The notes below the pieces were generated by a model. It saw only the letters and a program-made list of their open reading frames with translations. It searched no databases and was not told the DNA's origin. This document shows, piece by piece, positions 1-44,112 of a stretch of 44,112 bases of DNA (the stretch's first letter is position 1; every line of letters begins with the position of its first letter). Source of the DNA: Oscillospiraceae bacterium (GTDB taxonomy: Bacteria > Bacillota > Clostridia > Oscillospirales > CAG-382); contig JAFLUP010000013.1 of the NCBI GenBank assembly GCA_022508745.1, positions 1 through 44,112 on the forward strand, in the 5' to 3' direction. The translations under genes were made by a program, and so were the position numbers.

Positions 1-28
1 GGGACGATCGGTCGATGCTGACACATAT

Positions 29-104
29 TCCTCCTTAGCTCAGTTGGTAGAGCGCATGACTGTTAATCATGATGTCGCAGGTCCGAGCCCTGCAGGGGGA
101 GCCA
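29..104 (+). tRNA. tRNA-Asn (anticodon GTT), CCA encoded
   Basis: Acceptor TCCTCCT pairs with AGGGGGA; anticodon arm CATGA-CTGTTAA-TCATG gives GTT; T arm GCAGG-TCCGAGC-CCTGC; ends G+CCA. Confidence 0.96.
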
Positions 105-107
105 GCA

Positions 108-136
108 AAAAGGCATCCGAAAGGATGCCTTTTTTG
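108..136 (+). terminator. Rho-independent terminator after tRNA-Asn
   Basis: AGGCATCC-gaaa-GGATGCCT followed by TTTTT. Confidence 0.85.
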
Positions 137-189
137 CAACTCGATTCGTTTCTAATGAATATCCGTAGGAAGTTCATTGGAAACGGATC

Positions 190-290
190 GAATATCACTG
201 CAAACTTGTTTTCGATATCACTGCGAGCCGTGCTCGCAATATCACTCCGGAGAAGCCGGAATATCATTAAAATGCAACGCATTTCATTCG
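190..290. repeat. Periodic array of mini-hairpins separated by (A/G)ATATCA(C/T)T
   Basis: ATATCACT-like spacers at about 191, 214, 238, 260 and ATTTCATT at 281. Between them: GCGAGC-cgt-GCTCGC, TCCGG-agaag-CCGGA, AAATGC-aac-GCATTT. Confidence 0.7.
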
Positions 291-293
291 CTC

Positions 294-326
294 CCCCCAC
301 AGCCGGAACGGTTGCCGGGGGTTTTT
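294..326 (+). terminator. Possible terminator ending the hairpin array
   Basis: CCCCC...CCGG...CCGG/GGGGG followed by TTTTT. Confidence 0.4.
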
Positions 327-432
327 GCTTTCATTCACAAAATAGCGATAGAATATAGCGAGAGAACGTGATAAAATATAACCGACTTATAAATCGGAAC
401 TTATGTGGGCGGTGAATGGGAGGATAGAGTCA

Positions 433-795
433 ATGAAAACCCTTTTTTTGAGTTCAAGCGGCTTAAATGAAAATACAACCAGCGTATTTTGGGAATGTAT
501 AAAAAAAGAACCGGCAAACACAAAAGCTATTTTTGTTCCCTCTGCCGCTGTCGGAAATGATAGCGCAAGAGAAAGTAAGAGACCGTGGAAGGCGATCGGA
601 TCCGTATGCGCAAATCGCTCCAATCGGTTTTGGGTGCGAAATAGACGACAGGCAACGAATAAACGGGAAAACCATGAAATACGCTTGCTACCGGCGGTTC
701 ATGGTTCTCTCTTTTCCGGGGGCATTTTTGGAAAAAAACAACCGATCCTTTCGTTTTGCGTATCGCTCCACAAAACGGGGAGTCCTACAGGATAA
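433..795 (+). pseudogene. Probable truncated/frameshifted peptidase S51 (peptidase E-like) remnant
   Basis: N-terminus MKTLFLSSSGLNENTTSVFWECIKKEPANTKAIFVPSAAVGND resembles the start of S51 peptidases. Homology-like character stops at about nt 571 and no catalytic GxSAG segment follows in any frame. Confidence 0.4.
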
Positions 796-875
796 ATTTC
801 TTGACTCCGAACGCGTCGCATTGTAAGATAAGACCGTGGCCACGATCTATTTTTATTCACGAAAGGGAAAAGCAC

Positions 876-1733
876 ATGGAGATGAAAACCAAACTGAAAG
901 AATTGCGAACGGCAAGCGGTCTGACGCAGGTCGAGCTCGGCGAACGTCTCGGAATCTCCGCAAAAGTCATCTCGAAATGGGAAAACGGCGAATCGCTGCC
1001 CCCATGCGAACATCTTCCGACCCTCGCGGACGCGTTCCATATCCATATCGACGAGTTGTTCGGGCGGACGTACAGCGAAAAGGTAGATCTGAAAAAAGAA
1101 GTCCGGCGGTACGGATTTGATCACGCTGACGGAATATCCGATATGCAACACTTACTCTCGTATCTCCTGCTCGGGATGCAGGAACGCAAAAATCTTGAAA
1201 TGGGCTGTTACTCGGAGCAAGCCTTGCGCGAGATCTCCGGCGAGCTGGAACGCCTGATCGAAAACGGCGATCCCCGCCCGCAGTTCCAGCCGTATGCCAT
1301 CGACGACGCGGCTGTGAACTTCCTTCGGGAGGATTTTTCCATCGCAACGATGTGGCACTGCGGTAAAGGGAAATTCAAAGAAATCATGCAGAAAGACTAC
1401 CCGTCCATGCGGAAGCTCTTCGCGTTCCTTGCGCTTGACGGCGCGGACCGGATCGTCGGGCACCTTTGGCGCAACGCTGAAAACAAGAGCTTCACCCTCG
1501 AAGGATTGCAGAAAACGACAAACACCGACGAAGAAACGGTCAGCCGCTTTCTCGATCTCCTGCGCGCCATGGAAGAAACGACAAGCGAAGGGCTCCTCGG
1601 CAAAGAGACCGTAGTCATCGACGGTCAGGAGACGGAGATGTATCACTTTTACCCCGGGCAAACGACAAAACTGTTCGAAACCGTGTTGCTGGCGGCATAT
1701 CTTCTGATGACTGAAAAAGGAGGCTGTCGATGA
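876..1733 (+). CDS. XRE-family transcriptional regulator
   Basis: ATG preceded by a GGGAAAAG RBS; HTH_3 LKELRTASGLTQVELGERLGISAKVISKWENGESLP. Confidence 0.85.
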   Translation: MEMKTKLKELRTASGLTQVELGERLGISAKVISKWENGESLPPCEHLPTLADAFHIHIDELFGRTYSEKVDLKKEVRRYGFDHADGISDMQHLLSYLLLGMQERKNLEMGCYSEQALREISGELERLIENGDPRPQFQPYAIDDAAVNFLREDFSIATMWHCGKGKFKEIMQKDYPSMRKLFAFLALDGADRIVGHLWRNAENKSFTLEGLQKTTNTDEETVSRFLDLLRAMEETTSEGLLGKETVVIDGQETEMYHFYPGQTTKLFETVLLAAYLLMTEKGGCR

Positions 1734-2521
1734 GCGGGAAAACTGGCGCAACCATCCAAAAAATACGAAAATCGCTGGGTTATACGCAGACGGAGGTCGC
1801 GGAAAGGCTGTTTACCACGCCGCAGAACATCTCGCGGGTGGAAAGCGGGGAAGGGGAGCCGACGGTCGAAATGTTGATCGGCCTTTCGGAGCTCTTCGGC
1901 GTATCCGTCGATACGCTCCTTTGCCGCGATGTACTTTCCGAAGCGGAGCTGCTGAAGCGCGTGCGCGACCGTATGCAGCGTGCCAGTCGGGAGGAAACCT
2001 CCGAAACGGTCTTTTGCGTCTGCAAAGCCATGCTCTACGGCAGATATGCCGCCTCTCTGGGGGAGGAAAAGGAAATCAGCGACCGCCCGACCTATTCGAC
2101 CATCCGCACGAGAGCCCTCACGGGCGTTTTTTCCGACAGACCCGAAAGACCGCCTATCTTCGCCGCGGTCGGCGCCAACGCGGTGGACCTGTGCGAAGCA
2201 AGCGAGAGGAGCCTTGCCGGGATTTTCGAAGCGCTGGCGGACAGGGAGGTCCTTCGAATCATAAACAAACTTTCCGACTTGTTCCCCTACGATAAATCCT
2301 ATGATAAATCCTCGTTTTGCTCCGCGTTTGGGGTGGAGGAATCCAAATTCGAGCGTCTTTTTGAGCGGCTTGCGACCTTGCAGCTCATCACGGCAAGGAC
2401 CGTCAACCTGAACGGCAGCGCCGTTACCGTCTACCGTCCGGCGCTTAGCGGCGAAATCGTCCTGTTGCTGTCCTTGGCGGATCTGCTGTACAACGCATCG
2501 CCCGACGGGAACGCGCATTGA
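1730..2521 (+). CDS. XRE-family transcriptional regulator, translationally coupled to the upstream gene
   Basis: HTH_3 IQKIRKSLGYTQTEVAERLFTTPQNISRVESGEGEPT; ATGA overlap with the preceding CDS. Confidence 0.85.
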   Translation: MSGKTGATIQKIRKSLGYTQTEVAERLFTTPQNISRVESGEGEPTVEMLIGLSELFGVSVDTLLCRDVLSEAELLKRVRDRMQRASREETSETVFCVCKAMLYGRYAASLGEEKEISDRPTYSTIRTRALTGVFSDRPERPPIFAAVGANAVDLCEASERSLAGIFEALADREVLRIINKLSDLFPYDKSYDKSSFCSAFGVEESKFERLFERLATLQLITARTVNLNGSAVTVYRPALSGEIVLLLSLADLLYNASPDGNAH

Positions 2522-2536
2522 TCTTGCGCGAGCCGC

Positions 2537-2565
2537 TTGCAAATCGGCAACATCTGTGCTATACT
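2537..2565 (+). promoter_or_regulatory. Sigma-A-like promoter
   Basis: TTGCAA-17-TATACT upstream of the 2601 ORF. Confidence 0.6.
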
Positions 2566-2600
2566 GTTTGGTGGATCATCCAAAACAGGAGGGGCAAGCC

Positions 2601-2903
2601 ATGAAGAAACTCAACGCGATTGTTTTCACGGACGAAACCGAATTCAGCGAACACGCGGACCGCATCACGACAAAGCTCTCCGGTTTGCCCGGGAATCAAA
2701 CGTATTTGGGTTGCTGGGGAGAGATTCGCTCGAATGATCCGTCGGCGGTCATTTCGGCTGTGTCCGGAGCGGTGTATCATTTTCTTGCCTCCGACAAAGA
2801 CGAAATTTTCTTCGGCTGCTGTGCGAAGGACTACCAACAGATTCTCGCGGCGATCGACGCGCGGGATTGCGAGGTCGTAAAGCGCTCCTGTCGGGAGATC
2901 TGA
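2601..2903 (+). CDS. Small hypothetical protein
   Basis: AGGAGGGG RBS then MKKLNAIVFTDETEFSEHADR...; promoter directly upstream. Confidence 0.65.
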   Translation: MKKLNAIVFTDETEFSEHADRITTKLSGLPGNQTYLGCWGEIRSNDPSAVISAVSGAVYHFLASDKDEIFFGCCAKDYQQILAAIDARDCEVVKRSCREI

Positions 2904-2959
2904 TGCAACGGGGAAGCGTACGAATTTCGATTTCATGCGGGAAATGAGGGATATCGCCA

Positions 2960-3547
2960 ATGGATAAAAAATTGCTGATCACCGCTTTCGAACCCTTCGG
3001 CGGGGAGACGGTCAACGCGTCTCTGGCGGCGGTTTCCGCGCTGCCGGACCGGGTCGGAGACTGGGAGATCCACAAACTTACCATCCCCGTGGTGTTCGGG
3101 AAAGGGGCGCAGGCGGTCATGGAGTTTACCAAACACACCCCCGTGGACGCGGTGCTTTGCGTCGGTCAGGCGGCGGGTCGCTCCGCCGTCACGCCGGAGA
3201 TGCTCGCCATCAATTTGCAGTACGCCTCTATCCCGGATAACGAGGGCAACTGCCCGAAGGACGAGCCTATCGAAAGCGGGGGAAACGGCAGGGAAGCGAT
3301 CTTTTCCACCATGCCCATCCGCCGGATGGCGGAGGCGGTCAAGGGGGCGGGGATCCCCTGCGAAGTGTCCTATTCCGCCGGAACGTATGTCTGCAACGAT
3401 ACCTATTACCGACTGCTGTCTTTTTTTGCGGGAACGCCCGTGAAGGTCGGCTTTCTCCACCTTCCCGTCATGCCGGAACAGGGCTCGCCGTCTTTGGAGC
3501 CCGAGCGTGCGGTCCGGGCGCTGCAACTTGCCATTCGGGAGATATAG
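2960..3547 (+). CDS. pcp: Pyroglutamyl-peptidase I
   Basis: LLITAFEPFGGETVNAS N-terminus; SYSAGTYVCNDTYYRLL active-site Cys region; LGF/HLP-type C-terminus. Confidence 0.93.
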   Translation: MDKKLLITAFEPFGGETVNASLAAVSALPDRVGDWEIHKLTIPVVFGKGAQAVMEFTKHTPVDAVLCVGQAAGRSAVTPEMLAINLQYASIPDNEGNCPKDEPIESGGNGREAIFSTMPIRRMAEAVKGAGIPCEVSYSAGTYVCNDTYYRLLSFFAGTPVKVGFLHLPVMPEQGSPSLEPERAVRALQLAIREI

Positions 3548-3562
3548 GAGGCAAAAAACAAG

Positions 3563-3589
3563 AAGGTCATCCGTAGGGATGACCTTTTT
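3563..3589 (+). terminator. Rho-independent terminator
   Basis: AAGGTCATCC-gta-GGGATGACCTTTTT. Confidence 0.8.
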
Positions 3590-3617
3590 CAATGCCCGTG
3601 ACAACGCCGTTGCCAGC

Positions 3618-3833
3618 TTATTTGGATATTTTGGGGTTGTCGGTCTGATCCAGAAGGTAGTCGATGCTGACCCCGTAAAACGCAGAGAGCTTGATCAACA
3701 CCTCCGCGGTGAGGGCGATCACGCCGGTTTCGTATTGCGAGTACGTGTTTTGAGAGACGTTCAGGATCTTTGCGATTTCCTTTTGCTTGATGTCCCGATC
3801 CTCCCGGATGGCGCGTAGATTTTTGAATTGCAT
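3618..3833 (-). CDS. Small XRE-family repressor-like protein (71 aa)
   Basis: MQFKNLRAIREDRDIKQKEIAKILNVSQNTYSQYETGVIALTAEVLIKLSAFYGVSIDYLLDQTD. Confidence 0.88.
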   Translation of the reverse strand: MQFKNLRAIREDRDIKQKEIAKILNVSQNTYSQYETGVIALTAEVLIKLSAFYGVSIDYLLDQTDNPKISK

Positions 3834-3858
3834 GAAGATCACCTCAAAAATATGATAC

Positions 3859-3904
3859 AATATCTGTAATAAAGATATTGACAAATATCTGTAATTCAGA
3901 TATA
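3859..3904. promoter_or_regulatory. Two-site operator plus sigma-A-like promoter
   Basis: AATATCT-GTAATAA-AGATATT (3859-3879) and AATATCT-GTAATTC-AGATATA (3884-3904). TTGACA (3878-3883)-17-TATAAT (3901-3906) encloses the second site. Confidence 0.8.
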
Positions 3905-3951
3905 ATAGGATTGCCGAATAACGGCAAATCATTTTGAAGGGAGTACAGAAA

Positions 3952-4404
3952 ATGAAACATTGTGCAAAATGCGGGAAGGAACTGCTGGACGAAGCGGTCA
4001 TCTGCCCGGGCTGCGGCTGCGCGGTAGAAGGGGGCCATGCGGCGCAAAGGGGGAAAACGGAGGACGCCATGGCAGGCTACGAAAAGGCGGCAAGGGGAGC
4101 CGGTATCACAAACATCATCGGTTTTCTCCTTTTGGCGGCGGGAGTCGTCTGTGGCGTGTTTCTTCACGTTGCGGTCGGTTCGGCGCTGTGCTTGATTGCG
4201 GAAATTATTGCGTTATTGGCGAACACAAAGGTGAAGAAGCTGTTCAAGAGCAACAATGCGAGTATCACCGATAAAAAGGCGTATCAGGCAGCCGAGAAAC
4301 AGTTGCTAAAGGAATTGAAAGCCAAATATTTCGCGTTCAAGCTCTCGATCGTGCTGGCGGTTGTCGCTTTGGTGGGCGTCATCGGGTTTGCGCTTTTGAT
4401 TTAA
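3952..4404 (+). CDS. Zinc-ribbon domain membrane protein
   Basis: MKHCAKCGKELLDEAVICPGCGCAV plus two TM segments. Confidence 0.8.
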   Translation: MKHCAKCGKELLDEAVICPGCGCAVEGGHAAQRGKTEDAMAGYEKAARGAGITNIIGFLLLAAGVVCGVFLHVAVGSALCLIAEIIALLANTKVKKLFKSNNASITDKKAYQAAEKQLLKELKAKYFAFKLSIVLAVVALVGVIGFALLI

Positions 4405-4420
4405 GGAAAGGAGGCATACA

Positions 4421-4912
4421 ATGAAACACTGCACGCATTGCGGGAAGGAGCTGCCGGACGAAGCGATCGTCTGCCCGGGCTGCGGATGCGCTGTCACCCC
4501 GGAGCAGGGCACACAGAAGAAAAAATCGCACCTCAAACTGATTCTGATTATTGCGATCGCCGCTGTGTTGGTCGCGGGCGCCGTGGTCGGCGGTATCTTT
4601 TTGCGGAATCATCTCCGCGAAGAAAAGGTAAAGGATCAGCTTGCCGGCAAAACGTTTCGTTATGAGAGTTTGAGCCTCTATAGCTATAGGTGGAAAGAGA
4701 TTTCGTTCGATGAGAACGCACAGTGCAAATATACGTATTTTTATTCCAGTGTCATGAGCGAACCGGAGACGTATTCTCGGTCGTACGAAATTGAATTTAA
4801 GAACGGCTCGACGTTTTTGATCATGGGCGTGGATACATACGAGGTTCGGTATAATAGCTACGGCAAAGTGGACAACCTTTACGATGTGAACGACAAAACC
4901 GTATACGATTAA
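4421..4912 (+). CDS. Zinc-ribbon domain membrane protein
   Basis: MKHCTHCGKELPDEAIVCPGCGCAV, a paralogous N-terminus, followed by a TM segment. Confidence 0.8.
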   Translation: MKHCTHCGKELPDEAIVCPGCGCAVTPEQGTQKKKSHLKLILIIAIAAVLVAGAVVGGIFLRNHLREEKVKDQLAGKTFRYESLSLYSYRWKEISFDENAQCKYTYFYSSVMSEPETYSRSYEIEFKNGSTFLIMGVDTYEVRYNSYGKVDNLYDVNDKTVYD

Positions 4913-4935
4913 AAAAGCATAACGCCTTTCGCAGA

Positions 4936-4964
4936 AAAAGCATCCGACGGGTGCTTTTTTTCTT
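4936..4964 (+). terminator. Rho-independent terminator
   Basis: AAAAGCATCC-gac-GGGTGCTTTTTTT. Confidence 0.75.
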
Positions 4965-5132
4965 GTTCCTCCGGCGGAACGGAACGGACGCCATTTGTGC
5001 AGCAAAGTAACAAAAATGAATTTTTTTTGAAGCAAATTGCGTGTGTCGGAAACATTCTCTTCATAAACCATCCGCGTGGTGAGAATTTCCATAAAAAATG
5101 AAGCCGAAAAACAAAAAACTTTTCAAAAACAC

Positions 5133-5161
5133 TTGCAAAACGGAATCGGATATGATACAAT
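5133..5161 (+). promoter_or_regulatory. Putative promoter of the sortase/SipW operon
   Basis: TTGCAA (5133-5138)-17-TACAAT (5156-5161). Confidence 0.6.
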
Positions 5162-5265
5162 ATCCACACCTATAGTCGACAACTATGGGCAAAATTGTCC
5201 AGCGCTTTTTAAGCGACCGCGGCATCGGACGCCGCAACTCCTTTTTGGAAGATAGGGGACCGGTT

Positions 5266-6111
5266 TTGAAAAGAAAAATCCTTCTGATCTTCTTCATTTT
5301 ATCCTTGCTGGTATTCATCGGTTCCGCCATAGGGATCGGCGTTGTGCTGCATCGGTATCATCAGGCGGACGTTCTGTATGACGATTTGCAGGACCGTTAT
5401 GTCACCTATGTGGATCCCTCCTCCCGGGAAGAATCGGCGCAATCGCGGCCGCCCCAGAGCGGCGAGCCTTCCGGCGATCCCTCCGGCGGCGAAGCATCTG
5501 CCGGTTCTGTGGACCCGGTCGAGCCGGAGCCCGAGCCCGAATGGCCGCCCATCAGCGTGGATTTCGGGGCGCTTTTGGAGCTCAACAGCGATGTGGCTGG
5601 TTGGCTCTACTGTGCAGACACTCCCATCAACTACCCCGTGATGTGGTCCGCCGATAACGAGGATTACCTGCACCGGGATCTGAACGGGAAGTACCTCTAC
5701 TCCGGCACGCCGTTTGTGGATTATCGCTGCTCGGCAGTGGGGACGAACCGCAACCACATCATCTATGCCCACAACATGAAGAACGGAACCATGTTCGGCA
5801 CGTTGGGCGAGTACAAGGAGCAAAGCTACTACGACGCGCATCCTGTCCTGTATTACCTTACGCCGGAACACCAGTATAAGATCGAGCTGTTCTCCGGGCT
5901 TGTGACCAAAGCGGATGCAGAGGTCTATAACGTGCAGTTCCAAAGCGAGGAAGCCTTCGAAGCCTTCTTGCAGAGCCTGAAGGAGAATTCCACCTTCCGT
6001 TCCGACGTTACCGTCACGGCGGAGGACTGCATCGTCACTCTTTCCACTTGCTCGTATGAGTTCAACAACGCGAGATATGTCGTATTCGGGAAGCTGATCA
6101 AGCTGCGCTGA
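5266..6111 (+). CDS. srtB: Class B sortase (start could be the upstream ATG at 5185)
   Basis: N-terminal TM; NSDVAGWLYCADTPINYPVMWSADNEDYLHRDLNGKY; catalytic H in IIYAHNM; catalytic C in VTLSTCSYEF. TTG start has an AGGGGA RBS. Confidence 0.9.
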   Translation: MKRKILLIFFILSLLVFIGSAIGIGVVLHRYHQADVLYDDLQDRYVTYVDPSSREESAQSRPPQSGEPSGDPSGGEASAGSVDPVEPEPEPEWPPISVDFGALLELNSDVAGWLYCADTPINYPVMWSADNEDYLHRDLNGKYLYSGTPFVDYRCSAVGTNRNHIIYAHNMKNGTMFGTLGEYKEQSYYDAHPVLYYLTPEHQYKIELFSGLVTKADAEVYNVQFQSEEAFEAFLQSLKENSTFRSDVTVTAEDCIVTLSTCSYEFNNARYVVFGKLIKLR

Positions 6112-6162
6112 CAAGCGGCGACCGATACCGGCGTGACCGCATATCTTTCTAAAGGAGGACGC

Positions 6163-6936
6163 ATGGCAATGTCGCAGCCCCAAAAGCAACCCTCTACGAC
6201 GCGCCATAAGGTACTGACGGCGCTGGGGATCGCCCTCTGCGTGATCCTTGTCCCTTTGCTGATCATCAACGTCACGTTGATTATAAAGAGCTACGTCAAT
6301 CCCGATGAAGTGCCTACGCTGGGCGGGGTCGCTCCCCTCATCGTACTGACCGAATCCATGAAACCGGGCATCCAACCCGGGGATCTGATCTTCGTGAAAT
6401 CCATTGAAGGGAGCGAGGTAAAGGAAGGGGACGTCATCGCCTTCTTCGACCCGGCTTCCAAAGAGAACAGCATCCTGACCCATAGGGTCAAGGAGATTCG
6501 CGAGGTGGACGGCACCATCTACTTCACCACCTGGGGCGACGCCAACGGCGGCGCGGTGGATCCCCAGCAGGTTGCAGCAAGCGCACTGGTGGGCATTTAT
6601 ACGAACTTCCGCATCCCCTTTGCGGGGCGCGTTGCCATCTTCATGCAGTCCACGGCGGGTCTGGTGATCTGCGTGTTCCTCCCGCTGGTGCTGCTGATCG
6701 GCTGGGACATTTTCCGGCGCAGACGGCATGAAAAGAAAAACCAGCAGGACACCGAGGCGCTCCTTGCAGAATTGGAAGCACTGAAAGCCGCAAAAGCGGC
6801 GGAGGCTTCGAAGGAGCCTGCCGCTGAACCGGCAGCTGCCGAATCGGAAGCTGCCGAACCGGTAGCGGAACCTCCCGCGGAAGCGCCTACCGAACCGTCT
6901 TCTGCATCGGTTCCCACCGAGGAGAATCCTCAATAA
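6163..6936 (+). CDS. sipW: SipW-type (ER-type) signal peptidase I with long A/E/P-rich cytoplasmic tail
   Basis: TM; VLTESMKPGIQPGDLIFVK catalytic Ser box; ILTHRVKEI; TTWGDANGGAVDP; second TM; low-complexity tail. Confidence 0.88.
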   Translation: MAMSQPQKQPSTTRHKVLTALGIALCVILVPLLIINVTLIIKSYVNPDEVPTLGGVAPLIVLTESMKPGIQPGDLIFVKSIEGSEVKEGDVIAFFDPASKENSILTHRVKEIREVDGTIYFTTWGDANGGAVDPQQVAASALVGIYTNFRIPFAGRVAIFMQSTAGLVICVFLPLVLLIGWDIFRRRRHEKKNQQDTEALLAELEALKAAKAAEASKEPAAEPAAAESEAAEPVAEPPAEAPTEPSSASVPTEENPQ

Positions 6937-6944
6937 TCCACGGT

Positions 6945-7020
6945 ATTCTTCCCCCGGAAAGCCACGGCGGGGATGAATATAAATTTTCCCTGAGGGGCTT
7001 TACCCTTGTGGGGGAAGAAT
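6945..7020 (+). promoter_or_regulatory. Intercistronic long stem-loop upstream of the TasA-like gene
   Basis: ATTCTTCCCCC (6945-6955) / GGGGGAAGAAT (7010-7020), 11-bp perfect; inner AAAGCC (6958-6963) / GGCTTT (6996-7001). Confidence 0.7.
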
Positions 7021-7057
7021 TCAAAGCCGAAAGGCGAAATTTGAAAGGAGAAAACTC

Positions 7058-8047
7058 ATGAAAAAGAACAAAATGATGAGAATTGCCAGCGTTCTTCTGA
7101 TCGCGGTTCTTCTCTCTACCTGTGTGATCAGCGGCACGTTCGCGAAGTACGTGACCACCGGTGAAACCAGTGATCATGCACGCGTCGCGAAGTTCGGCGT
7201 GGTCATTGATGCAGAGGGTAGTCTGTTTGCCAATAGCTACGTGAATGTTGAGGATGGCAATACTCCCGGTGATAAGAACGCGGATAAAGCGCCCTTTACG
7301 GATCTGACCGTCGAATCCTCTAATGTGGGAAAAGAAGGCGAAATTAGCCAGCTGGTCGCACCTGGCACGGAGAATACTGAAGGCATTACCTTCTCCATCA
7401 CCGGTACTCCCGAAGTTGATGTCCGGATTAACATCAATTTCGACGAAGACAGCATGCGTGATGTTTTCCTTGCCGCGAGCGCTGGTCTGCCTGACATGAC
7501 TACCAGCAAGAAGAACGCTACCTTTGATTTGGATGATGACTATCATCCCGTCGTTTTCACCGTGACCGGTGATTTTGTTGAACATCAGTGGCAGGCTATC
7601 AAAAATTCTGCTGGCTTTGATTCTTTAGCAGCAAAGGAAAAGCAGACTTCTATTTCTGGTTCTATGGCGACCATCGTCAGCATCCTGGAAGAAGTGTTTG
7701 CCGGCGAAGATGACGAGGGCATCTATGTTGACGCAAACACCGATCTCGCTGAAGTGTTTGGTAGCTTTACTCTGACCTGGAAGTGGGCATTTGATGGTGC
7801 GCAGAAGCTGGATGACGTTAAATTTAACGCTAAAACGGTCGACAAGGCAGACACCCTGCTGGGCGATCTTGCAGCCCGTGATTTCGGTGATTTCACTTAC
7901 GAAGTCTACAAGAATGACGGCGAGACCTTGACCGATAAGTCCGAGGCGTTTATTGGCCTTGCGGCTGACGAGGAAGATTGGACGGCTGGCGATTACAACT
8001 TGGTTGTCTCCCTCAAGCTCACCCTCACCGTCACGCAGGTTGACTAA
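7058..8047 (+). CDS. TasA/camelysin-like SipW-dependent secreted fibre subunit
   Basis: Signal MKKNKMMRIASVLLIAVLLSTCVISGTFAKYVTTGETSDHARVAKFGV, typical of SipW substrates; beta-rich secreted body; AAAGGAG RBS. Confidence 0.75.
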   Translation: MKKNKMMRIASVLLIAVLLSTCVISGTFAKYVTTGETSDHARVAKFGVVIDAEGSLFANSYVNVEDGNTPGDKNADKAPFTDLTVESSNVGKEGEISQLVAPGTENTEGITFSITGTPEVDVRININFDEDSMRDVFLAASAGLPDMTTSKKNATFDLDDDYHPVVFTVTGDFVEHQWQAIKNSAGFDSLAAKEKQTSISGSMATIVSILEEVFAGEDDEGIYVDANTDLAEVFGSFTLTWKWAFDGAQKLDDVKFNAKTVDKADTLLGDLAARDFGDFTYEVYKNDGETLTDKSEAFIGLAADEEDWTAGDYNLVVSLKLTLTVTQVD

Positions 8048-8051
8048 TTTA

Positions 8052-8184
8052 CAGATTACGCTAATCTGACTTAAGTCTACTTAACCGAACCGCGCGGCCG
8101 TATGTGGCTGCGGCTGCGCGGCTTCGGCGTTTCAGAAAGCCCGAACGCCCAAGAGTATGTTCGGACTGTCTGAAATTCCGAAGC
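8052..8184 (+). promoter_or_regulatory. Intercistronic multi-stem RNA element
   Basis: CAGATTA-cgc-TAATCTG (8052-8068); CCGCGC/GCGCGG (8090-8121); three-helix stem GCTTCGG/CCGAAGC, TTTCAGA/TCTGAAA, CCGAAC/GTTCGG (8121-8184). Confidence 0.65.
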
Positions 8185-8216
8185 ACAACCATCATCACCG
8201 AAAGGAGGAGCCGGAA

Positions 8217-9212
8217 ATGAAAAACGTTCGCAAACACGGAACGGCAGGGATCGGCATGCTTGTTGTGATCCTTATTTTGTGTAATCTGGCATGCCTCACG
8301 GTGATGTGCAGTAGGGTGATCGGCTACACGCAGGCAAAATTTGTCAACGTCATGCCCATCGACCAACAGACTGTGATCGGGGCGGAGCCGCCGGCAGGAA
8401 CCGATTCTTCCGCCGAAGCGGATCCCTCACGAGCGGATTCCTCCGCGGAATCCTCTGTCGAGGCTCCCATCGTCAACCCCGCTCCCGGCGATGCTTCCTC
8501 CGAATCTTCCGACGAACCCTCCTCCGGCGGGCAGACCATGCAGGCGCACCCGGAGTTCCACATGGAACACGACGTGGAGATCTTCAAGTTCTCCTACGAC
8601 GAAACCGGGAAGATCACGGTCGTCGGGATGGAAGGGAATGAGGATCACCTCATCGCCCCCGGCACGTCCAATCTGTACCAATTCACCCTCGCCAATACCG
8701 GCGACGTGGCGCTGGATTACACCCTGACCATGGAAGCCTACGTGACGGGAACGGATCTGTGGATCCCCGTCAACGCCCGCGTGTGGGATTACACCAACAA
8801 GTATCTGGTCGGTTCTGCCGAGGAAATGCCGGACGTCATGGAGCTGAACACCGTGGATGAAAAAGGTGTGCTGGGCGCCGGGAAATACGCCGTCTACAAT
8901 CTGGAATGGGAATGGCCCTTCGAGCGGGAAGACGAAAACGGTGAAATCGCCGCCAACGATCAATACGACACCATGCTGGGCAACCTTGCGGTGGATGAGG
9001 AGCTGGTGCTGCATATTGTCATCCGCACCACCGCGGAGTATGATGAGGATCCCGATCACCAGGGCGGGCTGGATAAGCCGCCCCAGACCGGCGACGACGC
9101 GCCCATCGTGATCCTTTGCGTCCTGTTCGGCGCTTCCTTTGTGGGGATCTGCGCCATGGGGATCGTACTCATCCTTTCCAAACGCAAAAAGGATCATGCG
9201 GAACAAAAATGA
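8217..9212 (+). CDS. Cell-wall-anchored SipW-operon protein with PPQTG sorting signal
   Basis: N-terminal TM, Ser/Ala/Glu-rich linker, FTLANTGDVALDYTLTMEAYV TasA-like motif, C-terminal DKPPQTGDDAP + TM + KRKK. Confidence 0.8.
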   Translation: MKNVRKHGTAGIGMLVVILILCNLACLTVMCSRVIGYTQAKFVNVMPIDQQTVIGAEPPAGTDSSAEADPSRADSSAESSVEAPIVNPAPGDASSESSDEPSSGGQTMQAHPEFHMEHDVEIFKFSYDETGKITVVGMEGNEDHLIAPGTSNLYQFTLANTGDVALDYTLTMEAYVTGTDLWIPVNARVWDYTNKYLVGSAEEMPDVMELNTVDEKGVLGAGKYAVYNLEWEWPFEREDENGEIAANDQYDTMLGNLAVDEELVLHIVIRTTAEYDEDPDHQGGLDKPPQTGDDAPIVILCVLFGASFVGICAMGIVLILSKRKKDHAEQK

Positions 9213-9766
9213 GTAAAGCCAAAAAGCGGTTAAAACTGGTGGGACGGGTGGCGCTGATCCTGTTGATCAGCCTGCTTGTGGGCTTCCGGCTGTATAGCTG
9301 GAACGCGCGGGCGATCGGTGGGAACCTGATGCCCATGCCCTTCGGTTGGGGCGTTTCCGTGGTGCTTTCCGGCAGCATGGAGCCGGCGCTCTCGGTGGAT
9401 GATCTGGTGCTCCTCCATTCCGTGGAGACATACGAGGTAGGGGACATCGTGGTGTATCAGGAAGGCACGTCCTCCCTTGTGATCCACAGGATCGTCTCCA
9501 TAGACGGCGAAACGGTCGTCACCATGGGGGATAACAACGACGCGCCGGACGATCCCATCAACATGAAAGCCATCAAGGGAAAAGCGGTGGCGAGCATCCC
9601 GTTCGTGGGGATCGTGGTGAATTTTCTGCAATCCACGTTGGGATTCCTGCTCATCCTCATCGCGGCGATCCTGCTGTTCGAGCTGCCTTATCTGATGCAG
9701 CGCAAAAAAGCGACGGACGAACAGGAAAAAATCAAAGAGGAAATCAGAAAGCTGAAAGGCGAATAA
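9209..9766 (+). CDS. SipW-type signal peptidase I (second copy)
   Basis: VVLSGSMEPALSVDDLVLLH; LVIHRIVSID; VTMGDNNDAPDDP; C-terminal TM; ATGA overlap with the preceding CDS. Confidence 0.88.
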   Translation: MSKAKKRLKLVGRVALILLISLLVGFRLYSWNARAIGGNLMPMPFGWGVSVVLSGSMEPALSVDDLVLLHSVETYEVGDIVVYQEGTSSLVIHRIVSIDGETVVTMGDNNDAPDDPINMKAIKGKAVASIPFVGIVVNFLQSTLGFLLILIAAILLFELPYLMQRKKATDEQEKIKEEIRKLKGE

Positions 9767-9802
9767 AGGGTCGCCAGCGACCCAAGAAAGGAGAGGTTGA
9801 CC

Positions 9803-10426
9803 GTGAAAACCGCAAACAACGCGAGGTACACAAAGCGTCCCGCCGGTGGTGTTCTGTATTGGGCGGTCAGCGTTCTTCTCGTGCTTACCTTGTTTACCAC
9901 GTGGATGGCCTGCGGGCTGTTCGCGAAGTATCTTTCCACCAATGACGAGCTCGACTCTGCGCGCGTTGCCGCTACGGGGGTCAAGACGTTTGAATTGCTG
10001 GAGCATAAGGTGAAAAACGTGTCGGAAACGGATCCCACCGCCGTGTATGAGTTCGTGAAAGACGAATTCACTTCGAAAGGCAACACATACGACACGGTTC
10101 CCCCCGGGTATGATCTTCCCAAGGATCCGTTCGTCCGGTTGGAGCTTGTGGACGCCGAGGTGGACTATCGGCTGTACGTCCGCGTGACCAAATCCGAGGA
10201 TTTCCCGGATACCATTGATGTGAAGCTGCGGGACTGCTGGCAGCCGGTTCCGGGACAGAAAGACGTCTATGTTTACGACGGATATTTCGACGCGGGGCAG
10301 AATTACGACTGCACCGGGGACAAAGTGATCTATATTTTGGACAATAATTTGCTCTACGTCAGCCAGTATTACGCCGGGGAAACCTTTGACCTTTCCTTCG
10401 AGGCGTGGCTTGCGCAGGTGGATTAA
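9803..10426 (+). CDS. TasA-like/SipW-dependent secreted protein
   Basis: TM then MACGLFAKYLSTNDELDSARVAATGVKTFEL; GTG start after GGAGAGG; C-terminus ...AWLAQVD. Confidence 0.7.
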   Translation: MKTANNARYTKRPAGGVLYWAVSVLLVLTLFTTWMACGLFAKYLSTNDELDSARVAATGVKTFELLEHKVKNVSETDPTAVYEFVKDEFTSKGNTYDTVPPGYDLPKDPFVRLELVDAEVDYRLYVRVTKSEDFPDTIDVKLRDCWQPVPGQKDVYVYDGYFDAGQNYDCTGDKVIYILDNNLLYVSQYYAGETFDLSFEAWLAQVD

Positions 10427-10462
10427 CGGCATATCCGAATGATTCGGAAAGGAGTTGGTATA

Positions 10463-11089
10463 TTGAAGCGAAAAACGATACGGCGTTCGTGGCAGGTGCT
10501 TCTGGTGGTCGCTTTGGTGCTTGTCACCGCGGTCGCAGTGCCCGTTTTTGCCCGCTATATCAAGAAAACCAACATGGTGACAAATACCTTTTCTCCTGCC
10601 GATACCAGTGATCCCGTGATCGAAGAAGATTTCAAGGACAACGTAAAGAAGGACGTGTGCGTTTCCGTTGGCGAATTGAAGTATCCGGTTTTTGTGCGCG
10701 TTTCGATCGTTATCACTTGGAAGGATGCCAACGACATCGTTCATTTCCAAAAACCGGTGAAAGACACCGACTATGAGCTGGTGCTTGGTGAGGACGATTG
10801 GGACTACAACGCGAAAGACGGATATTATTATTACAAATATCCCGTCCCCAGCAAGGGAAAGACCACGGCTCTGATCAAATCCTGTACGCAGCTTCCGGAC
10901 GCTGAACCGCCGGAGGGTTATACCTTAAGCGTGGAAATCATCGCCCAGACCGTACAAGCGGTAGGCTTTACGGACGGGGACGGATCGGATCCCGATACGG
11001 AGATTCCCGCTTATCAGGACGCCTGGGAAACCTCCTGGACGCCGTCAGAAAGACCCGGTACCGACGAGGGAGAGAATGTAGAGCCGTAA
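10463..11089 (+). CDS. SipW-operon secreted subunit (TasA-like)
   Basis: LKRKTIRRSWQVLLVVALVLVTAVAVPVFARYIKKTNMVTNTFSPAD; VFVRVSIVITWKDANDIVHF; GGAAAGGAG RBS before TTG (ATG alternative at 10439). Confidence 0.68.
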   Translation: MKRKTIRRSWQVLLVVALVLVTAVAVPVFARYIKKTNMVTNTFSPADTSDPVIEEDFKDNVKKDVCVSVGELKYPVFVRVSIVITWKDANDIVHFQKPVKDTDYELVLGEDDWDYNAKDGYYYYKYPVPSKGKTTALIKSCTQLPDAEPPEGYTLSVEIIAQTVQAVGFTDGDGSDPDTEIPAYQDAWETSWTPSERPGTDEGENVEP

Positions 11090-11126
11090 CTCCCATCGCG
11101 TCCCGTACCCGTAAGAAACCGATGAG

Positions 11127-11170
11127 AGCGCCTGACGCAGAGAGCATCTCCGCGAAGGCGCTTTTCTTTT
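11127..11170 (+). terminator. Putative terminator of the sortase/SipW operon
   Basis: AGCGCCT...AGGCGCT followed by TTTCTTTTT. Confidence 0.55.
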
Positions 11171-11204
11171 TGCGGAGCGAGGCGCGTGACGCCTCGCTCC
11201 GCAA
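11170..11204. repeat. 15-bp perfect inverted repeat
   Basis: TTGCGGAGCGAGGCG-CGTGA-CGCCTCGCTCCGCAA. Confidence 0.85.
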
Positions 11205-11300
11205 GCGGGCATAGCGTCGCAAGCCGCTCACACTCACAGCGGGCATAGTGCCGTAAGACACGCATATCAGCAGCGGACACCCCGACGGGGTCCCTTTTTT

Positions 11301-11374
11301 CTCCCTGTGGGAAATCCTCCCTGTGGAATCCTCCCTGCGGGAAATCCTCCCTGCGGGAGATCCTCCTGCGGGAG
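11301..11374. repeat. Tandem array of five imperfect palindromic units
   Basis: CTCCCTGTGGGAAATC / CTCCCTGTGGAATC / CTCCCTGCGGGAAATC / CTCCCTGCGGGAGATC / CTCCTGCGGGAG. Confidence 0.85.
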
Positions 11375-11624
11375 GGGCGTGCAAGGCTTTGAGCGCCTCC
11401 GTGCCGCGGAAGAGGGAAGTGACAAGGGGAAGGGGGAGATGCGCAGACGCGCGTTCACAGGCCGCCTTGCGCGGCGTGGAAGGACGCGCGCTGTGGTGCG
11501 CCGTGTAAGCCTCTCTGCGTCCTATCCTTCTTGCTTGCGCCCCTCTACATGGCGCCCTACATGGCGCCCCACACGGTGCCTTACACGGCTGCACGGTCGG
11601 TTCTTTTCATGACAGGGAAATAAC

Positions 11625-11661
11625 AATGGCGGATGGGGGTTAGCCCATCCGCCATTTTTTG
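11625..11661. terminator. Bidirectional terminator hairpin
   Basis: AATGGCGGATGGG-ggttag-CCCATCCGCCATTTTTT between convergent genes. Confidence 0.8.
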
Positions 11662-11693
11662 CAAAGATTGCTATGAATCAGGCAATTCCGTGA

Positions 11694-14600
11694 TTATTTG
11701 CCGTTATCCAGCGCCTTGCGGGGAACCATGATGATCGCATACAGACCGAACACGGAGAGCAGGATCAACGCCGCCCAGAGGGCGAAGTTGCTGTTGTCGC
11801 CGGTTTCCGGAGAATGCGGATCGTCCGGAGTGCTGGGATCGTCAGACGTGCCGGGATCGTCCGCGCCGGTTGCGGGAATATCCTTGACGTCCTTGGTATC
11901 GGTGTAGGTCTCACCGTTGAATTCCACCGTCGCGGTGTAGGTGGTGGTGCCGTCCTCGGTTTCCGTTGCGGGCGTCTTCACTTCGCTTGTGACGGTCGCA
12001 TCCACCGTTTCGGTGTGGGTCTCGTCATGCTCGCAGGTGAAGGTGGCCTTTGCGGTCTTACCGTCTTCGGACCAGGTGAATTCTACCTTCCAAGCATGGC
12101 CGGTAGCGGGGATCACGACGGTCTGGAAGGTCTCGCCGCAGTCGTCGCAGACCAGGATCACGGAGCCGTCCTCTTCGCAGGTGGCTTCGGTGACGGTCGC
12201 TTCGCTGCAAACGTGCTCGCCGGTAGCGGGAATCACTTCCGTGTACAGGAGTTCGTTGCAGACCTTGCAGTACACTTCAGCCTTGCCGTCCTTCGTGCAG
12301 GTCGGGAGCGTAACATCCACGCGGTACTCGGTGTGACCGGTTGCGCGGACGTCAACGACGTCCTTCGTGTCGGTGAAGGTCTGGCCGTCGTACTCAACCG
12401 TTGCAGTGTAAGTCGTCGTGCCGTCTTCCGTGCAGGTCGGCCCGTTGCCTTCCTTCACTTCGCCGGTAACGGTCGCTTCCACGGTTTCGGTATGCTCGGT
12501 GTTGTACTCGCAGGTGAGGGTAGCCGTTGCGGACTTGCCGTCTGTGGACCAAACGAACTCTGCGGTCCAGGAGTGGAATTCCACTTCGGTTTCCGTGGTG
12601 CTTTCGGTCTTGTCGGTGCCATCCTGCAGGACATCCAGTGCGATGGATGCCAGATGCTTGCCGGCTTCCTTGTCGATGGAGAATACCACCGTCAGGACGA
12701 CCGTATCCGCTTCATCCTCGTCGGCGTAGCCCACATGGATGGTGCCCGCTTCTTCGTCAACTACATAGCTGACGAGCAGGTCGCCTTCCTCTGCGGATTC
12801 GAAGTGCATGATTTCGGGATCGTAGTTGAGAATGAACTCGCCGTTGGTGCTTGCGGAAGCATAAACGGGAACGGTCACGGTGCCTGCTTCAGTATCCACA
12901 ACGACGCCGTTGGTCTCTGCCGCGTCATCGTCCGTCTCGGGGATCTCGATGCTGTTGAGGCTGCCCATGATCGCGAGAGCTCTCTCGGTGGAGATCGTCT
13001 CGGCGGAGGAAGCGTCGACCTTCACGGTAACGGTTTCCATGGAAACCTTTTCCTTGTCGGCCGCATTGTCGATGGTCTCGTTGGTGTGGACTTCAAGGAA
13101 CAGACCGGGCCATACGCCGTCGCCGAAGTCGCCCAGGTAGTCCATGGTGCGGTAGAAGGAGCCCGCATCGCCATCCTCCAGCAGGACGCGGATGACTTCG
13201 TTGGTGTCACCGGTCATGAGGGAGATGTAGAGGGCGCCGTCATCGCCAACCACCATGTTGGAGTAGCTTTCGCCGTTGTATCCGACGTAAGCGAGGTTGA
13301 TGCCGAGGGGATACATGGTCATCAGGAAGCCTGCGCCTCCGGAAACCATGTCGCAGCGCAGCGCGTAGCTCTGGGTAGCGCCCGTATACAGGATCCACAA
13401 CATGTAATCGCCGGAATATCCGCTATCTTCCCATGCCTCGTTCTGAACAGCCAGCAGCGTGGGATAACCGTAGGTTCTGGCAGCCCAGTAGGAGCTCAGG
13501 TTCCAGCCGGAGAGCTGCGGATCGAAGGGATCTTCTTCCATCAGCAGGTAGGACTGACCCTTCGCGGTCCAGAAGAGAGCCTCGTCAGCCGAAGCATAGG
13601 CGATATCGTTGATATAGAAGCCGGTGTAATCGGTACCGCTTGCGCTCGCGATCACTTTGCCGTCGTAGCCCACCTGATAGATGGTGTAGTCTTCATCCAA
13701 CGTGAAGTAGCTGTTGCCGTCGATGGGAGTCACAGCCACAGGATAGATGGTCTCGGACTTCTCGTCGGGCTTGTAGGACAGCATGCCTTCATCGAAGTTG
13801 TATTCGAAGAACTTGGCATAGCCGTTTTCGTCGCCCAGAACGCCGGTAGCCGTGACCGGGATACCGTAGACATTGACTTCGCAGGTAGCAGTCAGATGCT
13901 CGCCCGCTTCGTTGGTGCCAACGGTGGTAGCGGTAATGGTTGCATCGCCCTTGCCCACAGCGTTGATCACGCCGTTTTCGTCCACGGTCACGATGCTCTC
14001 GTCGCTGGAGGACCAGGTCACACCGTCGGCGCCGTCAACAAGGTTGTAGGGACCGACAACGGCTTCCAACTGGTCGCTGCTGCCGATGATCATGGAAATC
14101 TCGTCGTAGGAGAGCTCGATGCTGCCCACATATTCGGTGAACGACACGTCACCGACGGGGAAGCGCAGGGAAGTCATGTTGCCGGAGGCGTCGGTGACTT
14201 CCAGACGGTAGATGCTGTCGGGCAGAGGTTTGTCGGTCAATACGTTGCCGCCAAACCGCAGGTCGCCGCCGTCAAAGGTAACCGTGGCAGACGTGCCGGA
14301 AATGGTCAGGGTCTGCACGGGGTTGGACGTGCGGTTGACTACATAGTTCTCATCATAAAGAACCGCTTTGGCAAGACCCTTGTTGTCGGTGAGTTCTGCA
14401 GTGAGGATACGGCCCTTGCCGGTTTCATCGGTCTTTGCGGTGGTTTCCTCGACGCTGACGATCACCGGGGGTTCCTGGTCAAGCTCCAGCTTGGTGGTCA
14501 GGATCGCGCCCTTGCCCAGCTCGCCGTTGGAGTTGTCGCCGTCGGTCAGCGCGTCCCAATCGTAGCCGTACTGCTCATAGTACTCGGGAGCCAGGATCAG

Positions 14601-17600
14601 GGAGATGTAAACGGTATCCACATCGGGATCGACGTTCTTCATGGCAGCCGCCCAGTTGACAGTCGTCTCCAAGGAGAGGTTGTAAATCAGGCTGCCGCCG
14701 CTGACGCCGATCCAGAAGCCGGCGTTTTCGTAGTAGAGCACGCCGTAGCCCTGACCGAAGTCTTCGGAGCGCCACAGAAGGTTGCCCTTGCTATCCGTGA
14801 CCTGCACAACGCCGTTGCCGTAGTTACGGATGGGGGTGTAACGGTAGCTCAGCGTGGACTCGCCGATGCCTGCCAGCGTGCCGTCGGGCATCAGGTTGGC
14901 CTTCGCAGGCGTAGCAGCGTAAGCGCCCTTGTAGACGATGTTGGTCACAGCGAGGTTGTAAGTGGTCTGACCTGCGCCCCTGAAGGTGTAGGGGTAACGG
15001 CCGTCGACCGGCTTGGAGTTGCTGTACGTGTTGTACCAATCGGTGTTGCTGCCGATCTCATACATGGAAGGATCGGTCCAGTTTCCGTAGTAGCCCAGCA
15101 TGGGGATGGTGAGCTTCGGATACATGGTGCCGTCGTCGGATCTGGGCGTGACGTTGACGAACGCTTCCACATAGAAGCCGGTGCCCTTCTTCGCTTCGTC
15201 CAGCGCTTCAGCGGCGTCCTTGTCCAGAACGATCTCTGCGGTGACGTGGGTGACGTCCTGCACCACGACGGTGGGCTGGAGCAGGTTCAGCAGCTCGTGA
15301 ACGTCATGGGTGTCCACGCAGAAGTTGCCGTCCACATCCAGCTGGAATTCTTCGTAGCCTTCGATCTCGGTGCCAAGGATGATGTGATCCAGCAGGAGCT
15401 GTGCGTCATCTTCATCCACGTCGCCGTCCTGATCGAAGTCGTAGCGGAGGTCGAGGACCTCATTGGAAACCACAACGTCTGCGCCCTTGAAGAAGACAAG
15501 CGCGTCCAGCGTGTCGGTGTAGTAATCCATGAAATCGCCGTAGCCCTGCACGGAGAACAGAGCCTGGGTGAACACGTCCGCCGAGAGGGCGTAGGTGTAG
15601 GAACCCGGGACCAGGTTGTGAATGTCGAATTCGAAGGTGAAAACGCCGGTACGGTCGGGATCATCGCCGACTTCGGCTTTGACCTTGCCGTCGTCCTGAC
15701 CGGTCACGGTGATGTAAACAGGGGAGGAAACTGCCTTCTCCACATTGGCAAGGCCTGCGCCCTGCTGCAGCAGAGAGTAGTAGTAGCCGTACTCATCCTT
15801 CATGGGTTCGGCAGTCGCCATCAGCAGGCTCATGGTAAGCGCGCGGGTGGTGATGTCGGCGGGAATGATGAGATCGGGGTTGGTGCGCAGGTACTGCTGC
15901 ACCACAGCGGACATACCCGTAACCTGAGGAGCCGCCATGGAGGTACCGCTCATGAGCTCGTAAGCCGTGCCGCTGAGGTCCGCACCGTTGACGGAGTAGA
16001 TGCTGCCGCCGAAAGCGGAGATCTCCGGCTTCAGGGACAGGTTACCGGGAGCACCCCAGGAGCTGAAGGAGCTCATGGTGTAGTAGCCGCTGTTGTAAAG
16101 GTTCATGCTGGAGGCGCTGACGGTCATCTCGCCCACGATGTACTGCACACCGCTGGCGGTCGTCTTGACCTGACCGGCATAAGCTGCCCAGATCGCGTCG
16201 GCGATGGGCTCGTTCACGCTGGAAACAGGAGCGTCGCCGGTGTAGCCGTCCAGAACGGGGATCAGACCGGGAGCTTCGCCCGGGTTGGGCACGTTTGCGA
16301 TGATGGCACCGATGGCGCCGTTGTCAGATGCGGCCTGCGCCTTGAGGCTGAAGTTGATGGAGCCGCGCCATACGATGGCGACTTTGCCCTTCAGCTCATC
16401 GGCAAGCTCTGCAAGCACGGTGGGTTCCTGCCCTCTGCTTGCCTTGGCAACCATGAGGAAGGGAACCTTGGTGCCGCTGCCGTCACTGGAGGTATCCAGC
16501 GAAGCGAAGGAAGCCAGATCGGTGCGGGGATCATCCTGGAAAGCACCGTCGTTGAAGGAGGAAGAGATGTCACCGACAGAGATGCTGCTGCCGGCAAAGC
16601 CATCGTTGTCCACGGAAGCGACGGTGAAGGAGTTGGTGTAGGAACCGGACTCGCCGTCGAACTGATAGCTCACGCCGTCGCTGTACAGGTACCCGTTGTA
16701 GGTGTTGTCTGCCCAGGAACCGGCGTTACCGGCGGAGTACACCACCACGGTGTCGCAGCCGGTCAGGATCTTCTGGATCCCCACATAGGGGCTGTTGGGA
16801 GCAGGAGTGGCAAAGCCGGGAAGCGCCATACCCAGAGACAGGTTCACAGCGTCGGCGCCGAGAATGATGGCGTCCTCGATGGCTGCAACGCAGTCGGAAT
16901 CGTAAGCGCCGCCGTTCTTGCCGAAGACTTTCATGATCAGGAACTGCGCGTCGGGCGCGTTACCTGCCACCATGACGGTCTTGAGGGCTTCCTCGTACTT
17001 GCCGTCGCCGTCGGTGTCGACGTAACGGTTTGCAGCCGCGATACCGGCGACGTGGGAGCCGTGCTCGCCTTCCCCGTCGTTATCGTGGGTGATGTCGTCG
17101 CTGTCATCGATGTAGTTCCAGCCGAAGGGAACCTTCTCGTTGTGATAGAGACCTGCGGCGGTAGCGCTGTAGCTGCCGGTGACGTTCAGCCAGCCGGAAG
17201 CGGCAGCAGCGATAACGTCTTCTTCGGTGAGCTTGAGGTTGCGCTCGCCGTCCTCATCAACAGCGTAAAGGAACGCGCCGTTGTCGAAGGATTGATGGTC
17301 AAGGTCAAGACCGGTATCGATGATGGCAATCAGAGTGCCTTCACCGGTGTAACCGGCATCCCATGCATTATGTGCGCCGTGCAGCTCACCTGCAACTGCC
17401 ATGTTCGGATCCAGCGTGCCGCCGACGGAAACTACGTCCGGCGCATACTGTCTCTCCACATACACGCTCTTGACGCCGGGGACAGCCTCAATAGCAGCAA
17501 TGTCGCGATAACGGACATTTGCGGAGATGATGTTGGCAGCCAAGGTCAGGTTCCAGGCGACATCCAGCTTCCCGCCCAGCTTGCTCTCAATGGCAGCCTG

Positions 17601-17879
17601 AACGGTGGCCTGCTCCGCACGCAGCTTGTCGCGATACTTGATCGCGCCTGCGTTATCGGCGATGTCGATGGTGGAAAAGCCTGCCTCGAGGGTGGAAGCC
17701 TTGTCCAGAACGATGGAGACGCGGACGATTTCGTCAGCATCCACAATCACTCTGTCCGGGCCGGCAGCTTCGGCCTTGAACAGATCGTTCTTAGCCATCG
17801 TAGGAATGACCAGCGAGAGTGCCATGATGAAGCACAGCGCCAGTGCGATCCAACGTTTGAATGATTTTGGAGTACTCAT
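11694..17879 (-). CDS. Multidomain cell-wall-anchored S8 (subtilisin-like) protease with PA, dockerin, Big_2, cohesin-like and repeat modules
   Basis: Signal peptide; triad motifs LIAIIDTGLD, HGSHVAGIAA, MSGTSMAAPQVTG; dockerin DFDQDGDVDEDDAQLLL...DVDGNFCVDTHDVHELL; Big_2 VTWSSSDESIVTVDENGVINAVGKGDATITATT; SPETG + TM C-terminus. Confidence 0.92.
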   Translation of the reverse strand: MSTPKSFKRWIALALCFIMALSLVIPTMAKNDLFKAEAAGPDRVIVDADEIVRVSIVLDKASTLEAGFSTIDIADNAGAIKYRDKLRAEQATVQAAIESKLGGKLDVAWNLTLAANIISANVRYRDIAAIEAVPGVKSVYVERQYAPDVVSVGGTLDPNMAVAGELHGAHNAWDAGYTGEGTLIAIIDTGLDLDHQSFDNGAFLYAVDEDGERNLKLTEEDVIAAAASGWLNVTGSYSATAAGLYHNEKVPFGWNYIDDSDDITHDNDGEGEHGSHVAGIAAANRYVDTDGDGKYEEALKTVMVAGNAPDAQFLIMKVFGKNGGAYDSDCVAAIEDAIILGADAVNLSLGMALPGFATPAPNSPYVGIQKILTGCDTVVVYSAGNAGSWADNTYNGYLYSDGVSYQFDGESGSYTNSFTVASVDNDGFAGSSISVGDISSSFNDGAFQDDPRTDLASFASLDTSSDGSGTKVPFLMVAKASRGQEPTVLAELADELKGKVAIVWRGSINFSLKAQAASDNGAIGAIIANVPNPGEAPGLIPVLDGYTGDAPVSSVNEPIADAIWAAYAGQVKTTASGVQYIVGEMTVSASSMNLYNSGYYTMSSFSSWGAPGNLSLKPEISAFGGSIYSVNGADLSGTAYELMSGTSMAAPQVTGMSAVVQQYLRTNPDLIIPADITTRALTMSLLMATAEPMKDEYGYYYSLLQQGAGLANVEKAVSSPVYITVTGQDDGKVKAEVGDDPDRTGVFTFEFDIHNLVPGSYTYALSADVFTQALFSVQGYGDFMDYYTDTLDALVFFKGADVVVSNEVLDLRYDFDQDGDVDEDDAQLLLDHIILGTEIEGYEEFQLDVDGNFCVDTHDVHELLNLLQPTVVVQDVTHVTAEIVLDKDAAEALDEAKKGTGFYVEAFVNVTPRSDDGTMYPKLTIPMLGYYGNWTDPSMYEIGSNTDWYNTYSNSKPVDGRYPYTFRGAGQTTYNLAVTNIVYKGAYAATPAKANLMPDGTLAGIGESTLSYRYTPIRNYGNGVVQVTDSKGNLLWRSEDFGQGYGVLYYENAGFWIGVSGGSLIYNLSLETTVNWAAAMKNVDPDVDTVYISLILAPEYYEQYGYDWDALTDGDNSNGELGKGAILTTKLELDQEPPVIVSVEETTAKTDETGKGRILTAELTDNKGLAKAVLYDENYVVNRTSNPVQTLTISGTSATVTFDGGDLRFGGNVLTDKPLPDSIYRLEVTDASGNMTSLRFPVGDVSFTEYVGSIELSYDEISMIIGSSDQLEAVVGPYNLVDGADGVTWSSSDESIVTVDENGVINAVGKGDATITATTVGTNEAGEHLTATCEVNVYGIPVTATGVLGDENGYAKFFEYNFDEGMLSYKPDEKSETIYPVAVTPIDGNSYFTLDEDYTIYQVGYDGKVIASASGTDYTGFYINDIAYASADEALFWTAKGQSYLLMEEDPFDPQLSGWNLSSYWAARTYGYPTLLAVQNEAWEDSGYSGDYMLWILYTGATQSYALRCDMVSGGAGFLMTMYPLGINLAYVGYNGESYSNMVVGDDGALYISLMTGDTNEVIRVLLEDGDAGSFYRTMDYLGDFGDGVWPGLFLEVHTNETIDNAADKEKVSMETVTVKVDASSAETISTERALAIMGSLNSIEIPETDDDAAETNGVVVDTEAGTVTVPVYASASTNGEFILNYDPEIMHFESAEEGDLLVSYVVDEEAGTIHVGYADEDEADTVVLTVVFSIDKEAGKHLASIALDVLQDGTDKTESTTETEVEFHSWTAEFVWSTDGKSATATLTCEYNTEHTETVEATVTGEVKEGNGPTCTEDGTTTYTATVEYDGQTFTDTKDVVDVRATGHTEYRVDVTLPTCTKDGKAEVYCKVCNELLYTEVIPATGEHVCSEATVTEATCEEDGSVILVCDDCGETFQTVVIPATGHAWKVEFTWSEDGKTAKATFTCEHDETHTETVDATVTSEVKTPATETEDGTTTYTATVEFNGETYTDTKDVKDIPATGADDPGTSDDPSTPDDPHSPETGDNSNFALWAALILLSVFGLYAIIMVPRKALDNGK

Positions 17880-18100
17880 TCAGCTTTTTCCTTCCTTTCC
17901 AGTGAGATAAAGGTTTTTTTCGCCCCGCGGAACACGGGGCTATTGCCCGAACAAATCCCGGACTTTGAAGCAAAGCGACGCTGGTTTCCCCTTGACCGGT
18001 GTCGCTGCGCCACAAAACCCGACCTTTGTTCAAAACGGCGAAAAATCGTGCACCATATGTTGCGTAAATAGGCAGTATGGTCACATTCTTTCACACCATA
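17880..18100 (-). promoter_or_regulatory. Long structured 5' leader of the S8 protease gene
   Basis: About 220 nt from the predicted TSS. Nested pairings GAACAAA/TTTGTTC, AGCGAC/GTCGCT and GCCCCG/CGGGGC on the minus strand. Confidence 0.5.
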
Positions 18101-18103
18101 GGT

Positions 18104-18132
18104 ATTATATCATTTAATGAAAGAAATGTCTA
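18104..18132 (-). promoter_or_regulatory. Promoter of the S8 protease gene
   Basis: Minus strand TAGACA-17-TATAAT. Confidence 0.7.
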
Positions 18133-18232
18133 CCCCTTTTCGAAAATTTGTTTCTAAATTTTGCAATTTTTTTTACGGCATCCGTCATTTTTTCAGAAAA
18201 AAGAAAGAGATGCAAAAGATTCCGTCGCCCCC

Positions 18233-18261
18233 TTGCATTTTTCCGAAAGAAATGGTACAAT
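18233..18261 (+). promoter_or_regulatory. Promoter of the aldo/keto reductase gene
   Basis: TTGCAT-17-TACAAT. Confidence 0.55.
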
Positions 18262-18297
18262 CGGGGAGGAAAAAGAAGAAAAGAAAGGGGTATTTTG

Positions 18298-19215
18298 ATG
18301 AAGTTTATCGACATTGCTTCCGGTCCTTCCGGCGCGTCACAGGTAGCGTTGGGCTGTATGCGGATCGGGAATCTGTCCCCGGCGGAGGCGGACGCTTACC
18401 TGCATACCGCGCTGGAATACGGGTACAACTATTTTGACCATGCGGATTGCTACGGAAACGGGGTCTGCGAGGAGGTGTTCGGCGGTGCGCTGAAGCGGAA
18501 TCCTGCATTACGGGACCGTATCATCCTGCAAACCAAATGCGCCATCCATGACGGCAGGTACGATTTTTCCAAACAGCACATCCTTTCCTCCGTGGAAGGT
18601 TCCCTCAAGCGGTTGGAGGTGGAACAGATCGACGTCCTGCTCTTGCACCGCCCGGATCTGCTGATGGAGCCGGAGGAGGTGGCAGAAGCCTTCGATGCGC
18701 TGCATCAAAGCGGAAAAGTGAAATTCTTCGGCGTCTCCAACCATAGCCCCGCCCAAATTGAGCTGCTGCAGCGCTCTGTGAAGCAAAAACTGTGCATCAA
18801 TCAGATGCAGCTCAGCATCCCCAACGCCACCATGGTCAGCAGCGGCGCCAACGTCAATCTGGATAACCGGGACGGGGTCAACCGGGACGGCTATCTGCGG
18901 GACTATTGCCGTCTGAAGGGCATCACGGTTCAGCCTTGGTCGCCCCTGCAGCACGGCTTTATCGCGGGGAGCTTCCTGGGCAACGAACAGTTCGCGTCCC
19001 TGAACCAAACCATCAAAGAAGTCGCGGACGTCTACGGCGTGACGGACACCGGCGTCGCCATCGCGTGGCTGCTGCGCCTGCCGGAGAAGATGCAGCCCGT
19101 CGTGGGCAGCGTGAACCTCAAGCGCCTTAAGGAGATCGCCGACGCGACGGAGATCACCCTTTCCGCGGCGGACTGGTACAAGATCTACCGCGCCGCGGGG
19201 TACGCGCTTCCGTAG
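18298..19215 (+). CDS. Aldo/keto reductase family oxidoreductase
   Basis: YNYFDHADCYGNG...; IDVLLLHRPD; GKVKFFGVSNHSPAQIELL; GITVQPWSPLQHG; PVVGSVNLKRL. Confidence 0.93.
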   Translation: MKFIDIASGPSGASQVALGCMRIGNLSPAEADAYLHTALEYGYNYFDHADCYGNGVCEEVFGGALKRNPALRDRIILQTKCAIHDGRYDFSKQHILSSVEGSLKRLEVEQIDVLLLHRPDLLMEPEEVAEAFDALHQSGKVKFFGVSNHSPAQIELLQRSVKQKLCINQMQLSIPNATMVSSGANVNLDNRDGVNRDGYLRDYCRLKGITVQPWSPLQHGFIAGSFLGNEQFASLNQTIKEVADVYGVTDTGVAIAWLLRLPEKMQPVVGSVNLKRLKEIADATEITLSAADWYKIYRAAGYALP

Positions 19216-19245
19216 AGGAAATAACCGTAAAAAGGGGGCTGTTTT

Positions 19246-19761
19246 GTGCGTTATCGATCCGTAAATGCGGTGGAGGAGTTCGAATTTCATGACAGTCGTG
19301 CGGAAGGCGGGGAACTGCGCGACGGCACGCTTCTGTTGCCGTTGCGGAGCCTGAATATCCATAAAAATCTTCCGCAGAACCCGTCGGAGTACGATATGGA
19401 GATCGAGCTGGCGATCCTCCGCGCGGAGGGGTTTGCTCTGCGGGAGTATTCCCCTTGCCCCGAATGTGTCCGGGACGAGCAGGGGAATTTCGTTCCGATC
19501 GAACCGCGAAGGGTATATCGCGGCGAGGACGGTTTGGCGCGTTTTACGCAGGATCTCGGGGAAGGCTTCTATGTGTTTGGCTGGTCGGTGGAGCAAAAAG
19601 AAGGCGCCGCAGTGCATACGATCACCTGTATCGGAGAGGGCTTTGTCTCCGATGTATCGTTCACCGCCGAAAAGATCACCATCGAGTGGGATTCGTATAC
19701 GGATAAGGCGTGGTACGAATCCGATGAATGGCGTAAACACCGCGCATCCGAAAAAGACTAA
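19246..19761 (+). CDS. Hypothetical protein
   Basis: GTG start after AAAGGGGG; 171-aa uninterrupted ORF in the operon direction. Confidence 0.65.
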   Translation: MRYRSVNAVEEFEFHDSRAEGGELRDGTLLLPLRSLNIHKNLPQNPSEYDMEIELAILRAEGFALREYSPCPECVRDEQGNFVPIEPRRVYRGEDGLARFTQDLGEGFYVFGWSVEQKEGAAVHTITCIGEGFVSDVSFTAEKITIEWDSYTDKAWYESDEWRKHRASEKD

Positions 19762-19795
19762 ACGGGAAATCCTGTGTGAGAGGGGAGAGGGATCC

Positions 19796-20794
19796 ATGGA
19801 AAAGACCTACTATTTCTACGATACCGATCCGATCGGGCACGAGGCGTACGACATTGCCGGCGAGGACTTTGCGGAGTTCATCGAGACGTGCTGCCGGTAC
19901 TGCGAAACGGTTTCGTTCCGGATCTGGGAACAGGAAGTGAAGGTTGCCGAAAAGCTGAAGCCGTACCGGATCCCGAAACCGGAAGCGATCACCTATACCT
20001 ATCGGGAGACGCGCCGCGACAGATCGTTTTTCGGGGAGCCGGACGTCTATCCGGATATACGCTATTACCGGGTGTGTCCCGAACTGTGCGCACTGCTGCC
20101 GCAGATCGCGGATCATCTCTTTCAGTGGATCGACGGGTGGGGGTACCATCATCCGGAGGATCCGGTGTTCTACCGTTCGGACGGGAGTTTGTTCTTTTCT
20201 TTGGTCATCCATGCCGGGAAATGTACCCTGACCTCGCGCGAAGGAGAGGATGTCAGCCGGGTAGTATCTAAAGGGCATTGGCTGACGGAAGGAGCACAAA
20301 GGTATTATTTCTACGATACCGACCCGACCGGGCACGAGACGTACGACATTGCCGGCGAGGACTTTGCGGAATTCATTGAGACGTGCTGCCGGTACTGCGA
20401 AACGCTGTCCCTGCGTTTTCAAAAACCGGAATTGCGGGTCCTCTGGGGTCCTGCGCTGGAGCCGTACCGGATCCCGAGACCCGAAGCGATCACATATATA
20501 CAAGGGCATTACTATCACGATTTGCCCCAACAGGATCGGGAAACCTGCTATTACCGGGTGTGCCCCGAACTGTGCGCACTGCTGCCGCAGATCGCGGATC
20601 ATCTTTTTCAGTGGATCGACGGGTGGGGGTATCATCATCCGGAGGACCCGGTGTTCTACCGTTCGGACGGGAGTTTGTTCTTTTCCTCGGTGATCCACGA
20701 GGGGGAGTGCATCCTGACCCCGCGCGAGGGGGAGGACGTCAGCCGGATCGTTTCCAAAGAACATTGGTTGACGGAAGGGTTTCAAAAGTATTAA
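19796..20794 (+). CDS. Hypothetical protein made of two near-identical tandem domains
   Basis: GGGGAGAGGG RBS; MEKTYYFYDTDPIGHEAYDIAGEDFAEFIETCCRYCET repeated as RYYFYDTDPTGHETYDIAGEDFAEFIETCCRYCET. Confidence 0.75.
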   Translation: MEKTYYFYDTDPIGHEAYDIAGEDFAEFIETCCRYCETVSFRIWEQEVKVAEKLKPYRIPKPEAITYTYRETRRDRSFFGEPDVYPDIRYYRVCPELCALLPQIADHLFQWIDGWGYHHPEDPVFYRSDGSLFFSLVIHAGKCTLTSREGEDVSRVVSKGHWLTEGAQRYYFYDTDPTGHETYDIAGEDFAEFIETCCRYCETLSLRFQKPELRVLWGPALEPYRIPRPEAITYIQGHYYHDLPQQDRETCYYRVCPELCALLPQIADHLFQWIDGWGYHHPEDPVFYRSDGSLFFSSVIHEGECILTPREGEDVSRIVSKEHWLTEGFQKY

Positions 20795-20797
20795 AAT

Positions 20798-20838
20798 ACG
20801 GCGCGGGTGCAACTTTCGAGCACCCGCGCCGTGTTTTG
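20798..20838. terminator. Bidirectional terminator
   Basis: ACGGCGCGGGTGC-aactttcga-GCACCCGCGCCGTGTTTTG between convergent ORFs. Confidence 0.8.
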
Positions 20839-20843
20839 TTGTG

Positions 20844-21446
20844 TTATGCGTTTTCTTCCGTTCCCTGCCATTCGAACAGCTTGGCGGGGTAGGCGTAGGC
20901 GACCTTTCCTTTTCTGCTCCCCTCGGTGTACACCAGCAGATAGAAGTCGTCCCCGCAGGAGGAGTAGTTTTTCAGCCCGTCGTCATGCATGCGGAACTGG
21001 TCGCTCCATGTGAAGTTCCTGTCCGGCACCACGTATCTGCCATAAGAGGAGAAGTAAAACACGTTGCGGTCGTACCGATACCGGATCCGGTCAAAGTGCC
21101 AGACGCCTCGCAGCCAGTCGCCGATGCGCTTGATCTCCAACTCGGTCATGTTGTTCAGCTTCGCTTCCGCAACGAAAAACGCTTTCGCGTTGATCCGCTT
21201 GCGGTACACCAGCAGGTGGCGAAGGTTGAACAGCAGGTACGCCGCGGGGAGAGCCCAGACAGCGCCGAACGCCCATCCTGTGACCGACCAACCGGAAGTG
21301 CTGCCGAGCACGGCGAGCAGCAGCGAGAGCAGCCCGCAAAACAGGATCATTCCCATGGTGATGACGCACCGCCCGATCAGCTCCAGCTTCAGTTGATGCA
21401 GCAGATCCTTCTTGCAGCTTTCGACGGTCAGGACTTCTTTTTTCAT
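20844..21446 (-). CDS. Hypothetical membrane protein
   Basis: Two TM helices (CVITMGMILFCGLLSLLLAVLG; WAFGAVWALPAAYLLF); GGGAGG RBS. Confidence 0.75.
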   Translation of the reverse strand: MKKEVLTVESCKKDLLHQLKLELIGRCVITMGMILFCGLLSLLLAVLGSTSGWSVTGWAFGAVWALPAAYLLFNLRHLLVYRKRINAKAFFVAEAKLNNMTELEIKRIGDWLRGVWHFDRIRYRYDRNVFYFSSYGRYVVPDRNFTWSDQFRMHDDGLKNYSSCGDDFYLLVYTEGSRKGKVAYAYPAKLFEWQGTEENA

Positions 21447-21530
21447 GGGATTCGCCTCCCTTTTTGGTCTTTTGCCAGATTATAACATACAATCACATGA
21501 CTGTCAATAGGACTTTGCAATTTTTTTCAT

Positions 21531-21559
21531 TTGACAGCAAAATTTTTTTGTGTTATACT
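21531..21559 (+). promoter_or_regulatory. Sigma-A-like promoter
   Basis: TTGACA-17-TATACT upstream of the GH127 gene. Confidence 0.7.
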
Positions 21560-21690
21560 GTTCCCGGCACAAGAAAAGCAAGGCGTGGCATAATTTTTAC
21601 AATCCCTATATATATAATATGTAATGAAGAAGAAACGAGGGGGACCGATGCGGGATCTTCCCAAAAAAGCTAATCACCGGAGGTGGAAAT

Positions 21691-23499
21691 ATGAAGTTAT
21701 TTTCCTTAAAACAAGTGGAACTCACCGGCGGCTACCTGTTCGAAAAGCAGGAGCTGAACCGCAATGTCACCATCCACGCGGTGTATGACCGCTTTTCGGA
21801 AAGCGGGCGCATCGGCGCTTTCGATTTTGCATGGAAAGAAGGCATGCCGCACCAGCCGCATGTATATTATGATAGCGATGTGGCGAAGTGGATGGAGGGC
21901 GCTTCGTGGATCTTATGCAAGCACGACGAGCCGCTTTTGACCGAACGGGTCGAACGGCTGATCGACCGCATCGAGCGGCACCAGCAGCCGGACGGATACT
22001 TCAATATTTATTATACCGTTTGTAAACCGGGGGAACGGTTTACCGACCGCAATATGCACGAACTGTACTGCGCGGGGCATCTGTTCGAAGCGGCGGTGGC
22101 GTATGCCGTTGCCACCGGGCGGGAACGCTTCCTGCACTGCATGGAGCGCTACGCGGATTGCATCTACCGCATCTTCGTGGAGGAGCAAAGCGCCGCCTTC
22201 ACCACCCCCGGGCATGAGGAGATCGAACTGGCATTGCTTTCGATGTACCGCTACACCGGCAATCCGCGGCATCTGGAACTGGCGAAGTGGTTCCTCGAAA
22301 AACGCGGCGGGCCGGAGAGGGACGTGGCGACCCCCGCCCAGAATCAGAGCCACCTGCCGGTGCGGGAGCAGACGCAGGCGGTGGGGCACGCCGTCCGCGC
22401 CATGTACCTCTACACCGCCATGGCGGAACTGGCACATCTTACCGGCGACGGGGAGCTGCTTTCCGTCTGTAAACAGCTTTACGCCGACGTGACGGAGAAA
22501 AAGATGTATGTCACCGGCGGGATCGGCTCCACCCGGGTCGGGGAAGCTTTCACGGTGCCTTGCGACCTGCCCAACGAGGAAGCCTACGCCGAGACCTGTG
22601 CCTCCATCGCCCTGCTGTTCTTCTGCAAACGGATGCAGGAAAACGAAAATCTTGCTTCCTACGGGGACACCGTCGAGCGCGCCCTGTATAACGGGGTGCT
22701 TTCCGGGCTTTCTCCGGAAGGGAACGCGTTTTTCTATGAAAATCCGTTGGAGATCACCCTTGCCGACCGCTACACCTACTCCTGGGGCGGTCCGCGCCCG
22801 CTGGCGATCACCAAACGCGTGCATCTCTTCGATTGCTCCTGCTGCCCGCCCAACCTGAACCGGCTGCTTCCCCGTCTGGGGGAGTACCTCTACGGGCAGG
22901 AGGGGGATACCCTGTACGTCAACCAGTACGCCGGAAGCCGTCTGCACGGGGAGGGGATCTCCTGCACCATGGAAACCGACTATCCCCGGGACGGACGGAT
23001 CCGTCTTACCGCCGAAGGGGTGGGGAAGGTGGCGCTGCGCATCCCTGCGTGGTGCAAAACCTTCACCCTCAACCGCCCGTATGAGCTGCGGGACGGCTAC
23101 GCCTACGTGGAAAACGGGGGAGAGATCCTGCTCACACTGGACATGGAGCCCTTCGCCGTTTACGCGTCCCCCCGCGTGGCGGAGGACGCCGGTCGGCTAT
23201 GCGTACAGATGGGTCCCGTCGTCTACTGCGCCGAGGGAAGGGACAACGGGGGAGACCTGCACACGCTGGCGCTCCCGACGGACTTTGCCTGTCAGCCTTA
23301 CGAGCGTAAACGGGACGCCCGGATCGGTCTTGACACGCTGGCGGTAAAGGGCTACCGCATGGAGTCGGAAGCGGGCGGTCTGTATACCCGCACGACGCCG
23401 TCTCTGCGCCCGGAAACCATCCGGCTGATCCCGTACAATTCCTTTGCGAGCCGCGGGGAAAGCGATATGCGGGTCTGGCTGTCCGCCCTGCTCCGGTGA
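21691..23499 (+). CDS. Glycoside hydrolase family 127-like (beta-L-arabinofuranosidase)
   Basis: RIERHQQPDGYFNIYY; HELYCAGHLFEAAVAY; GHEEIELALLSMYRYTG; YVTGGIGSTRVGEAF; CSCCPPNLNRLLPRLGEYLY metal-Cys motif. Confidence 0.92.
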   Translation: MKLFSLKQVELTGGYLFEKQELNRNVTIHAVYDRFSESGRIGAFDFAWKEGMPHQPHVYYDSDVAKWMEGASWILCKHDEPLLTERVERLIDRIERHQQPDGYFNIYYTVCKPGERFTDRNMHELYCAGHLFEAAVAYAVATGRERFLHCMERYADCIYRIFVEEQSAAFTTPGHEEIELALLSMYRYTGNPRHLELAKWFLEKRGGPERDVATPAQNQSHLPVREQTQAVGHAVRAMYLYTAMAELAHLTGDGELLSVCKQLYADVTEKKMYVTGGIGSTRVGEAFTVPCDLPNEEAYAETCASIALLFFCKRMQENENLASYGDTVERALYNGVLSGLSPEGNAFFYENPLEITLADRYTYSWGGPRPLAITKRVHLFDCSCCPPNLNRLLPRLGEYLYGQEGDTLYVNQYAGSRLHGEGISCTMETDYPRDGRIRLTAEGVGKVALRIPAWCKTFTLNRPYELRDGYAYVENGGEILLTLDMEPFAVYASPRVAEDAGRLCVQMGPVVYCAEGRDNGGDLHTLALPTDFACQPYERKRDARIGLDTLAVKGYRMESEAGGLYTRTTPSLRPETIRLIPYNSFASRGESDMRVWLSALLR

Positions 23500-23535
23500 A
23501 GGTGGGAAAATCCTCGAAAAGACACGTTTTTCCTC

Positions 23536-23564
23536 TTGACATTTTTCATGGAATATGATAAAAT
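23536..23564 (+). promoter_or_regulatory. Promoter of the hydCBA operon
   Basis: TTGACA-17-TAAAAT. Confidence 0.7.
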
Positions 23565-23716
23565 GTGACCAATGAAAAAAGATTTTGTCGAAGCAGAAAT
23601 TGCCCGCGAGATACACGGGGGCGATTTTTGCGCGGTTATACCGCGTAAAGGCGGCGGAATCTTTCACTGAAACTTGAAGAAAAAAACAAAGCATATCATC
23701 GCAGGAGGATAAGTGT

Positions 23717-24193
23717 ATGGCACTTACCAAAGAGCAGATCGCAAGCAAGACGGAAGAGCTGAAAGCCTTCATTGCGACGCACAAGGATATCGACGGACCG
23801 TTGATGCCCATTATGCAGCATGCGCAGGAGTCCTTCAGCTATCTGTCTATGGAAACCATGACGCTCATCGCGGATTCGCTGGGGATCCCGGTTGCCGACG
23901 TGTACGGCATCGCGACTTTCTACGCCCAGTTCTCGCTCAAGCCGAAGGGGGATTACGTTATCAGCGTTTGTCAGGGCACCGCTTGCTACGTCAAGGGCGC
24001 CGCTGCCGTGCTGGACGAAGTCAAGTCCCAGCTGGGCATCGGTTCCGGGGAGACCACGCCGGACGGCAAGTTCTCCATTCAGGACACACGCTGCCTGGGC
24101 TGCTGCGGTCTTGCGCCGGTCATGGTGGTCAATAACGACGTGTACGGCCGTCTGGTTCCGGAAGACGTCAAGGGTATTCTGGAAAAGTATTGA
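23717..24193 (+). CDS. hydC: [FeFe] hydrogenase NuoE-like subunit (HydC)
   Basis: VYGIATFYAQFSLKPKGDYVISVCQGTACYVKGA...DTRCLGCCGLAPVMVVNNDVYGRL thioredoxin-like [2Fe-2S]. Confidence 0.92.
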   Translation: MALTKEQIASKTEELKAFIATHKDIDGPLMPIMQHAQESFSYLSMETMTLIADSLGIPVADVYGIATFYAQFSLKPKGDYVISVCQGTACYVKGAAAVLDEVKSQLGIGSGETTPDGKFSIQDTRCLGCCGLAPVMVVNNDVYGRLVPEDVKGILEKY

Positions 24194-24231
24194 TCGTTGC
24201 TTGATTTAAGAAGAAAGGAAAGGTCACATAT

Positions 24232-26109
24232 ATGAATCTTGAACAACTCGCCAAGATCCGGGAGGACGGTCAGGCTGTCGCCGCTATGCGAATCGCCACC
24301 GGTCTGCCGGGAACCGGCATGCACCATATCATGGTCTGCGGCGGTACGGGCTGTACCTCCTCCGGCAGCAACAAGCTCTGTGAACTGTTCGTTTCCGAAG
24401 CGGAAAAGCAGGGCATTGCAGAGCAGGTCAAAGTGGTCAAGACCGGCTGCTTCGGTCTCTGTGCGCTGGGCCCCATCGTCATCGTGTATCCGGAAGGCAC
24501 CTTCTACAGCCAGGTGCAGGCGGAGGACGTGGCGGAGATCGTGGAAAGCCACCTTGTGAACGGCACGCCCGTGGCACGTCTGGTCTACGAGGACATCGGC
24601 GACCTGCAGCTCCCCGAGGGACATTCTCCCACCCTGTACGATACCACCTTCTATCACAAACAGCTCCGTCTGGCGCTGCGTAACTGCGGCCGGATCAATG
24701 CGGAGGACATCAACGAATACATCGCTGTGGACGGCTACAAGGCGCTGGCAAAGGCGCTGACGGAAATGACCCCGGACGAGGTCATCCAGACGGTTCTGGA
24801 TTCCGGTCTGCGCGGCCGCGGCGGCGCGGGCTTCCCCACCGGTCGGAAGTGGATGTTCGCGAAGGCGCCCGCTCCCAAGAAGTATGTCGTCTGTAACGCC
24901 GACGAGGGCGACCCCGGCGCGTTCATGGACCGTTCCATTCTGGAAGGCGACCCGCACTCCGTGCTGGAAGCCATGGCCATCGCCGGCTATGCCATCGGTG
25001 CGGATGAAGGCTACATTTACGTCCGTGCGGAGTATCCGATCGCGGTCGAACGTCTGACCATTGCCATCGCGCAGGCGCGCGAGGCAGGTCTGCTGGGCAA
25101 GAACATTCTGGGCACCGGCTTCGACTTCGATATCCAGCTCCGTCTGGGCGCAGGCGCGTTCGTCTGCGGCGAAGAGACCGCGCTGCTGACCTCCATCGAG
25201 GGCAACCGCGGCGAGCCCCGTCCCCGTCCGCCGTTCCCGGCGGTCAAGGGTCTGTTCGGCAAGCCCACCGTCATCAATAACGTGGAAACCTACGCCAATA
25301 TCTGCCAGATCATCCTGAACGGCGCGGAGTGGTTCGCGTCCCAGGGCACTCCCGGCTCCACGGGCACGAAGGTGTTCGCGCTGGGCGGAAAGATCAAGCA
25401 CACCGGGCTTGTGGAAGTCCCCATGGGCACCACCCTCCGCGAGATCATCTACGATATCGGCGGCGGCATCCCCGGCGGCAAGAAGTTCAAGGCGGCGCAG
25501 ACCGGCGGTCCTTCCGGCGGCTGCATCCCGGCGATCAACCTGGACACCCCCGTGGATTACGACTCCCTCAAGCAGATCGGCTCCATGATGGGCTCCGGCG
25601 GTATGATCATCATGGACGAGGACAACTGTATGGTGGATATCGCCAAGTTCTTCTTGGAATTCACCGTGGACGAATCCTGCGGGAAGTGCGTGCCCTGCCG
25701 TCTGGGTACCCGTCGTATGCTGGACATCCTCACCCGTATCACCGAAGGCAAGGGCGAGGACGGCGATATCGAAAAGCTGGAAGCCATCGCGGAAGATCTG
25801 CAGTGCAGCGCTCTGTGCGCGCTGGGGCAGACGGCTCCGAACCCGGTCGTTTCCACCCTGCGGTATTTCCGCGACGAATACGAAGCGCACATCTATCAGA
25901 AGCGCTGCCCGGCAGGCGCCTGCAAAGCGCTGCTGCAATACACCATCGAGCCGGAGAAGTGCAAGGGCTGCTCCCTCTGCTCCAAGAAGTGCCCGGCGGG
26001 CGCCATTTCCGGCGAGATCAAGAGTCCGTTCGTTATCGATCCCGAGAAGTGCATCAAGTGCGGCGTTTGTATGAGCACCTGTAAGTTCAACGCCATCGTC
26101 AAGAAGTGA
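24232..26109 (+). CDS. hydB: [FeFe] hydrogenase NuoF-like subunit (HydB)
   Basis: GRGGAGFPTGRKW; CNADEGDPGAFMDR; SCGKCVPCRLGTRRM; C-terminal CKGCSLCSKKCPAG and CIKCGVCMSTC ferredoxin motifs. Confidence 0.94.
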   Translation: MNLEQLAKIREDGQAVAAMRIATGLPGTGMHHIMVCGGTGCTSSGSNKLCELFVSEAEKQGIAEQVKVVKTGCFGLCALGPIVIVYPEGTFYSQVQAEDVAEIVESHLVNGTPVARLVYEDIGDLQLPEGHSPTLYDTTFYHKQLRLALRNCGRINAEDINEYIAVDGYKALAKALTEMTPDEVIQTVLDSGLRGRGGAGFPTGRKWMFAKAPAPKKYVVCNADEGDPGAFMDRSILEGDPHSVLEAMAIAGYAIGADEGYIYVRAEYPIAVERLTIAIAQAREAGLLGKNILGTGFDFDIQLRLGAGAFVCGEETALLTSIEGNRGEPRPRPPFPAVKGLFGKPTVINNVETYANICQIILNGAEWFASQGTPGSTGTKVFALGGKIKHTGLVEVPMGTTLREIIYDIGGGIPGGKKFKAAQTGGPSGGCIPAINLDTPVDYDSLKQIGSMMGSGGMIIMDEDNCMVDIAKFFLEFTVDESCGKCVPCRLGTRRMLDILTRITEGKGEDGDIEKLEAIAEDLQCSALCALGQTAPNPVVSTLRYFRDEYEAHIYQKRCPAGACKALLQYTIEPEKCKGCSLCSKKCPAGAISGEIKSPFVIDPEKCIKCGVCMSTCKFNAIVKK

Positions 26110-26129
26110 GCGGGGGAGGATTAGAGAAC

Positions 26130-27884
26130 ATGGAAAACAAAACCGTTACATTGACCATCGACGGGGTCCAAGTTACCGTTCCCGCCGATTATACCGTGCT
26201 GGACGCCGCCCGTGAAGCCGGCGTCAACATCCCGACGCTCTGCTACCTCAAGGACGTCAACGCCATCGGCTCCTGCCGTCTCTGTCTGGTAGAGATCCAG
26301 GGCGCGAGAGGTCTGCAGGCCGCCTGCGTTTCCCCGGTTGCCGAGGGACAGGTGGTTTGCACCAACAACGCCAAGCTGCGGGCTTCCCGCAAGATGAATC
26401 TGGAGCTGATCCTTTCCAATCACAACCGTGAATGTACCTCCTGCGTCCGGAGCGGCAACTGCGAACTGCAGACCCTCTGCCGGGAGTACAACGTGGACGA
26501 ATATCCCTACGACGGCAAGCTTTCCAGCGAGCGGTATGACGATCTCAGCCCCTCTCTGGTGCGGGATAACTCCAAGTGCATCAACTGCCGCCGCTGCGTG
26601 GCAACCTGTACCAAAGTGCAGGGCATCGGCGCCATCGGCGTTTCCGGTCGCGGCTTTGCCTCCGAAATCGGCTGTATCTACGGCGAAAGCCTTGCGGACA
26701 GCCCCTGCGTCTACTGCGGTCAGTGTATTCTGGCTTGCCCCGTGGGCGCACTGAAGGAAAAGGACAGCATCCAGAAGGTTTACGACGCGCTGGCCTCCGG
26801 CAAGCACGTGGTGGTGCAGCCCGCACCTGCCGTCCGCGCCACCATCGGCGAGGAATTCGGCTATCCGGTGGGCACGTCCGTCACCGGCAAGCTGGCGACG
26901 GCGCTCCGCAGACTCGGCTTTGCCAAGGTGTTCGACACCGACTTCGGCGCAGACCTGACCATCATGGAGGAAGGCACCGAGCTGATCAACCGTCTCCAGA
27001 ACGGCGGCGCACTGCCCATGATCACCTCCTGCTCCCCCGGCTGGATCAACTACTGCGAGATGTTCTATCCGGAATTCATTCCCAACCTCTCCACCTGTAA
27101 GTCTCCCCACGAGATGGAAGGTGCCATGATCAAGACCTACTACGCCCAGAAGGCCGGTATCGACCCGAAGGACATCTACACCGTCTCCGTCATGCCCTGT
27201 ACCGCCAAGAAGTACGAAGCGCAGCGCTCCGAGCTTTCCAACGACGGCATGCAGGATGTGGACGCGGTGCTGACCGTCCGCGAGCTGGCGAAGATGATCA
27301 AGAACGCGGGCATCGACTTCTGCCGTCTGCCGGATTCCGATTTCGATTCCCTCATGGGCGAATCCACGGGTGCAGCCGTCATCTTCGGCGCCACCGGCGG
27401 CGTCATGGAAGCGGCGCTCCGTACCGTGTATGAGAAGGTCACCGGCAAGACGCTGGAGAATGTGGACTTCATGGATGTGCGCGGCACCGCGGGCGTGAAG
27501 GAAGCCACCATCGACCTGGGCGGCAAGACCATCACCGTGGCGGTCGCCAACGGCACCAAGAACGCTGCCAAGCTGTTGGATGCGGTCAAGAACGGCGAGA
27601 AGGATTACACCTTCATCGAAGTCATGGGCTGCCCGGGCGGCTGCGTCTGCGGCGGCGGTACGCCCATCGTGAACGCCACGGATCGCGCGTATATCGACCT
27701 CAAGGCGGAGCGTGCGAAGGCTCTGTATAACGAAGACGCTGCGAAGGCGCTCCGTAAGTCCCACGAGAACCCGGAGATCAAGGCGATTTACGCGGACTTC
27801 CTGGGCGAGCCGAACTCTCACAAGGCGCATGAACTGCTGCACACCACCTACGCAGCACGTCCGAAGTACAAGAACCACGTATAA
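26130..27884 (+). CDS. hydA: [FeFe] hydrogenase catalytic subunit (HydA)
   Basis: [2Fe-2S] domain; HNRECTSCVRSGNC; H-cluster motifs TSCSPGW, MPCTAKKYE, MGCPGGCVCGGG. Confidence 0.95.
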   Translation: MENKTVTLTIDGVQVTVPADYTVLDAAREAGVNIPTLCYLKDVNAIGSCRLCLVEIQGARGLQAACVSPVAEGQVVCTNNAKLRASRKMNLELILSNHNRECTSCVRSGNCELQTLCREYNVDEYPYDGKLSSERYDDLSPSLVRDNSKCINCRRCVATCTKVQGIGAIGVSGRGFASEIGCIYGESLADSPCVYCGQCILACPVGALKEKDSIQKVYDALASGKHVVVQPAPAVRATIGEEFGYPVGTSVTGKLATALRRLGFAKVFDTDFGADLTIMEEGTELINRLQNGGALPMITSCSPGWINYCEMFYPEFIPNLSTCKSPHEMEGAMIKTYYAQKAGIDPKDIYTVSVMPCTAKKYEAQRSELSNDGMQDVDAVLTVRELAKMIKNAGIDFCRLPDSDFDSLMGESTGAAVIFGATGGVMEAALRTVYEKVTGKTLENVDFMDVRGTAGVKEATIDLGGKTITVAVANGTKNAAKLLDAVKNGEKDYTFIEVMGCPGGCVCGGGTPIVNATDRAYIDLKAERAKALYNEDAAKALRKSHENPEIKAIYADFLGEPNSHKAHELLHTTYAARPKYKNHV

Positions 27885-27898
27885 ACCAAAACAAAGCA

Positions 27899-27936
27899 AG
27901 GGCACGGTCCGAAAGGATCGTGCCCTCTGTTTCTGT
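27899..27936. terminator. Rho-independent terminator
   Basis: AGGGCACGgtccgaaaggatCGTGCCCT followed by a T-rich tract. Confidence 0.7.
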
Positions 27937-27945
27937 TTGGAATTT

Positions 27946-29295
27946 TTATCCGTGCAGCTTCTTGTACAGCTCCACGGAGCGTTTCGCGCAGGCGGAGATG
28001 GCAACCGGGTGGTAGTCAGGCAGGGCGGAGTACAGGGTGTCGTGCAGCGGCTCCACCCAGTGGGCGGGAAGCCCCTTCGCCCCCAGCAGCGCCCCCATCA
28101 GGGAGCCCACCGTTGCACCGTTGCAGTCGGTATCCCAGCCGCAGCAGACGGCGGTGACGATGGTGCGGGTGAAATCCCCCTTGCCGTAGACCAGCGCGGC
28201 GGCGCAGAGGGCGGCGTTGTTGATGGTGTGAACGAAGTGATAGTGCCCGTACTTCTTCCACAGCCCGTCGTAGAGGGCTTCCACGCTGTCGGCGGATTTC
28301 GCCATGGCGACCGCGTCCCGGATGGCTTCATACAGGCGGGAGGTTTTCGGCACCACCGAAAGCCCCATCTCCACGCAGGTCTCCGGGTCGTTCCCGTTGA
28401 AGGCGGCGGCGATGGCAGCGGCCACGAACATGGCGCCGTAGATGCCGTTTTTGGTGTGGGAGAACCTCGCGTCCTTCCATGCCACCTCTGCGGCGAGCCG
28501 GGGAGAGCCGGCGTTGGCGTAGGCGTAGTGATCCACGCGGATCTGTGCGCCGATCCATTCCCGGAAGGGGTTGCGGTAGGTGGCATAGTAGGCGTAGCGC
28601 TCCTCCGGATCGTCGATCTCCGCCACCATGCTGTTGTGGTAGGCTTGCAGCTCCGCCGTGAAGCACATCCGCACCGGCAGATGGGTCTGCCATAGGATCG
28701 CCACGTCGTCCGGGGTGAAATCGTTGCCCTTTTGTTCCCCCATGAGCAGCGCCAGTATCAGGTAGCGCACGTCGTCGTCCGTTTCCATGAAGCGGATGTT
28801 CTCCCGGAAGCTGTCCTTGCAGTAGGGAGCCACCTTATCCGGGGAAGCGGACGTGCCGGGGATGTACCCATTCAGCGGCAGGGCGTTTGCGCCCTCCAGA
28901 TATTCCTTGACGATCTCCCAGCCGGCTTTTCCGTCCCGCCCGTAGACAAAGGGGAAGCACTCCAGCGGTTTCCCCAGCGCACAGCCGATGCATCTCCCCA
29001 GCCACGCGCCGTACATACGGTCGTAAAGCTCCTCCTCGCTCCCGCGGAATCCCACGTCCGGGACCGGGTCCGCCAGCGCGAAGATTTCCTCCACCTTCCG
29101 GCCCTCCGGCTCCTTGTAGGGGAAGTCCGCTCTGACTTGCAGCTTGTCCAGCTCGTCATAGAGGGCGGAGAGCTTTTCCCGATCTCCCTTGCAGGCTTCG
29201 ATCCGTTCCCGGAAGCCCGCGGTGTCGCAGCCTTCCTCCCGGCGCTGTGTCTCCTCTCGGGAGACCAGTGTTTCCATGCGTTCCCAAACAGCCAT
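27946..29295 (-). CDS. ADP-ribosylglycohydrolase family protein
   Basis: YDRMYGAWLGRCIGCALGKPLE; METDDDVRYLILAL; AVCCGWDTDCNGATVGSLMGALLG. Confidence 0.92.
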   Translation of the reverse strand: MAVWERMETLVSREETQRREEGCDTAGFRERIEACKGDREKLSALYDELDKLQVRADFPYKEPEGRKVEEIFALADPVPDVGFRGSEEELYDRMYGAWLGRCIGCALGKPLECFPFVYGRDGKAGWEIVKEYLEGANALPLNGYIPGTSASPDKVAPYCKDSFRENIRFMETDDDVRYLILALLMGEQKGNDFTPDDVAILWQTHLPVRMCFTAELQAYHNSMVAEIDDPEERYAYYATYRNPFREWIGAQIRVDHYAYANAGSPRLAAEVAWKDARFSHTKNGIYGAMFVAAAIAAAFNGNDPETCVEMGLSVVPKTSRLYEAIRDAVAMAKSADSVEALYDGLWKKYGHYHFVHTINNAALCAAALVYGKGDFTRTIVTAVCCGWDTDCNGATVGSLMGALLGAKGLPAHWVEPLHDTLYSALPDYHPVAISACAKRSVELYKKLHG

Positions 29296-29383
29296 AAAGC
29301 ATTGTTTCCTTTCACGGTTTGATGGTTTTATTGTAGCACACATTTCCCGTAATTGCAAGGGGGAATGGTTGCTGTTTTTCCGG

Positions 29384-29412
29384 TTGACAAACGTCGCTTT
29401 GTATGGTATACT
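29384..29412 (+). promoter_or_regulatory. Sigma-A-like promoter
   Basis: TTGACA-17-TATACT. Confidence 0.75.
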
Positions 29413-29444
29413 GAATGAGAATACGGAAAGGGGTCATATCGCGT

Positions 29445-32201
29445 ATGGATCAGAGCATCGGCAGGCTTCTGGATCGCTCCGGTAAACTGACGACCGAAGG
29501 GGAGCAGAAGTACCGCTACTATAAAAAGACTTTCATATACTCCGCCATCGTCGCCTGCTGTATCACCATTCCTTTTATCATCTTTGAATGGATCCGCGCC
29601 GGGCACGGGGTGTTCCTGTATTACGGCGATTATAACGCGCAGCAGCTTGCTTTTTACCGGCACTGCGTGGATATGGTGCGTTCCGGCAACTTCAGGTGGG
29701 ATTGGTACACCGATCTGGGCTCCAGTTTCGTCGCCAGCTACTCCTACTATATGCTGGGGAGCCCCTTCTTCTGGCTGATGTGCCTGTTCCCCGCATCCTG
29801 GGCGCCCTACCTGATGGGTCCCATCTATATCCTTAAGTATATCACCGCCGCCATGTTGGCGTTCGCCTATCTGCAGCGCTGGACGAAGAACAAGGACTAC
29901 GCGGTGCTGGGCGCCATTCTGTACGCCTTCTGCGGCTTCCAGATCTATAACACCTTCTTCAATCAGTTCCACGAGGTGGTCGCTCTCTTCCCGCTGCTGC
30001 TCATCGGCATGGAAGAGCTGGTGCAGAACAACCGCAAGGGGCTCTTTGCCGTCTCCGTCTGCCTCAACGCCATGGTCAACTACTTCATGTTTGCCGGGCA
30101 AGTGGCATTCTGTGTGATCTATTTCCTGTTCCGTTTCTCGGATCGGTCCTTCCGCGTCACCCTGCGTAAGTTCTTCTCGCTGGTGTTCGAAGCGGTGCTG
30201 GGGCTGCTGATGGCCATGGTGCTGTTCCTCCCCGGGATCGGCGGTATCCTGAACAACAGCCGTATCGAAGGTTCCTTCTCCTCCCTCAAGGACGTGATGT
30301 TCTATTGGAAGAGCGGGGAACTGTACTGGCAGCGCTACGGGCAGATTTTGGAATCCTATTTCTTCCCGCCGGACATCCCCTCCCGGGTCAACTTCTTCTA
30401 CGGACATACGGAGCGGTGGGCTTCCATCTCCGGCTATCTGCCGCTGTTCGGCATGACCGGCGCGTTCGCTCTGTTCACCACCAAGCGGCGCAACTGGCTC
30501 AAAGGGTTGATCGTCTTTCTGGTGATCTGCTCCTTCGTGCCGGGTCTGAACGCTATCTTCTATCTGGGCAGATCCGCTTACTATGCCCGCTGGATGTATA
30601 TGATGGTGATGATGTTCGTGGTGGGCACGATCATCGCGCTGGATAACCCCGACAGCCGTTGGAAGGGCGCGCTGACCATCAGCCTGCTCGCCATCCTTGC
30701 CCTTGCCGTTCCCGTTGGTCTGCGGTGGTATGACAATCCGTATACCAAGGCCGTGGATTACCAGCTGGGACGCGCACCCTATGTGGCGCGCTTCTGGGCG
30801 TACGCTGCCATCGCATTTGTAGGGATCATCGTACTCTGGCAGTTGTTGAAACGTCTGCGGGGGACCCGCTACTTTGAAAACGTTCTGCTTGTCACCACCT
30901 GTCTGTGCATCCTGGTGTACGGCTGCCTGCATATCGCAAACGGCAAGTCCTACGGCTCCAGCAGCCAGTTTATGCAGAATCAGGTATTGTTCGGGGAAGT
31001 CAACCTGCCGGAGGATCCGGAGGAGAACTTCTACCGCATAGATGAGTATTGCAACAAAGACGGCGTGCAGTCGCTGGATAACCTCAACATCTACTGGCAT
31101 TATCCCGGCATGGAGTGCTTCCACACGGTGGTCCCGCCCTCCATCATGGATTTCTACGACCTGCTCTCCTACCGCCGCTCCGTGGGCTCCCGTTCAGAGA
31201 GCAGCTGGTACGGTGTGCGGGCGCTGACCTCCACCAAGTATGCGTTTATCGAGACCAAAAAGAACGGCCGTAAGACCGTGCAGGTGGATAAATCGGACTC
31301 CAAGACCATCCAATCCTACGATCACAACTCCAGTTATGTTTTTGTCGGGGAAGAAGGGGACGTCCTCACCTATCTCATGGAGCCGGTCTACACCCCCGGC
31401 AAAGGATGGACCTACTTCGATACCCAGAACGGCTTCGACATTTATATCAATGAGAATTACCTGTCCATGGGCTTCTCCTTCGACGAGTTCATGACGGAAT
31501 CCGAGTTCCGCAAGATCGGCGCAAGCTCCGGCAGCAGGAACGGCTACTCTGCCTCCTGCCTGCTTTGCACCTATCTGGTGGTGCCGGATGAGGAAGCGGA
31601 GTACTATTCGCAGTTCATGACGGAGGTCAAGGAATCCGAACGCAAGTCTGCCGCCTACGACGTCTTTAAGAAATCCGTAAAAGAACGCAGGGAAACCGCC
31701 TGCACCGATTTCACTTGGGATACCAACGGCTTTTCCGCCAAGTTCACCGCGGAAAAACCCCGCATCGTGTTCTTCTCCGTCCCTGCGGAGGAAGGGGAAC
31801 TGTTCGGGATTTCCACGGGGGATAGCTGGAAGGCGACGGTCAACGGCGAAGAAGTGAAGATCCACGTGGTGGACGGCGGTATGATGGCGGTGGAAGTCCC
31901 CGCCGGGGAAAACGAGATCGTCTTCACCTACCGCACCAACGGCATCACCTACGGTCTGATCTGTACCATCGGCGCGCTGCTGATCTTCGCGGGATATATG
32001 CTGTTCTGGAAGTTGAAGAAGCATCGCGCGACCTACCGCTTCTTTGGTGAAACCTATTACGACGACGGGGAAGTGCCTCCGAAGGAAGACGCTGCTCCCG
32101 CGGAGGGACCCAGCGAGGACGACACCCTGCCGGTGGAAGAATCCGCCCCGGAAGGGGAACCCCTGTCAGAGGAACCCTTGCCGGAGGAACCGCTGTCCTG
32201 A
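29445..32201 (+). CDS. YfhO-family multi-pass membrane protein
   Basis: YYGDYNAQQLAFYRHCVDMVRSGNFRWDWYTDLGSSFVASYSYYMLGSPFFW; many TM helices; C-terminal beta domain, TM and acidic Pro/Glu tail. Confidence 0.87.
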   Translation: MDQSIGRLLDRSGKLTTEGEQKYRYYKKTFIYSAIVACCITIPFIIFEWIRAGHGVFLYYGDYNAQQLAFYRHCVDMVRSGNFRWDWYTDLGSSFVASYSYYMLGSPFFWLMCLFPASWAPYLMGPIYILKYITAAMLAFAYLQRWTKNKDYAVLGAILYAFCGFQIYNTFFNQFHEVVALFPLLLIGMEELVQNNRKGLFAVSVCLNAMVNYFMFAGQVAFCVIYFLFRFSDRSFRVTLRKFFSLVFEAVLGLLMAMVLFLPGIGGILNNSRIEGSFSSLKDVMFYWKSGELYWQRYGQILESYFFPPDIPSRVNFFYGHTERWASISGYLPLFGMTGAFALFTTKRRNWLKGLIVFLVICSFVPGLNAIFYLGRSAYYARWMYMMVMMFVVGTIIALDNPDSRWKGALTISLLAILALAVPVGLRWYDNPYTKAVDYQLGRAPYVARFWAYAAIAFVGIIVLWQLLKRLRGTRYFENVLLVTTCLCILVYGCLHIANGKSYGSSSQFMQNQVLFGEVNLPEDPEENFYRIDEYCNKDGVQSLDNLNIYWHYPGMECFHTVVPPSIMDFYDLLSYRRSVGSRSESSWYGVRALTSTKYAFIETKKNGRKTVQVDKSDSKTIQSYDHNSSYVFVGEEGDVLTYLMEPVYTPGKGWTYFDTQNGFDIYINENYLSMGFSFDEFMTESEFRKIGASSGSRNGYSASCLLCTYLVVPDEEAEYYSQFMTEVKESERKSAAYDVFKKSVKERRETACTDFTWDTNGFSAKFTAEKPRIVFFSVPAEEGELFGISTGDSWKATVNGEEVKIHVVDGGMMAVEVPAGENEIVFTYRTNGITYGLICTIGALLIFAGYMLFWKLKKHRATYRFFGETYYDDGEVPPKEDAAPAEGPSEDDTLPVEESAPEGEPLSEEPLPEEPLS

Positions 32202-32213
32202 CAAGTGCATAAC

Positions 32214-32249
32214 AAAAGCCCGTGGATGACTTCATCCACGGGCTTTTTT
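32214..32249. terminator. Bidirectional terminator
   Basis: AAAAGCCCGTGGATGA-c-TTCATCCACGGGCTTTTTT. Confidence 0.88.
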
Positions 32250-32260
32250 GCCGGAATTCT

Positions 32261-32422
32261 TTAGAAGTCAAAGAGCTGATCGCGGCTCTTTTCGTTCTTC
32301 TCGTTCTTGCCGGACTGGTTCTGGCTCTGATTCTTGCTGTTCTGGTTCTGATTCTGGCTCTGGTTGTTGCTGTTCTGGTTCTGGCTCTGGTTTTGACCCT
32401 TCTGGTTCTTGGAATGAGACAT
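32261..32422 (-). CDS. 53-aa Asn/Gln-rich low-complexity protein (not in the supplied ORF track)
   Basis: MSHSKNQKGQNQSQNQNSNNQSQNQNQNSKNQSQNQSGKNEKNEKSRDQLFDF*; AAAGGAG RBS 5' of ATG; terminator immediately 3'. Confidence 0.75.
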   Translation of the reverse strand: MSHSKNQKGQNQSQNQNSNNQSQNQNQNSKNQSQNQSGKNEKNEKSRDQLFDF

Positions 32423-32500
32423 ACTTGTTTTCTCCTTTTCGGTTTTTTCGGTTGCCGTATGTAGTATTCACCGAAAAGAAGGCAGTTTATGCAGCCGTTC

Positions 32501-32977
32501 TCACTTATGATAGGTGCTTCCCGCAAGAATGGAAAACCCCCGGTAGAGCTGTTCCGCCAGCATCAAACGGGCAAAGCGATGGGGAAAGGTCATGGCGGAA
32601 AAGGACAGCCGCACCTGACACTCCCGTTTGAGCCGCTCGTCCAGCCCGTGGCTGCTCCCGATGAGGAAGCATATAGGTCCGCTTTGCGCCTTTTCCTCCA
32701 GCAGAGAAGCGAATGTCTCCGAGGAAAGCTGTTTCCCTTCCACGCAAAGGGCGACCACCGTGCTGCGGGGCGGGATGGCGGCGCGGATCTTCTCCGCTTC
32801 CTTTTCCAGCGCACGACCGATCAGCGCGGGGCTGTTTTCGTCCGCAATGCGCTCTTCGGGAATGAGGACCGTCTTGTATTCGCAAAACCGGCGCAGGCGC
32901 TTGCGGAACTCCGCTTCCGCTTCCCGGAAATAGGATTCCCGAAAATCCCCCACGTGGATCAACGTGACCGCCGTCAT
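32501..32977 (-). CDS. rlmH: 23S rRNA (pseudouridine-1915-N3)-methyltransferase
   Basis: SPH...CFLIGSSHGLDERLKRECQVRLSFSAMTFPHRFARLMLAEQLYRGFSILAGSTYHK. Confidence 0.95.
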   Translation of the reverse strand: MTAVTLIHVGDFRESYFREAEAEFRKRLRRFCEYKTVLIPEERIADENSPALIGRALEKEAEKIRAAIPPRSTVVALCVEGKQLSSETFASLLEEKAQSGPICFLIGSSHGLDERLKRECQVRLSFSAMTFPHRFARLMLAEQLYRGFSILAGSTYHK

Positions 32978-33537
32978 TTCTTTTTCTTCACGGAGTAGCC
33001 CATGGTGCCGATCCGCTTCCCCACGGTGTAATAGGTGCCGTGCCCGTAGGTCAGCAGGTTCGCCTTCTCCAGACGCATCTTGCCGTCCTCTCCCACGAGG
33101 CGCTCGTCCACCGTCACCGCCGTGATGTCCGCAAGGAACATGGTGTGGCTGCCCAGAGGCTTTTCCTCGAACACCTTACATTCCAGCGTGATGGGACATT
33201 CCGCGATGGAGGGGCAGGGAACCGTCAGGGATGGTTCCGGCGTCAGGTGAAAGCGGGAGAACTTGTCCACGTCCCGCCCGGATTTCACGCCGCAGAGATC
33301 CACCTGCCGCACCAGATAGGAGGGAGGCAGATTGATGCAGAATACCCCGCTTTTTTGCACCATTTCGTAGGAATACCGCTCCGGGCGGATGGAAACATAG
33401 GTGCGGGGCGGTTTGGAGCAGACAATGCCCGTCCAGCCGATGGTGATGATATTGGTGCGGTCTCCGTCCGCGCAGCTGACCAGCACTGCCGGCAGGGGCG
33501 CCAGCATGGTGCCGCCCTTCCATTGTAACTTCGCCAT
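32974..33537 (-). CDS. Flavin reductase family protein
   Basis: PAVLVSCADGDRTNIITIGWTGIVCSKPPRTYVSIRPERYSYEMVQKSGVFCINLP. Confidence 0.9.
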   Translation of the reverse strand: MAKLQWKGGTMLAPLPAVLVSCADGDRTNIITIGWTGIVCSKPPRTYVSIRPERYSYEMVQKSGVFCINLPPSYLVRQVDLCGVKSGRDVDKFSRFHLTPEPSLTVPCPSIAECPITLECKVFEEKPLGSHTMFLADITAVTVDERLVGEDGKMRLEKANLLTYGHGTYYTVGKRIGTMGYSVKKKK

Positions 33538-33538
33538 G

Positions 33539-35284
33539 TTAACCCTTCCTTTCCTTGTTTTCAAACGGATCGCGCGCGTCCACCACGGCGCTGTAATAGG
33601 TTTCATAAGTGACAAACCCCGGCGCGCTGCCGGAGGGCTTGCGCAGGTGCTTGACCCGGGTGTAGTCCACCTCCACGTTGGTGCTGCCCCGCTTTTCGCT
33701 GTGGTAGGCGGCCAGCATGGCGGCTTCGGTGTAATCCCGGTCGGTGGGCTCCCTGCCTTCGGTGATCAAGATCACATGGGAACCGTGGAACTTCTTGATG
33801 TGGAACCACACGTCCCGCTTCTCCGCGCTTCCCGTCAGGGCGTCGTTTTGCAGGTTGTTCCGCCCGACTTTTACCGCCATGCCGTCGGTGGTGACGTAGG
33901 AAAAGGGTTTGGAGAGGGTCTCCCGCTTCTTTTTCCCGCCTTTTTTGTTGTTTACAGGCGGCTGGCGCAAAAATCCTGCCATCGCCAGCTCCCGCCGGAT
34001 CTCCTCCAAATCTGAAAGCTCGGATGCGCGGGAAACCGCGTCCAGCACGCTTTCCAGATGGTCGATTTTTCTCTCGTCCAGTGCGATCTGCTCCCGCAAG
34101 GCTTCCGCCGCTCGCTTCATTTTCGCGTAGCGTTTGTAGTACCGCTGGGCGTTCTGGGCGGGGGAGATGCGGGTATCCAGCGTTAAAACCACGTCGTTTC
34201 CCGTCTCATAGTCCGTCACCACGGCTTTGGACATCCCCGGCTTCAACTGGTACAGGTTCGCCATGATCAGGTCGCCTGTCTTGCGCAGTTCCTCCCGCTT
34301 TTCGCAGTCGGCAAGCTCCTGCATCTGGGAGGTCAGCTTGCGCTGTTCCCTTGCGAGGTGGGTGCGGACGGTTTTGAGAATGTCCGCGGCGTAGGAACGC
34401 AGGTTGACCGTCTCCTCTTTTTCCGCAAAATAGGAGAGCAGCAGGGAGGAGAAGCTGTCCTTTTTCCGTACCTCCATGCCGGTGTATTGCGTCAGGGGCA
34501 GGTAGGCGTACTCCACGCCCTTCTCCCCGTCGTAGACCGCGCAGGGGGTGAAGCGCTTTTCCCGGATCGCCTGTGTGACCAGCGAAAAGCAGTGCCAGAG
34601 CCGATCAGACGGAAGCTCCTGCACCAATGCGTCCGTCCTGCCGGAGGCGAGAAAGGCGATCTCCCTCGCCACCGTGGGGGAAAACGCATAGCATTTGGAG
34701 ACCAAAAACCGTTCGAAGGGCATATCCTCGCTTTCCGCAAGCAGAGCGCGGAACGCCCCCTCCGTCAGTTGCAGCGCGTCCAGCTTTTGTTGGGGCGTGG
34801 GCAGCTCGTAAGGCATCCCCGGCATGACCTGCCGGACGGAGGACGTGAGATCCGCCGTGGAGGTGGCGCCGATGATGCGCCCTTCCTCGCTGACCAAAAT
34901 CAGGTTGGAATATTTGCCCATCATCTCCGCGTAGACGAATTTCTTCCGCAGGAAGCCCAGTTCGTCCGCACATTCAAAGCTGAAGCGCAGAATTCGCTCG
35001 TGCTCCACACATTCCACGTCGGTCAGCCGCCCGTTTTGCAGGTGTTTGCGGAAGAGCATACACAGGGGCGTCGGGTCTGCGGGGCGGGCGATGTCCTCCT
35101 CCGTGATGGCGGCCAGCGGTTTCGCCGCCGCGACGGAAAGGATCAGATTCGCCCGTTTTCCCTCCCGGTACAGGCAGAAATAGAGACAGGACGGAGCGCT
35201 TTGGTGGATCTTTTCCACCTTGGCGCCCGTCCATGCACGCAGTTCATTGGCGACCGCGACACAAAAGTAGCCGTCAAATGCCAT
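33539..35284 (-). CDS. rqcH: NFACT-family ribosome quality control protein RqcH (Rqc2 homologue)
   Basis: MAFDGYFCVAVANELRAW...; NLILVSEEGRIIGA; VGRNNLQNDALTGSAEKRDVWFHIKKFHGSHVIL. Confidence 0.92.
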   Translation of the reverse strand: MAFDGYFCVAVANELRAWTGAKVEKIHQSAPSCLYFCLYREGKRANLILSVAAAKPLAAITEEDIARPADPTPLCMLFRKHLQNGRLTDVECVEHERILRFSFECADELGFLRKKFVYAEMMGKYSNLILVSEEGRIIGATSTADLTSSVRQVMPGMPYELPTPQQKLDALQLTEGAFRALLAESEDMPFERFLVSKCYAFSPTVAREIAFLASGRTDALVQELPSDRLWHCFSLVTQAIREKRFTPCAVYDGEKGVEYAYLPLTQYTGMEVRKKDSFSSLLLSYFAEKEETVNLRSYAADILKTVRTHLAREQRKLTSQMQELADCEKREELRKTGDLIMANLYQLKPGMSKAVVTDYETGNDVVLTLDTRISPAQNAQRYYKRYAKMKRAAEALREQIALDERKIDHLESVLDAVSRASELSDLEEIRRELAMAGFLRQPPVNNKKGGKKKRETLSKPFSYVTTDGMAVKVGRNNLQNDALTGSAEKRDVWFHIKKFHGSHVILITEGREPTDRDYTEAAMLAAYHSEKRGSTNVEVDYTRVKHLRKPSGSAPGFVTYETYYSAVVDARDPFENKERKG

Positions 35285-35299
35285 ATCGAGTCATTCCTT

Positions 35300-36040
35300 T
35301 TACAAGTAAGGGTAAATGGTTGCTTCCGCGCCGCAGGCGCTCACCAGTTCCCGAAGAAACGGCAGTACCGGGCGTTCGGAAGCCTCGTGGGTGACGCAGA
35401 GCAGGTTCAGCCCCAGCTCCTTGCAGTCAATCAGATGGTTGTGCAGGACTTCCCCCGTCACAAAGGTGTCCGCGCCGGAAGCCAGCACCTCCGGGATCTC
35501 GTCCTTTCCGCAGCCGGCAATGATGGCGACTCTGCGCACCTCCTCCCGGGCTTTTACGGTGGGGAAGGGGACCACGCCCAACTTCTCCTCCGCGAAGGCG
35601 GAAAACGCTTCAAAGCTGCGCAGATGCGCGGGCGCTTCCCCGATCCGCCCGAACGGGACAAAGGGGGCGCAGTCCTGCAGTTCCAGCAGGGACGCCAAAC
35701 AGTCGTTGACCCCGCCCTCCATGCAGTCGAGACGGGTATGGAAGGAAAACACCGCGATACCCGCCTGTACGCAGGCGAGGACGCGCTTGCCCACGCTGTC
35801 CTCCTCCACCAATGCGGGGAGCGGATGAAACAGCAGGGGATGGTGCGTCACGATGACGTTGCAGCCCTGTTCCTTCGCATATTCGATCGCGCCGCTTGTG
35901 CAGTCCAGTGCGCAGAGCACCTTCGTGACAGGCGCGCTCCGGTTGGGTACCACCATGGCGCCGTCGTGATCCCACGGCTCCCGCAGGGAAGCGGGGATCC
36001 GTTCTTCCAACAGCTCTCCCAGTTGTCCGACGGTGAGCAT
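35300..36040 (-). CDS. Nif3-like dinuclear metal-centre hexameric protein
   Basis: WDHDGAMV; VIVTHHPLLFHPL; GCGKDEIPEVLASGADTFVTGEVLHN. Confidence 0.9.
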   Translation of the reverse strand: MLTVGQLGELLEERIPASLREPWDHDGAMVVPNRSAPVTKVLCALDCTSGAIEYAKEQGCNVIVTHHPLLFHPLPALVEEDSVGKRVLACVQAGIAVFSFHTRLDCMEGGVNDCLASLLELQDCAPFVPFGRIGEAPAHLRSFEAFSAFAEEKLGVVPFPTVKAREEVRRVAIIAGCGKDEIPEVLASGADTFVTGEVLHNHLIDCKELGLNLLCVTHEASERPVLPFLRELVSACGAEATIYPYL

Positions 36041-36041
36041 C

Positions 36042-36977
36042 TTATTTACCGAGCAGGCGCAGCGTCTTTTCGACGATGCCCGCCGCGTTGAGTTTGTAGT
36101 GATCCAGCAACACTTCCGCCGACGCGGAGGTGCCGAACACGTCCTCGATCCCCACGCGGGTCATCTTGGTGGGCACCGTTTCCGCCAGCACTTCCGCCAC
36201 TGCGCTGCCCAGACCGCCGATGATGGAATGTTCTTCCGCCGTCACAACGGCGCCGGTTTTCGCCGCGTAGGAAGCGATCAGTTCCCGGTCGATGGGCTTG
36301 ATGGTGTGGATATCCACCACCGCCGCATCCACGCCGTGCCCCTTCAGCAGCTCCCGCGCTTCGATGGCGGCGGCGTTCATGATGCCGGTGGCAAAGATGA
36401 CGACGTCCTTGCCGTCGGAGATCACATTGCCCTTGCCCAGTTCAAAGCGGAAATCCGCCGGATCAAACACCACCGGCACGGCAAACCGCCCCAGACGGCA
36501 GTAGACGGGTCCATCGTATTTCAGGATCGCCTCGACCGCCGCGGTAGCTTCCGTGGCGTCGGCGGGGTTGACCACCACCATGTTGGGGGTGGAGCGCATG
36601 ATGGCAAGGTCCTCGCAGTATTGATGCGTCGGACCGTCCTCGCCCACGGTGATGCCCCCGTGGGAGGCGCAAATTTTCACATTCAAACGCGGGTATGCCA
36701 CGGAATTGCGGATCTGTTCATACGCCCGCCCGCAGGCGAACATGGCAAAGCTGGAACAGAACACCGGCACCCCCGTGGAGGCGATGCCCGCGGCGGCGGA
36801 GATCATGTTTGCCTCCGCGATGCCGCAGTTGATGAAGCGTTCCGGAAATTTCTTGCCGAATATGGCGGTTTGTGTAGAGCCGGAAAGGTCCGCATCCATC
36901 ACATAGAAGTGGTTGGTTTCCCCTAAATTTGCCAGCGCGTTACCGTAGGCAACACGGGTCGCAATTTTCTCAGCCAT
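36042..36977 (-). CDS. Transketolase C-terminal subunit
   Basis: FINCGIAEANMISAAAGIASTG; GEDGPTHQYCEDLAIMRSTPNMVVVNPAD. Confidence 0.92.
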   Translation of the reverse strand: MAEKIATRVAYGNALANLGETNHFYVMDADLSGSTQTAIFGKKFPERFINCGIAEANMISAAAGIASTGVPVFCSSFAMFACGRAYEQIRNSVAYPRLNVKICASHGGITVGEDGPTHQYCEDLAIMRSTPNMVVVNPADATEATAAVEAILKYDGPVYCRLGRFAVPVVFDPADFRFELGKGNVISDGKDVVIFATGIMNAAAIEARELLKGHGVDAAVVDIHTIKPIDRELIASYAAKTGAVVTAEEHSIIGGLGSAVAEVLAETVPTKMTRVGIEDVFGTSASAEVLLDHYKLNAAGIVEKTLRLLGK

Positions 36978-37824
36978 GGATGGTCGCCTCCTTGCATGTT
37001 TCGTATGTAGCGGTCAGTTCCTTCATGGCGATCTCGTATTCCTCCGCCTTCGGAGCCTTCCCGTGCCAGCCGGACTGGTTCTCCATGAAGGAAACCCCTT
37101 TGCCCTTCACCGTAGTCATGACGATCACGGCGGGCTTGTCCGCCCGTTTGGCGTTCTCGATGGCGGTTTCCAGCGCATCAAAGGAATGTCCGTCGATGCA
37201 CTGGGCATACCAGCCGAAGGCTTCAAACTTGCGGTCGATGGGGGTGGGGTTCATGACCTCCCGCACATCGCCGTCGATCTGCAAATGGTTGAAATCCACG
37301 AAGGCGATCAGGTTGTCGAGCCCGTAGTGCCCTGCGAACATGGCGGCTTCCCAGACCTGACCTTCCTGCAATTCGCCGTCACCCAGAACGGCGTACACCC
37401 GATAGGGAGCACCTTCCCGCTTGCCTACCAGCGCCATGCCGGCGGCGGCGGAGATGCCCTGCCCCAGAGAGCCGGTGGACATATCCACCCCCGGGACGTT
37501 TTTCATGTCCGGATGCCCGGAGAGATAGCTGCCCAGCTTGCGCAGGGTGTTCAGATCCTCCACCGGAAAAAAGCCGCGGATCGCCAGCGCCGCATACAGG
37601 GCAGGACAGCAGTGCCCCTTGGAAAGGACAAAGCGATCCCGCGCCGGGTCCTGCGGATTTGCCGGATCGATGCGCAGCTCCTTGAAGTACAGGTAGGCGA
37701 GCAGGTCCGAAATGGAGAGGGAACCGCCCGGATGCCCGGATTTTGCGTGGTAGATGGCGTCTACCGAACGCAGCCTGATTTCCGCCGCCCGCTCGGCGAG
37801 CAGCAGCGTTTCCTGTTTCTGCAT
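36970..37824 (-). CDS. Transketolase N-terminal (thiamine diphosphate-binding) subunit
   Basis: KSGHPGGSLSISDLLAYLYF; VLSKGHCCPALYAALA; GDGELQEGQVWEAAMFAGHYGLDNLIAFVDFNHLQIDG. Confidence 0.92.
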   Translation of the reverse strand: MQKQETLLLAERAAEIRLRSVDAIYHAKSGHPGGSLSISDLLAYLYFKELRIDPANPQDPARDRFVLSKGHCCPALYAALAIRGFFPVEDLNTLRKLGSYLSGHPDMKNVPGVDMSTGSLGQGISAAAGMALVGKREGAPYRVYAVLGDGELQEGQVWEAAMFAGHYGLDNLIAFVDFNHLQIDGDVREVMNPTPIDRKFEAFGWYAQCIDGHSFDALETAIENAKRADKPAVIVMTTVKGKGVSFMENQSGWHGKAPKAEEYEIAMKELTATYETCKEATIHG

Positions 37825-37840
37825 GGAATTGACCTTCTTT

Positions 37841-38758
37841 CTACTGCATCCCCAGCTTTCGGATGGTATCCGCCAGAAATGCCGGGCGATCCGCTTCAAA
37901 AGCCAAAACCGCGCCGGTGCAGGGATGCGTAAATTGGATATATTTTGCAAATAAACATTGTCCGTTCAGCCCGAGCCGGTGCCGCTCGCTGCCGTACACC
38001 GGGTCTCCCGCCACGGGGTGCCCGATGTGCGCCATGTGCACGCGGATCTGGTGCGTCCGCCCGGTCTCCAGCGTCAGGGAAAGCAGGGAATAGTCCCGGT
38101 TGGCGCTTTCCGCCAGCACCCGGTAATGGGTCACGGCGGGCTTGGAGTTATGCTCCGTGACCGCCATCTTCTTGCGGTCGGAAGGGCTTCGCCCGATGGG
38201 GAGATCCACGGTCCCTTCCGGCTCCCGGAAGTGCCCGCAGCACACCGCTTCGTACCGCCGTACAAAGGAATGGACGGCGATCTGTTCCGCAAGCCCCGCA
38301 TGGGCTTCGTCCGTTTTTGCCACGATGAGCAGCCCCGCGGTGTCCTTGTCGATGCGATGGACGATGCCGGGCCGCACGGTGCCGTTGATGGAGGAGAGCC
38401 GCCCCTCGCAATGGTACAGCAGGGCGTTGACCAGCGTGCCGTCCGGGTTTCCCGGGGCAGGGTGGACCACCATGCCTTGCGGCTTGTTGACCACCAGCAG
38501 GTGTTCGTCCTCAAACACGATCTCGATGGGCAAATTCTGGGGTTTCACGTCCAGAAGTTCCGGCTCCGGGATCTCATACGCGACCAGATCCCCCGTCGTA
38601 GGCAGATCCCGCTTGCGCGCCGGTCTGCCGTTGAGCAGCACGCCGCCGTTCTCGACGAGCTTCTGGGCGTGGGAACGGGTGATCCCCGCCTCCGCCGCCA
38701 GCAGCACGTCCAGCCGCAAACCGCTCTGTTCAACCTTGATCCGAATGGTTTCCGTCAT
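37841..38758 (-). CDS. rluD: RluA/RluD-family pseudouridine synthase
   Basis: S4 domain; VVNKPQGMVVHPAPGNPDGTLVNALLYH; GIVHRIDKDTAGLLIVAKTD; LETGRTHQIRVHMAHIGHPVAGDPVYG. Confidence 0.93.
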   Translation of the reverse strand: MTETIRIKVEQSGLRLDVLLAAEAGITRSHAQKLVENGGVLLNGRPARKRDLPTTGDLVAYEIPEPELLDVKPQNLPIEIVFEDEHLLVVNKPQGMVVHPAPGNPDGTLVNALLYHCEGRLSSINGTVRPGIVHRIDKDTAGLLIVAKTDEAHAGLAEQIAVHSFVRRYEAVCCGHFREPEGTVDLPIGRSPSDRKKMAVTEHNSKPAVTHYRVLAESANRDYSLLSLTLETGRTHQIRVHMAHIGHPVAGDPVYGSERHRLGLNGQCLFAKYIQFTHPCTGAVLAFEADRPAFLADTIRKLGMQ

Positions 38759-39275
38759 CGGAGGGCTCCTTTGTGTCGGCGCAAGGGGGTTCCTGCGCTT
38801 CTTTTTCCGCCTTCAGGCGTTTTTCCACCCGGGGTTCCACGAACAGGATATAAGCAGCCAGCGCGATGGAGCCGCAGGTGACGAAAATGTCCGCCACATT
38901 GAACACGGCGAAGTTGACAAACTGAAAATCCAGAAAATCCACCACACTGCCGTTGAGGGTGCGGTCGATAAGATTGCCGATCCCGCCCCCCAGCACGGCG
39001 GCGAGGGAAACTGCCAGCAACGGATGCCGGCGGTAATGCTTGACAAGCAGCCAGATGATGACCCCCATGGCGATGGTGGAGAACACCAGAAACACCCACC
39101 GATGCTCCGAAAACGAGCCGAACGCCGCACCGGGGTTTTGCGTGTAATACAGCCGCAGAATTCCCGGCAGGAAGGGCAGCGAGTCACCGGGTGACATGTT
39201 GGCAACTACGATGGCTTTGGTGATTTGGTCCAATGCGACGGACCCCACCACGATGGAGAGGACGGCGATCAGCAT
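38730..39275 (-). CDS. lspA: Lipoprotein signal peptidase (signal peptidase II)
   Basis: ALDQITKAIV; YTQNPGAAFG; GGIGNLIDRTLNGSVVDFLDF; FNVADIFVTCG. Confidence 0.94.
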   Translation of the reverse strand: MLIAVLSIVVGSVALDQITKAIVVANMSPGDSLPFLPGILRLYYTQNPGAAFGSFSEHRWVFLVFSTIAMGVIIWLLVKHYRRHPLLAVSLAAVLGGGIGNLIDRTLNGSVVDFLDFQFVNFAVFNVADIFVTCGSIALAAYILFVEPRVEKRLKAEKEAQEPPCADTKEPSDDGNHSDQG

Positions 39276-42076
39276 ACCGCTTTCCGGCAGCGTCCGCAGA
39301 GGCACTGCCCATCCTCGTCCGGTTCACAGTCCTCCCGGTACGCCCAGCAGCGCACGCACTTTTTGCCTTCCGCGACGCTGACCAGCACCGCTACGCCGCT
39401 TTCCGTTTCCCGGAACGCCTCTTCCGGCGCATCCGACGCGGAAAGCTCCACCTTGCTGACCAGAAACACTTCCTCCAGCACTTCCTGATGCGCGGAGAAG
39501 AACTTCATCGCTTCATTTTCCGGCGCACCGTAGACGGTGACCTTCGCTTCCAGCGATTTGCCGATCACCTTCGCCGCTCTTGCCAGCTCCAGCGCCTTCA
39601 TGACGTCGTCGCGGTAATGGAACAGCCCTTCGTACTTCTCTTCCGCCTCCGGGCACGCCCAATCCTCCCGGGGTTCGGGCATGGGGTTGCAGAACACGGA
39701 GAGGGGCTCGTCCCCTTCCGTCAGGGCGAGGAAGCTCCAAAGCTCTTCCGCCGTGTAGGAGAGGATGGGGGCGAGGATCCGGGTGAGCGCCTTGACGATA
39801 TGGTACATGGCCGTCTGGGCGCTGCGGCGCTCCTTTGCTTCCTTGCGGTTGCAGTAAAGGCGGTCCTTGGTGATGTCGATATACAGTTTGGAAAGATCCA
39901 CCGCGCAGAAATTGAGCACGTCGTGGCAAACCACATGGAACTCGTAGCGATCATATGCCGCGCGGGAACTCTTCACCAGCTCGTTCATGCGGGAGAGCGC
40001 CCAGCGGTCGATCTCTTCCAGCTCCGCCACCGGGAGCAGATCCCGTTTGGGATCAAAGTCGCTTTCCGGCGTGCCCAGATTGGCAAGCAGGATGCGGCAG
40101 GTGTTGCGGATCTTGCGGTAGCTTTCCGCCAGCTGCTTCATGATGGCGTCCGAGCAGCGTACGTCCACGCGGTAATCGCTGGAAGCCACCCACAGACGCA
40201 GGATGTCCGCGCCGTATACGTCGATGACGGATTCGGGCGCGACGGAGTTACCGGCGGATTTGTGCATCGCCTTGCCTTCGCCGTCCACCGTCCAGCCGTG
40301 GGTCAGCACTGCTTTGTAGGGCGCGTGTCCCATCCCCGCGCCGATGGAGGTCAGCAGGGAAGACTGGAACCATCCGCGGTACTGGTCGCCGCCCTCCAGA
40401 TAGAGGTCGGCAGGGTGGGAGACGCCTTCGCGGGCATACAGCACGTCGAAATGGGTCGAACCGGAGTCAAACCAGCCGTCCAGCGTATCGGTTTCTTTTT
40501 CAAAGGTCTTGCCGCCGCAATGGGGGCAGACAAAGCCCTCCGGCAACAGCTCTTCCGCGCTGCGTTCAAACCAGATATTGGAACCGTGTTCCTCGAACAG
40601 GGTAGACACGCGTTCGATCGTTTCTTCGTCGCAGATCGGCTTTCCGCAGTCCTTGCAGTAGAACACCGGGATGGGCAGACCCCAATGGCGCTGCCGGGAG
40701 ATGCACCAATCGGCGCGCTCGTTGATCATGGAGATCATGCGCTCCTTGCCCCAAGCGGGCATCCAGGTGACGTCCTCGCAAGCGGCAGCCGCGTCCTCGC
40801 GGAAGGCTTCCACGGAGCAGAACCACTGCGGGGTGGCGCGGAAAATGATGGGATTCTTGCAGCGCCAGCAGTGGGGGTAAGGGTGGACGATTTCGCGGGA
40901 AGCCAGCAGTGCGCCGCTTTCCTGCATGTCCTTCAAAATCGCTTCGTTGGATTCGTCAAAGCGAAGCCCTGCGAACTTGCCGGCGGCTTCCCCCTGCACG
41001 CCCCGGTCGTCCACCGGGACGAGGATTTCCAGATGATACTTCATGCCGGTGAGATAGTCCTCTGCGCCGTAGCCGGGCGCGGTGTGCACGCAGCCGGTAC
41101 CGCTGTCCATGGTGACGTAGTCGGCGCAGCAGAGCAGGCTGTCCCGCTCCAGGAACGGATGGCGGGCGGTCATGTATTCCAGATCCTGCCCGAGGATCCC
41201 TTCCTTGACGATCTCATAGCCTTCGATGCCCGCGGACGCCATGGTGTCTTTCACCAGCGCTTCCGCGAGGATATAGTGTTCTTCTCCCACCCGGACGACG
41301 CAGTACGATTCCCGGGGATGCACCGCGATGGCCACGTTGCCCGGAAGTGTCCAGGGCGTGGTCGTCCAGATGACAAAGAAGGTTTTTTCCAAATCAAATT
41401 CTCCGGCGAGCAGACCCTTGTCGTCGGAAACGCGGAACTTGACGTAGATGGAGGTACAGGGCGCGTCCTGATACTCGATCTCCGCTTCCGCCAGTGCCGT
41501 TTCGTCATGGGCGCACCAGTAAACCGGCTTGAGCCCCTTGTAAATGTACCCGTTTCGGTACATTTTTCCAAAGACCCGCACTTCCTGCGCCTCAAAGGAA
41601 GGATCCATGGTGAGGTAGGGGTGCTTCCAATCCCCCACGATGCCGAGACGCTCGAAGGAAGCCTTTTGCAGCTCCACGAACTTCATGGCGAAATCGCGGC
41701 AGGCGGAGCGGAACTCCGGCACGGACATCCGCTTGCGGTCCAGACGGGACTGCTTGATGATGGCGCTCTCGATGGGCATGCCGTGGTTATCCCAGCCGGG
41801 AATATACGGCGTGCGGAAGCCCTCCATGGATTTGGATTTGTTGATCATGTCCTTGAGGACCTTGTTCATGGCGGTCCCCATGTGGATGTTTCCGTTGGAG
41901 AAGGGCGGGCCGTCGTGCAGCACAAAAGAGGGATGCCCCTCGTTGACCTCCAGCATGCGGGCGTAGAGATCGATCTCGTCCCAACGCGCCTTGATCTCCG
42001 GCTCCCGCTTGGGCAGGTTGCCCCGCATGGGGAAGTCGGTCGTGGGGAGGTTCAGGGTGTCTTTATAGTCTTTCAT
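39269..42076 (-). CDS. ileS: Isoleucine--tRNA ligase
   Basis: HIGH-type DGPPFSNGNIHMGTAMNKVLKD; GWDNHGMPIE; KAMHKSAGNSVAP; C-terminal CVRCW...CLCGRC zinc site. Confidence 0.96.
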   Translation of the reverse strand: MKDYKDTLNLPTTDFPMRGNLPKREPEIKARWDEIDLYARMLEVNEGHPSFVLHDGPPFSNGNIHMGTAMNKVLKDMINKSKSMEGFRTPYIPGWDNHGMPIESAIIKQSRLDRKRMSVPEFRSACRDFAMKFVELQKASFERLGIVGDWKHPYLTMDPSFEAQEVRVFGKMYRNGYIYKGLKPVYWCAHDETALAEAEIEYQDAPCTSIYVKFRVSDDKGLLAGEFDLEKTFFVIWTTTPWTLPGNVAIAVHPRESYCVVRVGEEHYILAEALVKDTMASAGIEGYEIVKEGILGQDLEYMTARHPFLERDSLLCCADYVTMDSGTGCVHTAPGYGAEDYLTGMKYHLEILVPVDDRGVQGEAAGKFAGLRFDESNEAILKDMQESGALLASREIVHPYPHCWRCKNPIIFRATPQWFCSVEAFREDAAAACEDVTWMPAWGKERMISMINERADWCISRQRHWGLPIPVFYCKDCGKPICDEETIERVSTLFEEHGSNIWFERSAEELLPEGFVCPHCGGKTFEKETDTLDGWFDSGSTHFDVLYAREGVSHPADLYLEGGDQYRGWFQSSLLTSIGAGMGHAPYKAVLTHGWTVDGEGKAMHKSAGNSVAPESVIDVYGADILRLWVASSDYRVDVRCSDAIMKQLAESYRKIRNTCRILLANLGTPESDFDPKRDLLPVAELEEIDRWALSRMNELVKSSRAAYDRYEFHVVCHDVLNFCAVDLSKLYIDITKDRLYCNRKEAKERRSAQTAMYHIVKALTRILAPILSYTAEELWSFLALTEGDEPLSVFCNPMPEPREDWACPEAEEKYEGLFHYRDDVMKALELARAAKVIGKSLEAKVTVYGAPENEAMKFFSAHQEVLEEVFLVSKVELSASDAPEEAFRETESGVAVLVSVAEGKKCVRCWAYREDCEPDEDGQCLCGRCRKAVC

Positions 42077-42174
42077 CGAAAAGCAGTTCCTTTCAAACGT
42101 GAATTCGGCATGCCGGATTGAGCAAGCCTTGACCGTCCGTTGTATACAATAAAATTCATTTTCGGATGCGGAAA

Positions 42175-42240
42175 GATGCGTAAACGCATCAAGCGGACGG
42201 AACCGCAAAGTCGTTGTAACGAACGCGGTGCGTTACAACG
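42175..42240. repeat. Two hairpins between divIVA and ileS
   Basis: GATGCGT-aa-ACGCATC (42175-42190) and CGTTGTAACG-aacgcggtg-CGTTACAACG (42212-42240). Confidence 0.75.
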
Positions 42241-42246
42241 GGAATC

Positions 42247-42957
42247 TTATTCTCCCATCATGAAGCGCAGGTAATCATCCTCCGCTTTTTTTGCCTGCTC
42301 CGTCGCGTCCGGCGCAGGAGCGGCTTCTTCGCCGGCTTTCGCGTCCTCCTCCATGGGGAGGAAGGCGGACTCCGGCTCTTCCAGTTCGTCCATCCGGGAA
42401 GCGGCGATCTGCCCGTTGCTTTCCTCGATGCCCTGCTTGACGTCCGTGAAAATGCGGGCGACGACCTCGTCCTCATTGGGCAGGACGATCTCGTCGATCT
42501 CGTTGACGGAGATCTCCTTGAGGGATTCGATATGCCCGCGGTACAGGTCGAACAGCTCCTTCTTGAAATCCACGATGCGGCTGCGCATGGCCCACATCTC
42601 TTCCTTTTCCGCCTGCAGCTGTTCCTTGAATTCGGCGATGACCGCGTCACAGCGCTCCTTGATGGCGCCTGTGATGACGTCGGCGCGGTCGTTGGCGTCC
42701 TTGATGATCTTATCTGCCATCTTCTGGGCGGAGATCAGCGTGCTGCGGATGGATTCCTCCTCATCCTTGATCTCGTCAAGGTTGGTAACGACCACGTGCA
42801 GCTTCCGCTCCAGCTCGTTGTTCTCCCGGTATACCTCGGTGTATTTCTCGATCAGGAATTCGATGTATTCATCCACCTCCGCAGGCGTGTAGCCTTTGAG
42901 GGATCTGGAGAAGGTTTTGCTTTTCAGTTCGTGGGGTGCAAGCATCTCGTTTGACAT
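42247..42957 (-). CDS. divIVA: DivIVA domain-containing protein
   Basis: LAPHELKSKTFSRSLKGYTPAEVDEYIEFLIEKYTEVYRENNELERKL. Confidence 0.9.
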   Translation of the reverse strand: MSNEMLAPHELKSKTFSRSLKGYTPAEVDEYIEFLIEKYTEVYRENNELERKLHVVVTNLDEIKDEEESIRSTLISAQKMADKIIKDANDRADVITGAIKERCDAVIAEFKEQLQAEKEEMWAMRSRIVDFKKELFDLYRGHIESLKEISVNEIDEIVLPNEDEVVARIFTDVKQGIEESNGQIAASRMDELEEPESAFLPMEEDAKAGEEAAPAPDATEQAKKAEDDYLRFMMGE

Positions 42958-43024
42958 CCTTTCATTTCAGATCATGCGCAATGGCGCAGGTTGTGCGGGA
43001 AAACAGCATACAGCATGACAAAGC

Positions 43025-43053
43025 GGCATGCCAAATGCGGCATTTGGCATGCC
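43025..43053. repeat. Perfect 14-bp inverted repeat (terminator-like) between yggT and divIVA
   Basis: GGCATGCCAAATGC-g-GCATTTGGCATGCC. Confidence 0.8.
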
Positions 43054-43060
43054 TTTGCTT

Positions 43061-43336
43061 TTAGAGGAAGGACAGCAGGAAGATCCTGATGATCGACAGG
43101 AACAGGAACGTCACCACGGAGGAAAAGTCGATGATCGAATCTTCCAGCGCGGGGATGCGGTTCAAAAGGTTCCGGACCGGAGCGATCACCGGCTCTGATA
43201 CCGCGTAGCAGAACTCCAACATCTTGGATTCCTCCGACGCCAGCAGGGAAAGGAGGCTGCGCAAGACGATCACATAGCCCATCACTTCCAGAAACAGCAG
43301 AACTGACAGCTCCAAAACCTCGACAAGTGCTTCCAA
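43061..43336 (-). CDS. YggT family membrane protein
   Basis: YVIVLRSLLSLL; FCYAVSEPVIAPVRNLLNRIPALEDSIIDFSSVVTFLFLSIIRIFL. Confidence 0.9.
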   Translation of the reverse strand: MEALVEVLELSVLLFLEVMGYVIVLRSLLSLLASEESKMLEFCYAVSEPVIAPVRNLLNRIPALEDSIIDFSSVVTFLFLSIIRIFLLSFL

Positions 43337-43365
43337 TGCGGCTCCCTTTCCTTACATAGACAATA

Positions 43366-43809
43366 TCAGAACAGTTCTCTGGACTTGGGCGCGTCCTGCT
43401 GGGGAACGGCGTCTGCGGTGACGTCCACGTTCTTGGGCGTCACGATGTACGTCGCGTCCGATACCTTTTTGATGTTGCCTTCGATGGCGAACACCACACC
43501 GCCGAGGAAGTCCAGAATCCGGCGGACGGTTTCCTTGTTGGTATCCTCAAAGTTGATGACGACCGTGCGCTTGGCAAGCAGATGCTCGCCGATGCCGAAG
43601 GCGGAATCGATCCGTTCCGGCTTGACGACCTTCATCTCCAGCGCGGCGGAAGAGCCGACGCCGGTGGTTTTGGGCGAGGGGGAAGCGGCAGCCTTCGTTT
43701 CGAACTGCTCGGTGGTCTCCTCATCGGAAGAAGTGAAGTTTTCCTCTTCCTCGTCCACGTAGCCGTCCGTGTCCTTGAACATGTCGTTGATGCGTCCTAA
43801 AAATCCCAT
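43366..43809 (-). CDS. sepF: Cell division protein SepF
   Basis: MGFLGRINDMFKD; VVINFEDTNKETVRRILDFLGGVVFAIEGNIKKVSDATYIVTPKNVDV. Confidence 0.92.
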   Translation of the reverse strand: MGFLGRINDMFKDTDGYVDEEEENFTSSDEETTEQFETKAAASPSPKTTGVGSSAALEMKVVKPERIDSAFGIGEHLLAKRTVVINFEDTNKETVRRILDFLGGVVFAIEGNIKKVSDATYIVTPKNVDVTADAVPQQDAPKSRELF

Positions 43810-43851
43810 GGTGTATACCTCCGTATCATGTTTTTATCTGAATGGTTTTCT

Positions 43852-44112
43852 TTATTCCTGATGGATGGTGTGCAGCGGGGGGCGTTCGCCGAAGATGCCG
43901 CTCCCGATCCGCACCAGATTCGCGCCGCAGGATACGGCGCACAGGTAGTCCCCGCTCATGCCGGCGGAAAGCACCGCCCAGTCGGAAACTGTCCCACTTC
44001 TATTATCCACTTTTTTGGCGCGAATGTCAATGAATTTTTGATAGATTTTTTGAAAATATTGCAGATTTTCTTCCGGATGGACGGTTTTCGGCGGAATGGT
44101 CATCAATCCGCG
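43852..44112 (-). CDS. YggS-family PLP homeostasis protein, C-terminal part (gene extends beyond the window)
   Basis: RGLMTIPP...WAVLSAGMSGDYLCAVSCGANLVRIGSGIFGERPP; upstream part beyond 44112. Confidence 0.85.
   Translation of the reverse strand, partial: RGLMTIPPKTVHPEENLQYFQKIYQKFIDIRAKKVDNRSGTVSDWAVLSAGMSGDYLCAVSCGANLVRIGSGIFGERPPLHTIHQE

Follow-up and report, generated by a model that had tools for sequence, protein, structure and literature searches.

A gene set with two SipW-type signal peptidases and a subunit bearing a wall-sorting signal is a real conserved unit, recurring at about 70 loci from Oscillospiraceae and Lachnospiraceae. We put at roughly two in three the probability that the operon makes a TasA-type fibre rooted in the cell wall, with subunits joined non-covalently, P0004 as base, SrtB as the anchoring sortase and an RNA-protected P0003 mRNA segment. 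The copy described here lies in a window of 44,112 nucleotides, the whole stretch of DNA that was analysed. Its series of genes is srtB, sipW1, P0003, P0004 (with the motif PPQTG), sipW2, P0006 and P0007. All seven are co-directional on the + strand at the positions given below, and open reading frames and profile searches bear out the sequence-only reading of a sortase, two SipW-type peptidases, secreted subunits and a PPQTG protein.

That reading also named a clear promoter and a terminator. A sigma-70-like promoter candidate, TTGCAA-17-TACAAT, does exist at 5133..5161 (+), but "clear" is too strong, because the consensus scan yields 3 such sites where 3.6 are expected from shuffled sequence. 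The terminator is probable: at 11125..11170 (+) a stem-loop runs into a U-rich tract, with a fold z of -2.95.

The gene-order comparison that had been proposed confirms the unit across its roughly 70 loci. The shared order is sipW1, a subunit, an xPxTG anchor, sipW2, a subunit, a giant surface protein (present in 35 of 47 loci) and a BsaA-like subunit. Among loci with sufficient flank, sipW1 adjoins the anchor in 58 of 59, and sipW2 lies beside it in 63 of 67. In the window, the giant gene is missing between the last two genes of the operon, a feature overlooked at first; we considered its relocation elsewhere in the same genome and rejected it, the sole match being weak and 66 residues long.

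Both signal peptidases, sipW1 (6163..6936, +) and sipW2 (9209..9766, +), pass the SipW/ER-type model TIGR02228, with 97.8 and 83.2 bits against a cut-off of 51.85; both fall below the cut-off of 190 for the Bacillus SipW equivalog NF046067 (94 and 81.5 bits). The catalytic Ser/His/Asp are retained by each. Over the two copies, Ser is found in 113 of 113 aligned rows and His likewise in 113 of 113; that is, the dyad is Ser-His instead of Ser-Lys. SipW1 and SipW2 separate into two clades in 57 of 57 cases, with one change on the tree.

We compared the secreted proteins with TasA by profile-profile alignment with signal peptides removed, for which reversed decoys gave E-values of 0.0086-0.82. The family of P0007 (10463..11089, +) matches TasA at E 3.5e-13 (decoy 0.29) and P0006 (9803..10426, +) at 1.9e-6 (reversed decoy 0.44), which supports kinship with TasA for both. 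For P0004 the match (1.2e-4) is suggestive. P0003 (7058..8047, +) compared directly gives 0.076, which is not significant; a similarity of 4.6e-5 obtained with signal peptides included was overstated and vanished once these were removed. P0003 is homologous to P0006 (E 3.6e-13) and to the core of P0004 (E 9e-19), and its own kinship with TasA would be only indirect. The early description of the subunits as TasA-like thus holds for P0007 and P0006, may hold for P0004 and has no directly detectable basis in P0003.

No match to PF12389 (TasA/camelysin) above its gathering score was found for P0003, P0004, P0006 or P0007, and neither P0003 nor P0006 reaches the cut-off of any Pfam or NCBIfam family. 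The BsaA model TIGR04090 matches P0007 weakly (E 1.2e-5, 25.2 bits, under the cut-off of 60), and 17 of 32 relatives match it at E <= 0.001. PDB sequence searches with the P0003, P0004 and P0007 profiles returned chance matches only. The fold check that had been suggested covered P0003 and P0004: the AlphaFold models of P0003 (pLDDT 82.7) and P0004 are beta-rich, and Foldseek against PDB found nothing at E <= 0.001 for either, with no confident TasA match. The P0003 family has 65 members with a conserved segment A-K-Y...D-x-ARVAK-x-G, although conservation of D-x-ARVAK-x-G is partly built in because the homologue search pattern itself demanded it. The signal peptides of P0003 and P0006 end in (F/Y)A with the cut before KY, so that the second residue after the cut is aromatic, a feature that PMC10269814 reports to make TasA SipW-dependent.

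P0004 (8217..9212, +) has the layout of a sortase substrate, its C-terminus consisting of PPQTGDD, a hydrophobic stretch and a KRKK tail. The PPQTG motif, read directly at 9078..9092 (+), fits the (S/P)PXTG specificity of C. difficile SrtB; that enzyme cleaved PPKTG and SPQTG and left LPETG and NPQTN uncut (PMC4155245). Against TIGR03063, the sortase B sorting signal, P0004 scores 17.9, just under the cut-off of 18.15, and 6 of 58 relatives match that model at E 0.01. In anchor family A5, to which P0004 belongs, the TG is more than 90% conserved. A sorting signal with TG is found in 57 of 66 anchors versus none of 69 P0003 and none of 31 P0007 homologues. The ARVA segment occurs in none of 66 anchors, and P0004 lacks the N-terminal segment common to P0003 and P0006. 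The proposal that the PPQTG protein is the anchor is upheld: it resembles a subunit, and sorting signals are confined to the anchors.

The sortase gene srtB (5266..6111, +) encodes a class B enzyme: P0001 scores 193.8 bits against TIGR03064 (E 2.8e-57, cut-off 153.75), matches SrtB structures in PDB, and has its catalytic His, Cys and Arg (in YAHNM, TLSTC and NNARY) aligned with those of solved SrtBs. The TTG at 5266, with AGGGG just before it, is a likelier start than the alternative ATG at 5185, which has no ribosome site. The window's SrtB groups with the operon-linked sortases of loci L057 and L058 (support 100/99). The sequence-only reading had it as a dedicated sortase, and the count shows how far this is true. 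Of 72 loci, 7 have a linked srtB, to which the window and one relative are added, so the idea that the sortase is always syntenic was rejected; yet 7 is far above the 0.69 expected (P 8e-6), and all are co-directional. The sortase is therefore an optional addition to the operon, enriched far above chance, and "dedicated" fits only some lineages: among relatives that retain an xPxTG anchor, roughly nine in ten lack it.

This absence from most relatives raises the possibility that SrtB is unrelated to the fibre and serves other (S/P)PXTG proteins, for example the S8 protease encoded convergently next door, whose C-terminal SPETG signal lies at 11736-11810, with P0004 anchored by another sortase or not at all. 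The pairing of SrtB with P0004 rests on adjacency, because the genome encodes 5 sortases and has 13 LPXTG-type matches above cut-off. In addition, C. perfringens lacking srtB, which there lies 5' of sipW-bsaABCRSD, kept its polymer and pellicle unchanged and showed no matrix phenotype (PMC7395162). Against these points stand the excess of co-directional linkage; the clustering of operon-linked sortases on the tree (2 changes versus 6.0 when labels are shuffled); and the presence of PP at the motif in 5 of 7 srtB-linked anchors versus 14 of 65 unlinked ones (p 0.012). We judge a role for SrtB outside the fibre to be improbable, at somewhat less than one chance in four.

In the wall-rooted fibre that we favour, SipW1 and SipW2 would release the secreted subunits, P0003 probably forming the bulk and P0006 and P0007 acting as minor or accessory TasA/BsaA-like subunits. 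TasA subunits join by N-terminal strand donation. Since the subunits here have no sorting signal, they should likewise join non-covalently, and because the signal is on the anchor only, the likely product is a non-covalent fibre with a single anchored subunit at its root. P0004, sharing the core, lacking the N-terminal segment and carrying PPQTG, would accept the first subunit, and SrtB (another sortase in most relatives) would fix it to peptidoglycan. A covalent pilus, with SrtB as pilin polymerase like Spy0129 and the SipWs in the place of SipA, has a precedent in S. pyogenes, where a class B polymerase is encoded with the signal-peptidase-like SipA (PMC3019223), and the same genome holds a separate cluster of SipW, sortase, Cna_B and LPETG proteins (L054). 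It is nevertheless very improbable here: P0004 alone among the operon's secreted proteins has a sorting signal where several are needed, profile search found no Cna_B/SpaA domain in the window's proteins, most relatives lack a linked sortase, and both SipWs keep their catalytic residues. Nor do we think it likely that there is no fibre at all, in which case P0003, P0006 and P0007 would be loosely secreted matrix or adhesion proteins that do not polymerise, and P0004 would be an independent wall protein. In favour of this, P0003 has no structural or direct TasA match; however, P0006 and P0007 are homologous to TasA/BsaA, which polymerise (PMC7395162), anchor and subunit share a core, and the gene order is conserved.

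The operon also contains two strong RNA structures that the sequence-only reading had overlooked, one directly upstream and one directly downstream of the P0003 gene. Element 1 (6944..7021, +; GCCAC loop at 6961-6965) is structured intercistronic RNA defined by a covariance model, all 45 of whose sense matches in relatives sit just upstream of a P0003 homologue, with two-sided changes in 9 of 14 pairs. A small GCCGAAAGGC hairpin, read directly at 7026..7035 (+) just 5' of the P0003 ribosome site, recurs at L057, L061 and L073. Element 2 is a hairpin (8090..8121, +; GUGGC loop at 8104-8108) whose stem recurs across loci: a perfect stem no shorter than 6 bp, mostly 9-17, is present at 45 of 70 loci, where 35 different stem sequences enclose the same loop, and the hairpin occurs in 37 of 54 versus 0.2 in shuffles. 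A second, longer intercistronic hairpin follows at 8122..8183 (+), with similar ones in relatives; the fold of 8052-8200 has z -5.84. Neither element reached the gathering score of any Rfam 15 family, be it in the window or in 11 relatives, and sub-cut-off matches in 6900-7100 were at chance level.

The two loops are complementary over 5 bases, and the base after GCCAC and the base before GUGGC form G-C in 22 cases, A-U in 10, G-U in 5 and A-C in none; label shuffling takes no account of ancestry, and tree-aware counting leaves only 5 independent contrasts, of which 1 is concordant, 4 have the second loop unchanged and none is opposed. The elements co-occur (both in 42 loci, one alone in 13 and 3, neither in 12; p 1e-4). 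It is possible, at slightly less than even odds, that the loops, about 1.1 kb apart, kiss across the P0003 frame and hold the cistron as a stable unit. The likeliest role of the flanking structures would be to protect the P0003 mRNA segment, yielding far more subunit than peptidase or anchor. Alternatively, element 1 could be a ligand-sensing riboswitch or protein-binding leader, the GUGGC hairpin an ordinary 3' stabiliser and the loop match otherwise caused; element 1 is indeed elaborate, and its long forms bear an extra domain. We regard this as rather unlikely: unlike a general metabolite switch, element 1 has convincing matches at this operon only among the whole genomes searched, and the loop complementarity with its covarying flanking base and the co-occurrence of the elements speak against it.

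The TasA/BsaA-type fibres of Bacillus and C. perfringens are known chiefly as a matrix without sorting to the wall. If our reading is true, the operon represents a distinct surface-fibre design, with a non-covalent shaft, a covalent root and two specialised SipWs, in a system widespread among Oscillospiraceae and Lachnospiraceae of the rumen and gut. The RNA pair is a testable case of long-distance RNA pairing inside an operon, and bears on how bacteria obtain one subunit in great excess over its neighbours from a single transcript; should the loops kiss, they would constitute an RNA device setting the subunit-to-peptidase-to-anchor stoichiometry in a wall-rooted TasA-like system of gut Clostridia.

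In our literature search we found no description of the two-SipW and anchored-subunit unit, nor of its RNA elements. The S. pyogenes Spy0129/SipA pilus likewise has a class B sortase and a signal-peptidase-like protein in a surface-fibre operon, but its pilins are covalent and bear sorting signals (PMC3019223). C. difficile SrtB is also a class B sortase with an (S/P)PXTG motif, but is a single housekeeping-like enzyme with scattered substrates (PMC4155245). Intercistronic stem-loops also set subunit stoichiometry in C. cellulolyticum, through selective RNA processing and stabilisation of the cip-cel operon, although the abstract mentions no conserved complementary-loop pair around one cistron (PMC4423207). 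B. subtilis tapA-sipW-tasA has SipW-processed TasA-superfamily subunits and one dedicated assembly partner gene; it differs in having one SipW, no sortase and no sorting signal, and TapA is a chaperone-like initiator that is not wall-linked (PMC10151520). The P0004 model has a weak Foldseek match, which is not significant (probability 0.90, E 0.04), to a TasA-related fibre protein (PMC10151520) whose system also lacks a sortase and sorting signal. B. cereus sipW-tasA/calY with CapP has two TasA-family subunits and a wall-associated partner, but is described as sortase-independent (PMC13082335). The sequence-only reading had doubted that the combination was described as a unit; in C. perfringens, srtB is in fact known to lie next to sipW and a TasA-like gene, and what we found no account of is the two-SipW and anchored-subunit unit. 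The C. perfringens operon has one sipW and a two-component system, and none of its subunits is described as an anchor bearing a sorting signal; what it shares with ours is srtB 5' of sipW, a SipW-dependent secreted matrix protein and further secreted proteins in one operon, and P0007 is BsaA-like (PMC7395162).

The operon proposed by the sequence-only reading is real. In one respect it exceeds the description, as a conserved system of two SipWs and an anchored subunit that also has a paired RNA device; in another it falls short, in that the sortase is optional and its neighbourhood has a precedent. All seven genes that it listed were found at 5185-11089, tightly spaced and in the same direction. 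The srtB product scores above the cut-off of TIGR03064, which by this sequence criterion makes it a genuine class B sortase. Both peptidases exceed the cut-off of the archaeal/ER-type signal peptidase model, which includes SipW. The anchor protein P0004 (8217-9212) ends in PPQTGDD, a hydrophobic stretch and KRKK. For srtB, the TTG at 5266, which has AGGGG as its ribosome site, is a likelier start than the ATG at 5185. The hexamers of the supposedly clear promoter exist, but such sites are no more frequent than expected by chance; the terminator is plausible. Two neighboring small zinc-ribbon membrane proteins (CxxCGKEL...CPGCG) are encoded 5' of the operon at 3934-4912, and a tRNA gene lies at the contig edge (29-101).

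We searched the whole genomes of 63 family members and found that relatives of P0004 adjoin sipW genes in several of them. A second scan, using one genome per species, yielded 80 further loci, mainly from Oscillospiraceae, Ruminococcus and Lachnospiraceae assembled from rumen and gut metagenomes; a few come from cultured strains, including Ruminococcus flavefaciens XPD3002, Pseudoruminococcus massiliensis and Aequitasia blattaphilus. The recurring order is sipW1, P0003, xPxTG anchor, sipW2, P0006 (sometimes twice), a giant secreted protein and P0007. Among loci with sufficient flank, sipW1 was present in 58 of 59, sipW2 in 63 of 67, the giant protein in 35 of 47 and a P0007 homologue in 24 of 47. 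The giant proteins (1400-2300 aa) carry Listeria-Bacteroides repeat, SpaA-like and DUF5979/DUF7601 domains and look like adhesins; their gene is missing from the window, where the P0006-P0007 gap is 36 bases. In six of the compared loci (L037, L038, L041, L046, L050 and L055), the giant proteins, located between the P0006 and P0007 homologues, lack a sorting signal and have in common a C-terminal WSWR...WLNG/WLSG motif.

In a tree of the 57 loci with both peptidases, one supported branch (SH-aLRT 99) separates SipW1 from SipW2, and the catalytic Ser, His and Asp are retained in both; thus, the double arrangement is old, and the two copies probably serve separate clients. The signal sequences of P0003 and P0006 end in SG(T/L)(F/Y)A, with KY past the cut. 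An aromatic second residue past the cut is reported to make TasA a client of SipW and a poor substrate of LepB (PMC10269814). Most anchors lack this signature, which is found in only 16 of 56.

P0003, P0006 and P0007 had been labeled TasA-like. We compared the secreted proteins, with signal peptides stripped and reversed profiles as decoys, to a profile built from B. subtilis TasA (which matched PDB 8aur over 233 residues) and Clostridia PF12389 relatives. The label is well supported by sequence for two subunits, the P0007 family (10463-11089; E 3.5e-13) and P0006 (9803-10426; E 1.9e-6), but the P0004 core matched over a short stretch only (E 1.2e-4) and P0003 (7058-8047) had no significant match to the profile (E 0.076). 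For these remaining proteins the case is indirect: P0003 shares clear homology with the P0004 core (E 9e-19) and with the N-terminal region of P0006 (E 3.6e-13). The BsaA family was matched by 17 of 32 P0007 relatives; a search of NCBIfam found no model for relatives of P0003 and P0006. AlphaFold, suggested earlier as a check, gave usable, beta-rich models, but Foldseek found no significant relative for them, the weak match of P0004 being to an archaeal bundling pilus (probability 0.90, E 0.04). A conserved Q(I/V)D stands almost exactly at the C-terminus of the P0003 and P0006 homologues.

A sorting signal is present in 57 of 66 anchors and in none of the 69 P0003 or 31 P0007 homologues. The anchors share the subunit core with P0003, yet none of 66 has the ARVA segment that P0003 carries after its signal. 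A fibre base would accept a strand but donate none, and a core without this segment would be what such a base needs. PP and SP are frequent in the anchor motifs; C. difficile SrtB cleaves PPKTG and SPQTG and leaves LPETG and NPQTN uncut (PMC4155245).

Between sipW1 and P0003, the intergenic sequence is unusually well folded (z -3.34). Its element (6944-7021) has the consensus UAUUCUUCCC...GCCAC...GGGGAUGRAUAUA...GGGGAAGAAUA, and occurs in a short and a long form. With a covariance model, sense-strand matches were obtained in 45 relatives, all of them directly 5' of a P0003 homologue and most just past the sipW1 stop. All sense matches with E < 1e-3 among 63 family and 199 order genomes, some identical to genomes of loci from the one-per-species scan, precede a P0003 homologue. 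Across 32 sequences, 95.4% of cells pair, and two-sided changes occur in 9 of 14 pairs (24 such cells; shuffles gave 6 and slid controls no more than 7). Because G-U pairs are frequent, the sequences argue for an element acting as RNA and not as a DNA operator. The long form (L071, L072, L076, L102, L122 and other loci) has an additional apical domain, in which a AUGCCGCGGCAUUCUCUGCGG...GCCCGGUA segment is highly conserved.

The sequence from P0003 to the anchor gene likewise folds unusually well (z -5.84). In 37 of 54 loci it contains a hairpin (8090-8121 in the window) whose loop is GUGG(C/U); dinucleotide shuffles gave 0.2. The stems are perfect over 6-17 pairs and comprise 35 different sequences carrying the same loop, so the stem varies while the loop is constant. 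In scans of the window and 11 relatives, neither element matched a family in Rfam. The GUGGC loop (8104-8108) is exactly complementary to GCCAC, the loop of the upstream element (6961-6965), and 42 loci have both elements, 12 neither and 16 only one (p 1e-4). The base 3' of GCCAC and the base 5' of GUGGC form G-C in 22 cases, A-U in 10, G-U in 5 and A-C in 0. Label shuffling reproduced this association in 0 of 20000 trials; on the tree it comprises only 5 independent contrasts, 1 concordant and 4 uninformative. The simplest reading of the complementary loops, whose pairing we infer, is a kissing loop across the P0003 cistron. Such loop-loop pairing would hold P0003 mRNA at high abundance, and keeping the subunit mRNA abundant is its likely purpose by analogy with the C. 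cellulolyticum cellulosome operon, for which selective RNA processing and stabilisation are described (PMC4423207).

The implied synteny of srtB with the sipW and TasA-like genes holds in part. A linked, co-directional srtB lies upstream, as in the window, in loci L057, L058 and L125, and downstream in L077, L085, L122, L129 and L037; in the sequence fetched, 7 linked copies were observed against 0.69 by chance (P 8e-6), and the sortases of the window, L057 and L058 form one supported clade. However, a linked sortase is absent from nine in ten relatives, and the enzyme is an optional part of the system. The window's own genome has five sortases. A second SipW cluster of that genome (L054, 3053-12893 of contig C1) encodes a SipW, a Cna_B protein, a sortase, a P0007-like protein and an LPETG protein, and resembles a sortase-type pilus locus that has a SipW to itself. 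Convergent to the operon, at 11694-17879 on the minus strand, is a 2061-aa S8 subtilase with PA and Big_2 domains; its C-terminal SPETG fits (S/P)PXTG, and the same SrtB may act on it as a second substrate.

The sequence-only reading was unsure whether its combination of genes had been described as a unit. A sortase adjoining SipW is not new: in C. perfringens srtB lies 5' of sipW-bsaABCRSD, and its deletion left polymer and pellicle unaffected (PMC7395162). That result agrees better with a rooting role for the sortase than with a polymerising one.
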